DNA from: Chalara sp. BL73
Taxonomy: Eukaryota > Ascomycota > Leotiomycetes > Helotiales
Reading direction: 5' to 3'
Assembly: GCA_918026815.1 (NCBI GenBank)
Contig: CAKJVC010000006.1
Coordinates: 930,001 to 994,000, forward strand
Length of the DNA stretch: 64,000 nt
Below, in pieces: positions 1 to 64,000 of the stretch; the stretch's first letter is position 1, and every line of letters starts with the position of its first letter. Below the pieces are notes generated by a model. It worked only from the letters and a program-made list of their open reading frames with translations. It was not told the origin of the DNA and made no database searches. Position numbers and translations under genes: made by a program.

Positions 1-1755
<1,755 letters not shown>

Positions 1756-2401
1756 TAATTCACGCTAGCAAGGGGGGAGCCTCGCTTGACATTTGGCATA
1801 ACAAGGGAGAGCGCTGTAAGCACTCCCAAAAGTAATGCAACAGCAACTTTATGACTTTTGATAAGCAAACCGTGGTTACATCCAACCCGTGTTTTTGATT
1901 TCTACCGCAAAACCGTCCAAAATTGCACCTTAGCACTTTCAACAATAAACCTATATGATATTTTATCTGTTATATACTTGATTAGCCTAAGACTTAAAAT
2001 AGTATATTTATGTACTTTATTTAATGTAATGCTATATTATTAGTTTATGAGTTAAAAAAAATCACCCTTTCCAGCTTTTAACATTTCATATTTAATTTAT
2101 TTAGGTAGTTTAAAGACCTTAAACTTCGTAGAGTTATTAAAATAGCTGTAACTTATTAAATTTAAAGCTTAAAGTTAACACTATATGTAATTATTAAAGT
2201 TGCTAAAGTGCAATTTTGGCGTTCTTACAGTAAAAATCAAAAACACGGGCTGCATGCAAGTACAATTCGCTTATTAAATAGGTTAAGCTTTGAATATCAA
2301 AGCACTATAAACACTAACTCAAGGATGCTGGCCCTATTTCTTGTTGCCTAGCCTGGCCCATTTCTATCTTGGCGAGTGGCTACCCCTGCTAGCGTGGATT
2401 A
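1756..2401. mobile_element. MITE-like inverted-repeat element with TA target duplication
   Basis: Both ends carry the terminal sequence ATYCACGCTAGCA as an inverted repeat, each flanked by TA (1756-1757 and 2400-2401), as expected for Tc1/mariner-type insertion. The inverted repeat extends inward: about 1886-1952 matches the reverse complement of about 2193-2256, including CCCGTGTTTTTGATT and CCAAAATTGCAC. The centre is very AT-rich and encodes nothing recognisable. It is a non-autonomous element, moderately diverged. The superfamily is inferred from the TA duplication only. Confidence 0.6.
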
Positions 2402-2536
2402 TGACTTTTGACGGAACCTCGTATAGAGCATTAATCGGCCACTAAGCCTAGCCCACCCCAGATATGTAGAAGGTCGAATGCAGCCGTCGGGGCGTATTAA
2501 TCCGTGTACGGAGATATTCCTTGAATTGGTCGGGGA

Positions 2537-2761
2537 TACAGTAGTGTTCGAGATGGGCTTCAGTCCCACGCCAATGATTTAAATATTTACGCCACAGTTC
2601 GGAGACAACTTGTAGTGTCATGGCTAGCAAACATGATGACCTGGACTAATGCAGGTCATCATGCCTGGCTGGCCAAAATTTGCGCTACTTTGTCTTAGAA
2701 CTGTGGCGTAAATATTTAAATCATTGGCGTGGGACTGAAGCCGATTTTGAACACTACTGTA
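2537..2761. repeat. Foldback (long inverted) repeat
   Basis: Two arms of about 110 bp, 2537-2649 and 2652-2761, face each other with almost no spacer. They share TACAGTAGTGTTC at the outer edge, about 40 bp around CCACGCCAATGATTTAAAT with no or very few mismatches, and CATGATGACCTG at the inner edge. Read outward, both arms encode ELWRKYLNHWRGTEA, so the arms derive from one once-coding sequence. It lies just upstream of the NmrA-like gene and may affect its promoter. Confidence 0.75.
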
Positions 2762-2997
2762 CTGCATTTAGCCTTGATTTCAAATCACCTTGGTCTTCTC
2801 TTCAATCAACAAAACGTGTTGAAACCAACAATTACATATCAGCGTCGCCCGTTCAGCATATCACCATATCCCGAAGCCCTCTTCCATATTTCTGTCATAT
2901 CAACGATCTTTCTAGCCATCTATCCTCTAGTCTTATCACTAGACAAAAAGCCTCTACGCTCTTCCACACTTTCCATTTATTTTCCACGCCTCCAGAA

Positions 2998-3967
2998 ATG
3001 TCCCCAATCAAGAACGTTGTGGTCATTGGAGCTGGCGGTCATCTTGGCCCCTCCATCCTCGCCGCCTTCGACAATGACCCTAACTTTACCGTTTCTATTC
3101 TGTCCCGCAAGTCCTCCACCCAAACGTTCCCCGCTCACATCATTGTTCACCGCGTCAGCGACGACTACCCTGAAGCCGAACTCCTCGAAGCCTTCAGAGG
3201 CCAAGATGCCATTATCTCCACCATCGCCACTGCCAGTGCTGGCCAGCAACATGCTATCATTGATGCCGCGGTAAAGGCCGGGGTGAAGCGCTTCGTACCT
3301 TCCGAGTTTGGTAGCGACACACGTAACGACAAGGCCATGGCCCTCCTCCCGCAATACTTCAAAGGTAAGGCGGATGCAGTAGATTATCTTAAGTCCAAAG
3401 AGAGCACGGGTCTCACTTGGACTGCCTTTGTAACGGGCTGCTTTTTTGAATTGTAAGTTGCTCAAGACCTCACAGACTGCTAGATATCTATTCCGGAGAT
3501 TATATGCTCATATTAACCACAGAGCCGTACAAGCCTTCATGGGATTCGACCTCCAAGCCCATAGAGCCCTCCTCTTCAACAAAGGCACAGACACCTGGTC
3601 CACCACGACCCTCCCCTCAATAGGTCTCGCCGTCAGAAACGCTATGCTCCTCCCCGTTGAAACCGCTAACAAATACATCTTCATCGACTCCTTCACCGTC
3701 TCTCAAGCTCAGATCCTAGCCTCCCTTGAAAAGCTCACAGCGACAAAATGGGAAGTCAATTACGTGGACGCTGAGAAGCAGAAGAAGCAAGGATTGGAGA
3801 AGATATCACAGGGCGATTTTAGTGGTGCGATGAGTTTGATTCAGTATATTAATGGTGTGCATGGTCATGGCGGGAATTATGCCGAGTACGAGAAGACGCA
3901 GAACGGGTTGTTGTCTTTGCCTAAGGAGGATTTGGATGAGGTGCTAGCCGGCATTTTGAAACGTTGA
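2998..3967 (+). CDS. NmrA-like / isoflavone-reductase-type NAD(P)H oxidoreductase
   Basis: Two exons, 2998-3452 and 3523-3967, joined through a GTAAGT...ACAG intron, give 299 aa. The N-terminal dinucleotide-binding motif is GAGGHLG (residues 11-17). RFVPSEFGSD and GNYAEYEK are typical of the atypical SDR (PCBER/isoflavone reductase-like) family. Such enzymes reduce or isomerise small ketones and phenolics with NAD(P)H in the cytosol. The gene is co-oriented with the FAD monooxygenase about 490 bp downstream and probably acts in the polyketide pathway. Start chosen at MSPIKNVVV because the binding motif must lie near the N-terminus; the open frame upstream runs into the foldback repeat. No defects seen. 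Substrate unknown. Confidence 0.88.
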
Positions 3968-4460
3968 GAGTGGTTGCTTTTTGAATTCATATTAGGCGAT
4001 AAGTAAAATAAGAGAGGTGCATGAAACTATACATAATCTACGTCAAAGAAAAATGGGTAAATTTTTAGAGGTAATTCAATTATATTCTCTTCACAATTTC
4101 AAAAGGCAAAAGTACAAATCCATTGCAATACAAAAGACGTCAAGAACAAGTGGCAGGCGCTATCCCGCCAAACGTGCGCAGGCCAACCCCAAGCTTCAAT
4201 CCATCAGCTCCATGGGGGCGGCGGAACTCATCCCTATACCCCGTAGTTTTCGGATCCCGAAATACTCCTCTGGCTCCTAATCTAAATTTTAACACCCAGA
4301 AATTCAAATACCATGATATTGCACGAGATTGCCGTCACCTACGTCCTTTCCAAGCTTTCCGGACTGTGTATAGTACGGACACCGTTCTGCCTCACCTTCC
4401 ATATTTCCCACCTTTGTGCACTTTCGGATCTGCGTACCTTCACCGATATAACCACAAATC

Positions 4461-5675
4461 ATGGATCCCATTCTCATAATTGGCTCTGGCCTCAGTGGTC
4501 TCGCCCTCGCCCAAGGCCTCCACCAGTCATCTATCCCATTCAAGATCTATGAGCGAGAAATACCAGACAATGTTCGCTCGCAAGGCTATCGAATCCGTCT
4601 GCACGGGGAGGGGCTCTCTGCTCTTCGGGCAGTCCTGACGGATGATATCTGGAATCTCTTCGAGGAAACGTGTGCCGCGACGGTACTTGGACCACTTCCG
4701 AATTTCAACGCTGTTAATTGCACGTTTTCGGCAGCCAATTTTGGCGCTCATAATCCACAAAGCAAGGTTGCGCAGAGTGAACAGAAACCTTACACGGTAG
4801 ATCGTGGGATTTTACGAGAGGTGCTTTTAACTGGCTTGGAGAAACATATCGTTTATAACAAGCAGTACTCTCACTACGCGCTCACCGATTCAACCGTGAC
4901 AGCGCATTTTGCAGACGGCACAACAGAAAAAGGCTCCTTACTCGTGGGTGCAGATGGGGTACGCTCAGTGGTCCGCAGACAATATCTTCCCCAGATCAGA
5001 ATCCTGGACACCAAGAGCCGCCCCATATATGGCAAGACACCCCTGACCCCCGCTTTCTTGGAAAGCATATTGCCTAAAGCAATTGAATGCTTGTCTTTTG
5101 TGAAAGACCCGGTGTCGGGGAGCGTGACTTTGATGGAGGTTATTCGGTTTAAGCCAAAAGAGGAACGAAAGGACAAGAGAGATCTACCATATGACTATGT
5201 GTACTGGGTTATGATACAGTCTGGTGGGGGGTCTGCAGCAAATGGTCACCCAATGGAAGATCTCGCCAAGATGGGACCCGTGGAGCTGGCGAAGAGTTGG
5301 GCAGCACATTGGCATCCATCCCTGCGGTCATTGATCGAGTATCAAGATCCCAAACAGACAGGAATGTTTCGCCTGCTCAGCTCTGATCCAGAGTCTATAG
5401 CGATGCCATGGGAATCGAATGGTCGAGTTACCATATTGGGTGATGCTGCACATGCTATGATGCCTTCTACGGCCAGTGGTGCGGTGACTGCACTTAGGGA
5501 TGCCGAACTCCTGACGAAATTGATCGAGGAGCAAGGAATTAGCAAGGAAAGCATTGGAAGGTACGAGGAGGAAATGAGGAAGTATGCTAGCGAAGCTGTA
5601 GCGCTAAGCGCTAAGATAGGGGAGGTAAGTTTTGGGCTGGGGGCTCTGAAAGATTCGGAAGAGGCTGCTTGGTAG
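4461..5675 (+). CDS. FAD-dependent monooxygenase (salicylate hydroxylase / PHBH-like)
   Basis: Single-exon gene, 404 aa. The N-terminal FAD motif GSGLSG lies at residues 8-13, the second motif GADGVRS at 163-169 and the ribityl-binding motif GDAAHAM at 327-333, the normal order and spacing of class A flavoprotein monooxygenases. The enzyme would hydroxylate or epoxidise an aromatic or decarboxylate-hydroxylate a salicylate-like intermediate using NAD(P)H and O2. Its position between an NmrA-like reductase and the exporter points to a tailoring role in the cluster. The start at 4461 puts the Rossmann strand (PILIIGSG) right at the N-terminus. Length is typical for fungal members. Intact; exact substrate cannot be read. 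Confidence 0.92.
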   Translation: MDPILIIGSGLSGLALAQGLHQSSIPFKIYEREIPDNVRSQGYRIRLHGEGLSALRAVLTDDIWNLFEETCAATVLGPLPNFNAVNCTFSAANFGAHNPQSKVAQSEQKPYTVDRGILREVLLTGLEKHIVYNKQYSHYALTDSTVTAHFADGTTEKGSLLVGADGVRSVVRRQYLPQIRILDTKSRPIYGKTPLTPAFLESILPKAIECLSFVKDPVSGSVTLMEVIRFKPKEERKDKRDLPYDYVYWVMIQSGGGSAANGHPMEDLAKMGPVELAKSWAAHWHPSLRSLIEYQDPKQTGMFRLLSSDPESIAMPWESNGRVTILGDAAHAMMPSTASGAVTALRDAELLTKLIEEQGISKESIGRYEEEMRKYASEAVALSAKIGEVSFGLGALKDSEEAAW

Positions 5676-6239
5676 ACAGCTTGTATATTCCTTCGTAGCA
5701 CCTATGTTCTAGTTTGTGATAGAGAAAATTTTGGTTAATCAAGATTGCTGAGGAACAAGCGGATTAAGAGTGGAATAAATAAAGACATTTCTTCCTCAAA
5801 GATCTTCTAAACCCTGTATCTTTCTGCTACTAAACCTTGTTTCGGGAGCTCCTATTTACAGGTTAGCCGATTTTATAGCTTCTTGAAGAATCAACTAGCT
5901 CGCTATGGGTTTGCAATCTCGTCAGGAGTCATTAAACTTGTACTGTTTCAAGAGGGTAGCATGGGTCTTTTAATCTTGAATATCGTAAAAGTATCGTACT
6001 TTGGCTAGATACAGAGCACAAAAGTGCCAGTAGAAAGTTGTCCGCACCAGAATCGGTGACCGGGACAGTGGTACGAAACTATTGATAGTTTTTATAGTTG
6101 CGGAGAGAAGCTTGATGTGATAAGTATATTATTTAACTAGAGTGTTTCAGAAGAAAATGGTGTATGAGGTCTGTATGCAAGATAGCTGGGACAAGGCTCT
6201 AACTGGGCCGCCACATATATGGCAGCAACTCTGGCCAGA
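5676..6239. other. Intergenic, convergent genes
   Basis: About 560 bp between the monooxygenase and the convergent hydrolase. I see no gene, repeat or RNA in it; it should hold both terminators. Confidence 0.6.
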
Positions 6240-7433
6240 CTAAAGCTTATTCCTGGCTAAAAAATTAAACATGGCCTGATAACCGGCAGTGGCGTTGTTG
6301 TGAAGTGTGAAGGCATGGCCAGTGTTCGGCTGGATGACGACGTCAATGACAACGGCATTAGGGTAGGTTTCCGCCAAAGCTTTCGGGTCGGCCTCAGGTA
6401 ACCCGTTGCAATCACCGGCACAGACGTAGAAATCGAACTCGGCTAACATGTATTGTACTGGTGCTTTGAGAGAGGGCCCTTTAAGCCCTAAGAGGTGGTA
6501 GGCCGAGGCGAACTCCCCAATTGGAATTGGTTGCTTGACGGCGTCACTATAGTCGAGCATTTCTTTGGTGAACGCGGTGTTGGGATCACCAGCGAAGAAA
6601 GTGGTTTGGATCCCACTCTTCTGACAAACAACGTAGCCACTCGGGCGATTAAATGGAGGAGAGCCAGCGTACTTGACGGCGAATGCCGCTATTCCAACCT
6701 TTCCAAAATATTTATTGGGAAGAAAGCCTGTGATGATTGCTCCGTCGGTTAGATCACTGTACATGGCAATGAATGCGGAGGTAAGGAGGGATCCGAAGCT
6801 GTGACCTATGTGCACGACCTTGCTTGGTTTTGTTAATGTGTTGAATGCTGGATCGGCGGGCTTTGCTTTCCTTGCGAAGGTATACAGAGTGCTATTGCGC
6901 GCCATCAAGGTCAATTGTCGAAGAATCTCTAGTTCCAGAGGCGCTTGAACCACGTTATATGCATCAGGTTTATCAGATTGGCCGGCGCCCAGACGATCAT
7001 AGGTAAGGATAGAGTATCCTGCCCTTAATGCTGCTTCAACATAGGACTGTTTCTCTCGATCGAGCTCGGGATCCCAATATCTGGAGTCGCAATGCGCTCC
7101 GTGAGTAGCAATCTGTAGGGTATTCTGCTTATTTCTGGAAGAGTTGGGAACACATAGCTGGGCATGGATGATAAAGGTACCAGAGGTAGTGGTATTTTTG
7201 ATTATAGTTTGTGCGCCTGCTGGAGTGCTCCGAGTATCAGAATAGATAGCCCAGGCTGTAGCTTCGATGTCATTGTCTACCCTTGGATATTGATAAACCG
7301 CGCTGCCTGAAGTAACAAAGACTGGAATATCCAGTTGTTTGCAGCTGCCGTGAGACCGCTGGAAGGAAGGGATGCTCACAGCTGAAGTGCCATGGAGAAC
7401 AAGCAGAAGAGCTGTGATGAGAATGGTGGGCAT
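6240..7433 (-). CDS. Secreted alpha/beta hydrolase
   Basis: Single exon, 397 aa. The N-terminus (LITALLLVLHGTSAVS) is a signal peptide with a likely cleavage after about residue 18. The nucleophile elbow is GHSFGS with Ser212. D334 (AEFDFYV) and H373 (NTGHAFTLHN) are suitable acid and base, completing a catalytic triad. THGAHCDSRYW is the oxyanion-side strand, and YDRLGAGQSD is typical of the family. Cys pairs in the cap (VCQKSG, VCAGDCNG) suit an extracellular or secretory-pathway enzyme. Reaction would be ester, lactone or amide hydrolysis. In the cluster it may process or detoxify the exported product, but a pathway-independent role is possible. Intact. Confidence 0.88.
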   Translation of the reverse strand: MPTILITALLLVLHGTSAVSIPSFQRSHGSCKQLDIPVFVTSGSAVYQYPRVDNDIEATAWAIYSDTRSTPAGAQTIIKNTTTSGTFIIHAQLCVPNSSRNKQNTLQIATHGAHCDSRYWDPELDREKQSYVEAALRAGYSILTYDRLGAGQSDKPDAYNVVQAPLELEILRQLTLMARNSTLYTFARKAKPADPAFNTLTKPSKVVHIGHSFGSLLTSAFIAMYSDLTDGAIITGFLPNKYFGKVGIAAFAVKYAGSPPFNRPSGYVVCQKSGIQTTFFAGDPNTAFTKEMLDYSDAVKQPIPIGEFASAYHLLGLKGPSLKAPVQYMLAEFDFYVCAGDCNGLPEADPKALAETYPNAVVIDVVIQPNTGHAFTLHNNATAGYQAMFNFLARNKL

Positions 7434-8808
7434 TTTATAAGCGTAGAGGGGTGATGTCGACGTGGATTGGGTAAGATGTTGATTTTGAAGGAGTATCTAC
7501 AGAAACAGTGAGGACAATTGACGGGTTAAATAATGCTTGAGGCATAGCACTTGGCTTCTTCAGGTTAAGCACCTCTGCTACCAAGGTCGCACCGGCCGCT
7601 CGAATAGGGTAGACAGTCGTGAAGACCCAAGCGCGCGGATTTCGAGGCATTGTGCCGGACTTCTGGCACGGCCTTCAGAATTATAGTGGCAGCTATGTTG
7701 GAGTTCCTGATTAAATACTGAGGCTGGAAGGCATCGGGACAAAGTCCAACCTGCTGCATTAACCAGGGTGTATTCATGACCGATGTTACAATTAGCACGG
7801 GACGGGTACCTAGGCGGAGTTAAATGTCACGTGAGTTGCCTGGCCTAGCCTTGAATAGCCTTGTTGCGGCAGCCTTGTATGGCTAACAAGTCGAAGGATT
7901 ACGAAGGAACATGTGAATGTTATCCCGCCAACCGTCTTGGCGGTGGTGTTCACAAACTTCTGAATACACCGCTTACCTATCCCAGCCTGTTATAACCTTG
8001 CCGAGATCCTGGATTCCGGGGGCTGCCGAATATCTTACCTGACATACGAAATTCTAACCTCTCTACAACGTTCGACCATGAGGTTCTGTCTGCAACGAAA
8101 CTAATGGGCTGATGACGGAGATGGATATGGCGTGGCGCGTAGCTGTCTAGCAGTGGATGAGCGCAGTGCGGACCCTAAATCGTGTGTGCAGTGAGATCCG
8201 ATTTTACCTCCGAAGAGCCACATCTAACCAGCCACAAATACACCAAAATCGACTAAATCCACTTATACGAGAGCCTTATATGGATGTAATTGATTAGTCA
8301 GGAAGGCACTGGTTCAGTTGATTTAGTTGAGTGTAATACACTAAGTTGACCAACTGGAGTAAGTCGCGTAGTTGGTCGGGGCCTTGGTTGCAGCTTGGCT
8401 AGAAGGTAGACTTTTACACTAAAATAATAATTACTCTCGTTGTCTGTAACAGATGCTGAATTCTTCCTATGTGGGCTCTCAGAAATTCTAGTGAATATCT
8501 CAATAGAGTGTTGTTGATTATGTCTAGCTCTCTAAAGCCACGGGGATTCTACTCCTACGGTTATCTATAGCTGTTGGGTGAAACAATAGCCTGGAATTTG
8601 AGACACTAAAGAAATTCCAACACGAAAATGATGGCGACTTGCAGTAGCAGTGAGGCATCAACTCTGGAGACCAATTTCTAGAAATCACATAGGCCACAGA
8701 AACTCTCCTGCTTTAAAACTCTCCTTTAATTCCCGATAAATATTATAGTCTCTACAAATTGGCTACTAAATTGAGTTGAAGGGGAAAGGTTTCATCGCTA
8801 CTCCGTTA
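7434..8808. other. Intergenic region, no recognisable gene
   Basis: About 1.4 kb. Short minus-strand open frames at 7435-7798 (with GATLVAEVLNLKKP) could be a gene remnant but match no family I recognise. Around 8325-8345 there is a small palindrome, AGTGTAATACACT. The rest is featureless and AT-rich towards the MFS 3' end. Confidence 0.5.
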
Positions 8809-10671
8809 TTATGCAGTAGCAGCCGCATCTAACTTCTTCCCCTTTATGCTCTTCCACTCCATCGCCGCACTCCCAATAGTCGTCAAACACGCCATCACCA
8901 AAGCGATCTCAAAGACCTGCATCAGCGCATCATTGTAAACCTCCAATACCCCTTGCAGCTCCATGGCTGGGATTATATTTCTAATGTTCGTAGCTCCGGC
9001 GTCAACTGCTGACACGGCATCGACATCAGGAATATTCTTGCTGATATAGTTGACCACTCTATTCGTTAGTACACTGTTACCGGCCGAGACAAAGATGGAG
9101 GCACCGAACAGTTGCATAAAGATGACAAGGGCCGTGGCGATGGGGATTTCGGACATGTCAAGGACGGCCTGCACAGCGATGAGGGGGATTTGAAGGCCTA
9201 AGCCGATGCCAATCCCAGCAAGGATCTGGTAGCCAATCCACTTCCCAGAGCTTGTATCTAGTTCCCAGGTTGTCAGGAGCCCGGCGCCGATGGAGGTCAA
9301 GATTGTGCTGGCAATCATGAAAGGTGTGTAGTAACCAAGGTTCGTTGTCCCTGCACCAGAGAAAATGGTTCCTACTACTACGGCGAGCAGAATAGGGATG
9401 TTGCGGATTCCAGACTCATATGCGCTGACACCTTTGACGACCTGAAACCAAATAGGAATGTAGTATACTAGGGTGAAGAACGCTGACCCCATAAAGAAAG
9501 CGAAGCATGCGGCGGCCCATACGCTACGCTTCTTGAGCATGAGCGGGCTAACAGTCGCCTGTTGTGGGCGCCAGAACTGAATAGTGGCGAAGGCAAGAAT
9601 ACAGATGCAGAAGACGACGAATAGAACTATGATGCGACCATTTGACCACGGATATTTTGACCCACCCCATTGTAGGGCGATGAGAAGGCAGAGGACCCCG
9701 GGTAGGAAGAAAATAGTGCCTGGGATGTCGAACTGCTCCAGTTTCTCTCGCCAGGTCAACAAATTAGTGTCCACTGCGCCGGCTTGTGGCACCGGTGTGA
9801 AGAAGAATACAATGACAGCCATCGCCAATCCGCCAATAGGGAGGTTGACGTAGAAGCACCATCGCCACGTGATCTTGTCCGTGAAGACGCCGCCCAGCAG
9901 TGGCCCCGCGACGGAGGAGATACCGTACATGGCACCAATAAGTCCTGTGAAGGTCGGGCGCTGAGCCAGGGGAACCGATGTTGCGATTAGGAGATATGCG
10001 CCCGAAAAGACGCCAGCAGAGCCTATACCAGCAATAGCGCGACCTACAATGAGGGTCACGCTATCTGTAGCAACACCGCAGATGAGGGAGCCTATTTCGA
10101 AGAGTGCAATAGCGCCGAGGAACACAAGCTTGATCGGGAATAGGGTGTACAGCTTGCCGAAAAACAGCTGGAAGCTGGCAGTGGTGAGAAGGTATGCTGT
10201 GCCGCGGGAGCAAGGTGTTAGCAAATAATTTTAGGTGCAGCTGGGAAATGCTGACAAGCTGCCGCACTCCTCTCAAGGGGACGGAGACTTACCACTCCCA
10301 TACCACCCAACATCGCTCAGACTGTGGAACTGGTCGGTAATCTGAGGAATGGCTGTTGCAATAATGGTCGTATCCAACGCCACGAGAAAGATGGCGAGAC
10401 ATAGTGCAACTCTGGAGAAGTTGTCAACCAGTAACTCTACACTTGGCGTGAAGATGTTTGAGGGATATATTGCAGGGGAAGAGGAGACTCACGCGAGAAG
10501 CAGCAGCCTCAAGCCTCCTGGGTAAACGGTCTCACCAAGAGCATCTTCGCCGCTGCTTGGCATCACCTCTAACTTATCCATGTCGCCATATGTGCCGCTG
10601 ACTGGCAATGTCTTATCTGAGGAGACGTCCCCTTTAGGCTTTTGGCGTGCAAAGGCGTTCTTCTCATCCAT
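8809..10671 (-). CDS. MFS exporter, DHA2 (14-TM) family
   Basis: Three exons: 10671-10493, 10411-10293 and 10196-8809, giving 561 aa from MDEKNAF; in-frame ATGs at 10680 and 10698 would add three or nine residues. A hydrophilic N-terminus precedes TM1, where [17 protein letters not shown] is the DHA2 motif D1. [15 protein letters not shown] and [30 protein letters not shown] motifs (motif C and following) confirm a proton-driven drug/toxin exporter of the plasma membrane, like the aflatoxin-cluster AflT group. About 14 hydrophobic segments can be counted. It stands divergent from the AflR-like regulator and is the likely product efflux pump. Intact. Confidence 0.93.
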
Positions 10672-10924
10672 CGTAATCATAATAACCGCTGGCGGCAATA
10701 TGAAAGAGGAATTGTGGGTATGTGTGATACGAAACCGCCACGAAGGAGTAGAGCGGAGTAAGATACAGCATAGTGAAGATGTAAAGAAGTGGAATTGGGG
10801 ATAGTTAAAGAATAAACCAATCTAACCACCAACAGAGATAAGGTTAAAGAACGTCATTAACCAACAAGTACGGGACGGCAAATTACATGCATTCTTACTT
10901 ACGACGGACCCTAACGGGTCATCG

Positions 10925-10957
10925 GGTTCAGCGCTCGTACTTCCGGGCCGCTGAACC
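10925..10957. repeat. 9-bp perfect inverted repeat
   Basis: GGTTCAGCG and its exact complement CGCTGAACC separated by 15 bp. It lies in the divergent exporter/regulator promoter and could be a regulator site or a hairpin. Confidence 0.7.
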
Positions 10958-11093
10958 AGCCGCAGCGCGATCCCCATATAGACTAGCGTTGGCTTTTGTA
11001 GTCGCGATTTTGTACAAATATTTTCCGTATTACTCCGGGTCAGGCCCAGTCGGGTAAACCTGAAGCCGGTAGACGCCCTTCAAGGCTTAAAGC

Positions 11094-11113
11094 TTAACCC
11101 TAACCCCTAACCC
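11094..11113 (-). repeat. Interstitial telomere-like repeat
   Basis: Three near-perfect units of CCCTAA (the second with one extra C), which on the minus strand is the TTAGGG telomere unit of filamentous fungi. Short tracts like this occur at promoters (telobox) or at healed breaks. Confidence 0.75.
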
Positions 11114-11467
11114 ACACGCCGCACTAAGCACTCAAGGTGCGCACTATAGACATTAAGCTTTGAGTACGTTGCAGAGGATCATTCCCTCCGAATCCACCAT
11201 TCCTATCCTGGCCAGTTCACCGCTGCCATGCATATAATCCTATATACTTCTATATAGTCATTTATGGCTATTGTAGTAATTTTAGTTATATATAAGGTTT
11301 ATACTATTCTAACCTAGTATATATACTTAGGTATTATTTATTGCTATATACTACTTTAGCCTTAATTGTCCATTAAGTTGGTTGATGTACTTCGTACAAC
11401 GTGGATGCCATGTGGCTACACTGAGCTTCTTTGTTTCTTTTTGGGAATCACTTCCTCCTTAGCAGCT

Positions 11468-12895
11468 ATGACAACCCCACCACCGACTGCGACTACATCT
11501 CCTCACGATGGGAACGACGGTGCAAATACAGCACTGTCATCCCAACTGCAAGCTGTCGATGGTCAAAAACAGACACCTGCCAAACTTCGGTCCTCTTGCG
11601 ATGAATGCGCTGCTGCTAAGGTGCGATGCGATAAAGCGCGTCCCGAATGTGCCAGGTGCGTTGCAAATGGAATAAAATGTATTTACGGGCTGTCAAGGAG
11701 GCTCGGGAAGGCACGCAAGAGGTTACCTCCTTTGGAGGAGGACCATCGACGAAGCATTGTGGGGCAGCATCTCCAATTTAATTGGGACAATATGTTACAA
11801 GACACCGGGAACAGAAATTTTCAGATTTCTAGCTGGCCAGACAAAGGACCAGCGGCGTCGAGATGGAATCTTCATGATCAAACGAGTGGTGCCGGCAGTG
11901 TTCGAGTTCAGGATCGAGATGCAGCTACGATTAAAGGCGGAACTTCAGGTTTGCATTGGTCCAAAGAGACTGCTATGCCAACATTGCATCCTACCTCTCT
12001 TACAGATGATGCGATACTCCAGAGAACGCAACCAGCTTCGCCATTCGATTTTGATGAATACGTTCAATCTTTCCCATCCTCCATCGACTTCCAAGATTCA
12101 CCTTATTTCATGCATACGGACAGTGCGATATCTGTTGATACAGCACCAACGTCAGCAACTACAAATCCTTTAGATCTGTTCGAATCGACAGCCAACAAAT
12201 TTGCCTCTAGTATGCTGCCAACATCCGATATACCTGAAAGTAATACACACAACTGCTATGAACTTGCGTACTCTAGTTTAGAGCGTTTGGATTGTCGACC
12301 CGAAAACCCCATCTCCAATCAATTATCCCCTACGCCAACCACTCAAACTCTAGACAATATCCTCTCCCAAAATAAAGCCGCTATGAATGTCGTTCTCAAA
12401 CTTCTCAATTGCTGCTGTTTGCGCGATCCCCATCTCGTAATGCTATCCGCTTCAATAGTCGCTAAAATCCTCACTGGGTATCAAGTTGCAGCAGGATGCA
12501 AAGGACCAACGTCTCTACCAACATCATCGAGACCATCACCCAATACCCCGTCATCAAATTCGAGCTCTACAGTCTCAGCCGCCGAGTCAGGACACTCACT
12601 TCAAACCACTTCATGCAAGCCAACAAGTTCTACTATTGTACCAACGCAGATAAAAATTGGCTCATTTGACTTGGACGAGAAGGATCAAGAATCTTTCATG
12701 AAGCATTTGCTTCTAAATGAATTAAAGAAATTAGGTAATTTAGTTGATGTTTTCAGTGGTTTAGGGGCTGGCAAGGAACAGAATTTTGGGTTAGATGATC
12801 TTTATTCCAATCTAGGTGGATGGTTGAAAACCGAACTCGCGAGGACTGTCAGGGCATTAAAGAATGGCATAGAAACTACAGATGAGCTCAAATAA
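11468..12895 (+). CDS. AflR-like Zn2Cys6 transcription factor (cluster regulator)
   Basis: Single exon, 475 aa from MTTPPPTATT; the frame is open further upstream but only from a TTG. The Zn2Cys6 domain has all six cysteines (C44, C47, C54, C61, C64, C71) followed by YGLSRRLGKARKR, the linker form of AflR. A Ser/Thr-rich middle follows. The C-terminal segment with NKAAMNVVLKLLNCCCLRDPHL and ASIVAKILTGYQ matches the AflR regulatory domain. AflR proteins bind TCG(N5)CGA sites as dimers and switch on their polyketide cluster. Being in the centre of the halogenase-PKS cluster and divergent from the exporter makes it the likely pathway-specific activator. Intact. Confidence 0.92.
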   Translation: MTTPPPTATTSPHDGNDGANTALSSQLQAVDGQKQTPAKLRSSCDECAAAKVRCDKARPECARCVANGIKCIYGLSRRLGKARKRLPPLEEDHRRSIVGQHLQFNWDNMLQDTGNRNFQISSWPDKGPAASRWNLHDQTSGAGSVRVQDRDAATIKGGTSGLHWSKETAMPTLHPTSLTDDAILQRTQPASPFDFDEYVQSFPSSIDFQDSPYFMHTDSAISVDTAPTSATTNPLDLFESTANKFASSMLPTSDIPESNTHNCYELAYSSLERLDCRPENPISNQLSPTPTTQTLDNILSQNKAAMNVVLKLLNCCCLRDPHLVMLSASIVAKILTGYQVAAGCKGPTSLPTSSRPSPNTPSSNSSSTVSAAESGHSLQTTSCKPTSSTIVPTQIKIGSFDLDEKDQESFMKHLLLNELKKLGNLVDVFSGLGAGKEQNFGLDDLYSNLGGWLKTELARTVRALKNGIETTDELK

Positions 12896-14020
12896 TTCTG
12901 ATCTAGAGGAGTAGGCACATGTAGATGGATTTGATACAATGTCAGTCATTTGTATCACCAAGTGTAAAATGTCACAACTCTCAAAATATCCCCTTCACCT
13001 TCGTGCTCCTATTCAATGAAGTAGAGGGCTTAAATACAGCCTTCCAGACCACAAACATATTGGCGTGCATTTCGGTAGGATGCAATAAGATACTATACAA
13101 TTCCCCACGGGAACTCCATGGGAATTAGGACATAATATCAGAAACGGCTTTCAAATCTTTGTTTTGAAAATAACACGGCACTCATGGACCATGTCTGCGT
13201 TCAGAGAATCCATCCTCCTACGCTATCGTCAAGCGCATAGGTGGGTGCCCCAGGGAGTAACGCGCTCCTTGATCTGCAATTCCATCTTTCGAGAAACAGG
13301 GCGGCTTACCTCGATGTGGCTCTTACTGATGATATTCTAATGTACTGCTCCTTCCAAAGTGATTCGACGATAGCCTTGGCAATGTGATGAAGACTGACTT
13401 CTTGTAGGGCGGGCTTTCGGTTTTCTGCAGTGCTAGGGAACTTAAGATGCATAAGCGCTTAAATATTCGTCACCCAATACAAACAGGTTTTATGAAGTTC
13501 TAAGTCCAACGAATAAGCAAAAATTTCTCTCGTATTGCAATGGCACGATACCTTGTCCACTTGCCGTGCCGTCTGATATCAGTAGTAAGCTGCTTATCTG
13601 AAGTTCAAACGGCTCCTTCCCCTTCCGTGCCGTTCTCGGTCTCTATTTGATAGTTGACTTAGTACCGATCAGATATGCAGATTGCTGTTCAACAATGAAC
13701 ACAAAATGGCCGTTGAAGTTTTGTTGGCCGAAAGAGGCCTTCCAGACATGGAATTCGTATGAAGATACCACCTTGTGCGGATACAGATAGTATTGGATTG
13801 CATCTCCTCATGTATCGGATCTCATAGGATGGTTTCCGAATTTCGGGTTATTGAATATAGTGAAACCCGAATGATACCCAGTCCAAGCCCGACGGACAGC
13901 GGTTGGAAAGGAGTGAAAGTCACTGTACGAACAGTTAATGGCCAGGAGAGTATAGTGATGTAATAGAATCATTTGAATAAAATTCATGAATGTGACAAAA
14001 TTGTGGCGTAATATTGCAAG
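12896..14020. other. Intergenic region with possible gene debris
   Basis: About 1.1 kb. The minus strand keeps short protein-like stretches at about 13,330-13,430 (LHHIAKAIVESLWKEQY) and 13,630-13,760 (GQQNFNGHFVFIVEQQS), in different frames and broken by stops. They may be a small decayed gene; I do not recognise the family. Confidence 0.4.
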
Positions 14021-14914
14021 ATGAGAGTCCTGTGTCTTCATGGTCGAGGGTCTAGTGCGAAGATATTCAGATCTCAAACAGGTAATGTTGCCTTACAAAA
14101 GCGAATGAGCCAAAAAATCAAGAAAATAGTCTAATACTATTGTTTAGCGTCATTTCGTAAGAAATTGAAATCGGATTTCGATTTTGACTTTGTGGATGGC
14201 TTCTTTCCTTCAACTCCAGCTGCCGATTTGCCTCTATTCTACCCGCCACCTTACTATTCTTTCTGGAAAAACAACGACCTTGAATCTATCCGTGCATCGC
14301 ACCACTGGCTCAAAGCCAAGATTCAATGTGATGGACCTTACGATGGGGTACTTCTCTTTTCGCAAGGGTGCGCCGTAGTCGCTAGCTTTTTGCTATACTC
14401 TCAACAAACAAATCCGCTCGTACCACCTCCATTCGAATTCGCGATGTTCGTTTGTGGAGGCCTCCCACTTGATGTTGTGGAAGATCTAGGTCTAGACGTC
14501 TCTCAAGAGGCACATGAAATGGACCGCCGCACGAAGCATCAGCTCTCTGAGAGAACCCACGATATTACAACTGTCAAGCCTGGTAGCGATCGATGGCAGC
14601 ACTTCGAGGAGGCTGCCATAAATCCTTATGATATTATGTGGCTACCTAATGTCTTCGGTTTAGATGTCACTCAGATTCCGCTAGATATGATCATCAGGAT
14701 CCCAACGGTGCATATATTTGGAAGCAAGGACCCCAGGTATCCAGCATCATTACAACTTGCACATTTTTGTGATCCTGCAGTGCGAAGAATGTATGATCAT
14801 GGAGGTGGACATGATATACCCAGGAGTAAAGTGGCCTCCGAGTCACTGGCTGAGCTACTGACATGGTGTTCTAAAGTTTGCATTTCTGAATCCAATGGGC
14901 TCTTAGCAACATGA
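14021..14914 (+). CDS. FSH1-family serine hydrolase
   Basis: Two exons, 14021-14081 and 14148-14914 (intron GTAATG...CTAATAC...TTTAG), giving 275 aa. RVLCLHGRGSSAKIF at the N-terminus, FVDGFFP, and the downstream acid/base region GSKDPRYPAS and HGGGHDIPRS are the landmarks of the FSH1 (DUF341) hydrolases, which include CitA/MrlA of citrinin biosynthesis. The nucleophile motif is LFSQGC (Ser92) instead of the usual GFSQGA: the first glycine of GxSxG is leucine. In PKS clusters these enzymes edit or release the polyketide. The downstream O-methyltransferase is convergent. Family is clear; activity with the altered elbow is uncertain. Confidence 0.87.
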
Positions 14915-15160
14915 GAATATGGCTTGTGAGGAAACTATTTTTAATTTATATGCGTCTGGATGTTGGTCAAACAGATGATAATCAAATATATGTCAGGTTC
15001 CACTTGAGAAAAAGCATCATTCGTCCTTTATAAGCAACTGATTCTGCTACATAACTACCCTCTATCCTGAGAGCGACTACTATTAATTATTAGTCATTCA
15101 TGGAGTTTCATATGAAAGGTTTGAAAAAGGGGAATATCATAAATATATTTTTATCCTTTA

Positions 15161-16603
15161 TCATAAATCAAGTGCAATTTCCATGACGGACATAACACTC
15201 TCAAAAGGCTGTACCACATTCACCAATCTGAGCCTCGTGTCAACAGCTGCGAACAACTCTCTCCACAAGTCCAAATCTCTTTCATAACTATTAAAAGTTT
15301 GCCACATCGTCATATCCCTCGCCCTAATCAAACGTTCCATAGACGACGGAACAGAACCGGGAGCTGGTACTACAGAATCCATGATCAGAAGTCGAGAAGA
15401 AGGCTTCATAGCTGCGACAATATTCTTGAGAATCGTTGTAGATTGTGCTTTTGGCCAATCGTGTAGAATCATGCGCATGAAATATACATCGGCTTCCGTA
15501 TATGGTTGGGACTGAAAAAAGTCGTGGCCTTGGAAGGTAATACGGGAAGAAATTGACTTAGGCTGAGAAGATAGGGAAGCGTGGCCATCCACGGCATTTG
15601 ATGGGAGATCTTGGACAACAAAATTTAAGTCGGGAAACGATTTGGCAAGGGTAATGCAGGCGTTGCCTGTTGATCCTCCAACCTATAATGCACCCATCAT
15701 GAATATTAACGATCACGAGAAACAGATGGATGAGGACTTACATCAACAACTACGGCTTTGCCAAGCTTGGCCCAGTCAAAACCGGTCAGAATATGCTTGA
15801 TATGAGTCCCTTCGCTACTCTGGACATTCTTCATATAGCGTGCAAATTGCTTCATCCTCTCAGGATCAGCTGATGTGTGTTCAAAAAACGGCAAGTCTGT
15901 CTTCTTCTCAACATTATAAGCAGTCTCGGTTTTCCCCATGCAAGCAGGCCATTTGGCAGAAGCTTCAGCTGTTTTCAATGCAACCGGCGCCGAGGTTTCG
16001 CTCATGTACAATGCCCAGGCATAGAAGTTTGGGTCTTCAGCAATGTGTGCAGAGGTCGCAGAGTGAGAAACATGGTCAGGTGTGAGCTCTGAAAAAAGGC
16101 TCGCGGTCATGGCCATTCGAACAATGCTTTTGAGTCGCAGCTCGGGCACTTTTGCTGCCACTGCGAGCTCGGTATAGTTTATCGCTCCTTGAAGAGGGAC
16201 GAGGTGGAATATGTTGAACTGACAAAGCCATTGAAGACAAGCAATATATTGATACTAATATTCAAGCAAGTTGTCAGACACAAGTCGTATAAAATTGATC
16301 CCCCGCCGAAAACGAAGATCATGGGGTACAGGGTACAGAATTACATACACCAATTGCCAGATTTGGTAGAAATTCATTTGGCCCCATCGCCAACTGGGAA
16401 AGTTTGTAGGAAGCCTCTATCAAGGACTTTCTTGCTTTACGAGCACTTTCTGACGCTGTAGCTGGAAGTGTAGTAGTTGGAGAATATCGGTCAAAGGTTG
16501 GTTCAGGATAAGAACTCGAGCGAAAGAAATCACTCAAAACCGACACATTTGTAGAGATCTGATACGCCAACTCCTCCATCGTAGAGGTGCTAATCGAACC
16601 CAT
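15161..16603 (-). CDS. SAM-dependent O-methyltransferase (COMT-like)
   Basis: Three exons: 16603-16349, 16254-15742 and 15682-15161, giving 429 aa from MGSISTSTMEEL; a start at 16669 would add 22 residues and one at 16579 would remove eight. The N-terminal part is the helical dimerisation/winged-helix domain (AIGYQYIACLQWLCQFNIFHLVP). VDVGGSTGN at about 255-262 is SAM motif I. MILHDWP carries the catalytic base His330 of the plant COMT and aflatoxin B-type methyltransferase family. It should methylate a phenolic hydroxyl of the aromatic polyketide in the cytosol. It is convergent with the FSH1 hydrolase. Because the SAM and His motifs are intact it is a real enzyme rather than an AflS/AflJ-type methyltransferase-like cofactor of the AflR regulator. 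Confidence 0.92.
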
Positions 16604-17311
16604 TGAAGAGCGTTTAGATATCTTTAGCTTTCTTCTAAAATCGTGAAAGTTTGTCTCAATTGATACCATTCGAAGAAAATGAGCTTATGATATTACATTG
16701 ACCTGACGTTCCCAGGCCGGCAACGCTGCCACTCAAGGACATACAAAAATGCACCCGGTTCGGGGCCCGAGACCAATCGGTATACCAGCAAGGAAACCGA
16801 TCTGCAACTTGGCATCTAGGGATCATTTGTCAGTCCAACTAATGCACGGTTCTTGGCATTGTCCGGTAAAATCCGATATTTCCTTGACATAACTCTTGCT
16901 CGTGTTAGATTCGCTCAGTGTAGCCAGTAGTGTGTACGGCGTACGGAACGCTCGGGCCATGCACTAGAGGCTGTACTGCATAACCGCCAAGATACATCTT
17001 TACAGGGGCATTTTTTGATATATACCGTATTTTCTACGCCAAATACTGCAGTATTACGGCCACACTGCAGTATTTAAAGCCGTAATGGTACAACATTTTT
17101 TGATGACTAACCATACAGTGCGTATTGTCTCCTAAAATTTGTACTACTGGCTACACTGGATTCGCTTCCTTCTCCCTTCGTGCACTCCACGACGAAAGGG
17201 TAACTCTGAATCTGGCCACGGTAAGGCACAGCTGAATTCCCGGTTCGAAGCCTAGTGGGAATTAAGGCCTTTGTTATCTACCTCAGAATTATCTATGATG
17301 ATTATAATAAA
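16604..17311. other. Upstream region of methyltransferase
   Basis: About 700 bp up to the Mutator-like element. Around 17,035-17,095 there are two copies of ACTGCAGTATT in palindromic context (AATACTGCAGTATT). The target duplication of the transposon (TATAATAAA) is at 17303-17311. No gene seen. Confidence 0.55.
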
Positions 17312-19772
17312 CGGCAAATATCTCATATACCACAAAAAAGTGATCATATTTCTCATATACCATACTTTTTTTGACGAATATCTCATATACCACTTTTGTG
17401 GTATTTGAGATATACGTCAACAAACATATGGTATATCAGATATTCGTCAACACGCACTGTAAGGCCTGTAATACAGGCGCTATAAGCTTAAAATCAATAT
17501 TATTCTTTCTAACTCTCTATTCTTTAGTTTGTATTCTATATTCTTTTCCAAACTTCGTAACGTATCGCAAAAGTATTACAATATCGACGAGATCCTGATT
17601 CGCAAATATTTCACTATTGACTTTTAAAAGCTCGCCGTCGCTATCCAGTTAATCAACTTTCTCTATTTGTATGCTTAATTCTCGATCAAAGCGTTTTTGC
17701 TTATTTTTATTTTCTTTATTTTTATTCTTTATTTCATTTATTTTATTCTTTTTTTTATTCTCAGATTGTAGCCATTTCTAAGCTCGTTGTCGACGTCCGC
17801 TAGCAGCAGGCTAGTTTGTACAACGACAACGATTATAGCTTTAATCAAAGCAATTGCTACAACGCGTTTGCTTCTTATTTTAAATGCTTTTGCGTATTCG
17901 TTTAAATCGAGGTCGGCCGATTGATTTTCGTGCTATAAAAAGTTTGATTAAATTATCGCGAAGTAGATTTATCGTCGATACTAGTAGTAATAAACGTCGA
18001 TAAGTTTTACGATATTTCTCAGCTGTAAACCAATCGACAAAATAGTCAATTAAATCAATATAAAAAATCTTTGCAGCTGCAATAGCGTAAAAACAAAGCG
18101 ACTGAAACTGATAAAAATTTGTACAGTCGCAACGCTTTCTATCGAAATCAACTATTTACTTACGGCTTGTTTCTGGATTTTCAACTTGCGCAATACTATT
18201 ATTCGAAAAATAAACGCGATATCGACGAAAAGCTTTTAATCGAGCTTTAAATTTGGCTATAAGTACGTCGACGAAGCTTTCAGCTTTGTTTTTTTCTGTA
18301 CGTTTTTTGAACTACATTTCTAAAGTCAAAAAATAAATACTATCTAGCAATCGAAAAAAAGGCATTTGGCGATATTTGTTTTAAGCTAAATTCAAAAATT
18401 CAACAATGTTCGAAGTGTTGTAGCTAAATTGAAAGTATTGCGAGTAAGCTTTAGTCCAAAGCTTTTTGTCGATATTAGAAAAGTAATTAAACGCGTCGAT
18501 ACTTAATTCTTTTATTTTCATTATTTCAGCTTAATACAACTAAAGTGTTTTTGCTTTACATACTTTTTAAAACAAAAGCTTTACTTTATTACTAAATCTT
18601 TGCTGTAAGTTATTTGCAATATGCTAACAGCAATAAAAATGAATAGCTTCAAGAAATAGCTTTGTAACAACGTTTGTTATTCTTTTCTCGCGATCAGAAA
18701 TAAAAGTATGCTAGCTCTGTAAAATAACAAGAAAAGCAAGCTTTAAATAATGTAAAAACTATTTCCACTAGTATTGATTTTCAATAAATACTAACTTTTA
18801 GGCTAAAAGAACAACTTTTTCGTTAACGTCGATTCTATAGCAAATTATTAATATTATACGATACCGAGACTTTGTATGCGTTTTATTAATAGCAAAAAAC
18901 TAGCGAATATGCTTAAAAGCTTTACGAAAAAAGCCTAGAACAAAAAAAGCTGCTTGGAATATTTTATCCGTCTGCGTTTAAAGTGCAGCGTAATTGTTTT
19001 CGTCGGCTTCTTTAAATCTTTTGATATAGCTAGGAAACAGCGCAAAAAATTCAGTTTTATTACTATAAAGCTTCTTTAAAACAGCTTGTTTAACGCGATA
19101 CGCTTGAAAGTAAAAGATATTGTTGAAAAATTAAAAGCGTTTATTTGACTGAATCTGTTTAAAAGTAATATCAGGATTATTAACAATCGACGCTCGATAA
19201 TAAAGTATTATAAACTTTAAACTATTCGTATTTAAAGCTGTAAAATGATTTGCAAAAAAGCAAGTATAAAGTTTCAAGTAAGTTATTACTACGCTTTTCT
19301 TTTTAGAATCGACAGCTCTAATTCTGAATTTGCAAATATTCGCAGTACGGCATACAATATTAAAGCGTTGTTTATCGGAATAAGTAGCTTTCTATAATTC
19401 AGAATTATTTGCAACAAAATCTTTTATTGCTTTTTTTGCTAACGTAATATTAAAGAAAGTATTACCGACGTGGAGCGCTATAGCTACAATAAAGTTACAA
19501 AAAAGGAATAATCGATAAAATATGAAAATTTGTTGTGCGTCAGGTGCTTTAGTCTTTTGGCGCAACGTACAGGTCTTTAAAATACCTACTAACAAAACGA
19601 TAGTATATAAAATATATTAGTGTTTCTTATATACCATCGTTTTGTCAGTAGGTATCTGAAATACCACTGTTTTGCGCCAAGAGACAAATGGTGGTATATG
19701 AGATATTCGTCAAAAAAAGTATGGTATATGAGATATTCAGCAAAAAAAGTATGGTATTTGAGATATTTGCCG
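17312..19772 (-). mobile_element. Mutator-like element (MULE), RIP-degraded
   Basis: A 2461-bp element bounded by a perfect 9-bp target duplication TATAATAAA (17303-17311 and 19773-19781), the size typical of Mutator insertion. Both ends start CGGCAAATATCTCA in inverted orientation. Each end then carries about three spaced subterminal repeats around ATATCTCATATACCA with spacer TACTTTTTTTGACGA. The interior is extremely AT-rich and stop-filled. Reading the minus strand from about 19,600 downwards gives transposase-like text in one frame with in-frame TAG/TAA: CRTANICKFRIRAVDSKKKS, then PDI, then FQAYRVKQAVLKKLYSN and ALFPSYIKRFKEADENN. This follows the order of fungal MULE transposases. The copy is dead. 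Confidence 0.85.
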
Positions 19773-20009
19773 TATAATAAATTTCTACGGGTAGCAATCT
19801 TGCCATTGGGCGATGAATGGGGAAAGGGTTATTGTTATTCTATTCCTATCTGTATCTATCTAAAAAAAAATATAATCCTACAATAAAGGATAAGGAGCTG
19901 TCAAAGGAGGCGGAGAATACAAAAGAGAAATCGGCCTCAGGCTGTCTACACCATTGCTGTGGAAATAAATTTGGATAAACGTGACGCGTGTTCCCCCCGC
20001 TGTAACATG
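19773..20009. other. Short gap between MULE and PKS 3' end
   Basis: Target duplication copy plus about 230 bp holding the PKS 3' untranslated region. Nothing else seen. Confidence 0.6.
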
Positions 20010-23000
20010 TTAGATTATTCGTGTTTGATGAGAGCAGGATGAACTTGCCATCATAGAAAAATGGGTTGCGTTTTCTATCCGTTCAATCGCAATCTCAATA
20101 CCCGGAAACAACTCTTCCCAGCCGTTTCCAGAAAAGTCTTTGCGTTTCTCAGTCAAAAACCTCATTCCTTTGGTGTCATCCGGGTGTGGAGGAAGCTTTG
20201 GGACACCCTTGCCGTCCATGATGCTATCACAGGCCCAAATAATAGAAACGTGTGGACACTGGCTCTCCAGCAGAGGCTCCGCGTAGTAGTCATGCAAGAC
20301 GTCGATGGTAGCGTTGAAGTGAGGAATAAGCCACTCCGGCTTAGCCGGAGTTGTAGCTCCGCTGCTTTGGCCGAAAAGGTTCAAAGACTCACAGAAATCG
20401 TAAAAGTGCTGAGGCAGCCTGTCCAAGCCACTGGGCGTAGGTGAGTCAATGAGAATAAGGCTGAGGACTTCCTCTCCTTGATCACAGAGAATCTGAGCGG
20501 CGCGGTAGGCTAAGATGCCTCCGGCAGACCATCCCCCAATGTCGTATGGGCCATTTGGTTGACGGCGGCGGATCTCCATCAAATATCCGTTAATCAGCTC
20601 ATCGAGAGGGACGGTTCTCATAAGAAGAGGTTCCTTGAGGTATGGAGAGTTGAGGCCAACGACAGCAATGCTAGAGTCAATCCTAGGTAGAGATGCATAT
20701 GAAGTAGAAGATCCAGAGCCGTCGGGGAAGAGGAATAGAGTCTTTTGGCAATTCTGCGGAAGGCCTTGAAGAATAATCGACGTAGCTTGGCGTATAGTAC
20801 TGTCCATATTTCCAACGTGAATTTCCTGTAGGCCGTCGGATGAGTTGGAGGAGGTCGAAAGAGGAGTAATCTGGATATCATAAGTCCCTTTTTCATTCAC
20901 TATATTCGCATAAGTCAGAGCTGAAGACGATGAATGACAACTAGGGTCTTTCTCAGTATTGGTGATGCTATGGAATGGCGCTCCAGACCGTTCATCGGAC
21001 GTCGAGCCTGCTGTCATGAATTCCTTCAGACTTGCCAAAGTGGGGTAGTCGATAAATAGGGAGTCGCTTTCGATATCGAACCCTAACTCTTCACGGAATC
21101 TGCTAACAATGATCAAAGAAAGGAGCGAATCAATCCCCATGTCAACAAATTCACTGTCGTCTGTTAGATCATGAGGAGCCATGCCACTCTCCTCGGCGAT
21201 AATTTGTAATGCGGGTGCAAAATGGGCAGTGGCTGCTGGAACTGATGACCCCTGAGCGACAGGAATCTCATTAGCGGGGACATTGTCTTTACGGTTCTCG
21301 GGACTCTCTTTTATTTGTTGGATTTCTTCCCCTCGACCGGATGCCAAAAAGTGCTTGAGATCCTTGACCGTGGGGCAGTCGATGAACAGCGACTCGGAGT
21401 CAATATCCATATTCAATTCCTCCCGGAATCTTGCAACGATTGTCAATGACAAGAGCGAATCAATGCCCATATCTGCGAACGCACTCTCATCGGTCAAGTC
21501 GCTGACAGCAACCCCGCTTTCTTGAGATACAATCTGCATTGCTTGCGGGATGATGGATGGCTCTGCCGTGTCAGCCATTTTTGGAGCTGTCCTCTCCATT
21601 GCCTTCGGGGTCAGTAGAGGTTGTGCTTTTGCGCTAACTTGGGATGTGACTGGCGCTGGGGCCGGTGTTTCTTTGGGGGGCTGTGCATTGGCCTTGGGTT
21701 TTTGGCCAGCCTCCACGGACAGGATATAGAACAACACTCTGCGAGGCACAGCTTGTAGCTACAGAATATTAGCCTTCATAAAAGGTGTGATAGAAACAAG
21801 CGCCATTTATAGCTAACTTACTACAATGTCTTTGAATGAAGCAACAATCTTCTCGCCTTCGAAAACAGCAATATCACCGTTCCACATCTTGTTTTTCCCT
21901 TCTTTCATCTGGGTGTAAGTGGTATAGTTTTTGTCGCCAGCAATTTCTTCGAATATTTGGAATGACCCCCAACCATGATTGATGAACACCTCGACATCTA
22001 AGTCGGCCTTGTCGTTGCAGTTCATGGCAAAGCCACCAGATTGAGTGAGACCATCAATAAATGCAGGATGGGTGTGGAAAGTTCCCCCTTTCTTGACCTC
22101 ACCAAAACTAACTTTGCTAGACGCTTCTAATGTATCGCTGTTGAGAATCACCTCGTCGATCGCCTTATAATCCTGGTGGAATTGCGCTAAAGCGTGTATC
22201 ATCTTGTAGACCATTGCTCGATTGAATCGCGCCGCAGTCTCCTCTTGAATGCCATTCCGCAAGGCTTTCATGCGAGATCTGATTAAATTCGATTTGGCAG
22301 CCAATGCTTCGAGTTGCGACCTGTCAGTAAATTGGATGGTGCAGCTAGCATGCTCGACTGTTGGCAAGCCTTTGCTCTATTCCTCTTGGTTAGAAAGCTT
22401 GTATACTGAGAACAATTGAGACTTACATCGAGGGTAAAGAACCGCAATTCTGCAGAATTTTTAGTCCAATCCACATTGGCATGAGCTTGGAGAGGCTGTG
22501 GCCCTTGGGGTTTAGCAATCAAGGCCTTTGAAATAACCATTTTCGAGACATCAACAAGTCTTTCCTGCGTAGTGGGACGATATCTATCGAGAAGATATTT
22601 GCCCATTGTCAGAGCAATATCTGCATAAATTGACTAGAAAATTAAGTCAGCTCATCTTTTTAAGAAGAAAGGTAGAAATAGGTACCGGTGTGGCAAGAGG
22701 AACTCCATTGACCACATGGCCCTGCACAAGAGGGTTAAGGTCAGGTCGCGCAATATCTGATTCTATGATTAGAGTCATATTGTCTCCCTCTGGACTTTCC
22801 CTCAACGTCCTATGCACGGTAGTGCTCTCGAGAGTTGTTGTGTTGTTGATAATGAGTGGTGGGTCTCCTTTCCGCAACGACCAGTCGTTTACGTATTGCA
22901 TCCAGTACTCTTTCAAATCCCAGCTGTAAGCTGGAAGCTGGATGACATTGTGGGAAGCCTTGAAGTCTCTATGATATTCGGCCCAATTGAAATCCATGCC

Positions 23001-26000
23001 AGCATTATAGAGAGCCTTGAGCGCTTCTGTGATAGTCGTCCAGACATCTCTACCCCGTTGAAGGGTTGATAGAACTACCATCTGTGAACCCAATGTGGAC
23101 TTTACCATTCCGGCGACAGCTGGGTGTGGCCCTATCTCAACCGTGAATGTCTGATCAGTGATGATTTTGCTGCTGCGAGCAAACTGGAGTGCTCCAAACA
23201 TATTGACAGGCTCACGGCAATGACGTGAAAGATAGGTTGGTCCGAAAGCGCCTTCCTCCATGATGACATCTCCAAATAGGGGGCAAAGGACAGGAATTGA
23301 CGGCTTATGGAATTTCACCCCCATTGCTATTTGCTGGAAGTCCTGGAGGATGGGTTCAACCTGGGAGGAATGGAATGCATAAGGTATCTTGAGGAGTGTT
23401 GTTTTAAGCCCACTGCTCTCAAGCACCTTCTCCAAGGCTCTGATTTCATCCCTGGCCCCACTAAGAACAGTTTCTGTCGGCGAATTGATGCACGCAATTT
23501 CATAGTTCATGCCCTTGAGAGTTTGCGAGATCGCTTCCACGGAGGCTCTCACGAAAAGCATAGAATGTGTGTTCTGAGTACACCTTTCTTGGAGAAGCTC
23601 TGCTCGTTTCCCAACAAGATAGACGGTGTCTGAATCGGACAGGACGCCAGCAACATTCAATGCAGCATACTCACCGAGGCTATGGCCTACCACTGCATCA
23701 GGAGCGATACCCCATGACCTCCACATCTTGGCTAATGCCACCTGCATGCAGACGCTGGAGAGCTGAACGACAATCGGAGCGAAGTCGGCAATACTATCAT
23801 CATTACCAACCACCTCAAAAATCGGAATAATAGATGGAAAGCCTAGGCTTTGGCCTATTCGATCAAGGCGATGTATGTCGGCACGGAATTGCGAGATTGT
23901 CTGCAAAAGCTGTTTGCCCATTCCTGGGAACTGAGTGCCCTGGCCAGTAAACGTAAAAACAACTTTAGGAGCGGACTTAGCCCTCGTGATGCCCAACTGC
24001 TTATCAATTCCTGTCTTGAGCTGACTTAGGATGCCCTGTATAGATGACCCGCTGATCATAACGCGATGTTGGTGATGAACACGGCGTGCAGTTGTCGTGT
24101 ATGATAGCTGTCCCGCTGAAATCTCCCTGTTACGGTCAAGGAACTGAACCATCGAATTAAGGTTTCCTTTCAACGATGCGGCAGATTTTGCTGAGACTGC
24201 AACAATGTGACAAGACCGAGGATCTTCTTCCTGGTGGCTTGCAATCCTGAGAGGCGCATCCTCAAGAAGGATTGCTGAATTTCCCCCAGCGGCACTGAAA
24301 TTATTCAAAAACACTCTCCGCGTCTGAGATTTAGCATCAGCCCGCTTCCACGACACAGGTTGATCGGCGATCCGAACGTTGCGCTCCTCGAGATCAGTAG
24401 GAAACTTGTGGTTGATCTTGGTCTTTATCCCACAGTGTGGCGGAATAATTTCGTGTTGCATCATAAGCAGCACCTTAACCAGACTTGTCACGCCAGCTGC
24501 AGCTTCGCCGTGCCCAACATTAGCCTTCGCTGCTCCAAGATAAAGAACTTCGTCCTCGCGTCTGTAGCGTCGCCCAGTTTTTGGTGCGAAGGTATTTAGA
24601 ACGCTCTGCATCTCCCCAGCATCGCCTGCTTGAGTTCCAGTTCCATGCATCTCGACGTAGTTGATACTATAGGGGTCGATGCCTGACTCATTGAGAACCT
24701 TCCCAAAAATTTCTGCCTGTGCACCCGCATGAGGGCGTGTTATAGAAACCGCTTCGGCAGAATGATTAGTATGTGCCCCGAGTATCACCGCTTGGATAGG
24801 ATCGTTGTCGGTTAGAGCATCCTCTAGGCGCTTAAGAACTACACTGCCAACTCCCTCCCCTCGGCAGTATCCATCTGCTTCATCATCGAATGTCTTGCAA
24901 TTGCCAGTTCGAGAAAGAAAGTGCCCACGATCCAGACCGGCTGTGAAATCAGGGTTTGTAAGGATATTTGTTCCGCCAGCAATAGCCGTGTCAATATCTC
25001 CTTTCCACAACGAATTACAGGCTATGTTGATAGCGGCAAGACTAGAAGAACACGCAGTATCAACACTGAAACTGGGCCCGCTAAATTTAAAGAAATAATT
25101 CAGCCGACCAGGTATAAAAGCCCGATTTCCTCCGGGAATAAAATAAGTGTCGATGTTTTGCGCGCTATTAGTCTCCATCCAGTCGTTACTGGTCACTCCG
25201 TAGAATATCCCGACCCGGTCCTTTCGTGTCGAAGGGGTAGCATCAGGCACGATACCAGCCTGCTCTATCGCTTCATATCCAGTCATAAGAGCTATTCTCT
25301 GAGCGGGATCAACTTGAGGAGCTTCTCTTGGCGACATGGAGAAAAATCGAGCATCAAAGGCTGCAGGGTTATCCAGCCAGCAACCCCATGGAGTTGCGCT
25401 AGTGTTTTTCTTTTCCCCCGTTGGATCATAATGAGTCTTGACATCCCAATGTAAAGCAGGAACCTTTTTGTGTACATCAAGCCCTTTTTCGAGGATTCGC
25501 CAGAAGCTTTCATTATCAGGAGCATCTGGAAACCGTCCAGACATGCCAATAATGGCAATCTTTGATTTTTTTCCAGTTCCAATATGGCTTTCTTGGAGAA
25601 GACTAGAGATCAATCCATCTTGCGCCGGTGTAGGAGTTGGAAGTCCACTTAGCGACTCTTGTGATATTACCGAGTAGATGGTTTGTTCCGCTGTAGTTCC
25701 ATAGGGGATAACCTTGAAGGTAGGCGAGTTAATGTTTCGTAGGACATTAACGAGTGCCATTTTTATCAACTCCCAATTAATTGGCTCCAGAAGTATCTGC
25801 TCTAGTGAGGCTATCAACAGAGATCGATAGTCCGACGCCTCAACTGGCCGTTCCGAAACGCTTGAAACCACCGGGATTGCGGCCTTGTAACGACCGAAAG
25901 TCTGAACTGAAGTAGATCGTAAGATATCCTTAATGTCCTCTTGGCAAAATAGATGTGGGGCGTGATATGGCGCTTGAATGGAGATATTCTTCAGTTTTAT

Positions 26001-26796
26001 GCCAGAAAATTCTTCTGATGCACGCATCTGCGTAAGGACACTTGGTGGTCCACTTATCGTCAAACCGTGCAATCCATAAGCACTGATATAAGGTTGGCTA
26101 ACAAGGGGAAGTTTCTAACCATAGTTAGTTACAACAGTCTTTTCAAGGTCAGAAGGCTTCTTACACAGTGTTTTCGGAACGCATTTAGAGCATCGATAGC
26201 TGCAGCGCTTGAGGAGCCGCCGACAACCACGGACCACGAAGAAGATCCACTGTTAGAAGACTCGTGCCGATTTCGAACATCGAGGACACATAGCCCAGTC
26301 CGAAATGCTATTAGAACAGTCTGGATGGCGACTGGTAGCAAGTCTGAAACATTTCTACAAGAACTGATGGCAGCAGAAGTTAAGGTCCCGGTGCAAAGAC
26401 CAAGTGCACATGCTTCGCCGGGGAAAGGGTACGAATTGTCGATGTTGTCGTGATCTCTGACCTCATATTAATATTAACCTTTATTACGACCTGGGGAGAA
26501 ACTTACTTGATAAACGAGCCCAATTGGTATATGCAGGTCAATGCCATCTCAAAGGGTATTGGCAAGCTTTCATCGCGGTGGTTCCATGACAGAAGGTGAG
26601 CAATCCCAGAGAACCGAGGAAAGCTTTCTCGTGTACTAAAAGAGAGTTGACCGATTTCAGCCCGTATAGCATAGTCCACTCTTTCGAAGAAATGCCTTAA
26701 GACTGGACCATTGGCTGAATGCAGCAAATCTCGGAGCTTGGAATGGACATCATATGTTTGGTCACCAAACAAATAGATCTTGAATTGTTGAACCAT
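20010..26796 (-). CDS. Non-reducing polyketide synthase SAT-KS-AT-PT-ACP-ACP-TE
   Basis: Six exons (26796-26507, 26456-26165, 26114-22686, 22633-22427, 22376-21822, 21758-20010) give 2173 aa with all junctions in frame. Domains: SAT about 1-370 with GLCTG (Cys118) and YHAPH (His245); KS from about 379 with DTACSSS (Cys549), EMHGTGT (His684) and NVGHGE (His729); AT from about 910 with GHSLG (Ser1006); PT about 1290-1595 with catalytic His1327 (QGHVVNG) and Asp1514 (PAFIDGL); ACP1 Ser1692 and ACP2 Ser1802, both MGIDSLLS; TE with GGWSAGG (Ser2002). All catalytic residues are present. It builds and cyclises an unreduced aromatic polyketide; the TE probably releases it by Claisen cyclisation or hydrolysis. 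The starter unit, chain length and ring pattern cannot be fixed by eye. It is divergent from the SDR. Confidence 0.96.
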
Positions 26797-27382
26797 GTTG
26801 AGAGGGCAATTCAAGTTTGACACTCTGAAAAGTATCGAAGACAAACCTCACTCTGCTGCGCCTTCGAAAGGAGACGGACGTAAATGCATATATTATGCCA
26901 CATCGTATCATCAATCATTATCTCAAAATGTTTGCGACAATGAGTAGCGCCACTTCGGGGAAGTTTTCCAGAAGGGGCGGGTCGGGGTTTGCTGGAAGGG
27001 ACTGAGTGTTATTTCCAGTTAGTCAAATATTGGCGAACCGGGTAAGCATGAGCGATGTGGACCGTGCTGCTCAACCGACTCCCGAAAACGATCCAATAGG
27101 GAAACATCTTGCGTCCCTAGAGGCTGAGTTCTGGGATTACTAGTTAGTTACCAAACATTATTATAGGTATGCTCCATAGATGGCGTGTAATTCTCGCTGT
27201 TCCATTTGACGTTCTTTGAACCTTGGGGCCCGACGGAATTTGGTTTTTGGTTGGGTTCAAGGCAGGGAAATCAGGGTGCCGATGAGCTAGTAAATGTGAA
27301 ATCCGTATAAGTTATAAGAGACTAAGCCTCAGCCTCATTGAGAAAACTACCTAGAGCTTCTCCTACCTCCCTATACAGCAAG
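26797..27382. promoter_or_regulatory. Bidirectional promoter, PKS / SDR
   Basis: 586 bp between the divergent PKS and SDR starts, suggesting shared control. GC content is higher than flanking transposon DNA. I find no perfect TCG(N5)CGA site by eye. Confidence 0.6.
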
Positions 27383-28435
27383 ATGTCGTCTCTCCAGATA
27401 TCGAACTTGTTCAACGTGAACGGAATTGTTGCCGTTATTACTGGTGGCGGTACAGGTGCGCTTTACTTGCTTGTTTAGCTTGCAATACTGATCTGAAAAG
27501 GGATCGGGCTCATGATGGCCAAAGCCCTTGCGGCTAACGGCGCGGCCAAAGTCTATATTATCGGGAGGAGAGAAGATAAACTCAAACAGGCCGCTTTATC
27601 TCATCCAGAGTATGTGATGCTCTCTGTGAAGCCCGACCAGAGGAGATTTTCCCTATACAAGCGAATGGCTCTTAATATCTGGATAGTATTATTATTCCAC
27701 TGAAAGGCGATGTAACCTCTAAGGATGACCTGAAAAGAATGGCAGAATATGTAAAACAGCAAACTGGATATATCAATCTTCTCATAACAAATGCAGGAAT
27801 TACAGGCCCGGGACTTGAGGATCTTAAGCCCAGACATACATTATCTGACTTTGTCGCACACGCGTGGGCTTCACCGGAGGATGACGTTAATGCGGTATAC
27901 AATTTGAATTGCACCGCGTTATACTTCACTGTAATTGCTTTTTTGGAATTGCTTGATGAGGGAAACAAGAAAAAGACATACCTTCGAAGTCAAGTCGTCG
28001 CGACTGCGAGCACGGCCAGTTTTCTCAGGAATCCCAGAGCTGGATATGCTTACTTGAGCAGCAAAGCGGCTGTTATAAGTCTGGTCAAGAGTTTCTCAAC
28101 ATTTTGTATTCCGTGGAGTATACGATTCAATGCCATTGCAGCTGGGTGTCTGTGCCACCTCCCTCACGATTCTGCCACTTGGCTAATGAAGCTGTATAGT
28201 ATTCCCATCAGAGCTTGCAGCGCCTCTTTTCACTCCATTTAGAATCAACAAGAATATCCCGATTACGGAGGAGGGTGCATTTTCCAAAGCATATCAACCC
28301 GCGGAAAGAGCGGGCTCGAATGAAGATATGGCAGGAACGTTATTGTATATGGCTAGTCGCGCTGGATCTTTTCTTAATGGAAGCGTTGTGCTTGTTGATG
28401 GGGGAAAGCTGGCAACTATGCCAGCCACATACTAG
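27383..28435 (+). CDS. Short-chain dehydrogenase/reductase
   Basis: Four exons, 27383-27455, 27501-27609, 27687-28147 and 28200-28435, give 292 aa. Cofactor motif TGGGTGIG at residues 20-27, NAG motif (ITNAGITGPG), active-site Ser in TASTASF and the catalytic pair Tyr183-Lys187 (YLSSK) are all present, and the C-terminus SFLNGSVVLVDGGKL is classical SDR. Intron 3 uses a weak donor (GTCTGT), chosen because it alone restores the conserved AAGLFPSELAAPLF stretch. It would reduce a ketone or oxidise an alcohol on the polyketide with NAD(P)(H). Divergent from the PKS, so almost certainly a cluster member. It marks the right edge of the functional cluster. Confidence 0.9.
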
Positions 28436-29014
28436 TTCTCGCTTGGCATAAATTCAATACACCTGCATCGCATAGTTTTGTAAAATTTCAATTTTTGATT
28501 GGTTGGCTGAAAAGCTTGCTTTTCTCTGCTTGCGGATCAAAACATATTACGTGGTTTCGGCTCTTTTGGCTTTTTAACACAGTGGAACTAACGTTATATA
28601 CTGTTTTTATTGTAAACTTTTTCTATTATAATAAATACGTGCGTAAACTACTACCCCAAGCAATCGGCGTTTTTATGGCGTAAATATTTTTGGGCTGCCC
28701 CATCGAACCCCGATCAAGGGCTCCGCAAGGGCAAGTTCCGCTATGAATATTTTTTTATAAATACAAAATCTTTACAACGCCGTTTTACAGCTTTATAGTT
28801 TTACGGCGGCTCAATAAAATTGCGGAGCTTCAAAAAAGAGTAATAACAGCTAGTTTTTGTATGTCCGAGTTTATAACTGTCGGAATACCTACCACGTAGC
28901 TAAAGGCGTAGTAGCTATTGACTACGCTCTTGCTGGTGTAGTTCTGGTATTCGTTGATTTTTCTAAGCTACGGCCGATTGCTGGGTAAATATATAGGTGA
29001 TAGAAGACCCATAA

Positions 29015-29041
29015 TTCCCGCGATCCGGTGGATCGCGGGAA
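29015..29041. repeat. Perfect 12-bp GC-rich inverted repeat
   Basis: Arms TTCCCGCGATCC and its exact complement flank GGT. It stands out in AT-rich surroundings and shares the TTCCCGCG half-site with the palindromes at 36951 and 41878. Confidence 0.8.
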
Positions 29042-29095
29042 GCTATGTACATGCATTCCAACAATAACGTTGCATTTTGCGTTAAATACTAAACT

Positions 29096-29331
29096 TGTAA
29101 TAACTCAGGGCGAACAGGGATCTCGATCCGTAGATCTCAGGTAGAAGGACTCAAAGGTATGAACGACTGTCAATTGTTATAACTAAAAGAACAAGCTACA
29201 GAAAGAAGAAGGGAAGGAAAGCGGTGCTTTACATACAGGAGACTGGCCAGGGGCCAGTGTAACCGAGGTCCTGTTGTATCGGGGGTAGAGCCCCAAGGAG
29301 CTCTAAGCGAGATAGGGCTACGGCCGTGACA
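29096..29331 (-). mobile_element. Solo LTR of a retrotransposon
   Basis: On the minus strand it begins TGTCACGGCCGTAGC and ends GAGTTATTACA, the TG...CA termini of LTRs, over 236 bp. It contains an internal hairpin (ACTGGCC-AGG-GGCCAGT, 29251-29267). No internal retroelement genes are adjacent, so it is a solo LTR. A clean target duplication could not be found, which lowers confidence. Confidence 0.5.
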
Positions 29332-30067
29332 ACTACATATTTTGCACTTTACAATCGGTGTGAGTTAATAGAGCATCTTGCCAGCCACCACAGATTCTAC
29401 CGCCAGGAAAAAACCTGTTTTAACAGTACTTGTTATTCTCGAAAATAAAGGGACATTTAGCTTCAGAGCACAAGCTTAAGGTGATGGCATATCAAGAAAG
29501 ACAGTTGTGAGAAAACTGTATATTTGCAAACTTATTTTGCTAGCCATGGGCATATTGGTTAGTTTGTAGTAGTACACGAGAACAAAAGCAAATAAAGGAC
29601 ACGGCTTTGAAAACATGCGAGCGTATATTAGATTATCCCAACCCGAGAGGAAGCCGTTTGTGATAACGTAGATTCTCTAAGTGTTTAATATCCTATCATT
29701 AGTAGTTAAAGCGAAACTTGCTTAACCAGGAAGGTAGGGAAGGTAAGCTAGTTGAAACTTAAGAAAGAACACACCAAAAATACTATGCGTGTTATGCATG
29801 TTTTTGGTCGATGTTTCTAACCGGCTTAGATATACCGCTGCCGCCCGACCTTTGGAGGGACCGATCTTATGCACCCTACGTCGGTCAGCGGCAGTAAAAT
29901 CGCATTTGCCTCGGCACGCCTTTTCTCTTTCATTTGAGGAACCCAAAAGTTGGCGCGGTTGATGTGCAATTTCGTGAGCCGCGGCAAAGTTTACCTCATT
30001 AGAGAGGAACAGAGAAATACCTTTAAAGATTTCTTTAATCATCACCATATATTACTAATTGCAAATC

Positions 30068-31879
30068 ATGAGTCGAAATCTTCAACAGAGAGCCTCAGAA
30101 GATCAGCCAGGGTCGTGGGGTAACCTCCCTCGAAAAATACAGCTTTGCATCCTGGCGTTCTGTCGTGCGTATGATTACATGCAAGTTGCTTCATTTCAGA
30201 CGGTGTGTTACTACCAGCTGAAATCTTTTGACCCGTCATTGTCGGAACAGAAGCTCTCATGGCAGAGTGGGGTTGCATTAGGGAGTTTCTCAAGAGCCCA
30301 AACATTTACGTCAATAGTATGGGGCCGAATTGCTGATTCGGAGTGGTGCGGACGGAAAATGGTTTTACTCATCGGTCTGTTTAGAACAGGATTATCCTGT
30401 ATTGGACTTGCATTCTCGAAGAGCTTTCTGACGGTGGTCGCTTTTCGGTTTCTCGCTGGCGCATCACACGTTACTATTGGGACTATGTATAGGAATCTCC
30501 CTCTATCAATTGGCCAAGCTAATTAGGTTTTAGTCGAACCATGATCTCGGAAAACATGCAGGAAAAAAAGTCGGTCATTCAACCCATTCTGTCAGTCACA
30601 TGTAAGGCCTACTTTCAATATCAGACATCAGGCACGGGCTTTCCTACTCCTTCCAGCTGGTGTTATGATTGCGAGTATCGTAGGGCCAGGCAAGTGCAAT
30701 CTAAGACTTGAAACCCTCTATCTGAAAGCTTATAAGCCTTATTCTTCAGTTTGCGGTAGTTGGTTAGTAGATCCACCTGTGACGCACCCTTCTGTGCTGG
30801 GAATAGATTCAGTGCTCGGTAGCGTTAAGGGTGTTAAATGGATAAAGAGCTTCCCTTATGCACCACCGGCCCTTCTGAGTGCGTTTTCTATGCTATTTAT
30901 TGGATTAGTGGTTTTATTTATGGTCAAGGAGGTATTTCGAACTGGCTGGTCGATGCGATAAGACACGCTGATATGGAATAGACTTTAGAGAGTCGGAAGG
31001 GTCGTCCTGACCTAGGACTTCAACTTCTTTCGCTTCTGAAAAGCAAAGCACGTGGCTCAGATGCCGGTTCACATCAATATTGTTCTCCGCTTCTTATGCA
31101 TGAGATCACAAGTAAAGATACCGATATAACCATGGATAAAACGATGTCTCAAGCGGAAAATTTAGAAAGAAACGGATCCAATTTTCGTGGAATATGGACA
31201 TTTAATATCGTTGCCACGTTACTTGCTCAAGCAATCTTCGATTTTCACATGGGGTAAGATCATAACTCTCTGCTTAATGAACAAAGCTCTTACTCTCACT
31301 CAGTGCTTTTGACAGCTTGTTGCCTGTCTTCCTCTCGGCATCTAGGTCCTCCACCAATCAGCATCTTCTATTCGTGTTTAACGGTGGGCTTGGCATGGAA
31401 CAACGGAGCGTAGGCCTGGCTCTCACGATTCTGGGATTTACTAGACTTGTTCTCCAATTTATTTTTATCTGTCAGTCAACGGCCGTCTCGGCAACGTCCA
31501 GTGCTTTCGCATCTTCTCCATCCTCTTCCCGGTTGCCTACTGCCTCGCACCATTTTTAGTAGTCACACCATCGAATAGCTCCATTACAGTATGGTGCTCC
31601 ATCGCCCTGATACTGATAATCCATAATACAGGGCGCATTTTCGTGCTACCAGCAACGATTGCGCTGCTCAACAATTGTGCGTCTGATCCATCAGTCCTTG
31701 GTACGATCCACCGAATTGGATAAACAACTACAGCACTCTTTCGGACCCTTGGGCCAGTGTATGCCGGATACACGTTTGGTGCAAGCCTTGAGCACGGTAC
31801 TGTCGGTGCTGTGTGGTGGGCCAGCAATTATTACAATTTTTGGATGTGTTGCTTCACTATTTATATGGGAAAGACATAG
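30068..31879 (+). pseudogene. MFS transporter pseudogene
   Basis: The N-terminal exon (30068-30486) encodes TM1-TM4 of a fungal MFS multidrug-type transporter, with motif A as WGRIADSEWCGRKMV and FRFLAGASHVTIGT. Translation then follows recognisable introns: 30487-30533, one near 30570-30632, a GC-AG type intron (GCAAGT donor near 30690), one from about 30930, and one after FDFHMG near 31254. The C-terminal half is RIFSILFPVAYCLAPFL, then SDPSVLGTIH, then RTLGPVYAGYTFGASLEHG. It is broken by a one-base frameshift near 31,475 and by TAA at 31721-31723, where the family would have a Gln codon (CAA to TAA, a RIP-type change). Residual frame ends at 31,879. It was probably once the transporter of the neighbouring dead cluster. 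Confidence 0.75.
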
Positions 31880-32774
31880 TGGCTTCCATCACGCGCCTTT
31901 CGCGTCCATGACACGAAAAGGCACTACTTTGGGAGGTTTCAAAACGAACTAGAAGAGTAGGAGCAAATCTAGATTAGGGTGTCTTTGAACAGTGGGTTTA
32001 ATCAGATCAAATGCGAAATTAAATACATGTAAGAGACCTCTAAGAATTGAGTATCCTTTTCTCTTCTAGGTCTATCCCTTCTTCTCACTCACATACATCG
32101 GTGAAGGCTCCTTGATGATGCATCGCCAGAGTCACAAGAGCTGCACAGGATTCTGTGCCACTTGCAAGGATGGGGGATCGGCTAGCCTACATATGGAAAG
32201 CGAATAGCGAAACAGTATCATTAGATAGCACGTACAAAGTTTTCGCCTTCGGAGGTGAATTGTAGGGAATGCACAGCTACCTTACCAGAATACTAGATTA
32301 TACGAGTTGAGCAAAACTATTGGTTCTTCGGAGCAATCTCAGTCACACAAACTAGTGCTTGCTGAACAAGGTAGTCAGATATACGGGGAGTGAACCTCTC
32401 ATTGGCTGACATAAATCTTACCATACTTACCATACTCTTACCTGGTTTCAAAGCATTTCCCAATAATGCCGCTGCGCACCGATGACGAAAGATTAGACCG
32501 AGAACAATTTATCATGTGTCTCTCAAGCGTCCTGAGTCGTGGTGGCGCTACTACACCGATAGAAAATCAAAAAGTTATAGAGATTAGTATGTCTTATTAA
32601 GCCCTCAAGATTTCATGAAGACTTACTTATTTTCCTAAATTGTTGGCAAGTCTTTCCGTTGACCGAAATAAGTATACGTATCTGTGATTTTTTAAGAAGA
32701 CTAAGCTTAGAATGGCTACAAGTTATAAGTCTGAATGCCCTAGAGTGTATTTTACTAGCATCGAATTAAGCTCT
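31880..32774. other. Intergenic, nothing recognised
   Basis: About 900 bp AT-rich sequence with no gene, repeat or RNA recognised. Confidence 0.5.
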
Positions 32775-34849
32775 ATGGAAGCTGGTGCAGCGCTGAACAT
32801 TGCTCCGAGAGTAGCCGCACGAAGCATTCCTGGCTGTTGGACTTGTCGAGTCCGAAAGAAAAACGCGACGAGAATCGGCCTACCTGTTCTATATGGGTCT
32901 CTCTTTCACTAGAGTGCCATGGATATGGCGATAGACCTGTATGGATGGACAATGGACCATTACAAAAAGAGCAGGCTTTGAGGGTCAAGAGGATTGTCGG
33001 CCAAAACAATCTCAAAAGACGAAAGTGCCGCGCTTCACCTTTCCTAGGTATGGATAACGTATTGGAGAAATCGCCAGGAAGTTTAGCTGGCTCTTCTAAT
33101 TATTCATCATCGTAAGAACTTCCTCTTATAGTGTCTAGTCTTGATACGACGGTATCGGGAGACTGGAGTCAGCTTCACACTTGGAACACAGATTTGAATA
33201 TATGTGAGAAAGATATCTTGAACGCATTTCCTCAGGAAGGCCCTTTTAATACAGAATTGCTTTTCGACAATTGCGACTGGGACAACAGTATATGGATCGA
33301 AGACGGCTTGCTCGGGGGCCAAGATCCAATTCTTTCGGAAGCTTCTAGAGTTCATCAACATTTTGATATAATATTAACTCCAACACCAAATATGACCACT
33401 GTACAGAACAGTAAGGAATTGGATCATGTAGTGTTCCGAGAAGGAGCGCACCAAGGGGCTATTAGGGCGTCTGCAGCCGAATGGTCATCGAGTAGATACC
33501 CGACACCTATACAATCACTCAGCCCCAACAAAATCGTGAATGAATCTCCGATGTTTCCAAACTATCCAGAGGACTCAATTCTACGTAAAGATATAGAAGA
33601 TGATTTGTTGATGCACTATTTGGATGAAGTCTTCTATGTTCAATACCCCTTTTACAACTTTCCCAATAATCGGTCAAGAGGCTGGCTGTTCTCAACTATC
33701 AGGCATACCAGATCTGTATATCACGCAACGCTAGCTTTAAGTCAGCGCCATCTGCAATCAACAACGGAGATCTCCCTACGACCAAGACTACCCAATAAAA
33801 CGAATTACAATGACATGGCTCTCCGAGAGATGGAAGTCATCAAAGGTAAATCCAGCAGCTTGAGTGAAATGGCTAGCATTACCTATATATTGCAAATTTT
33901 GTTTCATGAGGTGCGTCTTTAATCTTCGTACTATCTGTAGCTGTTTGCTGGCGGCACAGGGGATTGGCAGCACCATCTTCTTGCAGCTGGTCCCTTGATA
34001 TCGCCACTTGTGCAGACATTAACGAAGTCCATTGAGCCAAGCTCGATAGGTCCAGGCTATAGATCCCAACAACACAGCAGCAACAACAGGAGAAAGGTAT
34101 GAGTCTAGGAGATGCTATGGAGGCTAAAGTTTTACTTGGTTATATCGTTTGACATTATTGCTTCTGCTTCTACCAGGTCGCCACTTTCCTTCAACATAGA
34201 CCACAAGCATATCCTAAATACAATCGAGATCAACTTGGAAAGCTTATTTGGATGCGAAAATCGGGTTATGGCACTTATCTTCGATATTGTCTATTTAGAT
34301 AACTGGAAGAAAGAAGCCGAAAAAACTCACAAGCTGAGTCTGGTAAAGCTTGTCAAACGCGGTGCCAAGATTGAGGAGAGTCTTCGACAAGAAATTATAG
34401 ATATAGAGAGTGGACACTCTTTAGAACCGAGCTTATTAGGAAGTCATAACAGTACTTTATCGGCAGCCCAGATTGAGATTACTAATATCTTTGCACTCTC
34501 AGCACTGACTTATCTCCACGTTGTTATTTCCGGTGCTCATCCAGAGCTGCCAGAGATTGTAGAAAGTATCTCGAAAACGATCGACGCTTTCAACGGCCTA
34601 ACAGAACCAAGGCTATTACGGAATCTTGTTTGGCCGTTTTGTGTCACTGGGTGCTTAGCTGCAGAAGGGCAACAAGGCTTCTTTCGCGAGCTCATTTCTA
34701 AAGCCGAAATCACTGTTTTTACCCTCAGAACATGCTTACAGGCTTTTAAGATTATAGAAGAATGTTGGGAGATGTGGAAGACTCCTTTATATAACTGTGA
34801 TTGGTCTTTTATTATGAATAGGCGGGGCTGCAATGTTCTTCTTATTTAG
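32775..34849 (+). pseudogene. Zn2Cys6 transcription factor pseudogene, paralogue of the next gene
   Basis: The protein begins MEAGAALNIAPRV and reaches GCWTCRVRKK. The frame then shifts by one base in an A-run near 32,860. The continuing frame (RDENRPTCSIWVSLSLECHG) shows that zinc-ligand Cys3 has become Arg and Cys5 has become Trp. Later exons (about 33,131-33,910 and 34,112-34,849) encode the fungal-specific regulator middle domain and end LVWPFCVTGCLAAEGQQGFF. That ending closely matches LAWPFCVTGCLAEEGQQVVF of the convergent regulator at 34931-36841. With a frameshift and two lost ligands it cannot bind DNA normally. The two genes arose by an inverted duplication. Confidence 0.8.
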
Positions 34850-34930
34850 GCGAAAATTATTCAAATATCAACCGAGGCCTACACTTTGTCAGCCAACGCG
34901 TTCTCTTCCACGCAGACTCTTTACTGCTGC

Positions 34931-36841
34931 TTAAACCAGCAAAACTCTGTTGCCTAAGCTTCTTAAGCACGTTGCTAGGTCCCAAGAATCAGCATCGATC
35001 TGCCCCCGGTGGTGCCATACATGCTCCATGATGCTTAGGGCTTCCTGCATTGTCCCAAACATCTGTAAGGCTCCCATCGAGCTGACCATTTCGCGAAACA
35101 CTACTTGTTGTCCTTCCTCAGCTAGGCATCCAGTCACACAGAATGGCCAGGCTAGCGTACGCAGCCATCCGGGCGAATCAAGATCCTTGAGTAGTTCAAT
35201 CGTTTGAGCAACGCTATTGCGGACCTCAGAGCTAGCTGGTTGCCAACCGGACACCACGATAAGAAGGTACGTCCGTGCAGCATGAGCCCAGATGCGGCTG
35301 AGGGAGGCGCAACCGTCTGGTACCCTGGGCTCATGGTTGTGTAACTTGTACAGTGCGAGCACGTCGATCGCCTCGGAGGCTTTGAGACTGCCATGTTGCC
35401 TGGAATCAGACACGTCGAGGCGCGCAAGTCCCTCGTGCAAACCTCGTTCAATCACACTGGCACATTGTACCATCTGTGCCATAGACAGCGTGCCGCCTTT
35501 CTTCATGTCTTTCTTCCACGAGTCGAGGGCGGCAATCTCGCCTACCAGGAGCAAGGCCCAGCTCTGACAGCCGATGAAGTCTTCCAGCTGCAGGGGGACT
35601 TCTTGGTCAGGTTTGAGGTCATTAGTTAGCAAATAAGGATGATATTCACGTAGTCTTGGTGGGTGCTCGAGCGATGTGCTGGAAATTATATCGTCCGCTA
35701 GCAGAATGGCAGAGAAAAAACGGAACGCGGCCTGGTCGGTATTCCAGAGGGGGGGACTAGATGTGTTTATAACAAAGGGCCTGTGGCCCATCTGGGCCAG
35801 GATGGTGGAGATGTTTGGGGGGGACTCATTTGTGCTATGATACCGGAAGATCTGTTCGAACAGTACGATCGCGGCGTCTAGGTGTATCTGCCAGTTTTCC
35901 GTGTGGGCGACGATGACCTCGAAGCCCAACAGTTGCACAATGCTCTCCATTAGGTATGCGCTTTCCTGTAGGTCGCTGTGTATCCCTCGGCGACTAACAT
36001 CTTGCAAATCGCGCTGCACAATCTTTATAGCCAGGTCCGCCTGCTTCTGCAGCTCTTCCCAGGTCTTAGACGCACATAGTTGGTGTGCTGGGCCTGACAT
36101 GATTGGTATAATAGAGAAGAAGTAGGAGGTTAGACTGATGACTGTATGACAAAGCCCCTTATTCTTTATGAGCAGCGCCAGCAGCCAGCTTCGACCACCT
36201 TCGAGCACGGACGGCCTGTAGAAAGGAAACAGAACGGGGAATACGTGATCCAAATATGTCATGATAAAGCCTAGTTCTAGCTCTTTTTGGAGGGGCAGAG
36301 ACGTGAGCCCCATATCCTGCGCAGTCGAATAGTTCGGAGAGCCCTGGGCTAGGCTATTGGCAGAGGAGTCGTCTGGGGCCGTACTCGACTGGTTGAATGT
36401 AGCAGTGCTGGCGCTTGGGAAACAGGAAACGTGTGGCCGTCCTTGGGAACTCGAGTCTACCCTCGAGTTGTCTGCGGTTGTTTGGCTGCTGGCCGGGGAT
36501 AAAGTTGAGGAGCTAGTATTATCAAAAAGGGCCGACGAGTTGGCAGAAAAGGGACCTGGCTGAAACAAAGGGCCGGATTCTGAGTCGCCCAAATCTCGCG
36601 CAATACTTTGGATACGTCTCCTGCCTCGACGTCGGTTAGCACTGCGCTTGACTTCAGCCTTGACTTGTTGAGCCATTTCGTGCTGCCTCTCCCCATTGTC
36701 CATCCATTCCGGCTTGCTATGGTCGTAATAGCAGCTGATCTCCAACGACTTACAGCTTCCACAAACTGGAAGCGACTCGTCACACTTCTTGTGGCGAAGC
36801 CGGCAAGTCCAGCAGCCAGTGTAGCTCTTCGGGCTGGTCAT
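34931..36841 (-). CDS. Zn2Cys6 transcription factor with fungal-specific regulatory domain
   Basis: Single exon, 636 aa. The zinc cluster GCWTCRLRHKKC...CGSCKSLEISC has all six ligands (C10, C13, C20, C27, C30, C37), followed by a basic stretch RRRGRRRIQS. The long middle and C-terminal domain with LAWPFCVTGCLAEEGQQ is of the Fungal_trans_2 / acriflavine-sensitivity type. It is a nuclear DNA-binding regulator. It ends tail to tail, 81 bp from its decayed paralogue. Two GC palindromes lie 110-140 bp upstream of its start and are repeated upstream of the NmrA-like gene at 41690, suggesting autoregulation and control of that gene. Intact open frame; codon use is more GC-rich than the neighbouring pseudogenes. 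Confidence 0.9.
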   Translation of the reverse strand: MTSPKSYTGCWTCRLRHKKCDESLPVCGSCKSLEISCYYDHSKPEWMDNGERQHEMAQQVKAEVKRSANRRRGRRRIQSIARDLGDSESGPLFQPGPFSANSSALFDNTSSSTLSPASSQTTADNSRVDSSSQGRPHVSCFPSASTATFNQSSTAPDDSSANSLAQGSPNYSTAQDMGLTSLPLQKELELGFIMTYLDHVFPVLFPFYRPSVLEGGRSWLLALLIKNKGLCHTVISLTSYFFSIIPIMSGPAHQLCASKTWEELQKQADLAIKIVQRDLQDVSRRGIHSDLQESAYLMESIVQLLGFEVIVAHTENWQIHLDAAIVLFEQIFRYHSTNESPPNISTILAQMGHRPFVINTSSPPLWNTDQAAFRFFSAILLADDIISSTSLEHPPRLREYHPYLLTNDLKPDQEVPLQLEDFIGCQSWALLLVGEIAALDSWKKDMKKGGTLSMAQMVQCASVIERGLHEGLARLDVSDSRQHGSLKASEAIDVLALYKLHNHEPRVPDGCASLSRIWAHAARTYLLIVVSGWQPASSEVRNSVAQTIELLKDLDSPGWLRTLAWPFCVTGCLAEEGQQVVFREMVSSMGALQMFGTMQEALSIMEHVWHHRGQIDADSWDLATCLRSLGNRVLLV

Positions 36842-36950
36842 TATAGAGTACCTGGGATATGAAATTAGGTGTGATGTGGCCAGCTCCTCCCAGAGCTCGT
36901 CCGTTGTTGCGCGGTGTCCCTCAGTTCTGTATCAGGACCGCTCGCTCTGA

Positions 36951-36980
36951 TTCCCGCGCGGGGAATATCACGCGCGGGAA
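36951..36980. promoter_or_regulatory. GC palindrome pair upstream of Zn2Cys6 regulator
   Basis: TTCCCGCGCGGGGAA (36951-36965) followed by CGCGCGGGAA (36971-36980), in the region between the minus-strand regulator and the plus-strand oxidoreductase pseudogene. The same motif pair recurs at 41878-41906. Inverted CCG/CGG half-sites are the classic target type of Zn2Cys6 dimers. Confidence 0.55.
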
Positions 36981-37276
36981 CTGTTGCGCGCGTGCAGTGT
37001 TCGGCACGTGACATGTACCCGCTGAATGATGAAACTTTCACCCCCACACGGCACCTTATTACGCTGTGCTTTGCAATCAATACTGACCGTGAGGCCATCA
37101 ACCGAACTTTTGTGGTGCTGCTTTCAGAAAGTCTCCGGGTAAGAATGTTCTTAGCCCATCAAATCAAGAGGCAAGCCATCTTTGTGTAGCCCTTTAGGAT
37201 GGCGTGGAAACCCCAAAAGTATATATATGTATATTACTTTGTCTGCCCTTTTTCACCAGATAGACCCATTTTCACG

Positions 37277-38508
37277 ATGGGTGGCTCTAAGGTCTTTGTT
37301 ATCGGTGGCGCTGGTCCCACTGGTATTTGCCTGCTGCGAGAACTTGTCTACCGCAAGCATGCCACTGTAGTCTGCGCCCGGAGTCCTTCTAAGATCCCCG
37401 GAGATCTAGTATTGAACCCGATGATCGAGGTATGTGACGTCCACCACATAGATGCAGTTAAAGCCACACTACAGTAGCCTCGACAGCGAGTCAAGCGTCC
37501 ATACTAATCTTCCCTCTGTACCTTCTAGATCATCAAGGGTGAGATGGATAACCACCCCCCCCCCCCCCCCCGCCCTATCTACAGCCGTCACCTAGAGCCT
37601 GTCACCACCTCGCTCCTCGGACCTCAAATCTATGGCGGCAGCAACTCAGTTTGCCGACTACTATAAATCGTCTGTGTTTCCCGTGATGCGCCAGTACGGT
37701 GTCTGCCGTATCACAGCCATAGGAACTCTCTCAATTGCTCGCCCTGAGGACCACTGATCGGCCTTCCGCTTCTTGATAGCGCTGTTAGTCAGTGAACGAG
37801 TTAGTATCGTAGTATTTAGTAATATCGAGTCTCGAGACATATGAGACCTACTTTTTGATACCACGCTAGTATTAGTATGAGATTCTCGTAAAACGCTAGT
37901 ATTAGTACGGAAATTGAATCTTATATCATATTGGCAATAATACTAAATCTGTGCTCGGACCACTTTACGGCTTTATTACAAGGGTCAGAAACATAGGGAA
38001 ATGAACTTTACTTTTTTTAGTACGAATAGCCGAATTTAAAAAGCTAAAACCTTTGTTGTATGGCTAATTTGGGAATAGCGTTATTTAGAGTTAGTGTTGT
38101 AGTATATCGCGGTATAGTATGATATAATATGAGATTGCAAATTTTGCTGTAATACGTATACAAATTTCAAATCTCATATTGCTTGGTATATAGTATTGGC
38201 TTTTAGGGGTCGATATATCACGATAATACTAACTCGCACACTGCTGTTAGTGCGGCTCTTCACCAACGCAGTCCGCCATGACATTCTGAATATTACCGAA
38301 GTGTTTGAGAGGGAAGCGCCGGGTCTCGGCCGGACTGTCTACCGTATCGCAAGCATCCCTGGGGCATCTGATGAAGCAAGCTGGAGGAAGGACAGGGAGG
38401 ATGGTGAAGCGTTTGTGGGATGGATTGGTAAGAAGGGATGAAGCGGCCGGCAGAGCAGAGGAGCGTTGGCGAGGTGGCTTATTGATGCGGCGGAAGGCGG
38501 GGCGGTAG
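37277..38508 (+). pseudogene. NAD(P)-binding oxidoreductase pseudogene split by a MITE
   Basis: The start encodes MGGSKVFVIGGAGPTGICLL, a Rossmann NAD(P)-binding N-terminus of the NmrA/atypical SDR type. The frame then meets TAG codons after about residue 66 and a run of 17 C at 37555-37571. The next recognisable part is ADYYKSVFPVMRQYG then ITAIGTLSIARPEDH, followed by TGA where a Trp is expected. At 37789 a 454-bp element interrupts the gene. The reading frame resumes exactly after the target duplication with RLFTNAVRHDILNITEVF and RTVYRIASIPGASDEASWRK. The gene has at least three independent lesions and is dead. Confidence 0.8.
37790..38243. mobile_element. hAT-type MITE inside oxidoreductase pseudogene
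   Basis: A 454-bp AT-rich element with inverted ends CAGTGAACGAGTTAGTAT and CAGTGTGCGAGTTAGTAT (right end read as complement). It is flanked by a perfect 8-bp target duplication CTGTTAGT at 37782-37789 and 38244-38251. CAGTG ends and 8-bp duplications are hallmarks of the hAT superfamily. It has no transposase frame, so it is non-autonomous. Confidence 0.88.
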
Positions 38509-39351
38509 AGTGGGTGGGCAAGAGGTCAACAGACACTCGTAAAGCACTTCTTAAAGTGGATATGCATATAGACGTGGATAGAAGTCAAACTAGGCGCGAT
38601 AGAGAGGCTCGCTGGACATGGTACCATGGTGGAGTAGGGTGTACTGGCCAATCCCAGCACATATCAGCGATATGCCTGGCCCTTCTCTTTCCGACATAGC
38701 AGAGTATTACATAGTCAATCAATCAGTCAATCGAGGCTGGCTGAGCAGAACCCAAGTGTATGTAGGATATAAGAAGAGTTCTCCTCCTTCGAGGAGGCTC
38801 TTCTCTTTCTCTCCTTGACTTAGTTTCTTCGTAAAATATAGCACTTCTCATAGAGGTGCCTCTATGGGATGTCCAGGCTCCGTGTCTTTGCAGAGAAGCA
38901 GCAATAGTAGCGACATCGCCGCTAAGGTTAGTTAAGGTTGCTTAACTCAGCGATTTATATAGCAGCTACTGAAATAACTTAGTACACGAGACTAAACACG
39001 AGCCTAATCCATTGTCGAGCGAAAGTTGCTGACACATGCAGGTTAGCAGCAATATTTGGGCCCTTGGTAGAAGCAACGTATATGCAGATCCATCAGAAAG
39101 ATAAGCGGCATCAATGTAGCGACTGGATTTAAAGTGAGACGTAGTTGTAACCCTGCAGATTCCTCTTTCCTTCCTTGTGGATATCGTTCAACTAGCAAGC
39201 ATCAGCAGAATACGCTGCCGCTTCTTCGGTATGCAGGGGAAGCTTTATCCTCCCTAGCCATCCTAGACAAGCCCATCTACCATACGGAGTACGGCCTCGT
39301 GAGCCTCTCACTTCCGCCCAAGTTCAACCTTTCGAAAAGCCCATAGCAGCC
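38509..39351. other. Intergenic with small hairpins
   Basis: About 840 bp. Two short perfect inverted repeats are visible: CTCCT-TCG-AGGAG near 38,790 and CATAGAGG-TG-CCTCTATG at 38849-38866. No gene recognised. Confidence 0.5.
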
Positions 39352-40373
39352 ATGGAAAAGGCTTTGAGCTAGGCTATACCTTCTGGAACGCGGGCGAGTT
39401 CTACAGCTCACCGGAATACAACGCCTGCCACATCCTAAATGTCTACTTCACCAAGTACCCCGAAGACGCCGTAAAAGTCGTCCTCAGTATCAAAAGCGGC
39501 CTCAACAGGCAGACCTACTATCCAGATGGCAGCAAAGCTGGCATCTGCACCTCCATAGACAATTGCCTTATGCCCCTAATTAGAAAGGAGAGCATCGACC
39601 TCTCCGAACGCACGCGTATAGACCTAATGTCCCTGTGGGAGAGGCGATGAAACACCTTACCAAGTGCGTTAAAGAAGACAAAATCGGGGTGTCTCTCTCA
39701 GCGAGATGTCCGCAGCCACCATTCGGCGAGTGGCAAAAATAGCCAGGATCTCCCGGGTGGGGGTAGATGTCAAACGGAACGTCTATCGGTGATATTATCA
39801 CAGAATAGGTTGTAGAATAGGGTATAAATATTTGATTGTAGAGCTAATAAAATCAACTATCTAGAGTGATGAAAATAGGGTCCTGACGCCAAGAGCGACT
39901 TGGCCGGGCATGGCCGTTTCACAGTAGAGTTGTCCCTCTAGTCCACAGATTCCTTAACAAACGGCATCGCAGAAGCCTACGGGGAGAATAACATCCCGCT
40001 TGTTGTATACTCGCCTCTCGGTCATGGATTTTTGACCGGTGAGATCATGATGTAGGAAGATCTCCCAAGGCAACTTCCGCAGGCAGATGTCTCGGCTCCA
40101 ACCTGCCTTTTCGAGGAGAATGTCAAGCTGATTAAGAAGTTGTAGGGGTTGGCTAAGAAGATAGTTGTCACTCCTGCCTAGCTGGCGCTCGCGTGGGTGA
40201 GGAGTTTAAGCGGACGGAACAGTCTGCCACTTATTACCCCATCCTAGGAGCGACGACCGAGAAAAGGATCGAAGAGAATATGCGGACGGCGGAGTTGTCT
40301 GAGGGGGAGCAGGAGGTGACCAACGATATCTCAGCAAGGACCAAGGTTCTTGTAGATAGATATGGCGGGTTGT
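39352..40373 (+). pseudogene. Aldo-keto reductase pseudogene
   Basis: Fragments in shifting frames reproduce the aldo-keto reductase order. YTFWNAGEFYSSPEYNA and DAVKVVLSIKSGLN come near the N-terminus. SIDNCLMPLIRKESIDLSE is followed, after an AT-rich gap at about 39,800-39,880, by NGIAEAYGENNIPLVVYSPL then GHGFLTGEI. The tail is KLIKKL*GLAKKIVVTPA*LALAWVRSL. In-frame TAG codons replace expected Lys/Gln codons, and there are at least two frameshifts. The family (YakC-like AKR) is clear from the central strand and the SPLG motif; the copy cannot make an enzyme. It belongs to the same decayed group as its neighbours. Confidence 0.75.
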
Positions 40374-40591
40374 AGGCTGCGCTGATGAATAGCTAGAAGC
40401 ATGTTCTAACTGTGATAGCATATCCAAGTGATGATCCCAGGAATATATTTATGGCTCACAGTCCCCTGTGTGCAGAAATAACTCTCCGATAAAGAACGGA
40501 TTGTATAATAGTATAGCTTTATCTGCCAATCTACCACATCTACACGATGCCGCTCGAAACACTGAAGATACTCTTGTCTTCCGCAACCGCT

Positions 40592-41690
40592 TCATTTGCC
40601 CTTCCACGTTTGGTCTAGCATCCCCTTCACAGTTAAAGTCTTAATATCTGAGAACTTCACATTCAGGGAGTTCTCAGTTGGCAGATCAAAATATCCGGCG
40701 GCAACCCATTGACCAAAAACCGCGAAGACATACTGTAACTTCTCCTTGGGGTAGAACGGGTAGGCAGGGACATGCGAAGGTAGCTCAGTGACCTGAAATG
40801 TGTTCAGCTTTTCGAGGTCATCATAGTTAACCGTAAAACTGCAGCCTGCTCTATTAGTTAGTAATAGTTTCAGGCTCAATAAGGAACGGCAAAAGATGCA
40901 CCCCGGGCTGCTTCCGCGAGCTTCACAAATTCGTTCCATGTGATCTTGTCCCCAATTATTATGCTCTCCTCCGGCCATTCTGGCAAATCGAACGAGGCCG
41001 TAACAAATTTAGCAACATCAAACGTGTACGTAAAGGACACGAGCTCATTGCCGGTAGCAGGTATTCCTGCAGTTTTATTCGCCATATCAAGGACGAATGC
41101 TACGGGTTGGAGGTAGCTTTTGATATATGGCAGGCCGTAATAATCGAGGAAGTAGCCGTTGAAAAAGCGAGTCCATTGCAAACCCGTCTTTTTGATCTCC
41201 TCAACTGCCTCCACTCTAAATTTGAAATGGGGCATATATTGGACCGCCCTACGGAGTGTAAGTTATAGACACGTCTAGAGCAAGATTGTGTCTCGCGACT
41301 TACTCAATGGGGTACCGAGTGCCCCATTCGCTCAAGGCGAAACGCTCAGTCACCGAGGAATGTGCCGCAGCCTGGATGAGGCTGATTTGGGCTCTCCCCG
41401 CGGCTTCGTCCATGATTGATAGGCAAGACAAAACCGTATGAATTTGATTACTCTCTAAGGCGTCCTTTATAGAGCCCCCATCCTTGTAATCCACCTGTAA
41501 CACGGGTACATCAGAATCTCCTGCTTCTCCAGATGCCTAACAACAGACGTTAGTGATAAGCTTCTGCAGTCCAGCTGTGTCATACCTCGCGAGATAGGAT
41601 GAAGACTCTATGCTTTGAGTTGGCTTTCAACACTTCGACGATAGTCTTGCCAACTTTGCCAGTTCCCCCAGCTACTGCAACATTAACCAT
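40592..41690 (-). CDS. NmrA-like / isoflavone-reductase-type oxidoreductase
   Basis: Four exons: 41690-41586, 41536-41304, 41248-40902 and 40845-40592, giving 312 aa. The N-terminus MVNVAVAGGTGKVGK is the NAD(P)-binding loop. RFALSEWGTRYPIE and VQYMPHFKFRVEAVEEIKKT match the substrate-side region of fungal NmrA-like family proteins. All junctions are in frame with normal donors, although exon 4 uses the second AG of ATAGAGCAG. The gene is intact, the only survivor besides the regulator of the mini-cluster. Palindromes identical in core to those upstream of that regulator lie 190-215 bp upstream. It probably reduces a small ketone or quinone; substrate unknown. Confidence 0.87.
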
Positions 41691-41877
41691 TCTTGGAGAT
41701 TTCTTAATTGGCGTCAAGGAAACAGTGCAGAGATTCTATAGATCAAAGTCTATGAAGAATATGCAAATTTCGAACTACTTATGTTAATAAACTTGACTAA
41801 CCATCAAGCAATATAGCTATCCTTGTAATGAGTTGGTACTTCTAAGTCGCTCTAAGCCTTTACCCGCCCGTGACAGC

Positions 41878-41906
41878 TTCCGCGCGGGAACCGTCACCGC
41901 GCGGGA
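41878..41906. promoter_or_regulatory. GC palindrome pair upstream of NmrA-like gene
   Basis: TTCCGCGCGGGAA (41878-41890) and CCGCGCGGGA (41897-41906), about 200 bp upstream of the minus-strand start at 41690. The match to 36951-36980 in core, pairing and spacing suggests a shared regulator. Confidence 0.55.
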
Positions 41907-42342
41907 TTAACCTCAAGGCGAGGGATGCCGCACGACACACCAATAACGGTTGCACCATCCTGCCCTATATTAACCCTGCCTTTGCAACTATGATTTCATT
42001 TCTGGATACTTTATAATGGCTCAAACAAGGAACTACACTAACTGCTAAACATGCCTGCTTTGGGATTAAGAATACAACAAAGCATTTCTTGTTTGTAAAG
42101 GTTTTAGAATATTAAAATAATTAGCGACTATTGTGACTAACGCAAGTCGGAATATATAAAGAATCGAGCAAAGCAGAATAAAATGGCGAAATAAGTCAAA
42201 GCCGAACTTAAGTATAATACTCATCGTCGTTGAGTCAGCCGTAGTCCTCCTAGAGAGAAGTGATCGCTTGAAACTTACAAGCACCTAGAGTAGCAATATA
42301 CGAAGTCACGCCCTACGCCGTTTGAATCGTTGTAAGTTCCGC

Positions 42343-42600
42343 TCAATATTTCGAGTTCAACCATAGTTCGATACCGAGGCTCAGTAGAACTGACACTAAA
42401 ACCACAAATGAGATTTGAAAAACAGACCAGCCAAGAACTAGTTCAAGGGAAAGCATATTGCGTTTTTCAGGATCGCAGTTAGTATCAAATTTTGGAGTAT
42501 AGTAGTGATAATTCAGCTCCTCGCAAATCCGCTCCATCTGGTACTCCATATTCTTATCATCGGGACCCCAGGAGCGATAAGTTTGGTACAACTGAGCCAT
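42343..42600 (-). CDS. Small hypothetical membrane protein
   Basis: 85-aa open frame starting MAQLYQTYRSWGPDD. The first 50 residues are polar with two Cys (RICEEL, TNCDPE). Residues about 55-78 (VLGWSVFQISFVVLVSVLLS) form one hydrophobic segment near the C-terminus, as in a tail-anchored protein. The composition looks protein-like, but I recognise no family and cannot exclude chance. It lies in the gap between the mini-cluster and the RiPP locus. Confidence 0.35.
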   Translation of the reverse strand: MAQLYQTYRSWGPDDKNMEYQMERICEELNYHYYTPKFDTNCDPEKRNMLSLELVLGWSVFQISFVVLVSVLLSLGIELWLNSKY

Positions 42601-44029
42601 TATTTGCTGTCCCCTGCCGTCCAGTTTCTATCGAGTATGTTTTGTAGTGAACGGGTCACATTATTGGCGCACGTTGCATGTTGAGTAAGAATAACTGTGG
42701 GAAAGCCTCTAAGAGCAATGCACCTTGGAGAGTGAGAAGCCTATTACGTGCTTGAGAGGTATAGAGGCTATCGATCCTACCTAATCTTACCATTCCTCAC
42801 TAAATGGTTCGAGGCAAGTGTTTTCAGTTATTGACGATGACCAGTCTTTCTCTGGGAATTCCTGTGGCTGGTGAGAAGATGATGGTGACGAAGTGTTAGA
42901 CGTTTGAGCTTTTTTAGACTCGCATCTTTTCGTGGACTAAATTTTACATCAGGCTCAGCCGCATGTTCTCGGCAAGTCGAGCTCAGCGGTCGAATCTTTT
43001 TGTGCCTCAAGAGCTACGCCGACTTGTTTTCTGGCAGAAGATACGAAAAATGTCCGTGTTTCTGCTTAGCCCACTATAAGAATAATGCAACCAGATTATC
43101 TTCTGGTAGATTTTTACAGGCCATTGTGCCTGCCTTCCTTGGCATTTCTTTCTACTGGTAAATTTCTACTGGCAAATGCGGTGGTTGGTTTTGGATTGGA
43201 TTCATTTATAGGCTGCCCTAGCTACCGTAGTGGCAGTTATACAGCGTACGACTATAAATATAGGCGTTTCTGGATTCGGCTTCCGGAATACAAGCCGTTC
43301 CTCCACAAAATTGTTTTCTTTTTCTGCTTTGTTGCAACTGCATCTGTACTGAGAGTTTTAGTAGCTGTTTTATATTTGTGTATTTGCCAAAATTTTTCTG
43401 GCTTTTTACTTTTATATACTAGTAATCACTTAATGCTATGTATATGTAAATACAATACTATAACTGCGAGGAATGTTTCACCAATTTTGGTTTAAATATC
43501 ATTTTTGCTGTTTGTACTGCTATTAGTGATTTACAAAAATGCGTTTAATGTTTACGTATAGTTGCTTGCTTGCTTACATTTATGTCATTTTTCCGTCTCC
43601 CTTTATACTAGAACAAAATGTAACATATGGTTTAGGGTTTACGGCTGTATTAACATTAGTCGAAGTCGGCTTATTAATAGCATGCAAGTACGCGCGGAGG
43701 TTGATTTTGCTAGTGCGCATTTGTGCAACAACAAACCTAATTGTTTTGTATATGCTAATATATATGTCGAATATCGTTTTTCTTAGCTAGACTCTAAATT
43801 TAAAAATCCTCGACTATGCTTAGCCGTTATTCAAGGGAGCTATTATCTCGTTTTATCGTTTATCGGATGACGAATTCCGTTGTTGCTATAAAACTCCTCG
43901 AGAAGCCTGATTCTGATAAAGGCTCTTCAAGTCCTAGCTCACTTGGATTACGTTCGGCGGCGCGGTGGTTGGTTTTTACCAGTAGCTCCCTACCAATAGG
44001 CATGCTTGTCACCTGCTACTATTAGTCTG
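42601..44029. other. AT-rich gap, nothing recognised
   Basis: About 1.4 kb, low-complexity AT-rich in its right half. Several open frames (e.g. 43085-43495) are hydrophobic by composition only; I consider them chance. Confidence 0.5.
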
Positions 44030-45060
44030 TTACGACCCCTCATCATAGACACATGCTACTCTGGGACTGAGGCTCGGCAAGCTCGCTAGTACAGAGAACT
44101 CAGGAATAGGGACGTGACCAATTGTGGAGATCAATGTGATCTCCTCGATTATGGATCAGAAAGATTATGATGATGCGCATGATTCTGAAGCGAAGGCTCT
44201 ATATAAGTAGATCGCATTCTTAAAATAAGAACTTCGTGCTCAACTCAAATAGTATTCTTATACTTGTTATTGGGATTATATATCTATCTGTGATACACCT
44301 ACTTCTGCTCAGACTACCAACCTGTTGTATGCCTCCTATCCTGTGAAGTCTTCATAGAACCGTAGCACTAGTTATTAGTATAGCAAAATTAACCCTACAG
44401 CTTAGGAAGTTGAGAATCGCTCTCAGGAAGTAGACAGTGTGCCTCGGGTTTAGTATCTCATGTATTTCATTCAACTAGATCAACTATACGATCCATGGGA
44501 AACTTCTCTTGAAATTATTCAACAACCTAGTCTTTGAAATTTCCAAGGTTTGTTCTTGATGCCACAAACTTGAAAGGGCTAACCAAAAGATATATATAGG
44601 CTGAAATAATAACTCGCATTAATAGATTCTAGTAGCCTACTATAAAAAAATCCTATACATCTGGTGACTTTCGCTTCGATTTTAACAAGGAAATTTATCC
44701 TTCTTCAAATTAGTCTTCCGTACCAGGCGCCATTGCTATTCTAGTATAGAAAAGGCCTATCACACTAGGGCAACAAGGGGTATTACCAGTTGTAAGCAAC
44801 CGGACTGAAGTACTACCATAAAAAGTGCTGTTTAAACAGCGTTTATAAATAGTACCATTATTTGGACTCGCTACTCTAATGTATAGGCCCTAAACATCAC
44901 AACGTGGCAACAGTGCTGTATTACGGGAATGCTCAGTAGAAGGTACTTCTCCCTATAGTACCCGTGGATTCCTTGTATTCGTGGTTACTATACAGCATAG
45001 ATCGCTAAGTAATGTCTCTCCGTACAAGGGGCCTCCTAGCCTATAAATCGATGCTATGAC
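44030..45060 (+). mobile_element. LTR-retrotransposon remnant (RIP-degraded)
   Basis: Begins TGTTACGACCCC and contains a TATA-like CTCTATATAAGTAG at about 44,200, then a stretch similar to 50,830-50,940 (AACTCAAATAGTATTCTTA, then ACTTGTTATTG). The following DNA to about 45,060 reads as a stop-filled frame with many TAG/TAA, as expected for a degraded gag region. Exact LTR boundaries could not be fixed. Confidence 0.45.
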
Positions 45061-45083
45061 CTATACAATAATTGCTTGACCTT

Positions 45084-45779
45084 TTAACCTAAATCTGCGT
45101 TAAGTTCAACGCCAGCCATCGTCCAAATCTTCTGCAGTGGAGCCCTGTCCAACACAATGCCCTCACAGTGATGGATATGGTCTATTCCATTAGATCTCCT
45201 TTCGACTGTCACCCCGGTGAACTTAGACCGGTAGTGCTTGCGCCATGTATACATGCAGTGCATAATATGCCACTCTTGTGTCGTGTAGAAGACACCGCCA
45301 ACTTCCGCTAGCAAGCCCATCTCTTCACGAGTGAGACGAGTCGTGCCGTTGAGCTCAGCCCAATATGGCCATTCACCTCCCGCAAGTGGGCCTTGCTTAT
45401 CGAAATCGTCCGAAAGCTCCATGTCCAGGCACTGAGGCGGTAGCCATCCAAGTGCTAGTGGCGTGAATATGCAACCCCTAGAGAGCGCTTCCGCAACGGT
45501 AGTCCCACCACAAGAGCACGACACAGGCTTGGGAAACTCAGATGTAGTTAATTTCCCGAGGTTGCAAAGTCCCCAGAACGCAAACCCGATAAGTATACTC
45601 TTCACGAGGAGGACTAAGTAATGACCGCTTTTGAATTTTGCCTTAGAATTGTGTGTAACATCTAGTTCACTGTCTAGACTTTGACCGTCATCGCTGGACT
45701 CATGCAAGAGGCTGTAGTTGGCTTTGCCGCCATGGGTATCCGTCTTATTCGACGAAGTCATCTGCTTAAACAATTTCAT
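45084..45779 (-). CDS. UstYa-like (DUF3328) oxidase, RiPP locus
   Basis: 231 aa from MKLFKQMTSS (45779). A tiny upstream exon ending at a GTAAGT near 45,829 is possible, because TTATGTAG lies just before this start. A cytosolic N-terminus is followed by one transmembrane segment at about 53-75 (YLVLLVKSILIGFAFWGL). The lumenal part has CSCGGTTVAEALSRGCIF, GWLPPQCLDMELSDDFD, and the paired signature HIMHC (His171/His174/Cys175) and HIHHC (His201/His204/Cys205). Paired HxxHC motifs define the UstYa family, copper-dependent-type oxidases that cyclise, hydroxylate or chlorinate peptides in ustiloxin, asperipin, phomopsin, victorin and cyclochlorotine pathways. It sits 1.3 kb from, and divergent to, the repeat precursor. 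Intact. Confidence 0.87.
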   Translation of the reverse strand: MKLFKQMTSSNKTDTHGGKANYSLLHESSDDGQSLDSELDVTHNSKAKFKSGHYLVLLVKSILIGFAFWGLCNLGKLTTSEFPKPVSCSCGGTTVAEALSRGCIFTPLALGWLPPQCLDMELSDDFDKQGPLAGGEWPYWAELNGTTRLTREEMGLLAEVGGVFYTTQEWHIMHCMYTWRKHYRSKFTGVTVERRSNGIDHIHHCEGIVLDRAPLQKIWTMAGVELNADLG

Positions 45780-47106
45780 TCTACATAAATGAGTTTTGAA
45801 AATAAAGGTCAATGCAATGACTTACACATTCATCGTCACTTGTTTCGTTGCGCTAAAGAAAGGTGTATCGGATTTGGGCTATGTGTGAGAAAGCTCTCTG
45901 AACTGACTTGGTTAAGATAAAAGAAAGAAAGGACAAAGTTAAGGGATAAAAATGGATCAGCTCCCTTCTATCACAAACATTGATGGCGCTCCGGGGTCGG
46001 CAACGGACCGTGTAGGCCGAGCTGAATGAATGCGATCCACAATGAGCTTCCTTGTGCCACCCGAAAATGTGCATTTTAGGCTGATAGCTTTCTATGTAAG
46101 GTATCGGAGTACGGGTAGCATTTTACCGAGTCTCTGGCGTTGCCTCAGTTTGAGGAAGATGCAGCACATTATGCATGTTTCTGCCATTTGGGAACTTTCC
46201 TCACTCCTTTGGGCGAAAGCTCGGGCCGCACTCAGTGTGAATAATCCCACCGCTTACACGTTATGAATATATTACGATTTATGTTCTATAGGTATTGTAA
46301 ACCGGCCGTAGATTACCTAAATCCTTCAGCCCATGGCGTCTGATAATGTCGACTTATAGGTTATTGGTATGTTTAAATGCTGGAAAATTGACGGCTATAA
46401 CGAATCACTAGTACTGCACACTAGTAATAAGATACTCCTAACATGCACTACATGGCGCCATAAAGTGAACCGCCACTATATAGGATATACTAAAGCAGAA
46501 GCAAATAATTTTACTTTAGAGTAATGTAGTCCTTGAAGTTGAGGTGTAACGATAGAGATATATAGATGGGACACGTAACTCTAATAAGTTTAAATCGTCC
46601 CGAAGTAAACCAAGCGGTTAATTTAATAGCATTTGTTAAATATATATGGTATTCCACCTATAAATTCTGTTAGAACGATTGATGCGTCCTTGGATATGGG
46701 CGTCTTTTCAGGTACGAGGACTTTACAACTTGATATTATGCAGTAATCCGCAGCCAGTTTCGACATTTCATTCATTTTTTGCGTCACTAGCAATGCCACC
46801 GCCATAAAGCAACACTAACATAACCCTGCATCAGCTCATGCAGTGCTTCGGTTCCTGATAACGCTTGTGACCTCTGAACTAAAAGCCAGAGATGTGAGTA
46901 CTAGCTCATGGGTCCATGCAAATTCTCAATTGAGCCTTTGAAGCACGTCTCGCATACTCTCTACACTTCCGAGAACGTAGGGTATATAACACCTATCGAC
47001 GGGTCCGGGTTTTCAATCATAAAACATTCCTCCAGTACCACCTAACGCCTTAGAGATAAACCACTTTCCAATCTATCAATCTCAACCCATTTTTCACCTT
47101 TGCAAG
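45780..47106. promoter_or_regulatory. Divergent region UstYa-1 / RiPP precursor
   Basis: About 1.3 kb. A TATA-like GGTATATAAC lies at 46981-46990, about 115 bp before the precursor start, and a pyrimidine-rich leader precedes the ATG. Small open frames here (e.g. 46623-46805) have no support. Confidence 0.5.
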
Positions 47107-47484
47107 ATGCGTTTCTATACCAATGCTGTCCTCGCCGCTGTTCTCTTCGGCTTGGCAAGCTCTGCGCCAGCACCTATTCCAAACGACGCCCTAGTATTCC
47201 CTGTCCGCTCATACACCGACGATAAACGCGACGCTGCTCTGAATGCAGTGAAGCCAGATTCTGAGAAGCGCAGTGCAGCTTTGAATGCAGTGAAGCCAGA
47301 CTCTGAGAAGCGCGGTGCGGCTTTGAATGCAGTCAAGCCAGATTCCGAGAAGCGCGGAGCCGCCCTTAACGCTGTGAAGCCGGACTCCGAGAAACGCGGA
47401 GCAGCACTAAATGCTGTTAAGCCAGACTCGGAAAAGCGTGGTGCTGCTTTGAATGCAGTCAAGCCCGACTCCGAGAATCTTTAG
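47107..47484 (+). CDS. Repeat-containing secreted RiPP precursor (dikaritin-type), Kex2-processed
   Basis: 125 aa, single exon. Residues 1-19 (MRFYTNAVLAAVLFGLASS) are a signal peptide ending before APAPIPN. A leader to residue 41 ends DDKR. Then come six 14-residue repeats, [D/S/G]AALNAVKPDSEKR, each set off by Lys-Arg for Kex2 cleavage; the last reads ...PDSENL and lacks the dibasic site. After Kex2 and carboxypeptidase trimming each repeat would give a 12-mer. The design matches UstA/PhomA-type precursors, and UstYa-like genes lie on both sides. Codon choice differs between repeats while the peptide is constant, so the peptide is under selection. No aromatic residue occurs in the repeat, unlike ustiloxin or phomopsin cores. 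A mating-pheromone or other Kex2-excised peptide is the alternative. Confidence 0.88.
   Translation: MRFYTNAVLAAVLFGLASSAPAPIPNDALVFPVRSYTDDKRDAALNAVKPDSEKRSAALNAVKPDSEKRGAALNAVKPDSEKRGAALNAVKPDSEKRGAALNAVKPDSEKRGAALNAVKPDSENL
47230..47481 (+). repeat. Six 42-bp coding tandem repeats
   Basis: Copies start at 47230, 47272, 47314, 47356, 47398 and 47440. Synonymous sites vary freely (Leu as CTG, TTG, CTT, CTA; Val as GTG, GTC, GTT; Ser as TCT, TCC, TCG), but residues 2-12 are identical in all copies. Confidence 0.95.
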
Positions 47485-47736
47485 GAGTAAGCTGAGCCCA
47501 CAGGATATCCTCGCCAAACGATGGACGTAGGGAGTGGGGGGATATTAAGGGTTCGCGAGTGGACTAGAGGCTCGGAGGTGGCGCATCGTCTCCACAGACA
47601 GATTTCAAATGCAATTGAGTGCTAGGCCAAATTTCTGTATGTGATGGACAGTCTTTACTTTGAAACTGGTGGAGGTTTAGCAACATAATGAGAACATGCC
47701 AGCTCAGCCAACCCATAGTGTTCCCTTCCTCTTACT

Positions 47737-48231
47737 CTAATACGTTTCTAAATGCCTTTGCACAACATAGTTAAGTTGTGATACATTTCCTTTATCCGGA
47801 TTTATTGAAAAGAGTATGCTGCTTTGACTCTCAGCGCCACTTGAGCCGGGACTTCTTCCCCTTCTAACAACTTGCCATCGTTGGTCAATAGAAACAGCCT
47901 TTCCAATGTCTTTTCTTTTTAAGAAGTATCGACCTCCATTGTATTGAAGGATGGTATCAATATCAGATGCAAGATTGTGCAGGGGTCTAGATCTAAAAAT
48001 AGATAGACTCTGACGTCGCTTTAGGTTCGGGCCTTCTCTCTTGAAGGCTTTCCTTGGATGCTGCTATTGAATATCTTCGCAATACGCCTAATCCGGCACC
48101 CATGTCAAGGTCGCATTAACTTTATCCAGAGAGCTAGTCTTACTGCAGAGCTCCGTAAAGTGATATTTGTTCAAAGCGCTGTTTGCGCTTGAGGGGCTGA
48201 AATGCAACACTAAATCCGAATCTACCACCAT
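47737..48231 (-). pseudogene. Unrecognised reading frame with two in-frame TAG, inside RiPP locus
   Basis: From ATG at 48231 the frame reads MVVDSDLVLHFSPSS to TLTWVPD, then TAG at 48090-48088, seven codons, TAG at 48066-48064, and then 108 further codons to a stop at 47739-47737. The composition is protein-like throughout: KREGPNLKRRQSLSIF, ASDIDTILQYNGGRYFLKRK, SQSSILFSINPDKG. Both stops are TAG, as if from CAG (Gln) by C-to-T change, and the frame is unchanged across them, which argues for a recently inactivated gene. A very short intron (GTGCCG to CAATAG, under 45 nt) removing both stops is possible. I recognise no family. Confidence 0.45.
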
Positions 48232-49035
48232 TTTGTATTACCCCTTTTCCACTTATGATTATAAGATGTACTCTATGTAGTCTTGTATAGAGAGATCGCC
48301 AAGTGCGTCACTTACCCATCGTTATAAGAATAAGTATGCCTGTCAATTTCGCTGTTGAATAAAAGCGTCACTGTCAAGGTATACCATTGGGCGGCACGTA
48401 CAACAAGAAGAGTTGTTGAAGCTCTTTAGCCCCACCATTTTAACTAGTTTGTGAAGTTACACCGATGTCAAACTGTTGTAAAGCCAAGCTCTATTAAACC
48501 TTACGCCATCGCGGTAGGCGATTATGCCACAAGATCCCGGTTGCTTAGCTGCATGCGGAGTCTCGGATGCAGGGTCTTTCTTATACCGAAAAATTGTCTA
48601 CTGACCAAGGGTGCTTACCTCGACCTACTTTGGTAAGTTTATTGGCTGATTATATACGCAAATAATAAGACATCATTTAAGGCGAAGATCTGGCTGATTT
48701 GGGTCAACTGTGATGCAGTGCCAATGGTAGGGTCACTTGGCAATCCCATGGCTTGTTCGGTAACGGTCATTTCCAGGAATTAGCATGATGAGTATTGGCA
48801 TAGCTGAAGTTTTCAATAAAGTGGTGAATACCCTTCTCCGTAGCATAGCATATACGATGGGTTATGCGTCGAGAAGGTGCCGTGGATGCGCTAAAGTCCG
48901 TGGCAGTGCAGCCTCAAGTAAGACAATGCACTAGAAAGTAGGCTCTCCGCTATCGGTACCTCGATGCTGCTTGCTCCTCAGCTTCAGACAGTGTCGATAC
49001 TTTCTTCATCTCTCTCTTTATTTCTCTCTACTTTC
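48232..49035. other. Intergenic, nothing recognised
   Basis: About 800 bp upstream of the second UstYa-like gene; no supported gene or repeat. Confidence 0.5.
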
Positions 49036-50019
49036 ATGCCTCAACTCATCGAGGGTCACAATACTATAGGTTTCAAAAGAGGAAGCGTCAATACTGACAG
49101 ATATATCTCAGACTTTCAATCAACTGAGTATATTCCATTGCCTGCCAAAGACTCCTCTACTCTCGTAGATGCCACTTTCTTGGACAGGTCTAGGGAAGTC
49201 CCCAGAATATTGCTCTTCGGAAATTTGTAGACTTAAAGGGAGAGATGGAGAACGTGTATCTAGGGTAAAATTTCCACCACTTCAGTTTGTAGAGGTATCT
49301 AATTTGCGTTCCTAATCAGTGAACACGATAATGCTTCAGTTGAGAAGCTTCTACCAAGTGAGAGCGCACATGAAGACTACAAGCAAGCTTTGAGTGAACT
49401 TTACAAGCCTGAGAGAAAGCAAAAGATCCGACGGTATCTAAGGATAGTGAGGGATATGGTGCTTTATGCACTTGCACTCTGGGGTTTGTTCGGTATCTTT
49501 AAAGAAGCTGTTCACAAGCTTCCGCAAGCCATTCATCATGAGCACCAGCATCTCGAACACCAACACAATATTCCAGAAAGTCGCCGCTCTTGTGCTTGCG
49601 GAAATTCAACAGCTGAAGCAATCTCACTTGGTTGCGTCTACGACTCCTTATCTCCTGCATGGATGCAACCATACTGTCAAGACGCTGAACTCACCGCTGA
49701 ATTCGAAACACTGGGAGACGGACCCAATGGGACATGGACCTACTATGCGGATCGAAATCATACTCAAGAGCTGAGTATGTCCGAGGTCATGTCTATGGCA
49801 GATGATCCAGATTCCCGTTTCCATGTGACCTGGGAGTGGCATGTTGTACACTGCTACATGTATTGGATCAAGCAATTCCGCTCGCAGACGAGTGGCGTTG
49901 TTGTGGAAGCGAGATATGATACAGAAGCTCATATTAGGCATTGCGCGGAGGTGTTCCAGAACCCGGTATGGGGGACTTCGTCTGGTGTTGTGCTTAATGC
50001 TGATATTGATGATCCTTAG
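49036..50019 (+). CDS. UstYa-like (DUF3328) oxidase, second copy, RiPP locus
   Basis: Exon 1 starts MPQLIEGHNTIGFKRGS and contains EYIPLPAKDSS, like the YxPLP N-terminal motif of the family. Exon 2 starts at 49320 after CTAAT...CCTAATCAG and continues EHDNASVEKLLPSE into the main frame. The donor is uncertain: GTAGAC at 49227 or GTCTAG near 49187 both restore the frame. One transmembrane segment (VLYALALWGLFGIF) is followed by SCACGNSTAEAISLGCVY, AWMQPYCQDAEL, and the paired motifs HVVHC and HIRHC. The C-terminus GVVLNADID mirrors GVELNADLG of the first copy, so both belong to one subfamily. It transcribes away from the precursor and would oxidise the core peptides in the secretory pathway. 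Confidence 0.85.
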
Positions 50020-50738
50020 AGCACCGAGGCAGGTCTTATCGAAGGACGTACTTTTTTCCTGTAGCAAGCTCCTAACATATATTCCTGCCGAAGTTTGAAT
50101 GTGTATAGAACTTCCATACAAAAACTTTACTTATCTAAAGTTGCGTTTTAAAGCGAAGAAAATCCATCCCTGTTTCGTTATTATGGCTAAGGTAATCCTT
50201 GATTGAAGATTAAAATAGTCGATTGGATATCCGAGGGGAAGTAAGTATGTTAGATATAAGTATTGTGTGTCTAGTTACTGGTAACAAGAATAGTATTCGA
50301 GTTGAGCACAAGGCTCCTATTTGATGACAAGCTATCTGCTTATATACAACCTCTGTGGTGTAGCTGGAGCCTCCAGATCCTCCTGAACTCCATCATGTGA
50401 TCTTTCCCCATCATCCCGTAATGTTTTTACTCTGTTACATCATACTCCTTGAAAGAATCGTATGGTTGCCTGACTATATGCATGTGGTTTATAAAGTAAA
50501 AGGTGAGCGCTCCCGGTGCGGGTTAAAGAAACCCTACGCAACTACACACTTTACAACTTCGCAAAAATACAATTGTGTTGCGATCGCGATCCTCGTGCAC
50601 CTAATTATTTTAGGATGCAGAACGAGCTAGGGGCAATTACTCCTTGGCCGATCGCAGATACTTGGGGGCAGTGCTTACGCAATTCAAGCAATCTTAAGGC
50701 GGCGGCGCTCCTAGGATGCTATACTATCATGATAAGAA
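50020..50738. other. Intergenic, nothing recognised
   Basis: About 700 bp; 3' region of the UstYa-like gene and AT-rich DNA. Confidence 0.5.
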
Positions 50739-50960
50739 GTGTTATGTAATCCGGTTAGGAAGCTACGGGATCCAGGTGTGAAAGCCTCCTGACGAAGTAA
50801 TAGGAGCCCCCAGCACTATAACTAGCTACGAAGGTTCTATATAGGTAGCTAGTACTTTTTTTAGGACAGCGGCTTCGTGGCTAACTCAAACAGTACTTCC
50901 ATACTTGTTATTGTGATATTGCTAGTATACGTGATATACCTTCTTCTTACTAGACTTCCT
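50739..50960 (+). mobile_element. LTR-like sequence, diverged copy of the one near 44,030-44,320
   Basis: Shares, in the same order and orientation, CGAAGGTTCTATATAGGTAG, then AACTCAAACAGTACTTCCA with ACTTGTTATTG, then GTGATATACCTTCTTCTTAC, with CGAAGGCTCTATATAAGTAG and following sequence near 44,200-44,310. It starts around TGTTATGTAATCC. Probably a solo LTR of the same family; boundaries are approximate. Confidence 0.45.
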
Positions 50961-52689
50961 CGACCTGACAAAATCCTCTGTCTATAGGTCTATAGGTCTT
51001 TAGACGCATGGACCGTTACATTATTTTCCCTTTCCCCCGTCGTGCGGAGGACTGACGTGTAATACTACACACAGCGCAGGACACGCCGTTTGCCATTATA
51101 ACCGTTCAACTTTTGATACTTTACCGGAAGATGTGCGTCAACGTATGGTCAATACCTACGACGCGGGGAAGGTATGTGCTCCGGGAGTTAGGCGAGGAGG
51201 TTCTGATGAGGAGATTTCACCCAGAGATGCCGATTACTTCAAAATATATAATGGAGGGTAGGTGCCAGCCGGGGCTTATAGAAAAAGGAATGGGGAAGAG
51301 AAAGAAGAAGAGAGGAGGTAGGTAACAGAAGAGGAGGAGAGAGATGAGGATCTAGGTCACTACTTTAAGTGTATAGAGATCTTATTGCTTTATTCTACTT
51401 CCAGCTGTACCTAACTTCTACCTGAGGGAAGCCTGATTTCGGAGGCGGCGGTGCCCCGGCGACGACAAGGTGTAGCAGTGGTAGTTAGCTCTGAGGAGAT
51501 CATCTAGACTAGTAAAGGTCGGCGCCGAAGCTCAGTTCCTGGATTTCCGATTAGGCGACACTAGGTTTTAGAGACGGGACAAAAACCAGGTAAGTTATAA
51601 ATAGGCAGAAATAAATGAGATACGAACCTATTTGAAGCAAGCCGTTTTGCTCATTTCATAGACTATCGGCGGGATTCCGATTTTCCATTCACACAACACA
51701 CATGCTCCTATACAGCCTTCTGCGTCAAGACGTGATGAGGGCGGCGCAAGCGGCCAACTGAGACAAGCCTAGAAGCAGTGTAAGAGGGGCGAGCAATTTT
51801 GGGAAGGCTGAGTTGGGAGCTAGGAACATACGTGGAAGTATTCCCCAACTTCTTCAGCATCCTCCTGCGAGATGTGTCCCGAGAAGTGCGGAGCCTTGTA
51901 CAAGAATGGCTGGTAGGCTATGTACTTTGCGTAACAATACTTAATCCTCAAAAGTGCAACTCGGACATAATACATGTAATGCACAGGCTCTGAGCCAAGG
52001 TCTGCTATGAAGGGAGCACTGCAACTAGCAGGTGCAGACAGGCTGGGATCTATAGGCTGGCTGAAAGTCTCCCTGCCAATTCCCACGGGCTGGTGAGTGC
52101 GGCAGCGGGTCAGGTCACCTTCAGCTCACTGGAGTTCTCGCAGAAGCATGCTACGCTATCGGAAAAGCTGTGATGCCCATTGATTTAGCAATACATCCCA
52201 GGGTGATGATTCGAGGTCGCTTATTGATATGGCGAGTTGGTCAGCAGTGCTAGTGGGACACTCACTAACTGTTCAGTGAATATCCGAACACAGTCGTCAA
52301 GGTGCAACTTGGGAAGTACTGTGGTGCTCTAAATACGACGAATGGTTCCTTCGGTGATTATCTTCAGTGAAAGGCGTGTTAATACTTGGGAAGCCTACCA
52401 TCTTTGCAATTGTTACAGCGTCAGGGGTATAATATCAAAGTCAAGATATAAACCTCTATAATCTAATTAAGATTGGTTTGTTTTGTGGACTACTTCAAGC
52501 AGTGCCTACGTGTCCATGATCGCGCAATTCCAAAGCATGCGTTTGAAGAGATCGCCCCGAGGTGAATTCCATACTACTAGATATCTTAGACGAATTAGTA
52601 CAATGGGGAAACCAAAAAAAACTCGGGACATACCAAGTAACAAGAATTTGGCAGGAAGGTGACGCGGATACTGATAGGCTCTAGAATTT
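50961..52689. other. Gene-poor stretch
   Basis: About 1.7 kb. A purine-rich segment at about 51,280-51,350 (AGAAGAGGAGG type) and scattered short frames without family resemblance. I see no supportable gene. Confidence 0.45.
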
Positions 52690-53007
52690 CTATGTGCAAC
52701 GAATGAGCATTACAACACGTGTCGACGAATATGCACTCGTAAGATGCCGAAAGGTAGATTCATAGTAAAGCCTATAAGCATCATATGAGTCTCCCTCATT
52801 CACAGTAAACCCGAGCAAGATACACACTTCTGAGATAGGACTTGGATGCTTTCTAGCTCTTATGATGAACCTCTTCGAGTTCACTCTAGTAAGGATTTCC
52901 AAGATGAAAGTTTGCCTGTTCATAAAAGGGTAGAGGAAATTAAACGAGTCAAAATACGTATTTGACAAACGATTCATTACTCCCTGGGTTAAGTCAAGGA
53001 ATGTCAC
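52690..53007 (-). pseudogene. Fungal transcription-factor-domain remnant
   Basis: A 105-residue frame with NRLSNTYFDSFNFLYPFMNR then QTFILEILTRVNSKRF resembles the start of the fungal-specific transcription factor domain (the YFDxFNFLYPxxxRxxF region). It is followed by GFTVNEGDSYDAYRLYYEST. No zinc-cluster region or continuing domain could be joined on either side, so I read it as a remnant. Confidence 0.4.
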
Positions 53008-54502
53008 CTTGTCCTCCTAATATTTTTAGGAGCTTGTGGCTACATACCTACAAACGGATGAACCTCAGAACGCCGTCCAAAAACAAGTCCCGTATTTCTT
53101 GCTAAACATTAACCAGAAACGCTATTCACCTTCTTGTGAATCTTCAACCCCTAATGTTCGATGGCTGAGCCTGGAACATGAGCTATTATTGTATGGCAGG
53201 CCATGTACGAATTCTGTAAACAGCAGATGCATGACGGTACCGCAAGTTACTCTGCAGGAAGGCCCTAGGGTTTGCTTGTGTATATGATCGGCCCTGTGAC
53301 GTTGAAAAGGGTGTCGAAGAAAGGTAGAGGTCATCTACTTCATACTGAAAAAGGGCTGGCTGGTGTGAGAAGTCTGCACAAGGCCGAATCCGGTGGCCAT
53401 AGGAGTAGGAAGTGATCAAATTTGTTCTCTAGGCTCTTTGGCTTGGTCTAATATTCTAACGAGGGTCTTGCCTTCCTTGTTAAGAGCACTTGTAAGCCTA
53501 ACTCTCCAAACAAAGCCCGGCCTGCTTCCTCAATCGGCAGACATCACAGGCTTTCAACACTACACATTAGTTCAGGAAACCATAGTAGATGGGGGATTAC
53601 ATGATGTTGGGTTTATCCAGAGATGTTGCGAAGAAAGTCAAGGCTCACCTAGGCGGCTATACTGCCGCTTCCCTCCGGTTTACCAGGGTTAAGGGCCGGA
53701 GGCGGAGGCAGATTTCCTGTTCATAGCCGACACACCAAAGCCGTAGCACATTGCAGAGTTGAGGTAAATGCCAGTAGCTTGGGGCGAAATAAAACAGAAT
53801 AGGCTGACTGGTGTAGCGTTGAGGGGGGAGGTAATAGAGGACAAGGAGGCCCTCAATACTGTCAAAGGGTTGGTTGCGATACATGTGACTGGTGGGAAGC
53901 TGGCAGCAACACTCCTTCTTACTTCCTGGTTCGGCGTGCACCGCACTAGGTGACTGCCCTCACTCAAACCTTGACCCGAGATCGGTTCTACACATGGCTA
54001 GATTAAAGAACTTGCATGTTTAATAAATATTAAATTAGTTGGATCTAAAGGACACCACTATCGTAAAAAACCCCTAAACACTTCTCCTTTAATTATAGTA
54101 ATAATTAAGTTAAGTAGTAAAATTTAGTTACTTTAACTATGCTTGAAGTTAGTAGCAAAGTCTGAATTAACAGTAAAATCTGAAGTAGATTAGGAATAGT
54201 CACGAGATATCGGTTACGACTTGCAGGCTCTAGGGCTTTACGCTGCAGCCTGGAGTGGACAGCCACACTCCTTGACTAGTGCACATCCCTTAATCCTGTG
54301 TCATATTCAACCCTCTTTCAACGCCCAGCAACATTCGGATATGGAATGAATCCAACTCCTTTATCCGAGCCTTCCAACAGCAAGCCGGAATCTCGCATGA
54401 GTTCTGCAGGCTATTCAGTCGTCACTTTGCAATGATAACGCTTTAAATGATTTTGTCGATCAACTCTTAATATCTAGTCACATCCTTCGGTATAACTCAA
54501 TC
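53008..54502. other. Gene-poor stretch, nothing recognised
   Basis: About 1.5 kb. The left part has short frames without family resemblance; 54,000-54,200 is AT-rich and probably transposon debris. Confidence 0.45.
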
Positions 54503-55678
54503 ATGTTTCTTTCTCTTCTTTCTGTTGCTATATGGTCGGCGCCGTCGAATGCCATCTACACCGTCCTGCTCAAATTCATCTCTATTCCAAACAGCCCCTC
54601 ACTTCAGCAGCTCTCCTCGGGGATATCACTGTTAATAAACTTTTTGGCCGTGCTAAAGACTTGTCTGAGTTTGCACAGCTTAGCGTAGAGGAGTACGGCC
54701 ACCCCACTAGTGCCATCGGCAGTTAAGGTAACGAGGTCTACCATCTACCGTGATAACGTTATTGAAGCTAGTTGCATTACGCTACACTCGATTATATCTA
54801 CTCCACATTAGATGAACTCGGAAGCTACTACATTCCCCAGAACCAGACATTCGATGCTTTTACAAATTGTATTTCCGGCTCCAGACTGACCATTAACGGC
54901 AGCGTGCCACCATCGGCAATGCCTATGCTACGAACCCCACCAACGAGAAATCGACAGCCCATTTCCGGACTATTGACAGAAGTCAAGAATTATGGTTATA
55001 ACTCCACAGACTACCGTTCTGATAACAATGCCTCTGTTGTGCTTATTCCTCTGCTTATTCCTCGGGTGATTGCGCTCTATGGGAGGTATCGGAACAAGCT
55101 GGGCAAGCTGGTCATTGGCGAGGATCGTTGCAGTATCCCGGAGGCATTAAATTGCCACATTTAGTACGACCGACGCAGATGCCGAGCCATATCTGGCAAT
55201 GCTACGAGCTGGCGAGACAATCAAAACGACTGCATTCATTGATTCGTTTGTGGGAGCTGTTGGGACAACAAATATTATTGCACAAACGGGGGAAGGAGAC
55301 CCAGAGAACTGCGTCCTTCTGGGAGCAAACAGCGATAGCGTCACCAAGTGTCCTGGTATCAACGATAACGGCAGCGGAACTATTGCATTGCTCGAAGCGG
55401 CGACACATCTAGCCAGATAAGCGCAACGAAGAACTGCGTTCGGTTTGCTTGGCGGACTGGGGAAGAAGAAGGTTGTTAGGGTCTGAGTACTACAAGTCGG
55501 AAATATCAGACATAGAGAACTTGAAAATTTGTATGGTGATGGACTTCGACATGGTTGCGTCTCCAAATCTCGCACATCAAGTGTACAATGCCACAAACGC
55601 TGTCGAGCCAGTAGGATCTGAACAGCTTCGCAATCTGTATATAAAGTTCTGCAGAGACCAAAACCAGAATTACACGTA
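54503..55678 (+). pseudogene. M28 leucine aminopeptidase pseudogene (secreted type)
   Basis: Recognisable pieces in several frames: signal-like MFLSLLSVAIWSAPSNAI, then NKLFGRAKDLSEFAQLS, then YIYSTLDELGSYYIPQNQTF. The peptidase core follows as AVGTTNIIAQTGEGDPENCV then LLGANSDSV, and INDNGSGTIALLEAATHLAR. The tail is FDMVASPNLAHQVYNATNAV and SEQLRNLYIKF. This is the order of fungal M28 leucine aminopeptidases. Frameshifts separate the pieces, stops occur within them, the GEELGLLG segment is destroyed, and the zinc-ligand His of GxHSDSV reads Asn (GANSDSV). The 3' part is missing after about 55,678. Clearly inactive. Confidence 0.8.
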
Positions 55679-56399
55679 AGTGATCCTCAGCTCTCACCTT
55701 TTTAGCCAGCCAATCTGTGGCTGGTACAGCCTTATCAACGAACCAACGAGCACGCAGTGGGGCGGCCCATCGCTAGGGGGCTTGGGTTGTCCAGAATTAT
55801 TTAGCCTCGTCATGTCCCGGTTGGTGGGTCGTATGAAGTGAGTAGGATTCACCTCCCAGGAGAAGTCGGGATCAACCATAACTCGGCCATCGAAAGACGG
55901 CAGTATAAGGTCTCCATCGTCCGGATTAAATACTCCGCCCCGGCAGCGGAAGAGGTGAGCCTCCACTAAGGTGACGAACTTTGATCACAATCGATGTCAG
56001 GCACGTGTGGTGATGGTTCACCACCCTTGGGATCAGGCCAAGGGATGATCAAGGATAAATTGGTTATCGTGATATTTATCACTTATACATATTAAAAGGG
56101 AGGCGAGCATGGAAAGAGGGATACGTAAAAGCAGCCAATTACATAAATATTAGGAAAAGTTGAATGTCCTCAATTGTAGCGATGTCGAGTCGCAATAGTT
56201 TTCCTGAACACTGAACACTTTGTATCATAAAGATACCCAAAACTTGCAGCCCCCCACATCCCTCGGTTTCCTCCCTAGAATTAAGTCTGCGCCTAGTTCC
56301 CTACTTCTCGATGCTTTACCACAATACCAAGTACCCCAAATAGCTCTCATTAAAATTTACCAAAATATATTTATCTAGATTCATTACTCTCTCCATTCA
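55679..56399. other. Intergenic, nothing recognised
   Basis: About 700 bp. The left half (55,700-56,050) is more GC-rich than its surroundings and may be an inserted repeat, but no ends or copies are visible in the window. Confidence 0.45.
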
Positions 56400-58479
56400 T
56401 TACTTCATTTCTGGAAGTTTAATTGAGAAAGTCCGTTTTTTAGCCCTGGGTGGACCACTCTTGGCTATCTCGAGAACAAAATCCCCAAAATGAATATCAA
56501 AATTGTCCTTCATCACCGACTCTCGCTCCCCTTCCCCAACTCCACAAAGGCAAGGTTCTGACCACATCGCCATCCTCGGTCCACCATTTCTTGCGGACAG
56601 ATCCCGCTGCTCCATTTCTAATACCATTTTCTCCCACCCCTCTTTTGGCCTTATATGGTCAACGCCGTCCATGTCCCTTCTAAGTTCGATGATATCTGAT
56701 TCCACGCAGATAGAGCGGAGGACATCAATATCTTGAGTGAATGATTGGAGGCGCTTGAAGTTGGCAACGAAGCAAAGGGGGACGAAGCCTTGCGAATCCA
56801 TATGTTTGCGAAGGTATGTGTCTGAGTGGAGGTTGTTTATTGAGAAGTAGAATTCACTTTACACATTAGCTTAGTGAAATCCCCAGGGTATTTTAGAGAA
56901 CGCAACTTACAGCTGATTTTGGATTATGTCGCGAGATGGAGCCACAACTTCTGATGTGGAAAAGGTAGCAGGCCAATCCTTACGAAGAGGGTGAATAGGA
57001 TGAAGAGGCTCTAACGTACAATCAGCTAATGGGGTACCATTTTAATCAGAGTTGCTGTAAAAGTTACCCAGGCTGTCCTGTGTCCCTAGTCGTATAGGCT
57101 TAAGGTCTAATTGGCTAGGTGAAATTGGACAGAAGTCCACGACGGGTCCATAGTAAACAGTCGTGGGCTTAAGTTCTGGTCCTGTAATATGCCTGTTCAG
57201 ATAGCCGCCTTGAGTCGACCAACGATATGCCCATTTCGAATGCCCACTCTCCTCTAGTATGACCATTTCCCTTCGCCAGCCCATTTCACCTGACCAATAC
57301 CAATCTGGGTCCCGGGAGAGTTCGTCTTCTGTAAAATTTAAGCCACCCCATTGCGATGAAAAGAAATCCGAGTATGTAGTTGGGTACTCAGGCGCAATGC
57401 CCTCTAGATCGGCAATTTGTTTCTCCTGAAGGTTGTCACCGCCAGCTGCTATGCCTGCTCTCCTTTTACGACGCCTGTCCCTTTGTAACCTGCGCGCCTT
57501 CTGTTTTTGCCCCTGTGATCTATATCCGAAGTTGCAGAAAAATATAGCAGCTGGCGGCAATAGAACAGTTCTGTGCTGACCTGGGATCTTGCTGGTAGCG
57601 TCCTCTAAAATAGCCCTGATCACAGAGGCTGGGAACTGGGGTATATTTTCTCTAAGAATAGAGTTTTCTTCAACGCTCACATCAACTTGTGCTATCAATT
57701 CGTTCAGCATGAAACAAATGGACTCATGTTAGCTTTTTTACAGTAGATTCTGTACATACCAAGTTGGGATGAGAGCTTTCTATCTTTAGGACCAGCTGGA
57801 GGCGGCGATTCGGCCTGGGGCTTAGGGTATCGAAGAATCAAGAAGACCAATCCATTTTCCTGGAAAGATTTCCAATATCGGCGTCGCGACTTCCACTCTC
57901 TCAAATTGCGTTTTGCATTTTTCTTTTGCTCTTGGTCTTGTTGACCGAGACAATACACTTTGACCTCAAACAGAAGCTCAGTGGTTAGTTGCCTAGCTTG
58001 GTAGATATAGCCATAGTGATCTGATTTTTTGAGTTCAACGAGTTGGAGCTCAGTGTAGGAATCTGGATTGATTACTTTGTTGATTAAGTTCTTGTCGCCA
58101 CGAGGAAGCTTGTATGGTTGTTCGGTAGATGCCATACCTCTTGCCGATGGATGAAAGACCGGAGCATCTGGTCGCAACACTGTAGACTCGCTGGAATTTG
58201 GGTTGACGTTGGTAGAAATGATCGATACGGACTTATTTGAAGTCTTTTTAGTCAACAAGATCTTAGAAGAACGTTTGCTCGACTGCTTTTTCGATGCTGT
58301 CGAAATGGAGCGAGAGTTCTACATTCGTCAGAGAGTACAAACTGGGGGACTTCAAGTATTGCCTTTGGTGGTTGTTGAGATACAAAGGAGATATTCTTTG
58401 ATTGGGGATGCTGTGGTTGATGGCGAGTAAGGTCCCGTAACTGGTTCAAGGCAGCACTGGTGAAAGTGAAGTCTCCCAT
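56400..58479 (-). CDS. La-motif (HTH La-type) RNA-binding protein
   Basis: Five exons: 58479-58384, 58318-57760, 57691-57068, 57025-56911 and 56856-56400, giving 616 aa with every junction in frame. The N-terminal 400 residues are basic and of unknown fold (KKNAKRNLREWKSRRRYW, KQKARRLQRDRRRKRRAG). The C-terminal part is a La motif of the LARP1/Sro9 type: QLEFYFSINNLHSDTYLRKH then MDSQGFVPLCFVANFKRLQ, and the following RDMDGVDHIRPKEGWEKMV. Such proteins bind RNA 3' ends and act on mRNA stability or translation in the cytoplasm. The intron 57067-57026 is only 42 nt and removes an in-frame TAA; without it the gene would be broken. It is divergent from the C2H2 gene. Confidence 0.75.
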
Positions 58480-59035
58480 ATTGAGATAGGCCTCAAGATT
58501 TTCAGCCTGTTGCAGTATGGGCTACCAGGAAGTCTAGAAATCTTGAAGAACGAGATGGAGGCACGCAGAGCGCATTGGGGCATGGAGAGGACAGGACGGA
58601 AGTGAGTCTCGTATAATATGAGCTGAGAAGGAGGCCACCCTGCAGAGAGGTGAGCCTTGGGACGAGGAACATGTCAATTTAGGTTGGTTAGAGCCTACTT
58701 TCGGGTGTGATTGGAATGGCGTGAATTAGTTTGAAGATAAAGCTATGCGTCTCGATTGTTCACTAATGCCTCCGAAGGCTCTTGATGATTCATGCGATCG
58801 ATCGGCTTAGAAATGAAATGGCGGCGGAAGCACACGAAACTATTGTGCATTCTGGTCGCACTTCGACTTTGTGCCTCTTGATGCAGTTGTCTTCGGACAG
58901 CAGAATGAGGTGTGCATTAAGGTCATGGGGGAGAGGCCGTCCACCTCATTAGCTGGGCATAAGCAGAATCGAGGAAAGCCCTGAATGGCTGCCATTTTTT
59001 GTGGCTTTGTGCAAGCTTAGCATTTCCCCCTTTCA
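58480..59035. promoter_or_regulatory. Divergent promoter, La-motif gene / C2H2 gene
   Basis: About 550 bp between two divergent genes; no repeat or RNA seen. It may also contain the missing first exon of the C2H2 gene. Confidence 0.45.
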
Positions 59036-60029
59036 TTGGTCTCTAATCGGGAAACGCACCAAACCCTGCAACTTGTGAGGCCACCCCTCGCCAGTCACCT
59101 GATCGAGGGATTGCGTTGGAACCAGGTCGAAACGCCTATAAATTGCGGGTTGACCCTTGACCCTCTTTTGCTCTTCGAGTCTCCAAACCAAGCACTAGAA
59201 AGTGTTCGTACCGTTAATACTCGTACTGATATACCTGTGGTATGGAACACTCTGATATCCTCGACAATCTGTGGTCTGCTAATAGATACATTTTGCAGAT
59301 CTCTGCGGGGGCTACTGGTCTCCGCTCAGTTCATATTCAAAAGGTGTTACAGTGATCAACGGCCCTTACGAAGCTTCGAGACCCCGCCACCGTCTTCATT
59401 CCCACAACCTCCCAATCAAGATGATGATCTCTCTTATTCTCAGCCGATTTGTTCTTCAATTAATCGGAATTGTCCTACCGCAGTTTCTGGTCATGAATCT
59501 CCTGATACACAAACCAACCCGTCGCAACGCCCTTCCTGGGTTTCGCCATTTCTGGACTTCCTCAATGAAAGCGGTGGAGTTAATTGCACAATCTCCGAGT
59601 TGCTGTTGCTGGACCTGGAGCAAAGCACTGGAAAGACTCAAGACAATATCCTGCAGTGCACTCGATGTTGTCGTAAATTTCAGAAGCAAAAAGACTACCG
59701 GTAAATTCATCATTTCTGATGCTGCCAGTGCACCACTAACATAACTTAGAAAACACCACAAATATCATGAAAAGTTGTGGAAGTGCAACTCCGGCTCTTG
59801 TGGCGCCGAATTCCCTTACCGCAAAGACTTGCAACGCCACAAGGGGTCTGTTCATCCAGACGATCCTGGCGCACCGGACGGACGCTTTTACTGTCCCTAC
59901 GCAACATGCGAATACAGCCAAGGTGGTTCCCGAAATGGATTTTCGCGTAAGGACAACTGCAAACGGCACGAACGGACTTGCCCATACCGAACTGGACCGG
60001 AACATAATGGCATCAGCAAACGAATATAA
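59036..60029 (+). CDS. C2H2 zinc-finger protein (start unresolved)
   Basis: Two exons, up to 59700 and 59750-60029 (intron GTAAAT...CACTAAC...TTAG). The first is a low-complexity Ser/Pro region. At the junction a zinc finger is completed: CTRCCRKFQKQKDYR joins KHHKYH, a C-x2-C...H-x3-H finger. A second finger CNSGSCGAEF...HKGSVH and a third, CPYATCEYSQGG...HERTC, follow. This arrangement is seen in many fungal nuclear C2H2 proteins. The open frame has no ATG before the fingers, so the true start must lie in an upstream exon that I could not place, or the gene has lost it. Function beyond nucleic-acid binding is unknown. Confidence 0.65.
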
Positions 60030-60393
60030 TCGAGGTCACTGTTGTGCGATAAATATATGTATCGAATACAAGATGGTGAGGCGGATGCAAATCGCCATGG
60101 GTTGTGACGCAACCTAGTACTTGCATCCTGCCGTTCATCTTGCTTGTGCTAGCCAAGACATCGGAAATTCGTCGGGCCGAGTTAGCTCTTTTTCCTCTAG
60201 AATTGTTCTGGAGTGCAGAGTGGACACATCGCCGGATTAAGATGGTTTGGGTGAACAGTCTTGCAAGATTCTGGTTAATCTTTTCTCATGAATGCAAGTT
60301 TATGATTTTCTCATACGGAAAATTCGACAAACCATGGCATCATCGTCTCCGAAAGCCCCTCGCAAGGCATCCCATCACTGCAATTTACATTAC

Positions 60394-60421
60394 AAAAAAA
60401 AAAAAAAAAAAAAACCCCCCC
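60394..60421 (+). repeat. A21-C7 homopolymer junction
   Basis: Twenty-one A followed directly by seven C. It could be a retroposon tail or an assembly artefact. Confidence 0.8.
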
Positions 60422-60590
60422 TCGGCATGGCAGAAGCCTCTTCGTGGCGCCAGGGACTAGTACTCAGGGAGCGTGGGACACCCCACCGACTACTTTTGGA
60501 AGCCAAGATCTGTCGCAATCATTTGGTGTGTTTGGAAAGTGGGAAGACTGTTGAACAGGTTAGGTCTAAGGACCATACCTAAAGTCTATT

Positions 60591-60630
60591 GTAGGCACCT
60601 GTAGGCACCAGTAGGCAACAGTAGGCATCA
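60591..60630 (+). repeat. 10-bp tandem repeat, four copies
   Basis: GTAGGCACCT, GTAGGCACCA, GTAGGCAACA and GTAGGCATCA in direct array; the first seven bases are constant. Confidence 0.9.
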
Positions 60631-63600
60631 GTGTGTTGAAATGTGGGTATCACACCTCTATAAGTAGAGGGATTCTCTCCTGTAGCTTAGGTTCTACAAC
60701 CTTCAGCAATTGATACTTATTTGCCCTATACTCTCTGAAGGCCACGTGACTTTATTCCTCTATTTGAACAAAGACTTTGAAGTGGCGTCTGGATGGTTAA
60801 TTGGATTATGGGATTCCGGGCATTCTGGCCTCGTAGTATCAATGGTAGTATTTATAACGAGATTTTATATTCCAGATATCATGTCGAAAAGAATTGTACT
60901 CATTAAGGTATCCAATAGAACTGAAAGATGGAGCATCGAGTAATACCATCGGCTCAGCAAGTGACAGCTACTGAGCTTATTTTGTTTCACCTCAACCCTG
61001 CTCCTTACTCTTTTTTTTGGCATGCGGCGCCGTAACAACAATCCCACTTTCTAGCCTCAACAGAAGTTCTTGGGCAAATATACTAAGTCAACTTCCAGGT
61101 GCATTTTCTTATTCTTTTCTTTTAAAACAATCGGTATACGTGTTGGATGATACCAACGCACAGCCTCGGTTAGGACAGTTCAAAACTCGCACATCGTCCC
61201 AGCATCTAGTTACACACAACCAGACTTCGGCGGTAAGAATCAATATCAATGACTAATCGCTCGAGCAAGCAAGTTATCATATCCCGATCCTATGGTTTTT
61301 AAAGTGTTTGCTAAATGGCGTACGTGCGATGTCCCTCTCGACGGCGAGGATCCTGGGCAAAGTGCAGTGCTTTGTTGGTGGAATTAGACTTCGATTCCGG
61401 GTTCCTCATCTTCTATTCCTACATTTTAACTCTTTGCCATCATCAGAAGCATACCTGCCCAGTACATTGACTACCCCGCCTTCCCATGCCCGATTCCAAC
61501 TCCAGACAGCGCAAGTATCGCAAGGTTCCGTTTGATCTGTTTGTGGTGTTTGCTTTCCTCTGCTATACAATATATAACACATTGGCATGGATAATACCGC
61601 GCACCAAATGAATGTCAGAATAGCATCAGATCCGATGTTTGTTAAGGACCATGTGGATCACGTGGTCTCTCATGTGATCTATGTACGGGATAGGTTTTGG
61701 TCTCAGCCTACAATGCATATATAACATTCGGTTTCTTCTCCTTTAGATGAATCAAGGTTTCTCACTTCAATAATTTTTGCTTGAGACTCGGATGAGATAT
61801 TGAATGTAGAAAATGCTGGCCTTCAAGGGATACAGTGAAACGGCAAAAAGCACATGCTTCTTGCTGGATTATTATTGCGCCTTAAATATCGTTCAACACA
61901 TACAACAGGTTTGAGCTTTGACCCACCTCTAATCGGGGCGACCTTGCCTCTGCACTTGTATTACCTCCGGAAGGAGACCAGAAGTTTCTTCCACAAGATA
62001 ACCGTACTTCCTATAGTCTAGTACCACCTAAGCTACGATTCAACACCTCCCGTCAGAATTTTCTTATCACCAGTAATCTATTTTAACATCAAATCGATGG
62101 CATTTTTCAGCAAGGAGAGATCACCCCCACTGGTATCCCACCACAGGTTGAGTTCTATGACAATTTTAGCCGGCAAGGCTTGGACGTAGCACGACCAAGC
62201 AAAATAGCGCAAACCAATTAAACTAACACGAGCGAGAGAGCAACAGTAGCGAAGCAAATAAAATTAAGCGAGTTATTGGTTCCCGTGACCTCGCTCCTAG
62301 CTAATCTCTCAAATGCTTCAATAGATGACGGTCCATGCCCTTGTGTCATTGAGTTCTAATTAACATTAGAGATGGATAGTTAATCTAAAATGACCTTCAG
62401 CTAGTCGCTACTCTCTATGGCTTAACCGACTTCTCCCTCCCTATCTCCAACTTCTTCCTATTAGTTCCGAGCGAAATCAGCACCCAAACATAACTACAAC
62501 AATCAGCTAAGCCATGAAGACACATAGTTATACCACATCCTATTCTTAGACCTAGCCCCAAGGACCTAAAATCTCGACCCTACATTCGCAGCTCCATGAA
62601 TAAGTATGACGATGCGTGTCGATGCCCTTGATAGATAGCTAACATCCTGGAAGAAATGAAGATGCCAATAAGGAAGGGCACGAAGGGATAGAGCTTACCA
62701 GCATAGAGATTTCAGTAGGCGTCATGCTGCCTGGACCTTGGTGACTTTTGAGCCACTTTCTTGTCTTATTCTAATCGCTGAAAGATGGTTGGGTTATCAA
62801 GTCGAGTTTTACGCGCAGAAATGCGAGGGAGGCATTTATTTGCGCTAAAGAATTGGACAATTCTGAAATTCTTGATTGGGTAACGCCCAAGTTTGCATCA
62901 CCAACAAAGGCCTAGTTAGCAAGAGCGCTGTTGAGGCACGATGGTGCTGACTGGGAAGATATGCTAGAACCGGAAGAGAAGATGTCGCTAGCAGCACGGA
63001 ATGCGAGGATGCTCAGCATCACTATAGGTAGGCCATCAATGCTTGTGGTCGAGCTCGGAGGCATTAAGGAGCATCTTGGCTGTGGAGAAGACTTTAACTT
63101 GGAGCCCCTTAATTACACGGAGTGTGTAGAAAGGCACTGCCGAGAAAGGTGGCACTAATTTAGAAAAATTGCAACTGATTGATAGAGGGGTCTAGCTTTC
63201 TAAAGAAAGAGATGCCAATTGCCAAAAGCGCCGATTCTTGTTATCGCGATTCTTGTTATCGATACGGCTGAATCGAAATTACAGAGTGATGTTCAGGTTG
63301 TAATAACTCTCATAAGCGATATTGCGTGCAAATTGCAACTAAGATTACTTGAGTATACAGCCTCATTAGGTAAACTGAGTTTGGAAATAAGTAGACCTAC
63401 TTACACTTCAAACATGGCTATCTGCCGCTGCAAGCTATTTATGCCTTTTAGACGCCGGCTCGGATGTCATTGCTACAGTAGACTCGGGTTAAGCGGATCA
63501 AAAATAAAAAGTTTAAGCAGAAGAGAAAAATTTCCGTTCCAACAAGAATCCACCACCCTTGCTCTCATGCAAAATATCCCTGTAGCAGTTTTTTCAGGAT

Positions 63601-63779
63601 TTTCGGGAAATTCACTCCAACGAGAGATTTGTATGTAGTCTGTTTCATACAAACTCGTTATAACTAGAGTCTACCGTAGTTTCCCGGAGATAAACAAGAA
63701 AGGAATTGGGACCGGGAATAAAACAAGCTTAGCTCCTATTTCTGTTTTCTGGCTTTCCGTGACTCTTGTTTGCAACTAA

Positions 63780-64000
63780 TTTCTTAAAGAACTTAGCATT
63801 GTTCTTATTCTGTACAAAGGGATCTTTTAGGAAAAGATCGAAAAGTTGCCAATGCCAGGACCCTTCTCAATGGTTAGTCGTGAGCTAAGAATTTCACCGC
63901 CTACAGTACAAAGATTTATAAAAAAAATTTAAAAAAAAGGTTAAGTAAACAGGCGCAGAGAAAGAACTAACCATATACACCAAGTTTCTATGAGATATCT
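63780..64000 (+). mobile_element. Tc1/mariner-like transposase N-terminal relic (runs to window edge)
   Basis: One frame reads LSIVLILYKGIF, stop, EKIEKLPM, then SRELRISPPTVQRFIKKI, stop, KKG. The spacing suits the helix-turn-helix of Tc1-like transposases (L..I..LYKxG...I...L.I...TV.R.IK). TAG/TAA replace other codons, consistent with RIP. The rest lies outside the window. Confidence 0.35.

Follow-up and report, generated by a model that had tools for sequence, protein, structure and literature searches.

A probable minimal repeat-peptide cassette with two divergent HxxHC proteins in Chalara sp. BL73

The dikaritins ustiloxin, phomopsin and asperipin-2a share a locus design in which a precursor with a signal peptide and tandem cores separated by KR is accompanied by proteins that each carry a single membrane segment and a pair of HxxHC motifs. 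The rings of all three form on Tyr (PMC7329392). DUF3328/UstYa copper enzymes, such as CctR and UstYa/UstYb, carry paired HxxHC motifs approximately 30 residues apart and one N-terminal membrane segment; they are characterized by two coppers coordinated by the four His, a homodimeric state and dependence on O2 and electrons. The copper chemistry of the HxxHC(x)nHxxHC arrangement has been described (PMC12435403). KEPs are defined by at least three repeats, each of at least 8 aa, between KR, KK, RK or RR sites after a signal peptide; Ascomycota strains encode 5.25 KEPs on average, DUF3328 genes lie at a mean distance of 3.09 genes from KEPs, and Tyr occurs in 65.6% of the repeats adjoining DUF3328 genes versus 38.2% of others (PMC7329392). 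In published surveys, a nearby DUF3328 match is what marks the product of a repeat precursor as probably modified (PMC7329392; PMC9632046).

Here, we analyze a 64 kb window of Chalara sp. BL73 (contig CAKJVC010000006.1, labeled C3; locus coordinates are window positions). As in the dikaritin loci, a signal peptide, KR-separated tandem cores and neighbors that combine one membrane segment with paired HxxHC motifs are present. Unlike in those loci, the neighboring proteins do not reach the Pfam DUF3328 cut-off, the core is free of Tyr, and tyrosinase is not matched on C3.

Precursor and locus layout

The precursor gene is located between W1, which lies upstream in a head-to-head orientation, and W2, which lies downstream.

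45084..45779, minus strand: W1, 231 aa, a member of the divergent HxxHC family in head-to-head orientation to the precursor
45780..47106, no strand: 1.33 kb intergenic stretch between the divergent W1 and precursor genes, possibly a shared promoter region
47107..47484, plus strand: precursor gene (KEP), 125 aa, comprising signal peptide, leader, six 14-aa units and stop
47107..47166, plus strand: signal peptide, approximately residues 1-20, MRFYTNAVLAAVLFGLASSA, with the hydrophobic stretch identified by rule and the cleavage site placed by eye
47167..47229, plus strand: leader PAPIPNDALVFPVRSYTDDKR, with the first KR site at its end
47230..47481, plus strand: six repeat units, DAALNAVKPDSEKR, SAALNAVKPDSEKR, GAALNAVKPDSEKR three times, and GAALNAVKPDSENL
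49303..50019, plus strand: W2, an open frame of 238 codons plus stop for the other divergent HxxHC protein

The open reading frame at 47107-47484 bears out the preliminary description of a signal peptide followed by six 14-residue repeats, five of them with terminal Lys-Arg. The N-terminus of the precursor, MRFYTNAVLAAVLFGLASSAPA, is hydrophobic, and by rule and eye the signal peptide would be cleaved between A-S-S-A and P. The units follow the pattern [D/S/G]AALNAVKPDSE-KR; units 1-5 end in KR and unit 6 in NL-stop, which agrees with the published KEP repeat rule. Tandem Repeats Finder reports a 42-bp period with 5.8 copies and a score of 281. Residues 2-12 of the unit form an 11-residue core identical in 6/6 units, and the corresponding codons differ between the 15 unit pairs by 94 synonymous and 3 counted non-synonymous changes, the latter being path artefacts of Leu codons that leave the residues identical. 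Since the core is identical despite near-saturated synonymous sites (pS 0.757 versus pN 0.008), the peptide itself is under selection.

The core lacks Tyr, Trp, Phe, His, Cys and Met. Because Tyr is missing, the chemistry of ustiloxin, phomopsin and asperipin-2a is excluded, and with it a ustiloxin-type ring. No precursor paralogue was found in the genome (one 13.6-bit match, E 3.4, besides self), and the repeat string was not found in the literature searched. The six Pfam matches of the precursor were taken as low-complexity noise, all being under their cut-offs (best Gp6_C-I, 26.8 bits versus 27). Pheromone cores of the ascomycete alpha type often contain Trp or Cys; the window core has neither, the Pfam search to E 10 brought up no pheromone family, and an alpha-type pheromone precursor was rejected.

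The absence of tyrosinase, peptidase and methyltransferase genes near the precursor had also been noted. Its tyrosinase part stands for the contig, as none of the 39 genome-wide PF00264 matches is on C3, which thereby lacks the tyrosinase of the older five-gene dikaritin definition. That definition further includes a methyltransferase and a peptidase or transporter. The 11 right-hand ORFs tested for domains (the longer frames at 40.6-63.6k) gave a La domain as the sole match, with neither a methyltransferase nor a peptidase among them. We found no evidence that the PKS cluster at 0-37 kb is part of the pathway; the MFS fragment at 30.1k and the OMT and MFS genes at 8.8-15.7k were assigned to that polyketide cluster.

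Flanking proteins and the divergent HxxHC family

The features of W1 and W2 are the following.

45564..45620, minus strand: W1 membrane segment, residues 54-72, 19-aa hydropathy 2.03, within helix 48-79 of a low-confidence model
45255..45269, minus strand: first copper-type motif of W1, HIMHC, residues 171-175
45165..45179, minus strand: second copper-type motif of W1, HIHHC, residues 201-205
49036..49230, plus strand: candidate first exon of W2 with ATG at 49036, splice sites provisional
49840..49854, plus strand: first motif of W2, HVVHC
49930..49944, plus strand: second motif of W2, HIRHC

W1 and W2 share 34% identity. The two motifs are 30 residues apart in W1 (HIMHC to HIHHC) and in W2 (HVVHC and HIRHC), and each frame has one hydrophobic segment, which confirms the two-sided flanking by single-membrane-segment proteins with paired HxxHC. 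Both proteins thus possess the two motifs by which dikaritin tailoring proteins are recognized (PMC12048977). The W2 frame needs an upstream exon or start because its first in-frame ATG (49456) is inside the membrane segment. A structure prediction of W1 based on the W1 and W2 sequences alone placed helices over the membrane segment and both motifs, and is unusable at pLDDT 45.6 and pTM 0.34.

The UstYa-like character first ascribed to the flanks holds by motif and topology and fails by Pfam score. UstYa/DUF3328 (PF11807, cut-off 25), the enzyme that defines the dikaritin class, scores 13.8 bits in W1 and has no match in W2. Other Pfam matches of W2, under their cut-offs, were likewise taken as low-complexity noise (Reov_VP3_GTase, 13.6 bits; zf-UBR, 8.6). 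Single-protein searches with W1, W2 and three further queries located the family at 11 loci of the genome, with 16 places in all. Thirteen of the 16 places were aligned; because they had been selected as frames with both motifs, the invariance of the motifs partly reflects this choice. The motif spacing is 29-32 residues in 13/13, and every aligned member has one N-terminal hydrophobic segment (best 19-aa value 1.72-2.36 in 12 and 1.49 in one), with none having a second segment above 1.6. By the curated Pfam model, which all 13 fall short of, the assignment of the flanks to DUF3328/UstYa does not hold. None of the 13 matched NCBIfam. The sole weak match in a PDB profile search, sc-CC-6-95 (8qag, E 0.021), was deemed noise.

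Compared with DUF3328/UstYa, the family has an additional conserved block with Cys residues ahead of the motifs, CG-EA-GC-W-P-C, outside the conserved columns of the canonical set. The six canonical UstYa frames compared have an invariant C or W following the second motif, and the family has none. The profile of the family scores 39.4 against canonical UstYa; 60 column shuffles reached at most 20.7. When the H/H/C motif letters are masked, the score is 15.4 versus a shuffle maximum of 17.6. The relation of W1 and W2 to UstYa thus appears to lie in the motif letters alone and descent from UstYa is not supported past them; because the similarity vanishes with masking, the HxxHC motif could be convergent. 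From these comparisons, W1 and W2 seem to belong to a family separate from Pfam-defined UstYa. At 5/11 loci, canonical UstYa matches occur no more than 10 kb from the family, and a tyrosinase match is found near the canonical UstYa clusters of C184 and C82. InterPro may hold the W1/W2 family as PANTHER model PTHR35896 / IPR053008, named after phomopsin biosynthesis; if this is right, the family is catalogued and perhaps uncharacterised. The phrase "phomopsin biosynthesis cluster protein" is associated with a Cyathus olla genome paper.

Recurrence of the precursor-enzyme pairing

Loci of the family were scanned for KEPs, here a signal-like N-terminus and at least three similar segments between dibasic sites. 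The scan found the precursor once in the window, and nothing in 2 Mb of first-order shuffles of five genome stretches or in 88.6 kb of other sequence. A KEP accompanies the family at 4/10 loci read (the window, C97, C129:1004k and C3:338k) and was not found at the remaining 6/10, so the pairing extends beyond the window to three other loci in the genome. In 3/4 loci, the precursor faces an enzyme gene head-to-head across 0.9-1.3 kb. At 5.25 KEPs per genome, 0.0115 would be expected in the 128 kb read versus 3 seen (P 2.5e-7); if a genome held 100 KEPs, P would be 0.0015.

The sister locus C97:25.4-30.2 kb resembles the window in having a KEP and two enzymes of the W1/W2 clade (support 100/99). 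Its precursor consists of seven 20-aa units, TNIYPSVSFLGDPEAEKVKR, which contain Tyr, and a shorter last unit. Unlike the window, C97 has a same-strand layout and several canonical UstYa matches, with GNAT and MFS genes 5-8 kb on. BLAST best hits pair W1 with C97_29k and W2 with C97_27k, suggesting a cassette duplicated as a unit, but one tree joins W1 with C97_27k (90/82) and a second leaves the order open; a one-to-one correspondence was not adopted.

Proposed cassette and rival explanations

We consider the locus to be probably a minimal Kex2-processed fungal RiPP cassette with two copper-oxidase-like enzymes. The precursor would enter the secretory pathway via its signal peptide, and kexin, whose P-domain has one match in the genome, would cut after each KR, releasing six peptides of 12 to 14 residues, of which four would start with GAALNAVKPDSE. 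W1 and W2 are predicted to be membrane-anchored lumenal enzymes, and their two HxxHC motifs may form a two-copper center as in the DUF3328 enzyme CctR. Such a center could use O2 and electrons to oxidize peptide C-H bonds, yielding a hydroxylated or cross-linked product. Because the core lacks Tyr, Trp, Phe, His, Cys and Met, oxidation most likely targets an aliphatic residue, Lys, Pro or Asn instead of a phenol. The two enzymes may act together, as C97, the nearest sister locus, likewise has two. That the peptide is modified at all we infer. The minimal pathway put forward earlier is retained in its precursor type, paired-motif neighbors, recurrence and absence of a tyrosinase match on C3, and not upheld in its dikaritin/DUF3328 identity. 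Sub-cut-off UstYa scores, the loss of UstYa similarity on masking, the Tyr-free core, the lack of a KEP hit at 6/10 family loci and the one family member near an NRPS module are points set against the cassette.

The strongest competitor, which we regard as appreciably less probable, is that the precursor yields linear peptides that are secreted without modification, serving as signal, effector or surface peptides, and the adjoining HxxHC genes act on something else. For most KEPs (6120/7878), the nearest 15 genes include no DUF3328 gene (PMC7329392), and linear and minimally modified KEP peptides are reported from agaricomycetes (PMC9769878). The Tyr-free core and the six KEP-less family loci, with one family member near an NRPS module, point the same way. 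Such independence fits poorly with KEP pairing at three further loci, far over random-placement expectation, with the head-to-head layout, and with canonical UstYa matches near the family. It is improbable that W1 and W2 are diverged UstYa/DUF3328 proteins making a known type of dikaritin. The motif pair, topology, neighborhood and unmasked profile score would suit such an origin; the confinement of the likeness to motif letters, the family's own Cys block, the 13/13 sub-cut-off scores and the Tyr-free core argue against it, as does C3 without the tyrosinase match of the C184 and C82 clusters. A relic or silent locus, with genes open yet unused, is very improbable: a short dispersed repeat on the left side of the cassette and a stretch of 71% similarity on the right would suit this reading, but the frames are open and the core is identical against near-saturated synonymous change.

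We tentatively suggest, at less than even likelihood, that many fungal repeat precursors, those with Tyr-free cores among them, have a dedicated partner in a second HxxHC copper-enzyme family missed by Pfam DUF3328. Some KEPs "without DUF3328" could then be peptides modified by the W1/W2 family via aliphatic C-H oxidation or cross-linking, not phenol chemistry. Surveys would in that case undercount modified peptides, and a rescan of precursors filed as unaccompanied offers a simple test. With two copper-motif proteins next to a Tyr-free core, the locus is a compact system for probing their action on aliphatic residues, and the pairings recur in the genome with proteins that a standard family search misses. 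The calculated [M+H]+ values are 1171.5953 for GAALNAVKPDSE, 1201.6059 for SAALNAVKPDSE, 1229.6008 for DAALNAVKPDSE and 1398.7223 for the C-terminal GAALNAVKPDSENL.

Repeat precursor and flanking proteins of the window locus

The window locus combines a secreted-type repeat precursor with two one-segment proteins bearing HxxHC motifs, W1 and W2, and such a pairing recurs in the genome. As an observation, the preliminary description of a precursor between two UstYa-like oxidases stands; its interpretation is supported in part. The locus is best read as a RiPP cassette of the KEP (KEX2-processed repeat protein) type whose flanking proteins fall outside the curated model for UstYa.

Precursor and flanking genes (window coordinates)
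45084-45779, minus strand: W1, one hydrophobic segment, two HxxHC motifs 30 residues apart
47107-47484, plus strand: precursor ORF encoding MRFYTNAVLAAVLFGLASSA, a 21-residue leader ending in KR, and six 14-residue units
49303-50019, plus strand: open frame of W2, one hydrophobic segment, two HxxHC motifs 30 residues apart

The ORF has the coordinates and repeat count previously assigned to it. The units differ in their first residue, which is D, S, G, G, G and G in order, and NL replaces KR in the last unit. Pairwise comparison of the six units (15 pairs, Nei-Gojobori counting) gives 115 synonymous differences in 155.8 sites (pS 0.74) and 25 non-synonymous differences in 474.2 (0.053) over all codons. 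The values for codons 2-12 (the AALNAVKPDSE core) are 94 in 124.2 (0.757) and 3 in 370.8 (0.008); these three counts reflect Leu codon paths, because the residues there are the same in all six units. Eleven identical residues over nearly saturated silent sites indicate that the peptide is kept, not the DNA, and selection thus acts on the precursor at the peptide level.

W1 and W2 share 34% identity. The term UstYa-like is borne out by their motif pair, its spacing and their topology, but W1 reaches only 13.8 bits against the Pfam UstYa or DUF3328 model (PF11807, cut-off 25), and W2, read from its first in-frame ATG, has no match. Neither gene is among the 89 PF11807 matches of the genome; therefore, W1 and W2 are not canonical UstYa proteins as judged by this model.

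The divergent HxxHC family and its relation to UstYa

We searched the genome (58.7 Mb in 199 contigs), in which the window spans C3:930001-994000, with W1, W2 and three relatives as queries (E up to 0.001), and found the family in at least 16 places in 11 loci. The 13 places whose single open frame contains both motifs were aligned; motif invariance in this alignment is partly a selection effect, since members were chosen by motif. The invariant columns also include C90, G92, A98, C103 and C117 (W1 numbering). Copies on contigs C139 and C112 and at C3:338k were left out of the alignment. At C3:338k, the two motifs are in another frame, past a probable intron. The C139 copy (L062:3962-4496; L numbers denote the contig stretches that were read) displays only the second motif and is probably spliced or decayed. 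W1, W2 and a pair from C97 form one clade, with support of 100/99 and 96/94 in two trees and an unsettled inner order.

At E up to 1, PF11807 touches two of the 13 aligned members and none reaches its cut-off; NCBIfam matches none of the 13. Comparison of the family profile with that of six canonical UstYa frames from the same genome, one of which shows just one HxxHC in its frame, gives a probability of 66.8 over 49 columns. The profile score is 39.4, with a maximum of 20.7 among 60 column shuffles. Masking the H, H and C letters lowers the score to 15.4, below the shuffle maximum of 17.6. The comparison thus does not establish shared descent, and the motif could be convergent. What the family and UstYa share is the motif, a similar spacing and the same topology.

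Recurrence of the precursor-enzyme pairing

Two exploratory scans were followed by one rule set drawn up after them, which was applied to the window, 13 stretches (128 kb) representing nine other family loci, and nine other short loci. C139 entered only this final scan, having been inspected separately before. The scan for KEP precursors identified one at four of the ten family loci read, or three of nine without the window.

Precursors at other family loci
C97:25409-25984 (L040:5409-5984), plus strand: seven units of 20 aa each, TNIYPSVSFLGDPEAEKVKR, followed by a shorter one at the end
C129:1002546-1002962 (L047:4546-4962), minus strand: Val-Gly-rich repeat DVGEVGDVGAVGEVGQVGYKR, arranged head-to-head with an HxxHC gene of the divergent family
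C3:339737-339967 (L048:6737-6967), plus strand: five AEPFEVI units, arranged head-to-head with a divergent HxxHC gene that is probably spliced

The head-to-head arrangement has first-Met gaps of 1.33 kb in the window, 0.94 kb at C129 and 1.28 kb at C3:338k. The C97 precursor lies on the same strand as its enzyme gene, 0.91 kb upstream. Silent variation without residue change is present in two of the three other arrays, with no change at 973 non-synonymous sites in the first seven units of C97 and none at 202 in the five units of C3:338k. The C129 array has a pN of 0.14, with its fourth compared unit out of register. The EG/AE spacers of the C3:338k precursor resemble Ste13-type trimming sites.

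The scan found no precursor at C121, C84, C129:1865k, C132, C165 or C139, in 88.6 kb of other sequence (L023, the rest of the window and eight canonical UstYa loci, each about 3.5 kb long, including two pairs with identical scores), or in 2 Mb of shuffled DNA. If an Ascomycota strain holds 5.25 KEPs on average, as reported from a different pipeline (PMC7329392), 0.0115 are expected in 128 kb, and P for at least three is 2.5e-7 under random placement. Under the same assumption, 100 KEPs per genome would give P = 0.0015.

At five of the 11 loci (C97, C121, C84, C129:1865k and C132), PF11807 matches occur no more than 10 kb from the family, and HxxHC frames were read at four of these five. C97 holds a precursor together with two genes of the family and several canonical UstYa matches, and is a fuller RiPP-like cluster than that of the window. 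In the window, at C129:1004k and at C3:338k, the precursor is accompanied by the divergent family alone, which represents a minimal form. At C165 and C139, the KEP scan found no precursor and there is no PF11807 match within 10 kb.

Loci with other neighbours
L049:1-1275 and 5572-6576 (C165): family gene and NRPS module (AMP-binding, PP-binding) about 4 kb apart; no precursor in the KEP scan
C132:243-258k (L042, L043): four genes of the divergent family plus a canonical UstYa match in about 15 kb; no precursor in the KEP scan
C184:102-117k and C82:1275.9-1279.7k: clusters of canonical UstYa matches, a few kb at most from tyrosinase matches

The C165 arrangement recalls cyclochlorotine, an NRPS product that is modified by DUF3328 enzymes (PMC12435403). 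The genome contains 39 tyrosinase (PF00264) matches, none of them on C3, C97, C121, C84, C129, C132, C165 or C112, which confirms the earlier remark that no tyrosinase gene is near the window locus; on C139, the nearest match is more than 300 kb from the family copy. The C184 and C82 clusters, candidates for the ustiloxin/phomopsin type, demonstrate that the search is able to detect such clusters.

Proposed chemistry and genomic surroundings

The gene content of the genome and window includes non-reducing polyketide synthase, Zn2Cys6 and AflR-type regulator, kexin and UstYa genes, a set that points to a probable filamentous ascomycete, and the kexin P-domain has one match in the genome. We hypothesize that Kex2 cuts the repeat precursor, and that W1 and W2 sit on the lumenal side, bind copper through their HxxHC motifs and oxidise the peptide. 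The DUF3328 enzyme CctR depends on copper, O2 and electrons, on a dimer and on its HxxHC residues (PMC12435403). The core contains no Tyr, Trp, Phe, His, Cys or Met. Because the rings of ustiloxin, phomopsin and asperipin-2a are reported to form on Tyr (PMC7329392), ring chemistry of these three types is ruled out here. The likeliest outcome would be hydroxylation, or a link via aliphatic or Lys/Asn side chains. The Tyr-free core is not unique, since Tyr is reported in 65.6% of repeats beside DUF3328 genes, leaving about a third without it (PMC7329392).

It is already known that HxxHC partners can accompany KEPs. The literature search found no paper on the repeat string or its near variants, and a non-DUF3328 HxxHC family beside KEPs appears in no title or abstract opening among the matches listed for UstYa, DUF3328 and fungal RiPPs, which cover few subscription papers. 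The survey of KEPs remarks that the motif of the cyclisation factor might differ between Ascomycota and Basidiomycota (PMC7329392). The divergent family offers a specific candidate for a second factor, apparently in an ascomycete.

Other features of the window
1-37000: polyketide cluster with O-methyltransferase, AflR-type and Fungal_trans_2 regulators, MFS, FSH1 hydrolase, FAD-binding, short-chain dehydrogenase and NmrA
20010-26114, minus strand: core of this cluster, a non-reducing polyketide synthase (SAT, KS, AT, PS-DH, two ACP, TE)
44191-44330: short dispersed repeat left of the cassette, at least 41 genome places listed, 76-100% identity (40 of 124 candidates scored)
50873-50959: stretch right of the cassette, 71% similar to the dispersed repeat, not among the 41 places listed

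The polyketide cluster is separate from the cassette. Searches of the window for tRNA and Rfam families gave no match. Elsewhere in the genome, PF11807 matches with identical scores on the contig pairs C41/C107 and C62/C181 represent either recent duplications or overlapping assembly pieces. On C97, two pairs of frames (L038:2696/L039:4129 and L038:7457/L039:9057) share their first residues at a distance of about 11.5 kb, which probably reflects a segmental duplication close to the RiPP-like locus.
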